Below are positions 1 through 60,000 of a stretch of 60,000 bases of DNA, one piece after another. Under the pieces are notes generated by a model. It was not told the origin of the DNA, did not search any database, and worked only from the letters and a program-made list of their open reading frames with translations. Location of the stretch: contig NC_087083.1 of the NCBI RefSeq assembly GCF_026151205.1, positions 10,663,460 to 10,723,459 on the forward strand, written 5' to 3'. This stretch comes from Bolinopsis microptera. Its lineage: Eukaryota; Ctenophora; Tentaculata; Lobata; Bolinopsidae. Position numbers and translations under genes: made by a program. Numbering within the stretch: position 1 is the stretch's first letter; every line of letters begins with the position of its first letter.

Positions 1-494
1 ATTACCATAACAACACGTTACCATAACAGCACGTTCCATAACAACACGTTACCATAACAACACGTTACCATAACAACACGTTAACATAACAACACGTTAC
101 CATAACAACACGTTACCATAACAACACGTTACCATAACAACACGTTACCATAACAGCACGTTCCATAACAACACGTTACTATACCAAAACGTTACCCAAA
201 TAACACGTTACTATAACAACACGTTACCATAACAACACGTTACCATAACAACACGTTACCATAACAACACGTTACCAAAACAACACGTTACCATAACAAC
301 ACGTTACCATAACAACACGTTACCATAAAAACGCGTTACCATAACAACGCGTTACCATAACAACGCGTTACCAAAACAACACGTTATCATAACAACACGT
401 TACCATAACAACACGTTACCATAACAACGCGTTACCATAACAACGCGTTACCATAACAACACGTTACCATAACAACGCGTTACCATTTCAACAT
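1..494 (-). repeat. 16-bp minisatellite array, left copy
   Basis: About 30 tandem copies of a 16-bp unit reading ccataacaacacgtta on the plus strand. Variants include ccaaaacaac, acgcg for acacg, and a 15-bp form. It starts before the window and decays at the sequence accatttcaacattttacc. The unit is the exact reverse complement of the array at 2521-3148, so the two arrays form an inverted pair. No coding frame is supported. Confidence 0.95.
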
Positions 495-798
495 TTTACC
501 AGGTACACTACAGTGGGTTTGTCATAAAACCAGGATTTGACAAAGAGGGGAAACCTTGTTCTGACGTTTTCTACATATTTCAGGTTAACCTATGAACACC
601 CTTCAGTTTGAGATTTAGGAAGAGGCACTGTGTTCATATTTATCAAATATAATTTTAATCACTCCCCCGCAGCTTCTATACTATTGTGACTAGTCATCTT
701 ACATTTAAATACCAAGGAAGATTTGTACTTATTTGTAGTTGTAACAGTCTCCTAGCTCAATCATTCGAGTGGCCGGCTTCTGGTATACGTTGGCCAAT
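495..798. other. Unique noncoding spacer
   Basis: AT-rich sequence between the left minisatellite and the MITE. A 65-codon open frame at 686-883 runs into the MITE end and shows no family resemblance or splice context. I see no gene here. Confidence 0.5.
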
Positions 799-1860
799 CT
801 GCCGTTCCCTGAGAAAACGCATTAAGTCACATCGATGTCATTTTGAGAAAATGGGACAAACGTGTTCGTCGTTTTTTAAGTAATTTTATTCGCATAAACG
901 GGGTTAATTTTGACATCTATTTGTAAATAAATTATTGTCATATGTCCTAAACATGCTTAAAAGCATAAATTCACCAACACTGATCTACAAAAACCATTTT
1001 CCTCCAGAATAACTGAACTATTTTCCCATCCGCATTGGACTTAATGCCTTTTCTGAGGGAATTGCGGACTTAATGCCTTTTATCAGGATCGATTTCAACC
1101 GATTCCTCTCTAGAAAGGCAGTAAGTCCATTTTTTCTCAGATAAAGTCAACACAGAAAATACAACATTTCTATATTTTTGATCATATCTTTGCAATATAA
1201 TTATGTGGGCCTCCTGTGCATTGCAAGTAAGTAATATTGACGAAAAATGGATAATTTTTCGTTCAAAATGCCTATAACTTCTTAAACATCAAATATTTTG
1301 GAATAATTTTTACAGCATCGTATTCAGCTCGGTCAGACGCATTAATTTGGGTAAAAATATTTAAACATACAATATTTAAAGCACCAAATTTTTCAAAAAA
1401 AGTTTCAATAATTCACACAGGTTCAAAAATTTTGAAAATAATATTTCTTTAAATTTTGAAATATTAGTACCAAAATTGTTTGCTTGCTGAGCTGATTACG
1501 ACCGCATAAAAATTGTTTCGATATAACTAAAACTGTGGAAGTTATAGGCCAAAAACTATAAAAACTGCAAATAAAGTCTGGACTTAATGCCTTTTCTCAG
1601 GGAATCTCAAGGAACAGAAAAAGTTCCCTCAGAGAAGGCATTACAAATGGACTTAATGCCTTTTCTCAGGGAAGGTTTTGGGATAACGAGCTAAATATTC
1701 ACGTTTTGTGTGACTTAATGCCTTTCGCGGCAGCTAAAACAGTATTTTGATAACTTGATTCATAGCTTAAGTTGTAGAGAATCTTCTCCTGAAAATTTTG
1801 GTACCAATATCTCAAAATTTCCAAAAAATGGACTTAATGCGTTTTCTCAGGGAACGGCAG
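799..1860. mobile_element. MITE with 30-bp TIRs and iterated internal motif
   Basis: Positions 799-828 (starting CTGCCGTTCCCTGAGAAAAC) are an exact 30-base reverse complement of 1831-1860. CAAT occurs on both flanks (795-798 and 1861-1864), consistent with a 4-bp target duplication. The TIR core GGACTTAATGCCTTTTCTC recurs inside in both orientations near 1038, 1066, 1117 (inverted, diverged), 1579, 1622 (inverted), 1649 and 1710. No transposase frame is present, so it is non-autonomous. The superfamily is uncertain: a 4-bp TSD fits several groups. Confidence 0.75.
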
Positions 1861-2520
1861 CAATGTCCTCCACTCTTTTTTCTTTTGATTTGAATAGACG
1901 CTATTATATCAAAAGTGGTAATATTTGTTGTGAGGACACGATCTTAAATTTAAAGTAATTAAAATTATTTTCCAAATTTTCATTTTCATATTGTCGCCCT
2001 TTAGAGCCGCACTGAAATGGTTAGTAGCTACTGCTAGCACTTGTGCCTGCTGCTGTCCATATGGGCGGGATATAAGCACACTATTTCATTTCATTATTCT
2101 ATACCCAAATACAGAAACACCTTTAAAACTTTTAAAAATGCACAATCATCTACAGTTTGATTACAAAGGAGACCTGCCAATGTTTGTGGTAAACTTCGCG
2201 TTGGAGAGGCAAATGACACAGCTAGGTAACATCAAGATGGTCCTGGAGAAATGTCTACTCTCCCCTGGGTTCAGTGATTCTGGGATATCCTTTTGAGTTG
2301 CTAATAGATAGTTTAACTGATCATTTTCATTAATTAGATTTATTTACTTGGTTATGCAATGTTTGTGAAAAGATTCGAGTAAACGAGTAAAAGAAAAGAA
2401 AACGCTTAACTCGCGTAATTGCTATCTCACATTTGGTTAAATATTTTATAATCACAATATTTACCATCCCACATTAGCTGGTTTAACGGACTTTAGTTAC
2501 CCTCCTATATTATCGAGTGG
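1861..2520. other. Spacer with one possible coding fragment
   Basis: Mostly AT-rich noncoding sequence. At 2138-2296 an open plus-strand frame reads MHNHLQFDYKGDLPMFVVNF and continues to a stop at 2296. The residue composition looks protein-like and a GT (gtaaca) lies near 2225, but no matching partner exon or family was recognised. It may be a captured or orphan exon. Confidence 0.3.
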
Positions 2521-3148
2521 TTATGGTAACGTGTTGTTATGGTAACGTGTTGTTATGGTAACGTGTTGTTATGGTAACGTGTTGTTATGGTAACGTGTTG
2601 TTATGGTAACGTGTTGTTGTGGTAACGTGTTGTTATGGTAACGTGTTGTTATGGTAACTTATTGTTATGGTAACGTGTTGTTATGGTAAAGTGTTGTTAT
2701 GGTAACGTGTTGTTATGGTAACGTGTTGTTATGGTAACGTGTTGTTATGGTAACGTGTTGTTATGGTAACTTATTGTTATGGTAACGTGTTGTTATGGTA
2801 ACTTATTGTTATGGTAACGTGTTGTTATGGTAACTTATTGTTATGGTAACGTGTTGTTATGGCAACTTATTGTTATGGTAACGTGTTGTTATGGTAACTT
2901 ATTGTTATGGTAACGTGTTGTTATGGTAACTTATTGTTATGGTAACGTGTTGTTATGGTAACGTGTTGTTATGGTAACGTGTTGTTATGGTAACGTGTTG
3001 TAATGGTAACGTGTTGTTATGGTAACGTGTTGTTATGGGAACGTGTTGTTATGGGAACGTGTTGTTATGGTAACGTGTTGTTATGGTAAAGTGTTGTTAT
3101 GGTAACGTGTTGTTATGGTAACGTGTTGTTATGGTAAAGTGTTGTTAT
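2521..3148 (+). repeat. 16-bp minisatellite array, right inverted copy
   Basis: About 39 units of ttatggtaacgtgttg with common variants gtaacttattg and gtaaagtg. In the middle (about 2765-2940) two variants alternate, giving a 32-bp higher-order period. This is the same unit as positions 1-494 but inverted. Both sides of this array carry the sequence tagttaccctcct (2496 region and 3150 region). Confidence 0.95.
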
Positions 3149-3399
3149 AGTTACCCTCCTTAACGGCTTATAACACGATTCCCTCTCGACTGTAGGCCTC
3201 TCGCGCCAAAACTCAGGAGATAGCAGAAATTCTGACTCCAGCAGAAACCTAATCAGATTACCTTCTACTACTTCACTCGGTTCAATCGGTCAGAACTTTA
3301 TTGACAAAGCACATATTTGTTTCATAAGTTTGGGCGAATTCCGATGTGCTGCTGTCCGCGGACAAAGGTTGTGTTACCATTTTCACTTTCCCCTCCCCT

Positions 3400-3952
3400 C
3401 CCACATCTCTTTTGTCCCTCCCTCTTGCCCCTCCCACCTCTCTCTTGTCCCTCCCTTTTGCCCCTCCGTCCTCCCCCCTCTTCCCCTTCCCCTCCCACCT
3501 CCCTCTTGCCCCTCGCTCCTCTCCCCCTCTTTTCCTTCCCCTCCCACATCCCTCTTGCCCCTCCCTCCCCTCCCCCTCTCATCTCCCCTCTCTCCCCCTC
3601 TCCCTCTACCCCCCTCCCACCTCCCTATTGCCCCTCCCTCCCCTCCCCCTCTTTTCCTTCCCCTCCCACATCCCTCTTGCCCCTCCCTTCTCTACCCTCT
3701 TCCCCTCCCCCTCTCATCTCCCCTCTCTCCCCCTCTCCCTCTACCCCCCTCCCACCTCCCTATTGCACTTTCCTCCTCTCCCGCTCTTACCCTCCCCCTC
3801 TCACTTCCCTCCTCTCCCCCTCTTCCCCTCCCACCTCCCACCTCCCTCTTGCCCCTCCCTCGTATCCCCCTCTTTCCCCTCCCACTTTCCTCTTGCCCCT
3901 CCCTCCTCTCCCCCTCTTTTCCCTCTCCCTCTCCCCTTCCCCTCCCCATTTC
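3400..3952. repeat. Polypyrimidine minisatellite
   Basis: Nearly pure C/T on the plus strand, built from imperfect repeats of about 50 bp containing cccacctccctcttgcccct. Long Pro/Leu/Ser-rich open frames (plus) and Gly/Arg/Glu-rich frames (minus) across it are by-products of the composition, not genes. It lies just upstream of the first coding exon of the START gene. Confidence 0.9.
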
Positions 3953-4003
3953 CTATTTTATTTGCCGATAAGTAAAATTGTAGGTTGTGGCAGATGGACG
4001 GGA

Positions 4004-8953
<4,950 letters not shown>

Positions 8954-10079
8954 GGGAAACTGACGTCATGTATCTGTAACGCAGTTCAAACACAAGGATT
9001 CGTTTTTATACGAGGGCTATAAGGCCTGGAACTGTTAATGATGATGTGATGAAAATTTATCGGAATACTTACGATTCTATTTCATCACACATTTATGTGT
9101 TTGTGAACAGTTTATTAAAAAACAGTTTATTAAATAAACTGGATTAAGGAGGATTTACTTGGCCGAGGGTTACAAAACCCCGAGATTTATTAGCAGTTTA
9201 AATTTTACTGCTTTATTAAAGTCAGCACAGTATAGTGAGATTTTATAATTGATTTGGCACAATATTGTTAGGTTTTAATGGATGATCATCCCCAAATTAC
9301 TTTTTTTCTTAAAATAATGGTTGTAAAAGTAAAACATAAAGTTTTGTACAATGTTTTGTGAAATTATGAAATTTTATTGAATTCTCCACAACTTTCTACA
9401 GTTAACAACTGCTGACTGCAACGTTTTAAATATGAAATCTAGTGCAGTATATCTTACTCGTCTGTATCTTGTATTTATCCTATGAAATAATTTCCACCGC
9501 GCTATATTGTCAAGCTGAACCTCCTGCAGTTTCTGAATACCCTCGATTTGCTTGAATCTCAAAATGACGAGCTACAGCTGCGATTTTTAATTTTCAGTGT
9601 TACAACTTACAAGATTCTTATAACTTTATAACACTGACAACCATAAAAGTCCATCAGCTCGTCGCGGGATTACGATATAAATTTCGTTAATTAACAATTA
9701 TACAAAGAAATACAATAGTAATGGTTGGTGTGTGGCTATACAGATAACAATGAGTCGCTATAACAATGAGACACTTATAAGAACACGCCTCGACAGAACA
9801 AATACTCCCAATCAGGATATTAACATGCTGATTTCCGTGATTTCCCTGATCTCCTTGTTATTTCCAGATCTTACATTTTTAATTTTATCAATAGTTAAGT
9901 TTCCATGCCCTGACACATTTTTTCTTCTAATTGTTTTTTAATTTCTTGGACGTTAGAAAGTAAAAATCAAATATCGATTTTAATTCGTCGTGAAGATTTG
10001 CTTGAAAGTAACATATTATATTGATTACAAGTAAGTTTTTAGAAACTTTAACATTTTGAATTTCACTTATACGCATCAC
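8954..10079. other. Intergenic, no gene seen
   Basis: AT-rich sequence 3' of the START gene. AATAAA-like signals (for example about 9133) could serve its polyadenylation. Short open frames at 9374-9562 (minus) and 9732-9941 (plus) show no family or splice context. Confidence 0.5.
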
Positions 10080-10275
10080 TGCAACAACAATTTTTGTAGC
10101 ATGATGCTACGGTAACGCATAGTTACGGTAACGTTTTGCTACGTAACGTTTTGCTATGCAAACATGTTAATGTTGCGGTATCTTATTGCTATCAAATATG
10201 GCAGCATTTTGCTATGGTAACGTGTTCCTATGGTAACGACTAACGTGTTGCCATGATGATTTTATTGTTAGAGTT
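10080..10275 (+). repeat. Degenerate 16-bp repeat relics
   Basis: Scattered, diverged copies of the ttatggtaacgtgttg family (ggtaacgttttgctacg, ctatggtaacgtgttcc, taacgtgttgcc). This is an aged relative of the arrays at the left end of the window. Confidence 0.6.
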
Positions 10276-11950
10276 ACGTACTGGCTACTGTAGCACTGTT
10301 ACTCGAGACCTCAGTCATAAAAAGTTTATGTTTATGGTAGCACATTAATTAATAATTACTGCTATATTCTTATATTAGCAAACTGTAGCAGTACTCCCAA
10401 TTACTCTAGTTGGCTGTAATTAAAAGCATTATAAACCCAAGTCGCCCGATGAACCACAAGAGCTCGTCTACAGGACATTAAAACGTATCGTTAATTAACC
10501 GAACCACTAAACCTCGCGGTCACGTGATAAGAGAGCGCGCCCACGTGTTACAGCGTGTTACCACGTGCGTGTCACGTGTTAGGTTTATTAGAGCCGGAGT
10601 GCTGATTAGCTACGTGACATCACGGGTGTTGTATGAGAAGTATTCCTATCATCCTATCAGTTTGTTATCGTATATTAGTGAGTTAGTATATTGACAGACG
10701 AGGGCTTACTGCATACTATTGCTTGTAGGCTAGTTTCATATACTGTACTAGACCAGTCGCAGGCTTTACTTTCTGAATTCCCTGGTCGTTTTAACGCCTT
10801 CTTTCTTCATTCATTTTCTTCATTCGTAACATCTGGAAAATGGAGAGGTTCGTTTTTATGAAGTTAGGGTTTAGATTTTATTTTATAAATATATAAATAA
10901 CATATTGGTTTCTAATTATGTTTTTGTTGCCTAGAATTGTAATGTGTACGTCACCTTATAATTTAAAACGTGTAATACTAATTGTCAATTATCTATTTAG
11001 ATAGGTTTCACATTAATTTTGTAGCATGTGACTGCAATAACTGATATAATTCCAACCCTTCAAAATTGATTTAGATCGGTTCAGTTTGTTAAGTAGTGGA
11101 CATTTTTAGATACTGTAAAGCTGTAACATGTTAATGTTATGTTACATGTTATGTTAGGGTTTTTTTCCATTTATATAAATTTGGTTAGGGTTACAAAAAT
11201 GTAGCTTTGTTAGTTTAAATTTCAAATCGAACAGTTGGATCAAAATCGAAGGTAAACCTTAGACATAATCCCATTTTTCACCACTTTTCAGCATTTTTTT
11301 CAGTTTTTTTTTCAGTTTTCTGCATTTTTTTCCAATTTCCTGTTTTAACTGCAGTTACAATCACTCCGTCAGTACACAACGTTTCAATAATTAAATTTAA
11401 GTAGTATTAGTAATACGGTACTCATCCATTCAGATGTTGGCAAATAAAACAGATAATTATTAATCACAGTGTAGCTGATTTCGATTAAAGATCAGCTGGA
11501 CTCTATCACAGCTTGTATTAGGTACAGAGTGGGGCACTGCATACGCGTGTTGTTTAAATCACAACCCCCCTCTCCATCGCATTAATAAAACTCTAGCTAC
11601 CAAGGAAATAGGACACATAAATCATTACAGAGTCTATATTTCAATTACTTTGAGCTCACCACGTGACACGTCCCTGAGCTGAATAGAGCAATCTGATTGG
11701 TTCACAATAGCGAGGGAAATTGCCTATGTCCGTGTACAAGTTACCATGGTAACATGTTTCCAGGGCATCAAATCAGTTTGACATCTGTTGAGTTTGACAT
11801 GAGTTTTTGTTATTCCAGGATCCAGTGTTGCAGTTTAATTCAGATAATTCAACGTTGATAAAGCACGCGACAACTTACTGCACACACAGCACGTGCTCGT
11901 TACCAAGGTAACAGATATTACAGCTCACTTAACACGTGACAAGAAAGAAG
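10276..11950. other. Intergenic and putative upstream region of the TGF-beta gene
   Basis: No coding exon recognised. It contains CACGTG clusters and a few ccatgg/gttaccatggtaac palindromes. ATGGAGAG followed by gttcgt near 10840 was considered a first exon but has no partner. Confidence 0.45.
10521..10578. promoter_or_regulatory. Cluster of four CACGTG E-boxes
   Basis: CACGTG occurs at 10521, 10542, 10562 and 10573, within 58 bp, about 1.4 kb upstream of the TGF-beta ligand start codon. CACGTG is the bHLH (Myc/USF/HIF-class) palindrome. Function here is inferred only from density. Confidence 0.4.
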
Positions 11951-14900
11951 ATGACGTCACTTCAGGGATCGAGCAGGACTTTGCTCTGCAGCTTCGTTAT
12001 CTTCCTCAGTAGCTTCACACATCTCGACTGTGGAGGGTAATCATTACTTTCTTTTTTCACGCTCAGAAGTTTGATTATCAAGGAATTATTGTTAGTTCCT
12101 CTCTAGTTCGCAGTTTTTGAGACAATGCATGATTTCCACAAAAACATGTGTAGTTAAGGGGTTGACGAGAATTCACGAAAGAAACTTCCTCCTGATATAA
12201 TAGTTATACCAAGGCATATTCGGGATAGATATAGCATTTCAAACTGATCGTTATACATATGATGCAATTTCATTTTGTTCTATATCCAAATCAAAAGCGA
12301 GCTTAGTCAAACTCAACTATCAACAAACAAAATGTTGATCAAAAAGTTATAACTGTTCGGCCGATTTGGGGGCTATTTTCTGAAAACCGGATAGAAATCG
12401 TAAATGTTGGCCAAAAAAACCCGCTAATCGTTATACGGTTCAACTAACGCTCAGTAACGCTGAAGCTCTGAAGTAAGAGTTAAAACTAAAATTTCATATC
12501 ATTATTTTACCTGTTTTAAACTCACCATTCAATTACGACGACACGTGACTACCCTAGTGATAACACGTGACTATCCCGTTATAAATCAAGAGGCTTGCAT
12601 ATAATGAACATATTGACACGGGTGCAGAGTTGAGTCTGTACGGAACCTAGTAGTTTCAGATCCTTGTTTAACTTGCCGTACAGCAAGGTCATCCACTACT
12701 TTAGCCCGGCGAGGCACATAACTCCCTCTACAACTCCATATCAAATGTTTCATATATACTAGCCAGGTTTACAAGATATATCCTTATAACACGTGGCTAC
12801 CCTAGTGATAACACGTGACTACCCTAGTGATAACACGTGACTATCCCAGTGATAACGAGGTATCAGCCCCGGATTATCTGATAGAGCTCTACAACAAGTT
12901 CAACAGAGGAGTCGGAGAAGTGGAGGAGGAGGAAGAGAACGCTAACAAGATATTCACATTTTACAGATCAGGTACAGTAGGGGTTAAGGATTAAGGAAGG
13001 GAGGAGGGGGAGGAGGATGAGGAGGGTGAGAAGGGGGAGGAGGGTGAGGAGGGGGAGGAGGGGAGGAGGAGGAAGAGAACGCTAACAAGATATTCAAATT
13101 TTACAGATCAGGTACAGTATGGGGTAAAGGAAGGGATGAGGGAGGATGTGGAGGAGGGGGAGGATGGGGAGGATGGGGAGGAGGGGGAGGAGAACGCTAA
13201 CAAGATATTCAAATTTTACAGATCAGGTACAGTAGGGGTTAAGGATTAAGGAAGGGAGGAGGGGGAGGAGGATGAGGAGGGTGAGAAGGGGGAGGATGGG
13301 GAGGAGAACACTAACAAGATATTCACATTTTACTAAACATTTGTTAAACAAAATTTTATCAATCACCTCGTTGAGTCTCTGCAAAGTGAATTGTATCTAT
13401 TTTGTATGAAAAGGTATTTTGAAGATCGGGATATCCATCCTTGCCAAGATTAAAATAATTGAAAAACCGCGCCGATAACAAACATGTTCTCGCACTTGTA
13501 TACTATAATATACTAAAAGTAAAACAGGTTAGGTGTATACTACAACTTGTCAATTGTTTGATTGTGCGGTCCAATTTGTTTAAGTGAGGAGGAAATCACT
13601 AATTTCTGTCAATTGCCAATAAATTAGACCAGTGATTATAATTGTGAATATAATGAATTATCGCGATGTTATTAAGGTAGATGAAAGGCGCAACATCCGT
13701 CACGTGTACAGAATCATATGTAATAAACACGCGTGTAAAAAAGTTAATTGGGATGCATAACTTATAGTAACTAAGTAAAACAGTATGGAGGATAAATACA
13801 GAGCCCGTATCTACTATCTTATTGACCTAAATGTTGCCGTCTAAAATTATTTCGAGACTTGACCAGTGTTCGACACATGAAACTTATTGTGGTTATTATA
13901 AGCATTATGGTTATAAGCAGGGTTGATACATGATAAGGCTATGGTAGCGACATATATGTGAAGCACATGAATATTGTATGTTACTGAAATAATGCATCGT
14001 TAACCATGGTAAGCACAATAACCAGGGCAATGGAGATGTAATTTCCGAATTAAAAAGTTTCGCCCTTGCAATCCAAGAGATATCTTATCAACAATCGATC
14101 GCTCTACGGGAGCGTAAGGATTTGTATTTATAGTCGAGCATGACTCTTATTATTTTATACCACCAATTTGCTGTCCCACATCCAAATCAATCAACTCGTT
14201 ACATTTGAAAGTTCATGTGTTGGTGTCAAGCAAGTTTATAAATCATTACTTAAGTGTAAAGTAATTCAAGAAAATATGAATAACCATGGTTACAATATGA
14301 ATAACCATGGTTACAATAACCATGGTTACAATAACCATGGTTACAATAACCATGGTTACAGAGGGATGCAGCTCCTATTGCTGGAGAAGCCTTAAAACTG
14401 AACTCTCAGCAGATTTTAATTAAGAAGCCTTATAAGGTTAGGTGCGGTTTATTGGTTGTGGGAACCATTGGAGACTTCTATTGTAGTTCATGTAATTACC
14501 TGAACAAGGACCATAGTTACTCGGGGAAATTCATTTACTTACTGAAACAAAAAATAACACTTATTTGATTAGTAAATAATGCAAGTTTGATTATTTAAAA
14601 GAAAATGCATCTGACTTCTACAATAACACACATTGAATTAGTAGAGAAAACTTATTTAATTTCTAAAAAAAACTATTCACTTAGTAAAAAAATCTATTCA
14701 ATTACTGAAAAGAACTTATATTTATATACTAAAAACACTTTACATCTTCAGGTGTGACAGAATTGGAAGGTTTCTATTTACCACAAAAAGCGAAATTGGA
14801 TTTTAATATATCAGCTTTTAACAGAGAGGATAGAATCTTAGGTGAGAGAATTAAAAATAAGGAATATATAGTACAAAACTTATAATTGCAGTTGGTTAGA

Positions 14901-16059
14901 AGATCACGAGAAGGGATTTAAGATGAATGCAATTATTATTGATGATGCTAAAGAGATTGCGAAGAGATTAAGATTAAACCACAATTTTCGTCGTATCGAC
15001 GTGCTAGCTAAGAATCCTATCGAAAAAGTGAAACTCCAGTTGATTAAACACTCACACATTTCAGCTTCAAATCTGAGAGTATTTGTGGGCGATATAAGTG
15101 AGAGTATACCTTTAACAAAAGAGGGCTCCGTTACAGCCGTAACATTGAAAACGACCTGTAAAACGAGAATATACGACCGCTCAGATGTTTTACTGGTGAA
15201 AGGAAGGGTTTGGAGACATACTAAACAGGCATGGAAATGTTACAATTTGCTGAGAATTTGTTTTCTTATAGTTTGAATGAAACGTCCAGATTGAAAATGA
15301 ATCTTACCATGTGTTTCCAAAGAAATTGTTGCGTCCATAATTCAATTATATCCGTTCTCGCAATTTCCGCCCAAATAAAGTCCAAAAAGACGATTCTAAC
15401 CAACACATGTACCTCAGCTGAAGAAGTCAGACACTGGACAGTGGATAAAGATCAAAGTAAGCTCCATAGAACGCACCCTAAATAACCTCACCCCCTACCG
15501 ACACTTCTACCACTTCGTGGTGCGCTGCTCCATCACCACCCAGCTCAGTCATGGTTACCTGGACAAATACGGGGGCAGAACCCCTATCTTCAGCATCTCC
15601 AGGAGCAAGGAGCCAACTCTGGTGGTGTACACAGTGAATAACTCATCTAAGCCCTTTAGAGAGTACATGAGGAGTAACCAAGAGGGAAGACAGGCCGCTC
15701 TCCCGGGGGAGGGAGACCAGGGAGTGCGAGCTAGCAGGGGCTTCCAACATAGGTGTGTCCTCATGGATCTGTATTTAAACTTCACTAAACTAGGCTGGGG
15801 CAGTAAGATAATCCACCCGCTAGAGCTAAAGATAAATCAGTGTGCGGGGCAGTGTCCCTACCCTATGTCCCATGCCATCGACCACTCAACCAGTGCTCTC
15901 TTTAGAGGGGCCTGGTACAAGAAATTCCCGGACTCGGTAGCCAGGCCCTGCTGTGTACCTTCCACTTACAAGCCTGCTACTCTAATGTTGAGTGGTGATC
16001 ACGTGACTGTGCTTAAAAAGTTTGATGATTTGATTGTCAGTAAATGTAAGTGTTTGTAG
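11951..16059 (+). CDS. TGF-beta/BMP superfamily ligand, five exons
   Basis: Exons by eye: 11951-12036, 12850-12971, 14752-14841, 14900-15195, 15418-16059; phases fit, giving 1236 nt and 411 residues. Exon 1 encodes a signal peptide (MTSLQGSSRTLLCSFVIFLS). Prodomain landmarks are APDYLIELYNKFN, ANKIFTFYRS, LDFNISAFNRED, ASNLRVFVGDI, TGQWIKIKVSSIERTLNNL and YHFVVRC. A minimal furin site RASR precedes GFQHRC. The mature domain of about 105 residues has the seven-cysteine pattern: HRC, CAGQC, PCCVP and terminal CKCL, the second cysteine of CC being the usual interchain one. It is a secreted dimeric ligand for type I/II Ser/Thr kinase receptors with Smad output. GWGSKII replaces the common GW(D)WII, and the C-terminus is CKCL rather than CxCR/CxCS, so subfamily assignment (BMP versus nodal/activin-like) is not safe. 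Confidence 0.9.
12541..12862 (+). repeat. 22-bp repeats carrying the exon-2 acceptor
   Basis: Units of cacgtgactaccctagtga plus taa occur at 12541-12575 (two units) and 12785-12855 (three units). Each unit contains CACGTG and a ctag|tgataa that resembles a splice acceptor. The last unit (actatcccag, AG at 12848-12849) is the acceptor of TGF-beta exon 2. The first residues of that exon are therefore repeat-derived. Confidence 0.8.
12930..13334 (+). repeat. Tandem copies of the TGF-beta exon-2 3' end and donor
   Basis: The end of exon 2 (gagaacgctaacaagatatt ... cagatcag|gtacag, donor at 12972) is repeated at 13075-13115 (donor-like site at 13112), 13190-13230 (13227) and as a partial copy at 13303-13334. 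GA-rich minisatellite (gaggagggggagga) lies between. The repeats are intronic: reading through the first donor hits TAA after eight codons. Confidence 0.85.
14277..14360 (+). repeat. 15-bp tandem repeat with NcoI-type palindrome
   Basis: Five copies of aataaccatggttac, preceded by aatatg spacers in the first two. It lies in TGF-beta intron 2. The Asn-Asn-His-Gly-Tyr reading of this tract is a composition artefact. Confidence 0.9.
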
Positions 16060-16860
16060 TAGGAGTTCTGAGGAACGTTTGATGTTATACTGTGGAACAA
16101 TTTGTTTAAATTACCGCAGTTGATGTGTTTTTATGGTCAAAGATTGAAGACTTCTTGGGCTTAACTAAACTGTGTAAACATTTTAAGCAGTTTTGCAGGT
16201 TACAGAGAAATTGGCTAGTTTTATTGTTCAGCTGAAAGTGAAACAGAGTTGTTCTGTTTAGTTTCACTTCATTACTTACCGGTAGTGTTACTTATTTTAG
16301 TGCTTACTGTTATTTTGTGGTTTTCATGTTACCTCTTAAAATATAGCTTATTTTGATGACAATACTGAATCTGCAATCAATTGAATTTTTTGTAATTTAT
16401 CTTATGAACCGCAATTTTTACTTCCAGTACCTCAATTTGGTTTCATACCATCATCTATTAACTGAATAATTGGTTTCTTGGAAAAATCTCCATCCAATCT
16501 GTCAAAATTGCGTTCAGAAATTTTCATATTTGAAAATGGGACAGAAATTGGAAAATACGAAATTTAATTTCGTTTTGTTAAGCTTTCTGCATGCAGTGAG
16601 CTTCTTCCAACTGAAATAAAACTTCCAGCACCTCAATCGTGTCATATTCCAATTATAGTTGACTGACTAATTAAATTGTTTGCAGGTGAGAAATTCAGTA
16701 AAAACTGTAAAATTTCGGTTCTGGAAATTTCATCTTCAAAATTTGCAAATGGGACAATATTGAATATGATTTTTAAATTTAAATTTTCTTCAAGATTTGG
16801 ACTTCCAGTAATTTTGGGGTTACTTTGCAATCTTTTGCTTTTTACCTAATTTGCACGTTA
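16060..16860. other. 3' flank of the TGF-beta gene with a degenerate duplication
   Basis: Presumed 3' UTR or intergenic sequence; aataaa occurs near 16617. Two diverged segments (about 16426-16570 and 16619-16790) share acttccag(t/c)acctcaat and aaatgggaca(g/a), an old tandem duplication of about 190 bp. No gene seen. Confidence 0.5.
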
Positions 16861-16960
16861 GTAGAAGCTCTTACGGGCATTTTCTGCTCGATACGCTAGG
16901 GACTTCAGAAACACTGCTCCTTTCTAAACGTATTTTTTCCGTTTACCCTTTTTATTTGTA
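16861..16960 (-). mobile_element. Truncated end of the GTAGAGGC MITE family
   Basis: Starts GTAGAAGCTCTTACGGGCA after TA. For about 100 bp it matches the reverse complement of the right end of the complete element at 33936-34792 (shared ctgctcgatacg-tagggac and acgtatttttt-ccgt). No opposite terminus was found downstream, so it is a fragment. Confidence 0.65.
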
Positions 16961-18298
16961 AAAAGGCAATAGTGAAAAATTACTAATGGACTTTTTTGCA
17001 GAAAAACGTGGATTTTTGGTGAGCGAGGTAGGTACTTGGTTTTATATATGTCGTAATCCGTTAGTTACTGCATGTCAACTAGGGCTCTTACTAATTCGCT
17101 CGCCCAAAAATTATCACGTGACTTACTAATAACTTTTACAAGACGAACATGTTACAAAAAACCGGAAGTCTCTAACTCTTTTACTTTCAAAGTTAGGCCC
17201 CATCCAGTAATATATATTATGGCTAGCTTATAGGTGAATAGAATCATTTATCATAATCCAGCGCACTACCTAGTCATATCATTATCACATGATCGAGACA
17301 GATTTTCGCCGATATCTCGCTAGGGGAGTATTTATTTAACTTTATGTCGTGTGGGGTAATTCGTTGTACTTTGTACTTGTAGGTTTATAAGTATAACCTA
17401 CCAAAACGCGCGCCGAGTTAATTGGACTCGTCGACGGTCGTGGAACAAATATTTTACGAGTATCACCCGGGCCGTTAAGTGATTCAGAATCAGCTTTCGA
17501 AAATACATTGAACCAAGTAGATTTCAACCATGTCAGGGGTTCTTTTAGAACAATCTCGAAGATCGATTGTAAAATTTGATTTAGCAGTAGCACGCTTGGA
17601 AAATAATGACGGTGACCTATTAACTTTTGGTAGTCCGAAAACATGGTATTTTTTTCAAAACAATGCATAATCTACCAGCTAGAGAAAGAAACCCTGGTTA
17701 CCCTAACATTATCCACACTATCTGGCCTTGTAAACCAAAGAGCCGGGATTCTCATCTCAGCTACTGTTTAAAAAGCTAGAACCATGTTTGCGATTCATTA
17801 GTCTGCGCGCCTGGTGAACTGCTAAATCTACCTTTACAGGTCTACCTTTAGTAGTCTATAGTACAACTCTCTAGCATGAGCTGCTGAATAGCACAGGTTA
17901 GCACGGCCCACGGGTTGAGATCATCGAGCATAATCATGATAATGCCATACAATATGTTCATTATATGCAAGCCTCTTGATTTATACAGACGTATTAAAGA
18001 GCAGCTCTCACTGACTCTCAGTAACAATAACATAAAACCTGGGCTTGTTGAGCCATTAGTCCCTTTTCCTCCACATGACAACCACGTAATACAAGGTTAG
18101 AAAGAGGGAGCATGCTCTCTTTGTAGCCACAATACTTATACACGCCAACGGTTCTCCTTCGTTTGTGACACTGCTTACAATTTTAAAGCTATCCAAAGTT
18201 AGATAACCACCTCCGGAGTAGTCCACTATCAAGTCGTGATAGTTACCGAGGTAACAAGTCCCAGACGTGTTACCATAGTTACCCAGACTGGGATCAAG
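16961..18298. other. Intergenic, no gene seen
   Basis: AT-rich, with short open frames on both strands (for example 17342-17668 minus and 17848-18081 minus) that lack family features. It contains a 36-bp sequence at 17950-17985 that is also present inverted at 12580-12615. Confidence 0.5.
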
Positions 18299-21200
18299 AT
18301 GGTTATCTTCCTCACAGCCCTCTTCTTCGCTGGAGCTGCTGCTACTGATGATGATGGTACGTACACAGTAGTTACTAGTTAGAATATCGTATTCAACAGT
18401 TACTAATTAGAATATCGTATTCAACAGTAACTAGTTAGAATATCGTATTCAACACTTACTAGTTAGCATATCGTGGGGGCGCAGCGGGGTCCAAGGGACA
18501 GCAATAAACTGGGACTGAAAAGAATCAAGTACTCACGTAAATTTTGTAACTTCACAACAGTAATCTGCATTCTCCAATCAGAATTTACGATTTACTCAGG
18601 CCTCATCGTCTTAAGATTTTGACATTTCCCAGTGGTACTACTGCTCTTTAATTTTTCGCTGGAAATTAAGCACTAAGCAAATGCTATACCAGTCCCTACC
18701 GAACTCAGTACTTGCCACATTGAATGGAATAAGTACATGTATTATAGTGGGATTTGGGAATAATTTACGAAATGCTGAAGTCAATTGCCTGCCGTTTAAA
18801 CAGTACAGACTGCAGTCATAAACGCAGCCCAGTTACCAGGCGACCATGTAATGGGGACTAGGGGGCTTGTTTTTTCTGGGTTCAATTTTTTCCGGGGGGG
18901 GAGGGGGGGGGGGGGGGCTGCAGCCCCCCCCCCCCTGCCCCCCCCTGGCTACGTGCCTGCCGCAAACTAACCCGTCCAGTGTCCACTACCTCCGCAAACT
19001 AAACCGTCCACTACCTCCGCAAACTAAACCGTCCACTACCTCTGCAAACTAAACCGTCCACTACCTCCGCAAACTAAACCGTCCACTACCTCCGCAAACT
19101 AACCCGTCCAGTGTCCACTACCTCCGCAAACTAAACCGTCCACTACCTCCGCAAACTAAACCGTCCACTACCTCCCTAGGTGTGTTTACTTTAGAAACCG
19201 ACTTAACACACTTACACAGAATCTAAGGAGCATACTATCTCAATTCTCAATACGGTATCAAAAAATATTTGATATCACATCTTTCAGTGGAGTATGTTAT
19301 CACACAGACGACAGCAAACACAATGCTTTCATTAGAGCTTCGAAAAAACTTTTGGCGAAAAAAGATATTTTTAAGTTTTCGAAAAGTTTTTCTAAAAACT
19401 ACCTTTCAAGAAAAACCGATCATTTTGAGCCAATAAACATTTTTATGATTTTTGGTAATTACTAATTAGCTAATTAGTAATTATCCAATTATCTGATTGT
19501 CTGACATGAACATTTTTCCGACGAAAGTTTTTCTCGTCGATAAGATAAACACCCTCGATTAATTCTTAACCTTCTACGATGTTCACAGCTGAAGATATTT
19601 GACAAATAAGAAAAGAGGTAGAACGTGGCAAAAGTGGCAAAAAGTGGCCTTAGGACAAGTGGAAAAGTTTGGAAAAGTTGGTCAGCCGAATGAAACCTAA
19701 AAATTGAACCTAAAAACGTCATAAATCCTTTGGAAGCCTCTTGTGTCAGTAGATCGATTTTTTCAGACGGATACTTTTCCAAATACTGCAACTCTATCTA
19801 CAACAAAGGCTGCCTAGACTAGAGATTTTTAATATGCAGGTATACGACTGTATACCAATCTAGACCTTCAGGTTGTACAGTCACTGCTTTTCGAGCTAAT
19901 AGAGCTCCTCTTTAGTAATACGAATAAATTTATTTGTGTTTCTCTCTATAATAACAACAATTTTTTCTCTAAAAAGGAATATAACGGATACTTATGTTTT
20001 TCTGCTGATAAACTCAAAACAGCTATTACATTTATTTCTGTTTAACACTTTTGTTTGTTTTGGGGATCAGATTTTAAGGCAAACGAAAGGCATTCCCATG
20101 GGAGGGAATTCTAGTAGCCAGTTCGCTGATCTTTCGCTAGGGAAGTGTGAATTCAACTACATGACACGCCTAATCAAAGAAAAGAAGTTCGGTCTCGCTA
20201 AGCTCCTCTCAAGAAACTGCAGATATGTCGACGACCTCAACACCATGAACTATTTGCATTTCTCCAACCTAATCAGGTCCATTTATCCACCTGACCTGCT
20301 TATGGAGAGGAGTGGTGACGACAATAAGTCCGTAAACTATCTCGACATCAACATCTCGATGAATAACTCCGGACACGTCGCCACCAAGCTTTACAACAAA
20401 CTTGATGACTTCAACTTTCCTGTGGTCATGTACACCTTTCCTAACAGAAATATTTCCTCTTCTGTTGGTTATAATGCTTTTTACGGTCAGGTCCTTCGTT
20501 ACTCTTCCATTATCTCTGACCTTAATTCTTTGCTGTGTTCTACCAACACCCTTTATAGGACACTTCTTTCAAGATGTTATAATGACAGACTCCTGAAGAG
20601 TAAATTCAGAAAGCTTCTGAAAGACCGACCTAGTATTCTGTACAAATACAGTATACTTGATGTCAGCGACATCCTTGACATCACATTTAACGTGGATAGG
20701 TGATCACTGACGAGTGATTGCTAGGGGGTCTTGGCACATTAAACCGGTACAGGTGTTAAACCCCCGAAACCGGTGTGCCAAGTCATCTGCTGATGATGTT
20801 CACATAACATTATTTCCTCTCTCCTTTATTCCTTCCGTCTTTTCTTATACTTACAGTTCAGTTACTTTATTTCACCAGGTCTACCTAAGGATCAATTATT
20901 CTTTGGCTGGGTTTCACCTCTGGTATTGGCTTCATTCCCGTTCCTTTTCCTTATTCTTTATATTTATTTTTTATATAGTTTAGTGAGACTGTCTGTACTA
21001 TCTTTGCACTTTGTACTGCCAATGTCCATATCACGTAAAATATTGACCTTATAAGGTAATCGTGACGTCGCGTTATCCATGACAGTTGGCACGAGTACTA
21101 AACAGACCGTGCCTGCAGTCACGTCAGGCACGGATTTTTAGCTAGGTACGGCTTTTTGAAAGACGTGCCTGACATGCCTCGGGAGTTGTCACGTATCCTT

Positions 21201-24200
21201 GGCACGCCCTCTAAACACACTACGTGCCTCTGGTCATGAATGTCGTGCCTGTTGGGATTACATCTGAGTTCTGACTGCACTATGACAACAGTCATGGTGA
21301 CAACAGTCATAGTATGATAGTATGGTAGGGCCCTTAAATTTTGAGAATAAACTATCGGCGACATTCTTACAATTCCTCTACAATTCTGTTGGTTATAATG
21401 CTTTTTACGGTCAGGTCCTTCGTTACTCTTCCATTATCTCTGACCTTAATTCTTTGCTGTGTTCTACCAACACCCTTTATAGGACACTTCTTTCAAGATG
21501 TTATAATGACAGACTCCTGAAGAGTAAATTCAGAAAGCTTCTGAAAGACCGACCTAGTATTCTGTACAAATACAGTATACTTGATGTCAGCGACATCCTT
21601 GACATCACATTTAACGTGGATAGGTGATCACTGACGAGTGATTGCTAGGGGGTCTTGGCACATTAAACCGGTACAGGTGTTAAACCCCCGAAACCGGTGT
21701 GCCAAGTCATCTGCTGATGACGTTCACATAACATTATTTCCTCTCTCCTTTATTCCTTCCGTCTTTTCTTATACTTACAGTTCAGTTACTTTATTTCACC
21801 AGGTCTACCTAAGGATCAATTATTCTTTGGCTGGGTTTCACTTCTGGTATTGGCTTCATTCCCGTTCCTTTTCCTTATTCTTTATATTTATCTTTTATAT
21901 AGTTTAGTGAGACTGTCTGTACTATCTTTGCACTTTGTACTGCCAATGTCCATATCACGTAAAATATTGACCTTATAAGGTAATCGTGACGTCGCGTTAT
22001 CCATGACAGTTGGCACGAGTACTAAACAGACCGTGCCTGCAGTCACGTCAGGCACGGATTTTTAGCTAGGTACAGCTTTTTGAAAGACGTGCCTGACATG
22101 CCTCGGGAGTTGTCACGTATCCTTGGCACGCCCTCTAAACACACTACGTGCCTCTGGTCATGACTGTCGTGCCTGTTGGGATTACATCTGAGTTCTGACT
22201 GCACTATGACAACAGTCATGGTGACAACAGTCATAGTATGATAGTATGGTCGGGCCCTTAAATTTTGAGAATAAACTATCGGCGACATTCTTACAATTCC
22301 TTTACAATTTTGGTAGAACACCTCTTCTTCATGATATTCATTAATCGTTAAGATGAGTAAGTGGGGCGTTGTTTAGGAGTCGCATGACGTAATGTTGATA
22401 GGTGAAAATTCTGTTTTTCCTCCACTAGCGAGATCAACAAATGAAACAAGCAGTTAATCACACAAAAATATTTTCGATGGTCTACATCTTCATCAGTTCT
22501 CAAATTATTTGTTATATAGTATTATTTGTTATATAGTTTTTTATAGTGTTGAAAGTATTAAAACTTTCAACACTACTATGTAACAAATAATTTGAGAACT
22601 GATGAAGATGTAGACCATCGAAAATATTTTTGTGTGATTAACTGCTTGTTTCATTTGTTGAGCTCGCTAGTGGAGGAAAACAGAATTTTCACCTATAATC
22701 ATTAATCGTTGCACAGTAGTTATGAGTTAAAAATAAAATTACCAGGTTGGCTACCAGTCGTACCTATGGTGTTTATAGAGTGGGATCTTGAGTCGACACC
22801 TTTCGAAGTTAGAACTGATAGCGTGCTGGGGAGTGACGAAACGGTGAGAGTGGTCTTCTTCTCTGCTGGTGGAGATTATGCAGGAGCAGTCTACATCTTC
22901 TTCAGATCTACTCTACAATACTGGCTCGACTGGTGCAGCAACTCCAACACTAACTTCCCTGTTAATCCCCCCTCTGCTACTGACAAGGTGTGGCGTATCA
23001 CTCTAACCAGAACTGCAGGTGATTTCAACCTTAGACACCACCCTAGACTAGTGATACACTGTAACGAGGTGGAGGTTCTCAACATACTGCTCTCTGAATC
23101 AACGTGCAGTAATAACGTTTGGAGCACTATCTGGAACAGAGACGTGACAAAGATAAGGTTTGATTCCGCCGACAGAGCATCTGATTACTACAGACAACAA
23201 CCAGGTGACTAATAACAACAAGCACTGGTTTAACAAAGTAACAATTTAAACTTTAATTTATAAATAAACTAACTTGCTGTTTCTCTCGTAAGCTCGTGAT
23301 TACGTGTTTTTGTGCCTGCATGAGCAAAAAAAAAACACGTAATCACGAGTGTGTTATTTAACATAATATAACACATATATAGGATATGGGATATAGGATA
23401 GTTAGCATATTGTTACTTATAACTTAATATAGTGGTCATAATTTTATCAATTACTGTTCTCCGAATGAGATAGAATCACATTCTTTCACTGAAGGCAGAG
23501 TTATAATCATATTGGCGATAGCGGATTGCAAAATAGCTAACTATAATTTAGAAATATTGCATATTTTGTAGTAGACATCATGGAGACAAGCCATTTTCAG
23601 CTACTAAAGGTTAAAACAATTATCAATTGAAAACTGATGTTTTTACAAAATCTCTTGAACATAAGCAGTAAGGTATTTTACCAAACAAACTCAAAACTGT
23701 TTTGGTTCAATATTTATTTTGCAGAGTTTACACAGTATGTGCATTATGCAATGTGCATTGTGCCTTCATAGTTTGTTGATTAGGCGAATTTTTAGCGTTA
23801 ACCCTGATGACTGATAACAATTTGAATTAGTATTGGGCTTAGAATTAAGAAGGAAAATTCGTGGTACGAAAAGACATGAACCACAAAAGTCTGGGTGGCA
23901 ATAATTTCCTCGAAACACCGTGGTTGTGTGGATATTTAATTTTTTACATATTGTTTTAAATCTAATGTTATTGCAACACATCTGAAGTGTACTTAATTCC
24001 TCATCTTATATAGTAAAGATTTTCTTATCTTCCACTACGATTTTCCAGTTGTAACGTTATAATTCCAGAACCGTGTGGAGAAGGAACATATCGGAATGAT
24101 GCTATGACCAGCTGTGAGACATGTGACGCTGGATTGACACCAAACTCTGACAAAACAGCCTGTGGTAAGATAACTTTAAAGCTTTTATTTAATATTATTG

Positions 24201-27200
24201 GTATGTTTTAAATTTAAATTTAACTGTGCTATAGAATGAAAACCGAGGATATTGGTACTCGCAATAACTTCTTAATAAGGTAGTTCAAACGAATTGCTGC
24301 TTAAAGATTTCCTAATTCTTCAGAGCCATGTCCAGCTGGAAGCTACAAGAACATTGAGATGAACACATGTGAAGAATGTCCTGATAACACGATCAGTTCA
24401 GAAGGAGCAGCCTTGTGTACAACTTGTGAACTTGGCCAGGAACGAAACTCAGGGAGAACTAAATGTGGTAAGGATTGTTAACAAGAACCGAGCCGAGATG
24501 ATTATATCTATATATAGATGGGCAAAGATATAATAAGGCTTCAGACGGGACAAGGATAAGGCGCCAGATAGGGCTTAGAATAAAGAAGGCAAATTTGTGG
24601 TACGAAAAGACAAGAACCGTAAAAGTCTGGGTGGTAATAATTCTATCAAAAAACTGTGGTTGTGTGGATGATTAATTTTTTACATATTGTTTTAAATCTA
24701 ATGTTATTGTAACACATCTGAAGTGTACTTAAGTTCTTATATAATAACGATTTTCTTATCTTCCACTACGATTTTCCAGTTGTAACGTTATTATAATTCC
24801 AGAGCCGTGTGGAGAAGGAACATATCGGAATGATGCTATGACAAGCTGTGAGACATGTGACGCTGGATTGACACCAAACTCTGACAAAACAGCCTGTGGT
24901 AAGATAACTTTAAAGCTTATATTTAATATTATTGTTATGTTTAAAATTTGAATTAAAGGTGCTATAGAATGAAAACCGAGGATATTGGTACTCGCAATAA
25001 CTTCTTAATAAGGAAGTTCAAACGAATTGCTGCTTAAAGATTTCCTAATTCTTCAGAGCCATGTCCAGCTGGTAGCTACAAGAACATTGAAATGAACACA
25101 TGTGAAGAATGTCCTGATAACACGATCAGTTCAGAAGGAGCAGCCTTGTGTACAACTTGTGAACTTGGCCAGGAACCAAACTCAGGGAAAACAAAATGTG
25201 GTAAGGATTGTTAACAAGAACCGAGCTGAGATGATTATATCTATATATAGATGCGCATAGATAGGATAAAGGTTGAGAAGGGATAAGGATAAGGCGCCAG
25301 ATAGGACTTAGAATCAAAAAGGCAAATTTGTGGTACGAAAAGACAAAAACCGTAAGTCAGGGTGGTAAAAATTCTATCAAAAAACCGTGGTTGTGTGGAA
25401 TCTAATTTTTAGGTACATATTGTTTTAAATCTAATTTAATTGTAACACATCTGAAGTGTACTTAAGTTCTAGGGACTACGGGTGGAAGATGAATAATTGA
25501 TATTCCAACAGCATCTTGTTCCCTGCATTGTGCTGATTCCGGGAAGCATTTTGTTTACGCTCTCATCATTCTGTAGGATGAGATATCGTTCATTTAAAAT
25601 TGGGTAATTATAGGCCTGTCAAGGATTTCAGCCTAATTAAGAGCTGATCAATTGCAGCTAGTTGTGCCATATAAGGGATAACTGAGGTCACGTGACATTC
25701 AGTCCTATCACGTGACCGCTAATCCTATCACGTGACCTTGATTCGTAAAGCCTCGGGCACGTGATCACATTCGTAACGTGTCGTATGCCGACTAGGAGAT
25801 TTTGTGACGTCACCAGAGCTGAAGCTACTTGATCAGGCCTTATATGGAATAATATCGTGTATCGGGTGTAATTGGACCCAATTAGAGCAGCTGAGCGCTC
25901 AATTATAGCAGCATCTGGTACCACCTTCTGAAACCCAGCAGACAGCTGGCCCAGAGAATCGAAATTAGAAGGATTTTTTATTGATGGAAATCGAAGCGGA
26001 AACCTTGTAACCCTATGTTTTCGATGACGCCGAACAAGATTAAACAGGTTATAATTGTCCTACTCTCGTGTAAATTGCTCTAAAACGTGATTGAAATTGT
26101 AATGATGCTATCAATTGTAATACAGTTTTTACATTAAGCTGAGCGGCGTAACGGCTGGCATTCCTGGGCCGCACTCATCCCAGATTGTCATTCCGCCGCA
26201 GCTTCAATTTATCTGGATATTACAGCCTGGGGTCCCCAGGTAACGACTGGAACCGCTATATCTGCCTAATCTCAGCTATTGTAAATAACGAAGCCTGTGA
26301 TCCGCACATCAGGTATTGACCACATTGAACGGGCTTGAATCGAACAAGCCGTGTTATTAATATTAAAGATATTAATACCAAAAATCGTATTACTAGATTA
26401 CCTTCTTGTCATTTGTGCGAAGTGCGTACTCTTTATACTGCAGTTTGAAGTGCATTACAGAGTTAATGTTATGTGTATTATACAGTTACAGTTATGTAAC
26501 TGTTGCACACAGTAAAACTTACTGCGATCGCGCTGATAAGAAGTGAACTGATAAGAGTCGAGTAAAATTGCAACGTAACTAAAATCAATGTAACACCGCT
26601 ATATGAATAGTGATCATTTCTCAAATAGTTTTCTCAATATTGCAATGAAGTTGTCCGATTTTATTGATGGAACGTGTGACAGCCTTCCATGTCACAGTCC
26701 TCCGTCAAACAAGGACATCCTTCGTTTTCTTTTGAGCCACAAGGAAAACCATGCGACTCATGTCGATTTAATGCTGGCCGAGGTTTCAATTTTGATATTA
26801 AGTCATTACAGTACCATCGAAATGTACAGGCAAACGGACTTCTTTCAGCCTTGCAATATTGTCAAGTGAGTGCTAGTGTTTTTTAGGTATTTACCCTACA
26901 GCACAGGTTGTTCACGATGCATCAGTCCGGTTTCAAACATATATTTTCTGCTGGGGGAAAATAAGAGAAATATATAAGCCGATCGATCTTTCATAAATTA
27001 ATCTACAGATGTTTGAAACCAAACCAATGACCAATGTTTCATGAACTCCTCAAGGTGACGCAGATAGAGCTGTTCGGGAAAAAGGCGTGGCTCTCTGCAG
27101 GCAGCTTATAGAGCTAGAGCAGAAGGGCATGAACCGGACAATACGCCCGAATGGAAAACCGCGGATATTTTGCAAGCCAGAGATTAACAGAAATGCAAAA

Positions 27201-30200
27201 TCGTACCTTGACCTTGTCATTTACAACACTGACATCGAGGATAAAGATCCGGTGAGAAAGACTAAGTCTTTCAAACCGTACCATTTATTTGGTCTCTGTT
27301 ACAAAACTGCGTGCAGTAAGTTCATTTCAAATTGTACTTACTATGACGTAACTATTAATATTATATTATTGTATTAATAAAGTTATTGACATACGTTTGT
27401 ATTCAAAGCTATAAGGTCAAAGTGAAAACAATACGGATGGTATCGAATTTAAAAAGGAAAGTTTATGATAACAAGTTATATTTCAGAAGAGCTGAAGTGG
27501 GCTGCAGTCACTATTCCATCGGTAGTAAGGGTGCATCCCTCTGATCCTGATCAATTCGACAGGTTCATAGAATCACCTTTGGTGACGAAATATCCCTGCC
27601 ACCAGCAAGCAGTCGAAAGAGCGGTGGCACTGATGACAGAATCAAAGCTGAAGTGTGCTAACAAAGACATGAAAGCAGGACACCACATTGTTGTCTCTGA
27701 GGAGAGGCAACAAAATCCAGGAAAAAAAGAGGAAGTTCAAAAAACTAATGAAATGATTTATTAAAAGAGAACACTCGTTATATAATATTTTGTATGATGT
27801 TTCACAATATTGAGTTTATTCCCGAAAATTTCGAGACTACTTCTTTAAAATTAGCTTTCTCTGGATGATATGCAGACTGCAGCAAAGAAATATCAAACAG
27901 TCATAAATATGTTAGTGATTCCATCGCTATACTTCGTCCACACACTGAACTTAGCAATCTTGATTATAAGTATTAAACAATGCAATATATATAAATAGAT
28001 TTTAATTCCAAGTGTTCGTAGAATAATTGAAAACGTAGCACTGTAAATGCGCCAGCTATTCAACTTATGATAACTTAATCAAATTGATGACATTCAAGTG
28101 CATTTTGAAAAAATTTACCCGATACTATGATATTTTTTATAGTAATAACACGACGTTCAATTCAAGCCCATTCAATGACTGATGTGCGGATCACAGGCTT
28201 CGTTATTGACAATAACTGAGATTAGGCAGATATAGTGGTTCCAGTCGTTACCAGGGGACCCCAGGCTGTAATATTCAGAAAAATTGAAGCTGCGGCGGAA
28301 TGACAATCTGGGATGAGTGCGGCCCAGGAATGCCAGCCGTTCAGCTTAATGTAAAAACTGTATTACAATTGATAGCATCATTACAATTTCAATCACGTTT
28401 AGAGCAATTTACACGAGAGTAGGACAATTATAACCTGTTTAATCTTGTTCGGCGTCATCGAAAACATAGGGTTACAAGGTTTCCGCTTCGATTTCCATCA
28501 ATAAAAAATCCTTCTAATTTCGATTCTCTGGGCCAGCTGTCTGCTGGGTTTCAGAAGGTGGTACCAGATGCTGCTATAATTGAGCGCTCAGCTGCTCTAA
28601 TTGGGTCCAATTACACCCGATACACGATATTATTCCATATAAGGCCTGATCAAGTAGCTTCAGCTCTGGTGACGTCACAAAATCTCCTAGTCGGCATACG
28701 ACACGTTACGAATGTGATCACGTGCCCGAGGCTTTACGAATCAAGGTCACGTGATAGGATTAGTGGTCACGTGATAGGACTGAATGTCACGTGACCTCAG
28801 TTATCCCTTATATGGCACAACTAGCTGCAATTGATCAGCTCTTAATTAGGCTGAAATCCTTGACAGGCCTATAATTACCCAATTTTAAATGAACGATATC
28901 TCATCCTACAGAATGATGAGAGCGTAAACAAAATGCTTCCCGGAATCAGCACAATGCAGGGAACAAGATGCTGTTGGAATATCAATTATTCATCTTCCAC
29001 CCGTAGTCCCTATTAAGTTCTTATATAATAACGATTTTCTTATCTTCCATTACGATTTGCCAGTTGTAACGTTATAATTCCAGAGCCGTGTGGAGAAGGA
29101 ACATATCGGAATGATGCTATGACAAGCTGTGAGACATGTGACGCTGGATTGACACCAAACTCTGACAAAACAGCCTGTGGTAAGATAACTTTAAAGCTTT
29201 TATTTAATATTATTGGTATGGTTTAAATTTGAATTTACTGTGCTATAGAATGAAAACCGAGGATATTGGTCTAAAATGAGAAGTACGAATGAGTCGGACT
29301 TTTCAATTTACTCGTATCGTACGTACTTTTCAATTCTACTGAAAAGTTCTCCTTCTAGAAATCGATGGAAGAGTTCTAAATCGCATGTTACGGACTAATA
29401 TTGAGCGTTTTCAAAAACTTGTGTTTCTATATTCCAAATCCAATCGTCCATTAACCTAAAGTTTAACTTTAAGAGAAACAAGCTGTTTAAATAAGTAAAT
29501 TGTCTAGTAATTTTGTAGAATTTTTGTTTTACTTTTAAATGCTTGCCTGACCTAAAAATTGTGTGTTTAATTTGTTCGCGAACGGTATATTTTCTCTAAC
29601 ATTGGTAAACAATTACATTTTACAACGGCCCCAATGATAATAATAAAAAAAAAATTCTATTTCTATCTCAATCTGAATCGTACGTCGTATGAGTCGGACT
29701 TTTGAAAGTCACGTACAAGAACGTACTTTTCCCCCTAAACGAGTCCGTACTTCTCATCTTAGATATTGGTACTCGCAATAACTTCTTAATAAGGAAGTTC
29801 AAACGAATTGCTGCTTAAAGATTTCCTAATTCTTCAGAGCCATGTCCAGCTGGAAGCTACAAGAACTTTGAAATGAACACATGTGAAGAGTGTCCTGATA
29901 ACACGATCAGTTCAGAAGGAGCAGCCTTGTGTACAACTTGTGAACTTGGCCAGGAACGAAACTCAGGGAGAACAAAATGTGGTAAGGATTGTTAACAATA
30001 ACCGAGCTGAGATGATTATATCTATATAGATGGGCATAGATAGGATAAAGGTTGAGACGGGATAAGGATAAGGCGCCAGATAGGACTTAGAATCAAAAAG
30101 GCAAATTTGTGGTACGAAAAGACAAAAACCGTAAGTCAGAGTGGTAATCATTCTAATTCTATCAAAAAACTGTGGTTGTGTGGATATTTAATTTTTCACA

Positions 30201-32970
30201 TATTGTTTTATACGCTAATCTAACTGCGTATAATGCGATTACACTATTAATTGCTCGAAGCGCAGCCGAGTGTAAATTGATACAATAATCGCACGATCGG
30301 CGAAGCCGAGTTCGATTATTGCAATTATTTCATGAAGCGCAGCCGAGTGCAATAACTGGTGTAATCGTATTATACATGCAGTTATAGATTCGCGTATAAC
30401 TCCACCGCGCTTCTGGTGTTATATATAATCGGTGCGATTAGTTTATAATCGCACGGACTGTGCTGTTAGTTGCTCTAAAAACAATGAGATTATAAACTTA
30501 TCGCACTGTTTTGAGAGCACTGAGCAATTCAAAGAACAGCGCACTTCAATCCTCCACTTGAACCCGAAACCTCCTCCGAGAAACAAAGTAACGTCATATA
30601 TTCCGCCGACTCTCTCTCGGTTGATTTGCACAATCTAGAAGCTCCACAAAAATGTCTGATAACGACCTCAACAGAGAGTTCAATACAGATAAGAAAAGGA
30701 AACATAGGATAACCGTCCGATGCTCATTGCTCCTGTTATGTGATTGGTCGGATCTGAATCAATACAAGTGACATAAGTCATTGATTGCTATTGGCCGCTA
30801 GGATGGGATGGACCAAGAATCGGCCCGTCCCTATTATCTGCAGTTGTGATGATTGTTTGAATGTTTTGCTTGCCTGCTGTGGATTTTCAGACCACCCAAG
30901 TATCACCCGTTAAATCACCTCTGAAAGCTATTAATATATCACAGTATCTTTCAGAAAATCAGTGTGATTAGTTTTGTAATCGCACCGAATATATTTTCGG
31001 TTGCTCTCAAAGCAGTGCAATTAGTTTTGTAATCGCACTCCCTGGAAAAAACCGGTGCAATTATGAAAATAATAAGTGGCCGTCAAATAGGTCAAAAGTG
31101 GAGTTATAGATTTATAAATGTAATTGTAACACATCTGAAGTGTACTTATATAATAACGATTTTCCTATTATATATATATCTCCCAAAACGATTTGCCAGT
31201 TGTAAGTGTAACGTTTTAATTCCAGAGCCGTGTGGGGAAGGAACATATTGGAATGATGCTATGACAAGCTGTGAGACATGTAACGCTGGATGGAAACCAA
31301 ACACTAACAAAACTGCCTGTGGTAAGATAACTTTACATTTTATATTATTGTTATGTTTTAAATTTGAATAAACTATGCTACAGAATGGTAAACTGTATAC
31401 AGTATTTGAGACTTGGACCCCCGAGCAAACGATAGTATAGTTATGTTAGAGGTTGCTTGAAAGGGTTCGGGTTGGGACAGGAAAATTAAATCGCGGAAAA
31501 GAACATAAGAAACCGACAAAATAACCATTATAATTGTATCACACAACCCAATTAATCAGTTTAACTTGATTTAATTAATATGACATTATATCGTCATCGA
31601 CAGTGAGCTGTACGGGACTGAAGGCTGAGTGGACAACTGCGATCAGAACAACAACAAGGTTCCCAGTAGTCCCAGGAACCGTGGTGGAAGTGACATGCTC
31701 GGACTCTGGAGCTCTCAATAAAGGGAGCAGCGAGGTGACCTGGGGGTCCTTTCCGAAATGAAACTTAGTAGTAAATATTGCTTAGTTTTCCCTTTTTTGC
31801 TAAAATCCGTTCCGAAAACCAACTTAAGTAACAAAGTTAGCAAATTTTCAAGCAAAATTTTTGAATTAAGTTTTTACTTCGATTTTTGCTTAGTTTCAAC
31901 TTAAGAGCTATTTTTGCTTAAGTTGCTTCCAATTTTTCATTTTTTGCTAATTTTTTTAAGTTTGGTTCAGACCAACCTTAGAATTGTAAGTTTTTACTTA
32001 ATATCCCAAATTTCATTGCAAGTTGATTGAATTGAACAATTTGAACAATAATTCAGTGTTCATAAAAGGATTTTCTTTAGATTTGTTTGGAGAGGCGAAT
32101 CATACACAGTTTAGGTTCTAAAAAGGATTTTAAAGTTATCATTTATCAAGAAAAGTAATCATTAACAATATTATTCCGTACATTAATTCCTTTTCTGATT
32201 TCTTCCGCCTCGTTCGGCTGCCTTGGAGGGGCAGCCCGCCGGGATTGTTCAGCTTGCTCTTCTCTCATATCTTGAAGAATGTGTGGCAAAATTTCTGGAT
32301 CACGAATTCTCCTATTACGGCAGTAATTATGAAATACAACGCATGCAGCAATGATATCGCAACTAATTCAAGCGACCTTTCAAATAAGCTTTCTCAGCAT
32401 TAGCAAGTTGCAACAGTAAAGTCTTCTCTTCAGAAGTAAACGAGCGTGCTCTTTGTTTGCCGGCCACACTCATGGTAACACTACGAGGAAACAAATTAGG
32501 GAGATTCAGATTTAATCACAGTGCAGATTCGAATTTCAATAGTGAATATTAGACCTCATAAAATTAACATTTATTGATTATCAAATTCAAATTGCGATAT
32601 CAAATTCAACTCAACATGAATGGTTATATTCATGATAACAAAATCCATGGCACACCAACAAGCACGTGATCGCACCAACAAGCAATTGCATGACGAATTA
32701 CGTCATCAGAGTTTTTGCGCGCATTTTAGGCGCGCATTTGTTACTTGCACGTGTAAATTTGTAACTTTGACGCGTTTCGTAAACACTTTAAGTAAAAGTT
32801 TCGGAAACGCTGCACTTTACTTAAGTAGTGTTTCGGTAAGGACAAACATGATTTTACTTGGCGATGACTTAAACTAAGTAAGAACTTAAGTTTAATTTCG
32901 GAAAGGACCCCCTGCACCTCAGGAACGGAATTTATTTTCGATTTCAATGAACCAGAGTGTATAAATACAG
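18299..32970 (+). CDS. Secreted modular Cys-rich protein with duplicated exons (3' end not found)
   Basis: Exons by eye, all phase 1 at both ends after the first: signal peptide 18299-18356 (MVIFLTALFFAGAAATDDD); 22746-23204; A-type 24069-24164, 24803-24898, 29084-29179, 31226-31321; B-type 24324-24467, 25057-25200, 29838-29981; sushi-like 31604-31742 continued at 32915-32970. The 153-residue second module (FFSAGGDYAGAVYIFF ... NRDVTKIRFDSADRASDYY) is unrecognised. A repeats (EPCGEGTYRNDAMTSCETC) and B repeats (EPCPAGSYKNIEMNTCEECP) match the ephrin-receptor-like/GCC2-GCC3 Cys-rich family. The last exon has four Cys in CCP style (VSCTG, VEVTC, EVTC, EPEC). It is probably an extracellular adhesion, recognition or matrix protein. 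The final exon is split by a Harbinger element, so this allele may be broken. No transmembrane or stop exon was found. Confidence 0.75.
18370..18475 (+). repeat. 28-bp tandem repeat
   Basis: Four copies of a unit containing ttagaatatcgtattcaaca, just inside intron 1 of the modular gene; the last copy is diverged. Confidence 0.85.
18888..18948. repeat. G-run/C-run palindrome around CTGCAG
   Basis: A run of about 25 G interrupted by one A, then ctgcag, then about 20 C. It is a perfect fold-back and also quadruplex/i-motif prone, so run lengths in the assembly may be unreliable. Confidence 0.8.
18958..19172 (+). repeat. 25-bp tandem repeat (33-bp variant)
   Basis: About nine units of cgcaaactaaaccgtccact plus acctc. 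Two to three longer units contain an extra cagtgtcc, giving a simple higher-order pattern. Intronic. Confidence 0.9.
19830..20703 (+). pseudogene. Retroelement reverse transcriptase, 5'-truncated and frameshifted
   Basis: The frame at 19936-20703 carries RT motifs: ILRQTKGIPMGGNSSSQFAD (fingers/palm GIPMG motif), CRYVDDLNTMN (catalytic YVDD intact) and VNYLDINISMNNSGHVATKL, then KLYNKLDDFNFPVV. An upstream portion in a different frame (about 19845-20040, YTNLDLQVVQSLLFELIELL) matches the region after motif A, so a one-base frameshift lies near 20040. The element starts abruptly before it. The GIPMG/RYxDD style is shared with a widespread invertebrate RT group; Penelope-like is suspected from the tandem arrangement. 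It lies on the sense strand of intron 1 of the modular gene. Confidence 0.75.
20461..22308 (+). repeat. Head-to-tail 924-bp duplication of the retroelement 3' part
   Basis: Positions 20461-21384 and 21385-22308 are nearly identical, differing by scattered single bases. Each unit contains the last 81 RT codons, the stop and about 680 bp of 3' sequence ending tacaat. The second unit begins at the codons SVGYNAFYGQ directly after the 3' end of the first. Such partial tandem copies are typical of Penelope-like elements but could also arise by unequal exchange. Confidence 0.9.
20733..20788 (+). other. Conserved hairpin after the RT stop
   Basis: cttggcac (20733) pairs with gtgccaag, an inner accggt/accggt stem follows after a ttaa bulge, and the loop is acaggtgttaaacccccgaa. 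It is present in both tandem copies (also about 21657-21712). It may be a structured element of the retroelement RNA. Confidence 0.55.
22398..22696. mobile_element. 299-bp near-perfect palindrome (fold-back MITE)
   Basis: Arms of about 120 bp (22398-22519 and about 22575-22696), starting ataggtgaaaattctg and ending with its complement, with a small inner hairpin gttgaaagt/actttcaac. There is no coding capacity. It lies 50 bp upstream of the second exon of the modular gene. Confidence 0.85.
23293..23349. repeat. Hairpin with 19-bp perfect arms
   Basis: ctcgtgattacgtgttttt pairs with aaaaacacgtaatcacgag around a 19-nt loop. It is intronic, downstream of the second exon of the modular gene. It may be a very short fold-back repeat. 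Confidence 0.75.
25470..29012. mobile_element. 3.54-kb DNA transposon with ~0.88-kb terminal inverted repeats
   Basis: The ends read TAGGGACTACGGGTGG and its complement. An 8-bp duplication TTAAGTTC flanks both sides (25462-25469, 29013-29020). The paralogous intron at about 24731 shows the empty site (ctTAAGTTCTTATATAATA). TIRs span about 25470-26361 and 28143-29012; the middle of each carries the same uninterrupted 78-codon frame (25688-25924 minus and 28558-28794 plus), showing high identity. Each TIR has four closely spaced tcacgtga sites (25687-25765 and mirror). The termini (A2, G5) and 8-bp TSD fit hAT best; such long TIRs are unusual there and recall Mutator-like elements. Confidence 0.9.
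26603..27764 (+). CDS. Unknown 262-residue protein encoded inside the long-TIR transposon
   Basis: Three exons by eye: 26603-26865, 27068-27315 and 27487-27764, with consistent phases (2, then 1), giving 789 nt. Landmarks: ATHVDLMLAEVSILILSHYS, EMYRQTDFFQPCNI, VALCRQLIELEQKGMNRTIR, NRNAKSYLDLVIYN, then IPSVVRVHPSDPDQFDRFIE, YPCHQQAVERAVALMTESKL and a Lys/Gln-rich basic tail. I see no DDE catalytic pattern, BED/THAP zinc finger or hAT dimerisation signature. The PCHxQAVER stretch recalls uncharacterised repeat-associated proteins in invertebrate genomes, from memory and with low certainty. It could be an accessory protein of the element, or a captured host gene. An alternative first-exon frame (start at 26689) and acceptor at 27054 are possible. 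Confidence 0.5.
29271..29762. mobile_element. 492-bp MITE with 8-bp TSD
   Basis: The ends CTAAAATGAGAAGTACG and the complement of CTAAGATGAGAAGTACG form a 17-bp TIR with one mismatch. ATATTGGT is duplicated at 29263-29270 and 29763-29770. Paralogous introns (about 24249 and 24979) show the uninterrupted gatattggtactcgc. The 8-bp TSD suggests a hAT- or P-type source, and there is no coding capacity. It lies in the intron between A3 and B3 of the modular gene. Confidence 0.85.
30215..31112. mobile_element. Composite palindromic insertion(s)
   Basis: Compared with the paralogous introns, about 0.9 kb is inserted between ttgtttta (30215) and aattgtaacacatctg (31117). A 164-bp inner element (30221-30384) has ends taactgcgtataatgcgatt and complement, and carries aagcgcagccgagtg twice. 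A second part (about 30395-31107) is bounded by tataactccac and gtggagttata. It contains three copies of a hairpin of the form gcgattagttt-taatcgc (30434, 30960, 31015). The 68-codon open frame at 30432-30638 shows no family. Confidence 0.6.
32146..32361 (-). pseudogene. Harbinger nuclease (HARBI1-like) C-terminal remnant
   Basis: Minus-strand frame ending at 32146 reads CDIIAACVVFHNYCRNRRIR, DPEILPHILQDMREEQAEQS and an Arg/Pro-rich stretch before the stop. The IxAxxVxHN pattern is the hallmark near the C-terminus of DDE_Tnp_4/HARBI1 nucleases, downstream of the last catalytic acid. The catalytic core itself is deleted, so it cannot act as a transposase. Confidence 0.75.
32363..32473 (-). pseudogene. 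Myb/SANT-like Harbinger DNA-binding protein, N-terminal remnant
   Basis: ATG at 32473, stop at 32363, 36 codons: MSVAGKQRARSFTSEEKTLL then LQLANAEKAYLKG. The RxRxFTxEEkxlLlxL start is typical of the Myb/SANT/trihelix protein that accompanies Harbinger nucleases. The rest of the domain is missing at the deletion junction next to the nuclease remnant. Confidence 0.65.
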
Positions 32971-33935
32971 GTATTGTAGAAGCGAATATGCTAAATGACC
33001 ATATGCATAGCATCACTACAAAAGGATAACTAAACTCTTCATACAACCAGGATAGTATCATCAGAACCGACGAAAGGGGGTAAAATAATGTCGTAAGGGA
33101 AAGAGTTGGTTATATGACTATAGAAAACTAATTTAATTTAATCTTACAGTTGATGGGCTATGACCAATTATAATTAAATAGCTCAGATGATACTGCAATC
33201 TAACTTAGATATCTAAATAAGAAAATGTATGTTTGAGTTTTCCGGGTGGAAAAGTATGACAGCAGAAACCCAGTACCCATGCATTCTACATTATACAGCT
33301 CAGAAAGCCCGTGGTCGCAGGGAGGAAGCTAATATTAATAGTACTATAAGTAGTACTAGTACTACTTAATGTGTTTTCAATATCATTTGTATACACATGG
33401 TCAATTATATTGTATTTTACTGGGCCGCGCTCAGCCTGTCATTCCGCCTAATCTCTATGTTTATGAACATGATAGCCTGAGGTCCCCAGGTAATATTGTA
33501 TCACGTGGTGACCCCCACTGTCGCTTCACTATAATAGTACTAGTAAAGTTTCTACGATACAGGGGGAGCCGCGCACTCGTGCGCTGCGGGTCATACAACG
33601 TATGACAACAATTATAAGGGTGGCAAGCTGTGCACAGGATCGAGGAATATAGTGCAACAGCAAAGAAACTGCTGCTAACTACTGCTCACTGCTGCTAACT
33701 AGTAGTATAGGCTGGTCACTGCTCGTTGGTCGTGTTGCCGTTGGTTTGGAAACCGTTTGAACAAAACCATATATTTTGCCAGTACAGTGTGTCAATGAGG
33801 TTCTGGCTTGATCAATATTTGCATCGCCTTTATAAAACATAGCGTGTTTGCGTGAGTGTCTATCTAGTCTATTGAGTACGTATTACGTAATCAAGTAAGC
33901 CTAGCTAATGAATTTACTGCAGTAATGGTATCTTA
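32971..33935. other. Intergenic or intron, no exon recognised
   Basis: No further exon of the modular gene was found. At 33421-33500, ctgggccgcgctcagcctgt ... ggtccccaggtaa is a diverged fragment of the long-TIR transposon (compare 26168-26245). The rest is AT-rich with short-run repeats of agtactagt. Confidence 0.5.
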
Positions 33936-34792
33936 GTAGAGGCTCTTACGGGCAAAAAGACGTGTTTTCTGCTACGAGTTTAGAGACCTAACCGCTAATT
34001 GGACACAATAGTATGATGTCTAAGGATCGATAATATGTTAAGAAGTATAAATTTGGCCTTATTAGTCACGTGCTATACCAATGCGCGTTTTAAACTTTGA
34101 CAGTCTATTACTCTAAGGCAAATAAAGTAATTATATCCATATTTTGTCAGCAATAAGATCACATTATTTTCTATTTAGTGTGAAAATATGAGCTAGAACG
34201 GACATAATCTCGCTGAGTTATAGCTGTTTGAAATTTATGATGAACGCGCGGGTGCCAATTGATAACAACTAAATGCTTTTGCGCGTAGTGCGCGTCGAAA
34301 ATTTGGCAAAAACGCTTGCGGAGTGACAATATTCAAACTTCGATTAAGTATATGAAGTGGGTACTTCTCGGAAAGGAAAAATTTAGGCAAACACGATGTG
34401 ACTATTTTTGGGTTGATTTAATACAACTGCAAAAAATTATTCAAACTTAAAGCAAAAAAGTCAAAATTTTTACCACTTTTTTGGATTTTTACCTCAGAAC
34501 AAATAGAGGGATTTGTTTTATTTTTATACAATCTTGTGCGGCTGTCTTTTAGCTATCTTTATGCAAGTTTTGCCGACATGCCAACAAAATTAACTTGCTC
34601 AAAATATCAAAAAACATGGTTTTTTGGCCTATTTTTGGCCCAAAAATCGGTTTTTTGCGATTTTACCCCAGAACAATCAGTCCAATCATCTTGAAACCAC
34701 TTTCAATCGATTCTACGGTAAAAAATACGTCTAGTAAGGTGTATCTGGGGTCCCTAACGTATCGAGCAGACAATGCCCGTAAGAGCCTCTAC
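33936..34792. mobile_element. 857-bp MITE with TA target site
   Basis: A perfect 19-bp TIR GTAGAGGCTCTTACGGGCA (33936-33954 and complement at 34774-34792) lies between TA dinucleotides. The interior is AT-rich with no transposase. A partial relative lies at 16861-16960. TA target and size fit a Tc1/mariner-type non-autonomous family. Confidence 0.8.
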
Positions 34793-35099
34793 TATCTCTT
34801 GCGACGGTGATCTGTAGGAATGTGATCTGTAGAAATGTGCTATAACCTTGGTTTTGTTAAAACCTTTGCAGTTATATGAATTTTGACATGTTGGAACTCG
34901 TCACTCATGTCTTCACGATCCAGATCTAAATTAAGACGTTCAATTTTATCAAAATTGCACACGCGTTTGTTTATGTAACCCACCACCTCTCCCCGATTTT
35001 CGTGAGGGTGCTTTTATTTTTAAAACAGGTTAAACTTAAAGTACGAACATTACGTGCTTCTCATCTGACATCTGTAAGCTCAGTCCCGAAGCCAAGACC

Positions 35100-35152
35100 A
35101 TGAACCTCTTCGCAAATATGAAATATGGACCTTCTCTTCAAGTTCACGGACA
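35100..35152 (+). other. Possible short coding exon
   Basis: ATG at 35100 opens MNLFANMKYGPSLQVHG and runs to a good donor (gtaaga at 35153). The frame stays open upstream (LSPEAKT). No partner exon or family was identified. It could be a first exon of a gene lost in the corrupted region, or chance. Confidence 0.25.
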
Positions 35153-36950
35153 GTAAGATTTTAGTTGCTACACGTTGTAATTGTATACCTCTCGTGCACG
35201 CACGCGGCGATCAAAAGCTAGGGGTTGCAGCGTGTGTTGACCATTGTTAATGGTCTGGCCCGGCGTGCGCTACTTCGTAGCGACGTAGCACTTGCCGCGC
35301 CATCGGGCAAGTGCGCTACTACTACTAGACTTCAAAGAAATTTAGACGAGTAACATTCGTCTGCAGCGTGTGTCAAGATTTTAGTTCAAACTTTCAAATG
35401 AGTAAAATACGTTTCCCGATAGAGACAGGTTAAATTATTATTTGAGAATTTGAACCCGGCCCGGCTGGGCTGCACCGATTGTGAAAATAAACTGGTTGTT
35501 TTTTCTCAACCCTTTATGCTTTAACCCTTTTAATTGCATTATATATTTTCTGAGTCGTATTTTGCAGTTTCGATCATCAATCATTCATTCTTGTATTGTC
35601 AAGTCGGGAGTGTTATATTAGGGTTCTCTTTAATGAAATCCTCCCAAAGTTATGTCCGTCCAAATAAGTTCCGATAAAGTACATAACATATTAAAATAAT
35701 AAACAGGTAAGCAGTCTGAGCGTTAATGAAGATTGGTAAGATAAGCAGTCTGAGAGTTAATGAAGATAAACACTTTTTTGGGTAATTTCACAGGTACGCT
35801 GTCTGTCTGTGTAGTGACTAGTGTGTGTGTACTGTGTGTCTGTGTGTGTTTGTTCGTCTTTGTGACTGTTTGTTCGTCTTTGTGACTGTTTGTCGGTAGT
35901 AAGCCTCCATTTTATCGTCTGTAGGTCCGATTTTTTGTGTAGTACTGACTTTTTGTGTGCCTGCAAATAACACCAGTCATTTATTTTTGTACTCATGAAT
36001 TTAAGTGCTGAAGAGAAACAGAGTTATGAAATAAATAAACTCCTCATTTTATTAATAATCGTATTTGTTACTTCAAGTTTGAAAATGTTCAAAATACGTA
36101 TCAATTTACTCAACCAAAACAAGTTTCTCAAAAAATGAATACTCCTGAAACTCGTTTTTGAATCAAGTTCCACGTTTTAAACACTAAATATTATGAACTA
36201 TTCAAATGCGGATGAGTTGAATAATATAATATCGATAAAATAACGGTGAAAAAAGTTACGATTATAATTAGGAATAGGAGCATGTTAGAAGCTAGCCCGA
36301 TACTTTAATCTATTTAAATTCACAACTTGTACCAAAATAACCATAATTATAATATAATACTGATAGTTAATTAGTTTACATACATATCCATAAAACAACA
36401 ATATTCGATATAAATCCGATAGAAAACAACGCGTTTGATTTAAAATACTATTTAATCATATACCGTGTAAATAATAAGAAGTTAGTTATAACTAAATTGT
36501 AAATTTGTTCAATAAATTTGCGCACCCTCTACTATTATACTAGCAAAAGGGAGGCTGTTCTCCAAAGCTTCGGTGAAATGTTATCGTACAGCAATATTAG
36601 CTCTTCGCAGTGTAAATTGTAACTAAAAGTTAAAAGAAAATATAATCATTATACTTTGAGGGGTTATCACTAAAATCTAGACCATATCATAAATATAATC
36701 AGAGCAATAGGCAGGTTAATTGTAGATTTAAACAAAGAAATTGATTCCTACCAGAAAGGGCCTCAAACCTTCTTAACCACGTCAAAATTAGATTTGCTCG
36801 CTTGTAACATATAGCTTAACTTGAATTGAAAATATAATAATGATTAGTCGTAAAGGATACCGGCTATGTACAAAATCTTAACAGTTGTTATAAGGGTCGT
36901 AAACAGATCAATAACTTTTAAAGCCAAGCACGCGCGAACACAACTCACAT
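35153..36950. other. AT-rich intergenic sequence
   Basis: Contains a GC-rich hairpin cluster at about 35260-35330 (gcgctacttcgtagcg; gcacttgcc/ggcaagtgc), a GT-rich microsatellite at 35818-35850 and two copies of tttgttcgtctttgtgactg at 35849-35890. No gene recognised. Confidence 0.5.
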
Positions 36951-36970
36951 CACACGTGGCGTTACAACTC

Positions 36971-37047
36971 ACGTGACGTCACAGTTAACATGACGTCATG
37001 ATAGCGTCATGATGACGTCACATGGTGTAAAATCACGTGATCACGTG
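36971..37047. promoter_or_regulatory. CRE and E-box cluster
   Basis: Three TGACGTCA palindromes (36974, 36991, 37013) and CACGTG/TCACGTGA sites (37033, 37042) lie in 77 bp. TGACGTCA is the CREB/ATF site. Candidate enhancer or promoter of an unidentified neighbour; inferred from motif density only. Confidence 0.45.
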
Positions 37048-40000
37048 GCGCGCAGCGAAAGTCCGGGGAAATCACACTCACTTAGTTGTTCTATACCGGA
37101 TGATCACTTTAACAGTTCCAGGAACTTGTTGACCCGTACCAGCCTTTGATTTATCACCTGTACCTAGAAATGGGAGTGGGTCAGGGACTTTATAGATATG
37201 AAACTTACATTTACAACATACCTAATAAAAATCACCTTACTTTGCTAGCTTGATTGATTGAAAGCCCCTCGTAAGGGGGTTGTCTCTAATGAACTAATTT
37301 ATTGATTACAATCATAATAAGTTAAAAATAAAGACCCCAATGGGCACTCCTGAAAACATAACTACTAGAAAATATATCAAAACTAAATAGAAAAAAACTG
37401 AGGACAAATGTGATAAAATCGCAACAAACTGCAAATAATGGAAAATACATTTTGGATTCGTTATTTAATGGCACGCAGCAGATTATAAAAAATGTAGTAA
37501 AAGTACAAAAGAATTTTTTTTCTTCACAAATCACGTTTACAAATGGGTTTGAGATTGAGTTTAAAAATTAATTTCACTACATACAACAAACAGATTCTCT
37601 TTAAAAATTTACATATTATAATAGCATTGATTTGGATTGGTATAAAAGTGATAGAAAACAAAAAAATTTTTTAAAAATTTAAAATTTTTGGGCGTTGGAT
37701 TTTTGCGCCAATTTTGCAGCCAAAAAAACAGTTTAAGGGGGTTTCTGTTTTTATTTTTGGGCCCCACGGGGGCCCAGGCCACTGATTTCGGGGGGATGAG
37801 AAATTTAACTTTGTGGGACCCCCTCAATTTTTTTTCCCCAAACCCTCCCTCCCTTTTGCGCCCTTCCCTTTATTGTTTTCTTTTCATTTTTGATTTGGGA
37901 AAAAAAAACCTTTTTTGCGATTTGGGATTTGGGGGGAAATTTAATTGAATTTCTTCGGTTTTTTCGATGCGGGGCTAAAAAATAGGGGGCTTTTTGGGAA
38001 TATTTGGGGAAATTTTTAATTTTTTTTGGCCGTATTTTCCAAATTTTAAAGGGAAACCCAATTTATTTGTTAAAACCTTCAGTGATTAACTTTTTTAAGG
38101 TTTTTCGGGGGGGGACCCGGGGGCATTTACCCTTTTTATTTGTTTTTTGCGGGGGCGGGAGGGGGGAGGGTTTATTTAGAAAAAAAAAAATTTTTTTTTA
38201 GGGAAAATTTTTTGGGGGGGAAATTTGGGTTTAAAATTTTTTTGCTTGGGGTATTGTTTGGATTTGAGTAAATTTTCTGGAAAAAAAATTTGGTTAAACC
38301 CGTAGGGGCGTGGGGGCCCCTTTTTTTTAAAAATGTTTCCCCAATTTCCCGGCAATTAAAAAACGGGGTCCAATTTTTCCTTTTTTTTTTGTTGGGCCCC
38401 TTGGGGAAAAACCAGCTTTTTTTTTTTAAATAAAAAACGGGAAAATTTTAAAATTTTCCCAAATTCCTTGGGACTTTTTTCCCACTTCGGTTTTTAAAAA
38501 ACAAAAATATTACTTTTTAAAAAATTAAAAATTAAGTTTTTATTTTTGGGGGTTTAAAATAAGAATTAAAATTACTTTTTTGGGCTAGATATGATTTTTG
38601 GGTTACTAAATTTTTAAATCAACTTTTTTGTAAATAAAAATATGATTTTTTAAAATTATTGGGGAAAATTAACCTTTTCTTTTTTAAAATTTTTAAAAAT
38701 TTTTCATTTCCCCCCTTATTTTTTATTTAAAAATAAATTTTTAAAATTAAACCCCCGTTGGGGGGGGGTACATTTTTTTTCCCCCCCTTCCTTTTTTAAA
38801 GGGGGAAGGGTTTTGGGGACGGGCCAAAAAACACATCCTTCCCTTTTCCCCCGGGGGGGATTTCCGTACCCCGAAAATTTTTTAAGGGTTTTTTAATTTA
38901 AAATTTATTTTTTTAAAATTTGGGGTCAAAATTTTTTTCCCCTTTTTGGGGGAAGATTTAAATTAAAATTTGGGTTAAAAAACTTTAAAAGTCGTTTAAA
39001 ATGTAACGTTTATTTTTCCAAGTTTTTTTCAAAAAAGGATATTGCATCAAGATTTTTTTTCGTTTTGAGGTTGGGGAAAATTTTGGGGGGGAAACCCTTG
39101 GCCCCTGGGGGGCCCTTTTTCTTTTTTTAAATTTTTTTAAGGGGTTTTACTTTTTTTTTTGGGAAAACCCCTTATCGGAAAAAAAATAAAAAATGGGGGG
39201 CAATTTTAAATTAAAAAAAAGGGAATTTTCCCGAAAAAAAAATAAAAAGGAAAGTTATTTCACGGGAAGGGGGGGTGAAAACCTTTAATTTTTTAAACCA
39301 CCCCCCCGGGATTAAAACCCAATTTTTTTTCTTGTAGTTTTTTTTTAAAAATTTTTACGTCAAATAAACGGGTTTTTTGGGCCCCCCCCTATTAAAAAAT
39401 TAAAAAAAAAAAGGGGTTAAAAAACAAAAAAAATTAATAATTAACAAAATTAATTTTCCCCGGGCGACTTAAAAAGTAAGGGGGTTTTTTCAGGTTTCCT
39501 TTAATATGGAAGGCACTTTTGGGAGTTGAAAAAACGGGGGTTTTTTCCCTTTCCTTTAAGGGGGGTTTTTGGGGCCCTTCTGTTCTCAAAAAACCAAAAA
39601 ACAAAAATTCTTTTCAATAATAAAATTTAAAATTTTTTACCCCAGAAAGGGGTTTTTTTAAAATGAAAGGGCCCAAATTTAAAATTAAAAAATTATAAAT
39701 TTTACAAACCCGGGCCGGGGGGGGGCGGTTTATTTAAAAAATTTTCATAAAATTTTTTTTTTTTTATTCATCCCGACTGCAATTTTTGAAATAAAAAAAA
39801 AATTTTGATTCCCCCCAACCAAGGAAATTTTTTACCAAAGCCAAAAGGTTAAAAATCCGATTTTTTGGGCGGGCCCGGGGGAAGGGGTTTAGTCCGCCCA
39901 CCTTTAACCCCCCTTTTTCCCCCGTCAAACTTACCTAGGGGGGCACCCGCTGGGTCGGCTCCTTTTTTCCAACAACCTTGGGGACGTAAAACAAAAATTT

Positions 40001-40059
40001 ATCGTGGCCCAAGGGGGGAAAACCTTTATCCTATTTTAAACCTATTAACAAAACCAAAT

Positions 40060-40490
40060 TTTAAAAAATTAAGTTATTATCCCAAAATTAAAAAATTATT
40101 ATCCCAAATTAAAATTTTTTTTCCAAATTAAAATTTTTGTATTTCCCAAATTTAAAAAATTTTTTTATTTAAATTTTAAAAAATTATCTAAATTTAAATT
40201 TTTTCCAATTGTTCCCCCATTATTACAATTAAACCCCCATTATCCAATTAAATTATTATCTTAAATTTTTAAATTATTAAACCAAATTTAAAAATTATTA
40301 TCCAATTTAAATTTTTTTATTTCCCAATTTAAAATTTATTAAACCAATTAAACCCTTTTTTAAACCAATTTAAATTATTTTTTCCCCAATTTAAAAAATT
40401 AATTTTTCCCAAATTAAAAAATTAATTAACCAAATTAAATTTTTTAAAACCAATTTAAAAATTTCCCCAATAAAACAAATTTTTAAGGAA
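40060..40490. repeat. Noisy AT-rich tandem array within corrupted block
   Basis: Irregular repeats of ttat-cccaa-ttaaa, with run lengths varying from unit to unit, about 13-20 bp each. Probably one short minisatellite seen through homopolymer errors. Confidence 0.5.
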
Positions 40491-41774
40491 TTTTGTTAAC
40501 CGGGGAATTTTTTTTCCTTTCCCAATCCGAAAAAAAATTTCCCCAAAAAAATTGGGGGAACCCTAATTTAAAACCCCCCCCAAATGGACGCAAAAACCCC
40601 CGGGTGAATTTTAAAAAAAAGGGAAAAAAAATTTCCCCCCAGGTTCCCCATAAATAAATTTAAACATTTTTTAAAGGGTTTTAATTTTTCACAATTTTTT
40701 GCCCTTTAAATTTTTTTAATAACCCTTTTGGGGGGACAATTTTTTTTAAATTGGGCTCTTTCCCCAAAAAAGGGGGCTCACTTGATCTAAAAAAACCTTG
40801 GGAAGGGAAGAAAAGGGGGTGTTTTTCTTTAAAGAAAAAAAACCCCCTCAAAATTTTCCGCTTAACACGGGGGGTTTTTTACATTTTCGGGAACATTTTA
40901 CTAAAACGAGGTAAAGTTTTTTCCCTTTTTTTTCCTTTTAATTTTCAAAGAAAATCCAAAACCCCATTTTTAAAAACGTTAATTTTTTTTTAAACAAAGG
41001 GAAAGGTTTAAAACCCCGGGGGGTGTGTAAAAAAAACTTTTTTCTTTGAGCCCTTTTGGTTTCCCTTTGGCAAATTTAAGGTTTTTCCCTGAAAAACGGA
41101 TTTCTTTAAATTGGGGGGGGTTTGGGTTCGTCCCCCATGAAAGGGAGGGAGAAAAAAGTGTCCTTCGTTGTTGGGGGGTTTAAAGGGTTGGGGTTGGTTT
41201 CAAAAAACACGAAAATTTTCCCAACCTTTTTAGTTCCAGTTCCCCTTGAAAACCCCTGTGCAAGGGGAAAAAATTTCCAAAAAGGGGCACGGACCATTTA
41301 ATTTTTTATGGTTTAAAACCAACAATTTTTTCAATTTTACTAATTTTTCCCCTGTTTTTAGGGGAAATTTTAAAACCCCCGGTTTAAAGGTTTTTTTATC
41401 CAAGGATTTTTGGGAAAAAAAATAGGGGCCGCATTTTAAAATCAGCCTTTTTTCATTTTTTCCCTTTTCCCCCGGGGAAAAAAACACCCGTAACCCAAAA
41501 AAACGGAAAAAGTTTTTGTGTTTTTTTTCCCCTATTTTTAAAAAGGGGGGAAACCAAATATTTCAAAAAAACCCTAAAAACCCCCTTTTTTAAAAAGCCC
41601 CTAAAAGGGCCAAAAAAGAAACTGTGGGCAGCAAAAAATTTTAAAAACCCCCCGCTTTTAAAAAAACCAAGGGGCCCAACTTTTTTTTTCCCGGGCGGGT
41701 GTTGGGTATTTTGGTTACTTGGGGGATGTGTTTGGGGGGGAAAACCTTTGTTTTATCCGTACTTGTTGTTAATT

Positions 41775-42325
41775 TTAGCCACCTGGGGGGGAGGGGATAA
41801 GGGGTGGATAAGAGGGGGGGGAGGGGGGGAGGGAGATTTTAAAAGGAGGAGGGGGAAGGGGGGGATTTAAGGGGGGAAGGGGGGGGAGGGGGGTTTAAAA
41901 AGGGGGGGAAAGGGAGGGGGGGATAAAAGGAGGGGGGAGGGGAGAAAAAAGAGGAGGAGGAGGGAGGGGGGGTTTAATTGGGGGAAAAAAGGGGGGATAA
42001 GGGAGGGGGGAGAGGGAGATAAGAGGGGGGGAGAAGGGGGATAATAAGGGGGGGGGAGAGGGGGGGGATAAATTTGGGGGGGAGGGGGAGGTTGGGGATT
42101 TAAGGGGGAGGAAAGGGGGGGGAGAATAAGAGGGGGGAGGAGGGGGGGAAAAATAAAGGGGGGAAAAGGGGGGGAGTTTAAGAGGAGGAGGGGAGGGAAT
42201 AATAGGGGGGGAGGGGGGAGGGGGGGATAAGAGGAGGGGGAGGGGGGGAGAAAGGGGGAAAGGGGGAGGAGAAAGGGGGATTTAAAAGGGGGGGAGGGGG
42301 AGGGAGAATAAAGGAGGGGGGGACC
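41775..42325. repeat. Noisy purine-rich tandem array
   Basis: Repeats of the form ggggga-ggggg-ataagagg for 550 bp, purine plus a recurring ATAA. Run-length variation prevents a clean unit. It is flanked by the same homopolymer noise. Confidence 0.6.
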
Positions 42326-45204
42326 TTTTGCCCCACGGGTTTTTTGGGTTTTAATTGCGGGGGGGCTTTTTTAATTTGCCGGTTTTTTTAAATTTGGGAA
42401 AAAGGCCCGTTTCCATCCCCCAAAAAGGGAAGGGGCCCCCGGACAAATTTAAATTTTAAAAGGCCCAATCGGTTTTTTTATAAAAGCAAAACCAAAAAAA
42501 TTTTTAAAATTTTCCCTAAACTAAAAACAGAAAAAGGGAAATTTCCCAAAAGGGTTTTTTAAAATTTTTTTTTTCAACCAAAAAAAAAATTTTTAGGGGT
42601 TTTTTCTAATGGGGCCCGGGTTTTTGAAACCCCAGTGGAAAACTCCTTTGGGTGGAAAGGAAAAAATAAATGGGGGGATTATTGGGGGGTGGGGGTTTTT
42701 CAAAAGGAAAAAAAATTCTTTTTGGGGGGCCCCAAAAAACCCTTTTTTCACTTGGTTTTTCAGTTTTTTGTCGTCTGCTTTTTTAGGATCTCAAAAAAAC
42801 TGGTTTGGGGGTGGGCTTCGATTTGGGGGGGGTATCCTGCGAGGGGGGAAAAAAACAGGGTTTTTTTCTTTTTTTGTTTAGGGGGGTTTAAGGGGTTTAG
42901 TGCCCCGTCCCCCGTTTTTGTGTTTAAAAACCCAGCCGGACAGTAGAGGGGGCCCATTTTTTTTTCTGGGAAAAAAAAAAAAATGCGGGAAGCGGGCTGT
43001 TTTCACATAAAATTTTTTGTTGTTTTGAAATTTTAAATAAAAATTTTCCTTTTTTAAATTTTAAAAACATCCCAAACCGGTCCCCCTAAGGGGCCCCTTT
43101 TGGCCACCCTCCCCCTTTCTCTTTCCTTCCAAAAATCCAAAACCCCAAAAAACCGGGGAAAATTTTTCCCGAGGGTTTTAAAAAAACTTTTTGGCCCCCC
43201 CACTGGGGGTGTTTAGTGAAAAAAGGGCCTTTGGGAATCGTCCCAAAAACCCCCATTTTCCCGAATTCACCCCGTTTTATTTTCCCTTTTTTAGGGGCCC
43301 GGGTTTTTTTTTTCCCCCTTGGGGGGCTTCTGTGGGGGGGTTGGGGGCCCCCCTTTGGGGCGCTTTAGGGGTTGTGGGGTGGTTTAAATTTTTTGGGGAG
43401 TGGGTTTAAAAAATTTCTTTTTATCCAAAAAAAGGGGGGTTAAACCTTTGGCCGGGTTTTTCCACCCCCTTTTTTTCACAAATTTAGAAATTTAGTTTGG
43501 TCTTTTTCCAAAAGGAAAATTTTGGGGACGGGTTCTTTTAAAAAAAAAAACAAAAAAAAAAACCAAACCAAACCAAAAAAATTTGGTTTCAGCTTAAAAC
43601 ATTTAAAAATATTTTTTGTAAAAAATTTTTTAAATTTAAAGGGGGGCAAATTTCCCCCCCAAAATTTAAAATCATATTTATAATTTTGTGGGGAAAGGGT
43701 TAAATAGGGTTTCCCTTTTTGGGTCCCCGGGGAAAAATTTTTTGGTTTTTTTCCAAAATCCAAAATCAGCCTTAAAACTTTAATTTGGGGGTTTTTTAAT
43801 TTTTTTCTAATTTTCCCATTTTAAATTAATTTTTTTTTGAAACCCAAACCCCCGGAACCGCCCCCCGTCCCCAAAAAAATTTTCTAATGCGGGGGCCCAA
43901 AACCCCTACACTCCCCGGGGCCTTCCAAATTCCCCAAATCCATAACATTTCTTCCTTCTTAAATTTTTTAAGTTTCCCGGGGGCCCAAATTTTTAAAAAA
44001 AGGAAATTTTAAAAAAGGTTTTAAAAAGGGGTTTGGGTGGGGGTTTTCCTTTTTTGAAAAACATCAAACAGGGATTCCCCCCAAAAACTAAATAGTCCAA
44101 AAAAATTTTTACAAATTTTTTTCTCCGTTTCCCAAAGAAAAAAAAAATCCCCGGGTTTTCCCCCCGAAAGGTCCCCCTTAAAAAACCCAAATTTTCTGTT
44201 CCCCTTAAAAAAAATTTCAGGGAAAAAAATTACCCCTTGTCCCCCCAATTTAAAAACAGGGAAAAAAAAATTTAAAATCGTTCCCTCCAGTTTTTCCTTT
44301 TCCATTTTTCCTTTTTTTTCCCCAAAGGGGGTCCTTACTTTTTTAAAACGAGCCAAAAACCCCCTACCGGGCCCCCCAAAAATGAAAACAAAAAATTTTT
44401 TTTACAAACACCAAAATAATTTTATAACCGGGAAATTCCCCAAAAGGGGGCTCATACAGTTTCCTTTCATGTTTTTTTTTTATTTTTCAAAAAAGGGGTT
44501 TTATCCTTTTTTTTAATTCCCCTAAATTTTTGGGGCGTGAAAAATTTTAAAAAAAAAACTGAAGGTTTTTCATTTTTGATGTTTTTAAAAAAAAGATCCC
44601 CGAAAACCCAAAGTCAATAATTTTTTAAAATTTATTTTTAATGTCCATTTGGATTTTTATCCCAAAAAGTTTCTAAAAAAACGATTTATGGAGAGTGACC
44701 GGGTGGGAAAGGGGGTTTGGAAGGGCCCCCAATTTCCAAAAAAAAAACCCGTTTTTTGGGGCCCCTGAAATTTTTTTTTTTTTAAACCAAAAAAAACCAA
44801 ATGTTTAGAACCCAAAAAAGGGTTATGTTTTTTTGGGGGAGCTTGGGTGTTTAATTTTTCTTTGTAAAACTTTTCTGGGGGGGTCCCCCCAAAAATTTGA
44901 ATTTTATCTTCCCAAATTTTTCATATAATATTATCTTTTTTAAATTTTGATTTTTTAAATTTTACGGGGAAAAAGCTCAATTTAAAATTATTTTTTTTAA
45001 ATTTTGGGTCATAACTTCGAAATTTCCCTTTTTTCTTTTTCCCCAAACTCCCTCAAAATATTGCAAAGGGGGAATTTTTTTTTCCCGAAAATTTTAAGGG
45101 TTTAAATTTGGGGACCTTTTTTTAAACCCCCCATTTTTAAACTTTTCAACATCATTTTTCCCCGATAAACCCTAAGGCAACATTTTTTTATTTTTTCGAA
45201 AAAT

Positions 45205-45525
45205 TTTCCTCCCTCCTCCTCCCCCCCTCCCCCCCCCTCCCTCCCCCCACCCCCCCCCCCCCCTCCCTCCCTCCCTTTCCCCCCCCCTCCCCTTTCCCCC
45301 CCTTTCCCCCCCCTTTTTCCCCCCCCTTCCCCCCCCTCCCCCCCTCCCTCCCTTTCCCTTCCCCCCCCCTCCCCCCCCCCCTCCCCCCTTTCCCCACCTA
45401 CCAAAAATACCTTTTTTACCTTTTAAAACCTTTTTCTTTTTCCCCCACCTTTCCCCCTCCCTCCCCCCCCTCCCTCTCTTTTCCCTTTTTTCTCTTTTCC
45501 CTCTCTTTCTCCCCCTCTCTAAAAT
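45205..45525. repeat. Noisy C/T-rich tandem array
   Basis: Almost pure C and T with ccctccctccc-type units. It resembles the polypyrimidine satellite at 3400-3952 with enlarged C runs. The Gly/Arg/Glu frames on the minus strand are artefacts. Confidence 0.6.
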
Positions 45526-48500
45526 CCCGTTAACGGGGGCCCCGGGAAAAGTAAAAAAAAATTTTTCTATTGGGAAAATTTTTAAAAACCCCAAAATTTT
45601 TTTTAAAATTTTTTGGGGCGAAAATAAAATTTTTTTCCAAACCCCGGGTTTTTTTTTTTATTTTTTAACTCCAGAAAACGGGGGGGGCAGTGATAAAAAC
45701 AAAACGAAAGGTTCTGTTAACGGGGCTCCGAGACGGAAGGTTTCCTTTTTGGGGCAACAAAATTTTGGTTTGAACCAATTCCAAAAAAAACAAATTTTGT
45801 AATTTTTTTCCCCCCCGCAAAATTTGTTTCCTTTGCCAATTTACTTCCAAAATTTTTATTATCCCGGGGGGGGCACAGCCAAAAGGTTTCACTGGGGGCC
45901 GGTTTTTAAAGGTAGCTAGTTTTTTAAAGGGGGAAAAAAAGGCCAAAAAACCCTTTTAGCTTTCCGGGAAAAACCCCTGAAAGGGAAAATTTTTGGGGCC
46001 CCAAACCTTTTGGGGCCGGGGAAACCCACCAGGGAAGGGCAAATTTTCCCCAAAAATTTTTTATCCCCCTTTTCCCAAGGGTTTTCCAAAAGGGGGAAAA
46101 TATGGTTTTTTCATTTTCCAAAAAGCGGGGGCCCAATTTTCAAAAAAAACTTTTTGGTACCCGGTTTTTTTGGTTTTTTTCTCAAAAAAAAATGGGAATT
46201 GAAAGGGGGAATTTTTGTAAAAACTTTTTTAAAAAACCGTGTCCCCCGGGGGCCCGGGGCTGTGGGCCTTTTTTTGGGAGCTGTTTAAATGTTTATGAAA
46301 ATTTTGTAGGGAATGGGAAAGGGGGGGGTTTTTTAAAAAAAAGACTTTTAGAGATTTGTTGGGGGCCCCAGGGCAACAAAAAACCAAATAAAAATTTTTT
46401 GATAAAGAAAATTTTAAAAAAAAATTATGGGTTTAAAAAAAAACGCGGGGGCCCCTTTTCCCTTTTTCGCGAGGAAAACGTACGGGGGGGGCAAATTCGC
46501 CAAACTAAACCCTATAAAAAAAAAATAAAAAAAAAAAAACCCCCCTTTTGCTAAACCCCTTTTTTCCTTGAAATTTTTTTTAGGGGGGCCCTTTTCGGGG
46601 GGACATTGATTTTATTGGAAAACGGGAAAAATATAGTTTTCCTTTTAAAAATTTTTTCAAAATTTAAAAAAAAAAATTTTTTGGAAAAAAATCCAAAATT
46701 TTTTTACAGTTTTTTGTTGTGTAGGGTTTTTTTAAATTACGGGGGGGGCCCAAATCTCGAAATGGGGCATCCAATTTTTTCCCCCCTAATCAAAACCCTT
46801 TAAACTACAAAAAGTAATCTTTTTTTTTAAATTAATCTACCAATTTTTAAACTTTCAAATTTAAAAATAAACCTTTTTTTTACCCCCGTTTAAAAACTAC
46901 CAAAATTTTGTCTCCCTTTCTAGCTCCCCCTCGTAAGGGGCCCGAGGGGGGCCCCCCCCCGTTAAGGGGGTGACCAACAATCAGGAAACCCCTTTTTTCC
47001 CAACCCTTTGCTTCCTTTTCCTGGGTTTCTCTTCACCCCTGAAAAAAAAAGGGAAAATGGGGTTTAATGGTATTTTTTTTTTTAATCCCCCGGGGGGGGA
47101 CTAAAAATTTAAAAAAAACTTTTAAAATTTAAATTAAAAATTAAAAAACCCAAATTTGCTAAAAACCTCGATTTTTAAGCGCTTTTTTCTTTGGGATACC
47201 GGGTTTTAAAGGGTTTTTATCATGGGGCTTGAAGGAAATTTTTTTTTCTTTAAAAAAAAGGGTCGGTTTTTTATTTTTGCTCCCCCCCCCTTTTTAGATT
47301 TTTAAACCGCTTTTAAATGAAAAAAAAAAAAATTTAAATTTTTAAGGGAAAACGATAATTTAAAAACTAAACTTAAAAAATTTGGGGAGGGAATTTTTGG
47401 TTTTTTAAAGGAAAAGTGTAAAAAATTTTCCCCTTTTTTGAGAAAGTTTTATTTTTTTTCTCCCACTTTTTTTTTTTTCGTAATTCTAGGGGTAGGTAAG
47501 GTTTTAAAAACCCCCTTTTTTTAAAAAGTTATTTTGGGGCCACACCCTTTTATTTTAACCCCATTAAAAAACCCAAAAAACTCATTAATTACACTATATT
47601 TTAAAGTACCCTGGCAAATTTTATACCCCCCGGGGAAAAAGGGGGGTTCCCCAAAAAACATTTTTTTTTCTAGTTTTTTAGTAAATGGTCCCCCGTGGGA
47701 AATTAAAAAAACAAAATTTAAAAAAAAGGGGGAACTGGGGGGGCCTAGATGGGGGCCCAAGGGAAAAGAGAGGGGGGCTCTTTCCCCGGGCCCCCCCAGG
47801 GGGGTGGGGGAACCTGAAGGAAAAAAAGTTATCTTTTGGGGGGAGATGAGGAAAAAGGGGAAAGTTAAAATTTTGGGGGGAAGGGGGGAACCCCTCCCGT
47901 TGGGGCCCCAAGGGGGGGGGATGGACCAAAAAGATAAAAAAAGTAGGGGGCAAAAATGAAAGGAAGCCCCTAGGTAAAAAATTTTTCCCGGGGCTGGGGT
48001 TCCCCCAGGTTTTCGATTAAAGGGGCTTGACGAGCTCCCGTGGGGGCTATTTTTTAACCATTTTTCCCAAAAACACGCTTTTTTTATGGTTTTTTTCCAA
48101 AAAACCAAAAAAAAGGAAAAATTTAAATTTTTCCCCGTAATGATAAGGTTTGATTTTGGGGGTTGTTAAAAAAAAACTGTTAAATAAAAAAAAGTAGGGA
48201 GGGGAAAATTGTGAGCTTGGGGTTTCGGTAAAAAAGGTTTATTTTCAAAAAAGGGCCCGGGAAAAAAAAAACCCAAACCTGAAAATTATTTTAAAAATTT
48301 GATAAAAAGGTTGGGGGGGGTCTTTTTTTTTTGGTTTTTTTTACAAAGGGGGGGGCCGAAAAGCAATACCGTTTTTTTTAAATTAACATTGTTTAACCCA
48401 AAAAACCCCGCTAGTAGTTTTTGGGGGACAGGGATTTTTCTTTTTTTTTTCCAAAGGTGCAAGGAAATTTTTAAAGTTAAAAAGAAGTTTAAAAAAGTTT

Positions 48501-49544
48501 TCAAAAGTTTAAAATTTCCCCGCCCAAAAATTTTTTGCAGGGGGAATTTCCCCCCGGGTCATTTAAAATGCAATTTCTTTTTGTCGAGGGGGAAAATTTT
48601 TTTAGTTTTTTTTTGGGAAAAATTTAGAAAACAAACCTCCCTGGATTTCTTCCCTTTTTCATAAAATTTTCCCCCACCCCAAAAATTAAATATATTCTTC
48701 ATTTTTTCAAAAATTAATTTAGTGCAAAGTGGTTTCCCAAAAAAACTCAAAATTTTAATTTTTTTAGGGAAAGAATTTTTTTTTGGCCCTTTTCCCGGAA
48801 ACGTTTTTTCAAAAAAAAAACCAAAAAAAAAATATTTTTTGAGGGAATTGGGGGGAATTTTTTATTTTTTTGGTTTTGGGCCTTCAAAAAATTTAAAAAT
48901 CAAAGACCCCCCCTTTTTCCTTTCCTTTAAATCAACCCCCCTTTTTAATGCCCCCCTTAAAAAATTTTTGGGGGTTAATATTATAAAAAAAAACAAACCT
49001 TGTTTTTTTAAACCAAAACTTTGTTTTAAAGGGGCGGTTTTTAACCCCCCGGGGAAACCGGTTTAAGGGGAACCCCCTTTTTTTTTTTAATTTTAAACCC
49101 CCCTTTTTATTAAAAAAGTGGGGTAAGGGGGCTCCTTTCCCCCGGGCCCGAAGCAAAAGATTTAAAAAATTTCCCTTTGGTTTTTTTTAAAACGAAAACT
49201 CATTTTGGGGGATAGTTTTTAACCCCAAAATTCAAAAAAAATCAATTTTCAAAAAAAGTTCCGTCAAAAATCTCCTTCCCCGAAATTTTTGTGGGTAACC
49301 CCAAAATTTTCCGGGGTTTCCCCACCCCCCCCACTATTTTTATTAAACTCACGGGGAAATTTTTTGGCCCCTGGGGAAACCCATTGGGCACTCTTTAACC
49401 CCAATTACAAAGGGGCCCTTCCCAACTTTTTCAAATAATGGAAAAAAACCCTTTCTTATTTTAAAGAGGGTGGTAAGGGGGGGGCTGGGGTTTAAAGGGA
49501 AAAATACCGTTATTTTTAAAATTACTCTTTTTTATTTTTTGTGG

Positions 49545-49830
49545 AAGGGAGTGTTTCCCGTTTCCAAAAAATTTTTTAAAGGGGTGTTTTCCCGGGGGTT
49601 TTTGGGGGGGGACTTTTTTCAAAATATTTTTTAAAAAATTGGTTTCCCTGGGGTTTTTTGGGGGCTATTAAAAAATCAAAAAAACCTTTCCCCAATTAAA
49701 ATTTTTCCGGGGGGTTTTGGGGGGGACTATTTTAAAAATACAAAAAGTTTTTTTCCCGGGGTTTTTTGGGGGCATACACACAAAAAAACCTCAACATCCA
49801 AAAACAGGTTTTTCCAGGGGGTTTTACAAA
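49545..49830. repeat. Noisy ~55-60-bp tandem array
   Basis: Four to five copies of a unit containing tttcccggggttttttgggg and a following aaaaatcaaaaa. Spacing is irregular. A minisatellite ghost in the corrupted block. Confidence 0.45.
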
Positions 49831-52800
49831 AAGTTACTATTTTTTGAAAATTTTGGGAAAACGTTTGGGAAAAGGGTAGGGAGTTTCGTAATTAAGGGGG
49901 TTTGGGGCCTGATTAAACACCCAAACCCGTGTTTAAAAATTTTAAAAAGGTGGGTACAGTAAAAAATTAAACTTATTTTAGGGGGGAGTAAATGGGGCCT
50001 TTTCGTTACCCTCTGCCCAGTAAAATTTTGAGAAAGGGGTAAAATTGGTTGGGGGGAATTTTTTTTTTTTCTGGTTTGGGGGGGCCCTTTAGACCCTTTT
50101 TTAAAAAAATAAAACAGGGGTTTAAAAAATAAACCCCCTTAAATTTTCCTAGCGGGGATTTTTTTTTTTTTAACATTTTTTTTTTTTTATCAAAAATTTT
50201 TTAACGCTTTTTTAAACCCAAAAAAATTTTAATTTTTTTTGACCCTCTATGGGGTGGAGCCCCAAATTAAAAATTTTAGATCTAAGGAGAAATAAGGGGG
50301 AAATTGTTATTAAATTTTTTTAAAAAAAACTTATACAATTACAGGAAAAAAAAAAGAGCTCTCCCCTCGGGGGGCAATTAAATTTTTCGACTTGGGAATT
50401 TCTGGAAAACCCTTTTTTTTCCTTAATTTTCTCATAAATTTAATTTTTTGCTTTGGAATCTATAAATAATAAAGTTACCATGTTTATAAATAATTTAAAA
50501 TTTGCCCCTAAGGGAAAAAAACGGTTGTCACTGTATAAAAAACGTATAATAAATTTAAAAATTTTAAAGGGGCCCGGACGGGATGATTTTAATTTTTTTT
50601 TGGTTTTTTTCCCAAAACCCCTTTAATTTTAGGGGGGGAAATTTGGGAAAAATCTTAATAAACTTTTTTTATAATATGAACTTTTTATGCAAGGAACCCA
50701 AATTTAAAAACTTTTTTTAAAAAGTAAACCAAAAAGGGTTTAAGGGGGTTTTAAAAAATCTTATCTTTTTTAAATGGGGGGGCCGGGGGGGGCTCCTTCC
50801 GGGGAACCCCCCCCTAAAACTTCCCGTTGGGGAGGGGGCTTTTTTTCTCTTTTTTTAAAAAAGAACCCTTTAATTTTTAAAAAATGGGAATTCACTGGGG
50901 AACCCTTTTCCTGATTTTGGTTGGGGGCTGGGGGCTTTTTTACTGTTTTGTTAAAAACGTCAGTGGGTTTTGGGCCGGGGGGGGGATATTAAAAAAAGGG
51001 GGGGGCCCGGGGGGTCCCCAACATGGGGCCGGGGGGCCGGGGCCCTTTGGGTTTTTTGGCCCAAATTTTTTATTGTGGGGGGCCGGGGGGGCCCGGGCCC
51101 GGTTTGGGGCAGGGAAAAAATTTAAGCATAAATTTTATAAATGGGGTTTTTGATGGGGTTTTAATTTTTAAAATTGGGTTGGGTTTTAAGTTTGGGTTTT
51201 AAAAATTTTAAAAATTTCGATTTTACGGAACCCTTTAATTGGGGTTTTAAATTTCTTAGGGAAATTTTTTTGGGGAAATTTTTTGTAAAGGGGGTTTTTT
51301 GGCCGGGGGGGGGGCCGGGGGGTAAATATTTTTTTGGGCCGGGGGGCCGGGGGGGTTCCTCCGGTTTAATTTCAAAGTTTTTCCCCCCGGGGGCCCGGGG
51401 GAAAGGGGCCGGGGGGCCCGGGGGGGAAAACCCCCTGTAAAAAAAATTTTTTTACGTGGGGCTATTTTTGGGTTTTTGTTGATTTTAAAAGCAAAACTTT
51501 TTCCCCCGTACGTGGGCCCCATTACTCTTTTAGAACTTTATTTTTTGAAAAACCCCCCCATTTTAAACAGGGGGAATTTTTTTCACCCTTTTTGCAAAGG
51601 AGTTGGGTGAAAGGGGGGTTCCCAATTTGAAAGTTATGCGGGGAAAAATTGCGGTTAGTGCAGTATTAAAAAGCGGGGTTTTTAATGCGGGGGTATTTTT
51701 TTCTGTGGTTTTTGGGATAAACAAAAAAACCCGGAAACAAAAAGGAAAAAAATTTGTTCTGTCCCAAAAAAGGAGAACATTTCCGTATTTTTCCTTGGGG
51801 TTCAGTTCAAAATATTTTTTTTATTTTTTCCCGGGTTTTTATTTTAAAGAGGGAAAAAAAAAATAAAACTTTTTCCGGTTACTTTTTATTTCAGTTTTTA
51901 AAATTTTTTTTTTTATTTTGGTTAAGGTTAAACTAATTTTAAGGAAGGGGGAAAATAATTCCTGGAAATTTCCAAGGGTTTCCCCCCAAAAAAAAGGAAC
52001 CCGGGATTTTATTTTAATTATCCAAAAAAAATTTATTTTGGGCCCCCCAAAAAGTACTTGGAAAAAAAAAGGTTAAAAAAATTAAAATTTTTAAATTTTG
52101 TTTTTTAAAAAAATTTGGGTTTTTTTTTATTTTCAAAGTTTAATTAAAATTAACCCTTTTTTAAAGCCTCCAGTAAAGTCGATCAAAGCCACTCCCCCTT
52201 TGCCTTTCCCTAAAGCCTTTTTTAACCTGCCAAGGGCCCAACCCTGGGGTTATTGAGGTTTTTAAAAATTTAAAGAAGGGGAAAAAAAAAAAAAGGGTAA
52301 CTTTTTAGCGCCCCCTTCCAAAAAATCCTCAATTGGGGAAAAGTTTTGGGCCCCTTTTTTTTTTAATTAAAAAAAACAAATTTTTTGGGGGACAAAAAAA
52401 AAAACTTCCACTGCAACTTTTCTTTAAAAAGAAATCCCTTGGGAAAAAAAACCCAACCCGGGGTTTTCCTTTTGGGCCCTTTAAAGGGGGCCCGGGTTTA
52501 TTTTAAATTTGGGAATTGGTAAAAAAAAAAAATAATTTGCGTTTTTTTGGGCGATAGTGGGGTTAAAATTTTGAAATTTTAATTTTAAACCCACCGTTAG
52601 AAGTTTTTGGGAAAATTTGGCCCCCGGAAAACCCTACTCCCATAATTTCCCCCGCTCAGGGAAAGGGGAAAACTTTTTGTTGTTTAAGGGGAATATTTAA
52701 TTTTTTCCCAAAAGGGCCCCCAAAAAATTTTTTGGGGAACCCAAGTTTAACCCGGGAGTTTGGGCCCAAATTTTCATTTTCCCTTTGGGCTTGGGGAAAA

Positions 52801-55800
52801 ATTAAATAAATTTTGGTCAAATTTTTAAAAAATTTTTTGATACAAAAAATTGGGGTTTTGGGGGAGGATTTCCCCAACGGTTTCCCAAAGGGAATTTTTT
52901 GGGTTAAAATTTTTTCACCCCTTTATGATTTTCCCCTTTTCCTCTATTTTTAAATGTGGGGGGTTTTTTCCTTTAAAAAAAAAACCCTTTTTTAACTCAT
53001 TATTTTTTTGGTTTTTCTCTTTTCCCAAGCATAAACCCCTTTAAAAAATATTTTTGGGTTTTTAATTTGGGGGCTAAATTTTTCAGGGGAAATTGGGTTT
53101 TTGGGGAAAAGAAAGGGTTTTTAAATTTTTTGTCCCCCAAAATATGAAAATTTTAAAAATTTTGGGGGGAATTTTAAATTTTTTTTCTGGGTTTTTGGTT
53201 TTGAAAAAACGGGGGAAAATTTTTTTTTTATGATTGGGGCAATGTTGTTTTTGCCCAATTTTTGAACAGGGTTTATGGTTTTAATTTTTCCCCAAAAAAA
53301 TTTTTAAAAGAAAATCGGGTTTAAAAATTGAAAAAAAAACAATTTAAATTTTAGAATTTAAATAGGGGCCCCCTTTTAATTAAAATTTTTTTAAAAATTT
53401 AAATTAGTGGGCAAAGTTTTAAAAAAGGTTTTTTGGCCCCCATTTTTTAAGATCTTTTATTCTATACCTTTTATTAAGGGAATTTTGTCCAAGGGGCCCC
53501 CATAGCTTTTTAAATTTTTAAACCCCAAATTTTTGGTTAAATTTTTTCCCAAAAAATCACTAAAAAAGGGGGGGGGGGAAAAAAAATTTAAATTTTTTTT
53601 TATGCCCCCCAAAAATTTTTAAGGGGTAGTGTGTAAAAAATTTGGGGATAAGGGGGTGCTTTATTTTTCCCATATAAAAAACAATTTTTTAAAAAATTTC
53701 AAAAAATTTTTGTTAATTTTTGATTGGGGGGATTTAAAACCCAAAAATTCTTATTAAAAAACCCGATGGTTTAAAAAAAAGTAAAAAAATGTCTTGGGCC
53801 CCTTTTTTTTAAGATTTTTATAAAACCCATTTTGGAAATTTTTTAAAAAAAATTCCTTTTTGAAAAAGATTGGAAAAGGGAAAATTTTTCCAGAAAAAAT
53901 AAGAAAAAACCCAAATTTTTTTTAAATTTTGAAATTTTTTTTTGTCAAAGACATCGAAAAAAGTTGGGGAAAATTAAATTTTCCCCCGGGCCCCAAAACC
54001 CCCCGGGCCAAAAAAGTTAACAAGAAAAAGTGTGTTTTTTTTAAAAAATTTGGGATTTGGATTTTTTACAGGTTTTTTTAAAGTTTTTTAATGATCCAAA
54101 CTTTCGAAAAAAAAAAATTTTTTAAATTTTTATGGGCGAATTTTCCCCAAAATTTTTAAAAAAATAAAAATGGATGTGACCAAAAAAATTAAAAAATTTT
54201 TGGCCCCCCTTTTTTAAAGGAAAAATATACTTTTTTATTTTTGAATAACTATGTTTAAATTTTTCATCAAAAAAAAAATTTTGGGTTTAAAATAGTTTTT
54301 TTGCCCCGGGCCCCAAAGGGGGCAAACCCGAAGGGGATAATTTAATTTAATTTTTTATAAATTTTTTTTAAAATTTTTGGGAGGTTTTTCCCCACCCCGG
54401 GGGGCATCGAAAATTTTCGGGGGGGGGCCCCCCCCTTATTTTTTTTTTTTTAAAACTACCCTTTTAGATGTTTTTTGGGAAGGGGGGTTTTTCCTAAGAT
54501 TCTTGATTTTTTTTTGGCCAGGGGGAAACCCCCCCTTTTATTTAACCCCTTCCAAAACAAAAAATTTTTTTTCCCATCATTTGGGGTGAGTCGACCGAGG
54601 GGGATGGGATAGATCCGATTGGGGAAACCTTAGGGTACCCCCGGGGGGGCGGGGTGACACTGGGAATTTTGAAACCCCGGGAAAAATTTTGGTTTTCAGA
54701 AAGGGGGGGGAAAAGGGTCTAAACCCCCTAGGGGGCCCCCCCAATTTAAAAAAAATTTTTTGTGGGGGGCGAAATTAAACCCCATTTTTGGGGGCCATTT
54801 TTTTAAACGGTTTGTTTTTAAAGGGGAAAAACCGTTAACATTTTTTACCAAAAATGATAATGATTTTTGTGGGGCTGGGTTTTCAAAGGGAAATAGGGGG
54901 TGTTGGGGTTTTATCCCTAGTTAAGAATTTTAAAAATAAGGGGTTTTTAACTGGGATATTTATCCCTTTTTTTTCAATTTCCCCCCACATGTTTAGGGGA
55001 ATTTTTTCAAAGGGTTGTGTGACAAAAAATAAAGGGTTGGTTTGTTGCCCTTTTTGGGTTTTTAAATTCCCTTTTCCAACTTTTTATTTATATAATAAAA
55101 AATTTTTTCCCGGGGCCCCTTCCCGGCCCCTCCCAAAAAAAAAATTTTTCATTACTCAGCAAATTTTTTTCAGGGGGGGCCCAAAAAAATTCACAAAAAA
55201 TAAATTTTTTTTTTAATTTTTGTGGGCAGGGGGGTAAAACCTAAATTTCCCCCTTTTTAACGGGAAAAAAAAAATCGTCCCCCCAAAAAATGGGAGGTTA
55301 AAAAGGGGGCTTATGTACCCATCCAATAAAATGGGGGGCACTCAAAAAAAAGGTCAAAAAAAAGGGGGAGCAAGGGGGGCCATATTTTTCTTTTCCCTTT
55401 TCCCCTGGTTTTTTTTAGTGTGACAAAAGTAAAACCCTTTTTTCCCTTTTTCCGGGCCCTATTTTAAAGGGGGATTAATTTTTAAACCCCCCGATTTAAA
55501 AAAAAATTTTCCCTTTTGTGACAAAGTTAGCCAGGGATGAGGGGGCGATTTTTTTCCTAAAAAACCCTTTTTAAAAAGGGGTTTTAAATAATTTTTTATA
55601 GTGTGGGGGGGCCAAAAATTTAAAAAAAATTTTCACTGTGCCTTTTTAATAGGGTACTTTTAATTTTCCAAAAATTTCCCCAAAACCCCAAATTTAACGT
55701 GTCCTTAAAAATTTAAAAAAAGGGGGGACATTTGGAAAAAGGTTGAGTTCCCCTTTTTTTTTAAAAAATGTTTTTTTATTTTACTAAATTTTTTAAAAAA

Positions 55801-56060
55801 AATGTAAATTTAAAAACCTTTTTGTTTTTTTCTTTAAAACATTTTTATCACAATTTTATAAAAAATTTCTTTTCCCAAAAAAAAAAAGATAAACTTTCAA
55901 CCCTTTTAAAAAAAAGCACCTAAAAAAAATTTAAAACCCAAATTGAAAACGGTTTAAGGGGAAAAATTTTAAAAAATAATGGGGAATTGCTCCCGGGGCA
56001 GATATTTTTACTATATAGCTTTTTTTACAGGGGGGTGTTGGGTTTTCCTTTTAAATTGGA

Positions 56061-58018
56061 AGCTACCCACTGCTTACACCGAGAAGAGCAGAAGCTGTTG
56101 TAGATATTTATCTGGGGCGAATGTAACTGTGCTTGGTAAATAATGTAAATATGTTTTATATCGTGCTTGAAGATTTCAACGATACAAATTTGATTTACAA
56201 AAATTTTTATAAGCAACTTCTTAAGTTGCATTAAAATACAAACATTTCCAGGCCACCAAATTTATCTACGAATTATTCTTAATTGGACGATTACCTTTTA
56301 AAATAACCCACATACCAAACAAGAATTTTAGTTTAAATATCCTTATTAGCCTTCATAACATGTCCAAAATTGACACCTTTTAAGTAAAGAAAAATTAAAG
56401 AATATTAAGGTACAGAATAAAGGACATTGACTCGTATTATATACAGCGGACTTCTTAATAGTGCCGGCTTCTAAAAAGCTACAAGTTGAATAGTTCCAGC
56501 AACCTGACAAGCACGGTAATAAGGAACAATCTCTGTGTGATTGGTTTATGAAGGAGTAGTTTATTGGCCTTGCTTCTCAAATTCCGTAGAACTCAGGACC
56601 CAGGGCCATCATCAATGTGGTCTGTACACTTATACATCAGGTCATTTGAGCGTTTTCAACTTAAAACCATATTTTCACCAGGCACCATATTGTTATAAAG
56701 ATTTCCAGATAGGAACATAATTAAGCTAACAAACAGAATACAGCTCTGTGTAATAAGAGTGGTCGCTCCTGCTTCTCAAATCAAGATTCAAGAGTTCTAC
56801 CTTCCTCAGATGTCAGGGTAATTTAAAGTGTGTACAACAGGCTTGTTGTCATGGTAATTTGATTGACTCTTGATCAGGGCGTGTTTTATTTTACATGCTG
56901 GATAAGTAACTGAATTAACTAAATACACACTAGACTTTAAATAAAACACTGTTCCAATTTCTAATGGTTACCAGGCATCTTATTTTTCAGATATAAGGAC
57001 GGAATTCTGGAAAGATCTGCAGGAAGCTTTTAAGTGGAAATAGGAAGTTTAATAAATACCACAGTTACTGAATTACACGCATTTTTATAAGGTATTGGTA
57101 GTTCTTGAGATTGATGTTGCCTACTATTAGGAAGGAGGGGAATGGGATTCTGATCCAGGTGAATAATTTTTATAGTGAATCGAGTTTACAAATTTAGTTC
57201 ACCATTTCCACCATATTCCACCATATTCACCGTGGTATGCAAGCCTCTTGATTTATAACATCTATTTATAACAATCTGTGGCAAACGCAACCGTGTTATA
57301 AGTCCTCCCACCATTTTTTAGACATGAACCAATATTATTAAAGTTTCCGATTATTACGTTTTTAAAAGTTCACATGTTTGGAGTATTGTTGAAGCAAGCT
57401 GTTATGTCTTTACTTTAAAAGTTTAAACACGCCCTCCAGTGGCATTAGTTAAAGTTGTGCTATTCTAACGCAAAGTGTGTACTGTGCAATGCCACTTCTT
57501 CCTCTTCCTTAACCAACAAATTAAGTAATACTAGAAACAGAAAGTGAACAGTAAGACATATTATTACTGTGTACAGGACACGGGTGTACGAAACGAGATT
57601 AGACCACAATGTGTTTATAAAATTTGTGGTCATTAGAGGCAAATTAAACTTGATTGTAAGTATGTGGGTACACTTGTAGGTACCACCCGTATTCACACTA
57701 TAATATTGTTGTTGTGAAACCAGTATTTCTGGTACCCATAGGGGATTTGAAATCAACTTATAAATCAAATGTCAGCAAAAACATCATTCCTCAAAGTATC
57801 ATAATCAAACCCCGGGCGAGTCCAAAATTAGAAACCTGAGTATTGATTCATATGAAATATGAATATCTCTTTAACGATAAAATTTCCTGAACCAGATCTG
57901 ACTCGCTATGTCTGTTCAGACATGTTTGTCTGCCAGATCGTGGTACCTGAGTCCCTTCATTGCCGTGCATTGAAATCACACAATAACACACAAAGCTAGA
58001 ATCACGGCAAATCGACAT
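56061..58018. other. Normal-quality noncoding sequence, probably calpain intron or 3' region
   Basis: Sequence quality returns here. Short open frames (for example 57460-57768 minus) show no family or splice context. tatgcaagcctcttgattta at 57236 is shared with 12580-12615 (inverted) and 17950-17985. No exon continuing the calpain frame was recognised. Confidence 0.45.
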
Positions 58019-59023
58019 TCATCGCTTTTTCATCGGAGTACTAATGGACAGTGTTCCTGGAATCCATGGTCCCTGCGTAAAAGATTTGTTGAGGCCAGCA
58101 GCACGATTACTCGAAGTGGAGAATCCTGAATGTTGCGGAATCGAGAATCCTGAGTGTTGTGGAATCGTCTTCTTTTCCGTGCTGTGTTGCGGGGTCACTT
58201 TTCTTTCAGTGGTGCAGATCTCTCCTCCTCGTATGAAGTGATACTTTTCTGGCTCTTTCTCCATCTTTGCTTTTAAAGATTCAACAAGTTTTCTCCGTAT
58301 CAGCCTCTCCTCAGGAGATCGATCAGGACTCAGAAATGTTTTATTGAACTGTGACGACTGCTTCAAGTTCTTAGCATTACTGAGCACAACAGAAACTGAG
58401 TCTGATCGGCTGAAGCAAACTCTGACTGGACGATGTTGGCCAGGCTTCGCAGTTCCCAGACGGTAACATTCCCTCACGAAGGGTTTTTCTGCTCCAGCAA
58501 TTTCACTAAGCATACCTCCCACAACTGTATCAAGATTGGTTTTAGGATCCTCCCTGAGTCCGTATACCATCACACAGCGACTGCGATTATCATTGTCAAC
58601 TGCTGATTTCACAGCCGCTTGCAAAGTTTTGCCTGGGATCTGTGGACTGTTCTGCTTCACTATGTCGCTAAACGATTTAACTTCTGTTTTGACGACCTCC
58701 TGAACTTTCTGAACATGATTGTCCTTCTTCTGAATAATTTCGTCCTTAAGCTCCAACATAAGTTTCTGATTTACAATCTGATCAGATTTCAAAGTGTCAA
58801 TATTTGATGACGCAGATTTAAGAATGTCTGTGCTGCAGTTTACAATCTTAACAAATTCCATGACAAATCCAGCAAGTGAGTCTTTGCTGACATTGTTCCC
58901 TTTCATAAGAACATGCTTCGTAACTTCAGTGATGTTTTTACACTTAGCTGCTCCAGTCAACGAATCGAAAGTTCCCCGAATGTCCTTCTCCAATCGATGC
59001 AGGGATTCCAATGTATAGCTCAT
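58019..59023 (-). CDS. LINE-type ORF1 protein (RRM-like)
   Basis: A single uninterrupted frame. The preferred start MSYTLESLHRLEKDI at 59023 gives 334 residues; a longer in-frame ATG lies at 59128. An N-terminal coiled-coil-like region (LMLELKDEIIQKKDNHVQKV, QEVVKTEVKSFSDIVKQ) precedes a nucleic-acid-binding core: SRCVMVYGLREDPKTNLDTV, VRECYRLGTAKPGQHRPVRV, NKTFLSPDRSPEERLIRRKL, EPEKYHFIRGGEICTTE. This layout is that of ORF1-type RNA-binding chaperones of non-LTR retrotransposons. The tail has a short repeat (PQHSGFSIPQHSGFS). No endonuclease/RT frame follows downstream before the block at 56 kb, so the copy is partial or ORF1-only. It is on the same strand as calpain and probably sits in its intron. 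Confidence 0.7.
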   Translation of the reverse strand: MSYTLESLHRLEKDIRGTFDSLTGAAKCKNITEVTKHVLMKGNNVSKDSLAGFVMEFVKIVNCSTDILKSASSNIDTLKSDQIVNQKLMLELKDEIIQKKDNHVQKVQEVVKTEVKSFSDIVKQNSPQIPGKTLQAAVKSAVDNDNRSRCVMVYGLREDPKTNLDTVVGGMLSEIAGAEKPFVRECYRLGTAKPGQHRPVRVCFSRSDSVSVVLSNAKNLKQSSQFNKTFLSPDRSPEERLIRRKLVESLKAKMEKEPEKYHFIRGGEICTTERKVTPQHSTEKKTIPQHSGFSIPQHSGFSTSSNRAAGLNKSFTQGPWIPGTLSISTPMKKR

Positions 59024-59269
59024 TATGTACAAGTAGCGATGTACACGTTGTACTCGATTTAAGCAAGGCTGTGCGATGCTGATAACAAGAGCAATTAACA
59101 AACGTACATGAATTTGATAAGACAGCAATGATTTGATAAGACAGCAATGAAATAATAATATAAATAAATAATATTAATAATACATTAATTTAATAATATA
59201 AATAAGGTTTCACTTTATGTAAGTAAAAGGAAGCCCGTTAAAAAAGCCCATGTTAAAGGTCATACTTAC

Positions 59270-59598
59270 TTAGCGTAAGCTTTCTCGAGCAAAGCACTCC
59301 AGAATTCGTTATTCTCCTTGCTGTGCATGTAAATGAGAGTGCCATCAATAGTGGGCAGCCAGTCGTCAACTATAACCTGGGAGAGGGAACCGAGCTAAGT
59401 TTACAGTTTCAGATTTTATAAGGGGGTAGCCAGTCGTTAAAATTTAAAACCATGATTAAATCGATAAATAAAATAAACTGATAAATTACTAACAAAGAAT
59501 GTATAATTTCTTACCTCTATCCATTCACCGAACCTCCAGAACTTGAACAGAAACACGCCACTGTCCTGGTCACCGTAATCCTGACCATCTGGTATAAC
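59270..59598 (-). CDS. Calpain, two internal exons of the protease core
   Basis: Exon 59515-59598 (minus, phase 0-0): [14 protein letters not shown] then [14 protein letters not shown]. Exon 59270-59376 (phase 0, out 2): [20 protein letters not shown] then [16 protein letters not shown]. FWRFGEWxxVxxDDxLPT and [14 protein letters not shown] are diagnostic of the CysPc domain of calpains (Ca2+-dependent cytosolic cysteine proteases), lying between the catalytic Cys and the His/Asn. The active-site exons are not in view: upstream exons lie beyond 60000, and downstream exons were not found. Acceptors ctctcccag and ccccag and donors gtaagt and gtaag are clean. Confidence 0.9.
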
Positions 59599-59796
59599 CT
59601 GGGGTAATGAATAATTAATTGATTGATAAATTATTAATAAATAATAAGTTTTATACAGTGTGATTGTGGCAAAATGGAAATGTTATCAGTGTTATTTTTG
59701 ATAATATTGGATACGTTATTCCTGTTATTATGCACAGCGCACTGTAATTTAAAAAGTTGAATTTAAAATCTTGTCTCAAGTAAGGCGTGGTTATAC

Positions 59797-59846
59797 GTAT
59801 TACACTATGTTATGTGTATTACACTATGTTATGTGTATTACACTAT
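59797..59846 (+). repeat. 18-bp tandem repeat
   Basis: Nearly three copies of gtattacactatgttat in a calpain intron. Confidence 0.75.
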
Positions 59847-60000
59847 CAAATGTTAGCCTTGTTAGGCTAAAAGACGTTATGGCAGCGTTTAAAAGTGTTC
59901 TAATTCATCACTTTCAGTTCCACTGACAAAGAGGACACACGACACTATTGAAGATGTACGGAGTCCCTGCTATCACTAGAACGTTAACAGTGTTAACTGT

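Follow-up and report, generated by a model that had tools for sequence, protein, structure and literature searches.

Which kind of transposon ends in inverted arms of nearly a kilobase, and what does the gene between them encode? The question is raised by a locus in a 60,000-nucleotide stretch of the genome of the ctenophore Bolinopsis microptera (NC_087083.1, positions 10,663,460 to 10,723,459; hereafter the window), where a first-pass annotation described a transposon with ~880-bp inverted ends and an unknown spliced protein of 262 residues, which might be an accessory factor, a cargo gene or a very divergent transposase. We conclude, with a probability of about 0.82, that the element in the window belongs to a cut-and-paste DNA transposon family with ~0.88-kb terminal inverted repeats (TIRs), that it has lost internal sequence and is non-autonomous, and that a fuller copy (L003) carries a multi-exon hAT-type DDE transposase gene. 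Our verdict on the parent lineage is that it is divergent, recently active and hAT-like, with long TIRs in the style of MULE and Galileo elements.

Boundaries and arms of the element

The boundaries that had been described as exact are recovered in full: the element spans 25470–29012, is flanked by an 8-bp target site duplication (TSD), and has an empty paralogous site in the adjacent copy of a host tandem repeat (Table 1). That host repeat, at 24437–24989, contains one TTAAGTTC, lacks the element and matches the flanks, once these are joined, at 92% identity.

Table 1. Positions in the window of the element, its target sites and its coding remnants
Feature	Positions	Strand	Details
Left target site duplication	25462..25469	.	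TTAAGTTC; 8 bp, exact match to 29013–29020
Right target site duplication	29013..29020	.	TTAAGTTC; exact copy of 25462–25469
Left terminal inverted repeat	25470..26345	+	tip TAGGGACTACGG
Right terminal inverted repeat	28155..29012	-	tip TAGGGACTACGG on minus strand
Empty paralogous target site	24729..24736	.	single TTAAGTTC, adjacent copy of host tandem repeat
Three 20-bp tandem units, first letters TCACGTGAC	25688..25747	+	left arm
First coding exon of parental gene	26603..26865	+	open frame; phase 2 end at GTGAGT
Internal deletion junction	27045..27046	.	parental positions 1812 and 7163 joined at common AC
Penultimate exon remnant	27064..27315	+	parental acceptor after 27063; donor GTAAGT after 27315
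Last coding exon	27487..27764	+	QAVER motif, holding candidate catalytic Glu

Alignment of the arms, each about 850–880 bp long, bears out the reported inverted ends: by BLAST the outer 615 nt (25470–26084 and 28398–29012) differ at one site, the next block (26083–26147 and 28336–28400) is 98% identical and a further block (26150–26319 and 28172–28341) 95% identical, and weaker similarity continues inward of 26319 and 28172 to about 26372 and 28130. Inverted arms of this length cannot arise by chance. The tips are hAT-like, as had been proposed. The tandem units of the left arm have their mirror image in the right arm at 28735–28794 and are putative subterminal repeats, possibly bound by the transposase. 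The motif CACGTGA occurs four times in an arm, against a maximum of two across 1000 mononucleotide shuffles, and 24 times in the window outside the element, counting both orientations.

The arm is present at no fewer than 27 distinct places in the genome at 96–100% identity (42 matches collapsed by hand, from 40 scored of 439 candidates). Because arms are about 99% alike from copy to copy, we regard the lineage as recent, in agreement with the recent mobility originally suggested. Among the 14 copies with both tips, the TSD is an exact 8 bp in nine, 8 bp with one mismatch in one and an exact 9 bp in four, with no evident shared sequence. In two related families the TIRs measure 973 bp (L019) and 738 bp (L020), with tips TAGGGCCTGTCG, and both show 9-bp TSDs (2/2).

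A transposase gene in the fullest copy

We read the interiors of 17 copies (the window copy, L001 and L002 as one, L003–L013, L023–L025 and L049), three of them in part, the fetched stretches of L013 and L023 holding the left tip only and that of L025 the right tip only. The exons for the first candidate catalytic Asp (D1), the second (D2) and the Glu occur together in just one, L003, which spans C12:14948575–14957461 and at 8,887 bp is the best and fullest copy; the others carry deletions, rearrangements or insertions with breakpoints that differ from copy to copy, and the arm at one end of L049 is about 65 bp long. A possible hairpin lies near clustered left breakpoints; its DNA fold has z = -1.9 and 9 of 200 shuffles fold equally well, so we treat it as no more than suggestive. 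The core of the L003 gene is open across nine exons, which join over eight GT-AG introns to give 560 aa; its splice sites were picked by hand, and the protein model lacks any exon that may lie between the first exon and parental position 4645. As a measure of selection, comparison with the diverged relative L032 gives dN 0.037 and dS 0.24 for exon 8, and dN 0.13 with dS saturated for exon 9. The first-pass annotation would have been refuted by further copies carrying a known transposase within these TIRs, and this is half the case: L003 does have a transposase-like gene there, yet one that matches no Pfam family.

hAT transposases have a DDE triad, a large insertion domain between the second Asp and the Glu, a CxxH motif and a Trp (PMC4763223), and this layout can be read in the L003 protein sequence, where FDG, DGT, CxxH, ARW and QxVER follow one another in hAT order and spacing. 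The candidate catalytic Asp, Asp and Glu are assigned from conservation and spacing. D1 and D2 are 72 residues apart in the relative L017 and 70 in L003; D2 precedes the His by 32 in both, the Trp by 130 and 131, and the Glu by 324 and 353, respectively, and in these two proteins Trp and Glu are separated by 194–222 residues. In a hAT protein of the same genome that is positive for PF05699 (the hAT C-terminal dimerisation domain), the distances from D2 to His, Trp and Glu are 32, 89 and 356. Across a five-sequence alignment, from which the decayed relatives L026 and L033 were left out, CxxH is conserved in all four covering sequences, and ARW and QxVE in 5/5. L026 has CxxR and FDR in place of the intact motifs, and L033 lacks the Asp at D2 as well as the CxxH Cys.

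Profile, domain and structure searches

No part scanned (exon 1, the L003 core and the L017 protein) matched Pfam, at E up to 10 for the core and L017, and hence PF05699 was not found in them; the genome overall has at least 150 PF05699 matches among those listed. An N-terminal BED zinc finger is stated for all hAT transposases (PMC10368747), and Pfam detected none in exon 1 or the L003 core. In local mode, hhalign aligned the five-sequence profile to the PF05699-positive hAT protein with a score of 49.5 and a probability of 82, a score reached by 0/100 shuffles (maximum 25.4). The match covers 81 columns, from before D2 to just past CxxH, with the ARW and Glu segments outside it, and is limited to one hAT family (L035, L043 and L044); global mode found nothing, and the ORFs taken from five further PF05699 loci, for the most part C-terminal fragments, scored at most 19.2. 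The profile selects one hAT family of the genome and not its MULEs, whose ORFs at five loci gave at most 17.1, the level of shuffles (a sixth locus, L039, lacks a 180-aa ORF and was left out).

A PDB sequence search with the single protein returned nothing at E up to 10, and two weak matches in a PDB profile search (E 0.29 and 0.76) were taken as chance. AlphaFold2, run on L017 with introns read through and 15 input rows, 14 of them exon pieces, gave an unusable model (mean pLDDT 42.6, pTM 0.24). Scans of viral and bacterial or archaeal contigs confirmed no relatives there. Genome searches for KDZ (PF18758) and P (PF21787) domains were silent, as were their controls, and are therefore uninformative.

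Placement among cut-and-paste superfamilies

Like Hermes, Ac/Ds and Kat1, the window family has tips of the TAGGG type, the hAT consensus, together with a mostly 8-bp TSD, the order Asp, Asp, CxxH, Trp, large insertion and Glu, and internal deletion derivatives comparable to Ds (PMC3260210). hAT elements have TIRs of 10–25 bp and lengths of 2.5–5 kb (PMC3942097), whereas the TIRs here measure 0.7–1 kb and the fuller element 8.9 kb; the 9-bp TSDs of some copies and the absence of a PF05699 match from the L003 core and L017 protein also set the family apart. Together with its relatives it could conceivably form a separate DDE transposase superfamily, recently active in its host, with a hAT-like catalytic layout and MULE- or Galileo-like ends (0.7–1-kb TIRs, 8- or 9-bp TSDs, CACGTG subterminal repeats), a proposal that we find rather doubtful and put forward tentatively. 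In the excerpts available, the literature on this transposase type, long-TIR hAT elements, new superfamilies, hAT structure, cnidarian hAT elements and gap repair does not describe the family; the comparison covered literature, Pfam, PDB and the genome, and the family may already have an entry in Repbase or Dfam. A coral MITE paper (PMC2872659) concerns unrelated TTAA elements.

Could the parent instead be a Mutator-like element, whose DDE transposase has CxxH and Trp and whose long TIRs bear subterminal repeats and are flanked by TSDs of 8 or 9 bp? MULEs have long TIRs and 8–10-bp TSDs (PMC5225508), as does the window family. In Muta1 of Aedes aegypti the TSDs are 8 or 9 bp long and show no sequence preference, the TIRs bear tandem subterminal repeats comparable to the TCACGTGAC units, shortened derivatives are many, and the transposase has the CxxH and W in common with hAT (PMC5225508), all features with counterparts here. 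The spacing in its transposase, however, is compact. Residues D283, W401 and E419 place the Glu 136 residues after D2 and 18 after the Trp (PMC5225508), compared with 324–353 and 194–222 here. The L003 core also fails to match the MULE domain PF10551, for which the genome elsewhere gives 88 matches, and the shuffle-level hhalign scores against MULE ORFs point the same way. We consider a MULE parent improbable, and the hAT-type reading is the one carried forward.

The 262-residue frame and the deletion junction

Numbered on the reverse complement of L003, parental positions 1812 and 7163 are joined in the window copy, about 5.35 kb being absent at the junction, and the "262-residue protein" is therefore exon 1 fused to the last two exons. 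The first exon is 96–98% identical among many copies and 43–51% in several diverged relatives. The penultimate exon remnant, about 93–97% identical to the exon of the closest copies, lies in a frame different from that of exon 1, and the C-terminal tail of the last exon, compared by eye, is unlike that of L003, apparently owing to a small frameshift. The deleted middle held both candidate catalytic aspartates, and the window copy, left with the first and last two coding exons, does not encode a complete transposase. Since other copies have the parts of this frame as distinct exons within a longer gene, we reject the cargo and accessory-gene readings; a very divergent transposase was the nearest of the proposed roles, although the window encodes an incomplete one.

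The claim of a spliced 262-residue product was not borne out. Its first intron crosses the deletion junction and its frame needs an acceptor after 27067, while either candidate acceptor of the parental exon, after 27054 and after 27063, leads to a stop after 88 residues; exon 1 may yield an 88-residue product. That the window copy nonetheless expresses the 262 residues as a real short protein, such as a repressor from internally deleted copies, is very unlikely: the frame is open given the acceptor after 27067, many deletion copies retain the first exon, and KP-type repressors are known for P elements, but the fusion depends on the window copy's own junction, and the junctions of other copies differ.

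A parent of the P superfamily, whose TSDs are 7–8 bp, is likewise very unlikely. Galileo, a cut-and-paste member with TIRs reaching 1.2 kb, shows that a P-type transposon can have arms of this size, but its TSDs are 7 bp with the consensus GTAGTAC (PMC2775673), against TSDs here that measure 8 or 9 bp and lack an obvious common sequence, and P-type RNase H and GTP-binding domains were matched in none of exon 1, the L003 core and the L017 protein.

Discussion

Under the hAT-type reading, the fuller L003 gene would encode, in order, the Asp of FDG, the Asp of DGT, CxxH, ARW, a large insertion and the Glu of QxVER. Its product would bind the long ends, perhaps via the repeated TCACGTGAC units, excise the element and reinsert it by a staggered cut of 8 or 9 bp, a chemistry suggested by the TSDs observed. 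The sister or homologue may then serve as template for filling the excision break, in a gap repair that often ends early, the ends rejoining, to judge from the junctions, with little or no common sequence. The outcome would be copies such as that in the window, with arms intact and gene gutted, which could still move given transposase in trans.

Gene models spanning deletion junctions may be mistaken for new proteins, and caution is warranted wherever such copies are annotated. hAT and MULE transposases are treated as related in the work on Muta1 (PMC5225508), but the ends of the two groups are very different. The lineage described here is recent and offers a fuller member for testing, and its combination of a hAT-type catalytic order with near-kilobase TIRs and mixed 8- and 9-bp TSDs could show how transposon ends and cut length change while the chemistry stays.

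Insertion site and arms of the window copy

The transposon in the window is flanked by 8-bp target-site duplications (TSDs; TTAAGTTC), and the adjacent repeat copy, 92% identical to the joined flanks, contains the target empty and as a single copy, bearing out the exact boundaries and 8-bp TSD of the first-pass annotation. Its arms (terminal inverted repeats, TIRs) differ at one site in their outer 615 bp and match more loosely further in. The insertion site appears to be intronic, in a tandemly repeated host gene, with cysteine-rich exons on both sides; one flanking exon peptide gives sub-threshold Pfam matches (NCD3G, ephrin-receptor-like and TNFR-like), and the other a weak NCD3G match. The surrounding host exon–intron repeat, with 93–98% identical matches at no fewer than 40 other places on ten contigs (two inside the window), resembles a repeated gene module that has dispersed widely.

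Coordinates of the transposon, its surroundings and related loci
Feature	Location	Remark
Window copy	window 25470-29012
Limits of looser arm match	window about 26345/28155
Empty target	window 24729-24736
Host exon–intron repeat	window 23832-31387
Weak stem-loop	window 26920-27029
Left-breakpoint cluster	L003 reverse complement 1812-1848	window about 27046
L003, fullest copy	C12:14948575-14957461	8,887 bp
L049, copy with unequal arms	C8 copy, 238-6553
L034, repeated exon pieces	G000:C9:4073500-4078500
Fragment-rich region	G000:C6:15.37-15.85 Mb
L016, fused frame	3637-5451	1010 aa (genome search)

Spread and internal deletion of the family

Searched against the host genome (264,652,675 bases, 232 contigs), the left arm is present at at least 27 places (42 matches, collapsed by hand; 40 of 439 candidates scored). 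TSDs of the 14 two-tipped copies are exact 8 bp in nine, 8 bp with one mismatch in one and exact 9 bp in four. Over their outer 615 bp, the left arms of 13 copies average 98.9% identity (range 96.75–100; 78 pairs, top BLAST segment), so the spread is recent, in line with the recent mobility that the annotation had suggested as one possibility beside gene conversion.

Relative to L003 (reference, or parental, coordinates), the window copy fuses 240-1812 to 7163-9126, with AC shared at the junction. Junctions in other copies differ (for example 1848/6528, 2771/7394, 2647/7578, 1340/8288, 1449/8012 and 1843/7599, with 0–2 bp shared); among additional junctions, up to 12 bp are shared (L024), or filler is present, 2 bp in copy L008 and, in L049, about 84 bp and about 134 bp. 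Copy L001+L002 reaches 11.2 kb, with an internal tandem duplication plus two inserts, and L011 carries about 2.6 kb without a match to L003. Among 17 interior-read copies (including L013, L023 and L025, each with one tip seen), only L003 shows all the exons for the candidate catalytic residues D1, D2 and Glu; in L049, D1, D2 and CxxH remain, but the ARW exon is missing and so is most of the Glu exon. The arms of L049 are unequal (about 890 vs 65 bp) and its 9-bp TSD is perfect; either the short end is enough for the element to transpose, or the arm was lost once the element was in place. Excision followed by abortive gap repair may have generated the internally deleted copies. The left breakpoints cluster: of the 15 main ones, a hand-made selection, five fall in a 36-bp stretch that closely follows a weak stem-loop. 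In simulations, such clustering has a chance of 1e-5 with breakpoints spread uniformly over 240-8235 and of 4e-4 with breakpoints confined to 240-3100. Gap repair may stall at this point.

A longer transposase gene

The pieces of the 262-residue spliced protein annotated in the window copy correspond to exon 1 and the final two exons of a longer gene in L003, where nine modelled exons with hand-chosen splice sites (parental 4645-7865, starting downstream of exon 1) give 560 open residues. In the window copy, exon 1 ends in phase 2 and the penultimate exon requires phase 1, and a stop therefore follows after 88 residues with both acceptors considered for that exon; 262 residues are obtained only with the acceptor after 27067. 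Between L003 and its diverged relative L032, dN is 0.037 and dS 0.24 in exon 8, and dN is 0.13 with dS saturated in exon 9, a pattern of purifying selection, as for a working transposase.

Pfam gave no match, at E up to 10, for the 560-aa L003 core or the spliced relative L017. An alignment of five sequences, all from this genome, contains, where covered, FDG in 3/3, DGT or DNT in 4/4, CxxH in 4/4, ARW in 5/5 and QxVE in 5/5. Two decayed relatives were left out: L026 breaks motifs (FDR, CxxR), and in L033 neither the second Asp nor the Cys survives. For L017 and L003, respectively, the spacings are 72 and 70 (D1–D2), 32 in both (D2–His), 130 and 131 (D2–Trp) and 324 and 353 (D2–Glu). As excerpted from PMC4763223, hAT transposases have the same motif order, with an insertion domain between the aspartates and Glu, whereas D2–Glu is 136 in the MULE Muta1 (D283-H307-W401-E419; excerpt of PMC5225508).

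Against L035, a hAT of the same genome (PF05699, E 3.7e-10), local hhalign of the transposase profile scored 49.5 (probability 82; maximum of 100 shuffles, 25.4) over 81 columns that begin ahead of D2, end shortly after CxxH and leave the ARW and Glu segments unaligned; L043 and L044, of the same hAT family, give the match again. Global mode found nothing. Among ORFs from five further PF05699 loci, most of them C-terminal portions, the top score is 19.2; among those from five MULE loci it is 17.1. A hAT-like layout thus has modest sequence support.

Elsewhere in the genome, L034 contains a tandem array (satellite) made of a transposon fragment, in which a piece of a related transposase's C-terminal exon recurs four times, every 917–918 bp. 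Numerous diverged fragments of the transposase group lie within one half-megabase stretch of C6, perhaps a heterochromatic or TE-trap region. At L016, a LINE-like reverse transcriptase ORF continues in frame into the middle of a related L017-type transposase.

Long ends and class assignment

Relatives L019 and L020, about 35–47% identical in matched exons, have TIRs of 973 and 738 bp with arms 99% identical to each other, tips TAGGGCCTGTCG, TCACGTGA twice per end and 9-bp TSDs; long ends are therefore common to more than one family. Since Hermes BED domains bind subterminal repeats, about 220 terminal bp being needed per end (passages of PMC10368747), it is plausible, no more, that the TCACGTGAC units are transposase-binding sites.

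Two hAT features are present at the sequence level (DDE/CxxH/Trp order with a large insertion, local profile similarity) and two are absent (short TIRs with 2.5–5 kb length, a Pfam match to the PF05699 domain). TSDs are a mixture of 8 and 9 bp, and Pfam gave no BED finger in exon 1 or in the L003 core. The excerpted description in PMC3942097 gives hATs TIRs of 10–25 bp, lengths of 2.5–5 kb and 8-bp TSDs; the long ends here differ from it and resemble those of MULEs (PMC5225508) and Galileo (PMC2775673), and for this reason hAT membership is assigned only with reservation. We found no paper on the family among the titles and abstract openings listed by PMC searches on this transposase type, long-TIR hAT, new superfamilies, hAT structure, cnidarian hAT and gap repair; Repbase has numbered hAT families from at least one cnidarian (for example hAT-4_NV; part of PMC4455052). 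A separate superfamily formed by the family and its relatives is possible, though less likely than not. There is more support for a hAT-like way of working than for membership of hAT itself.
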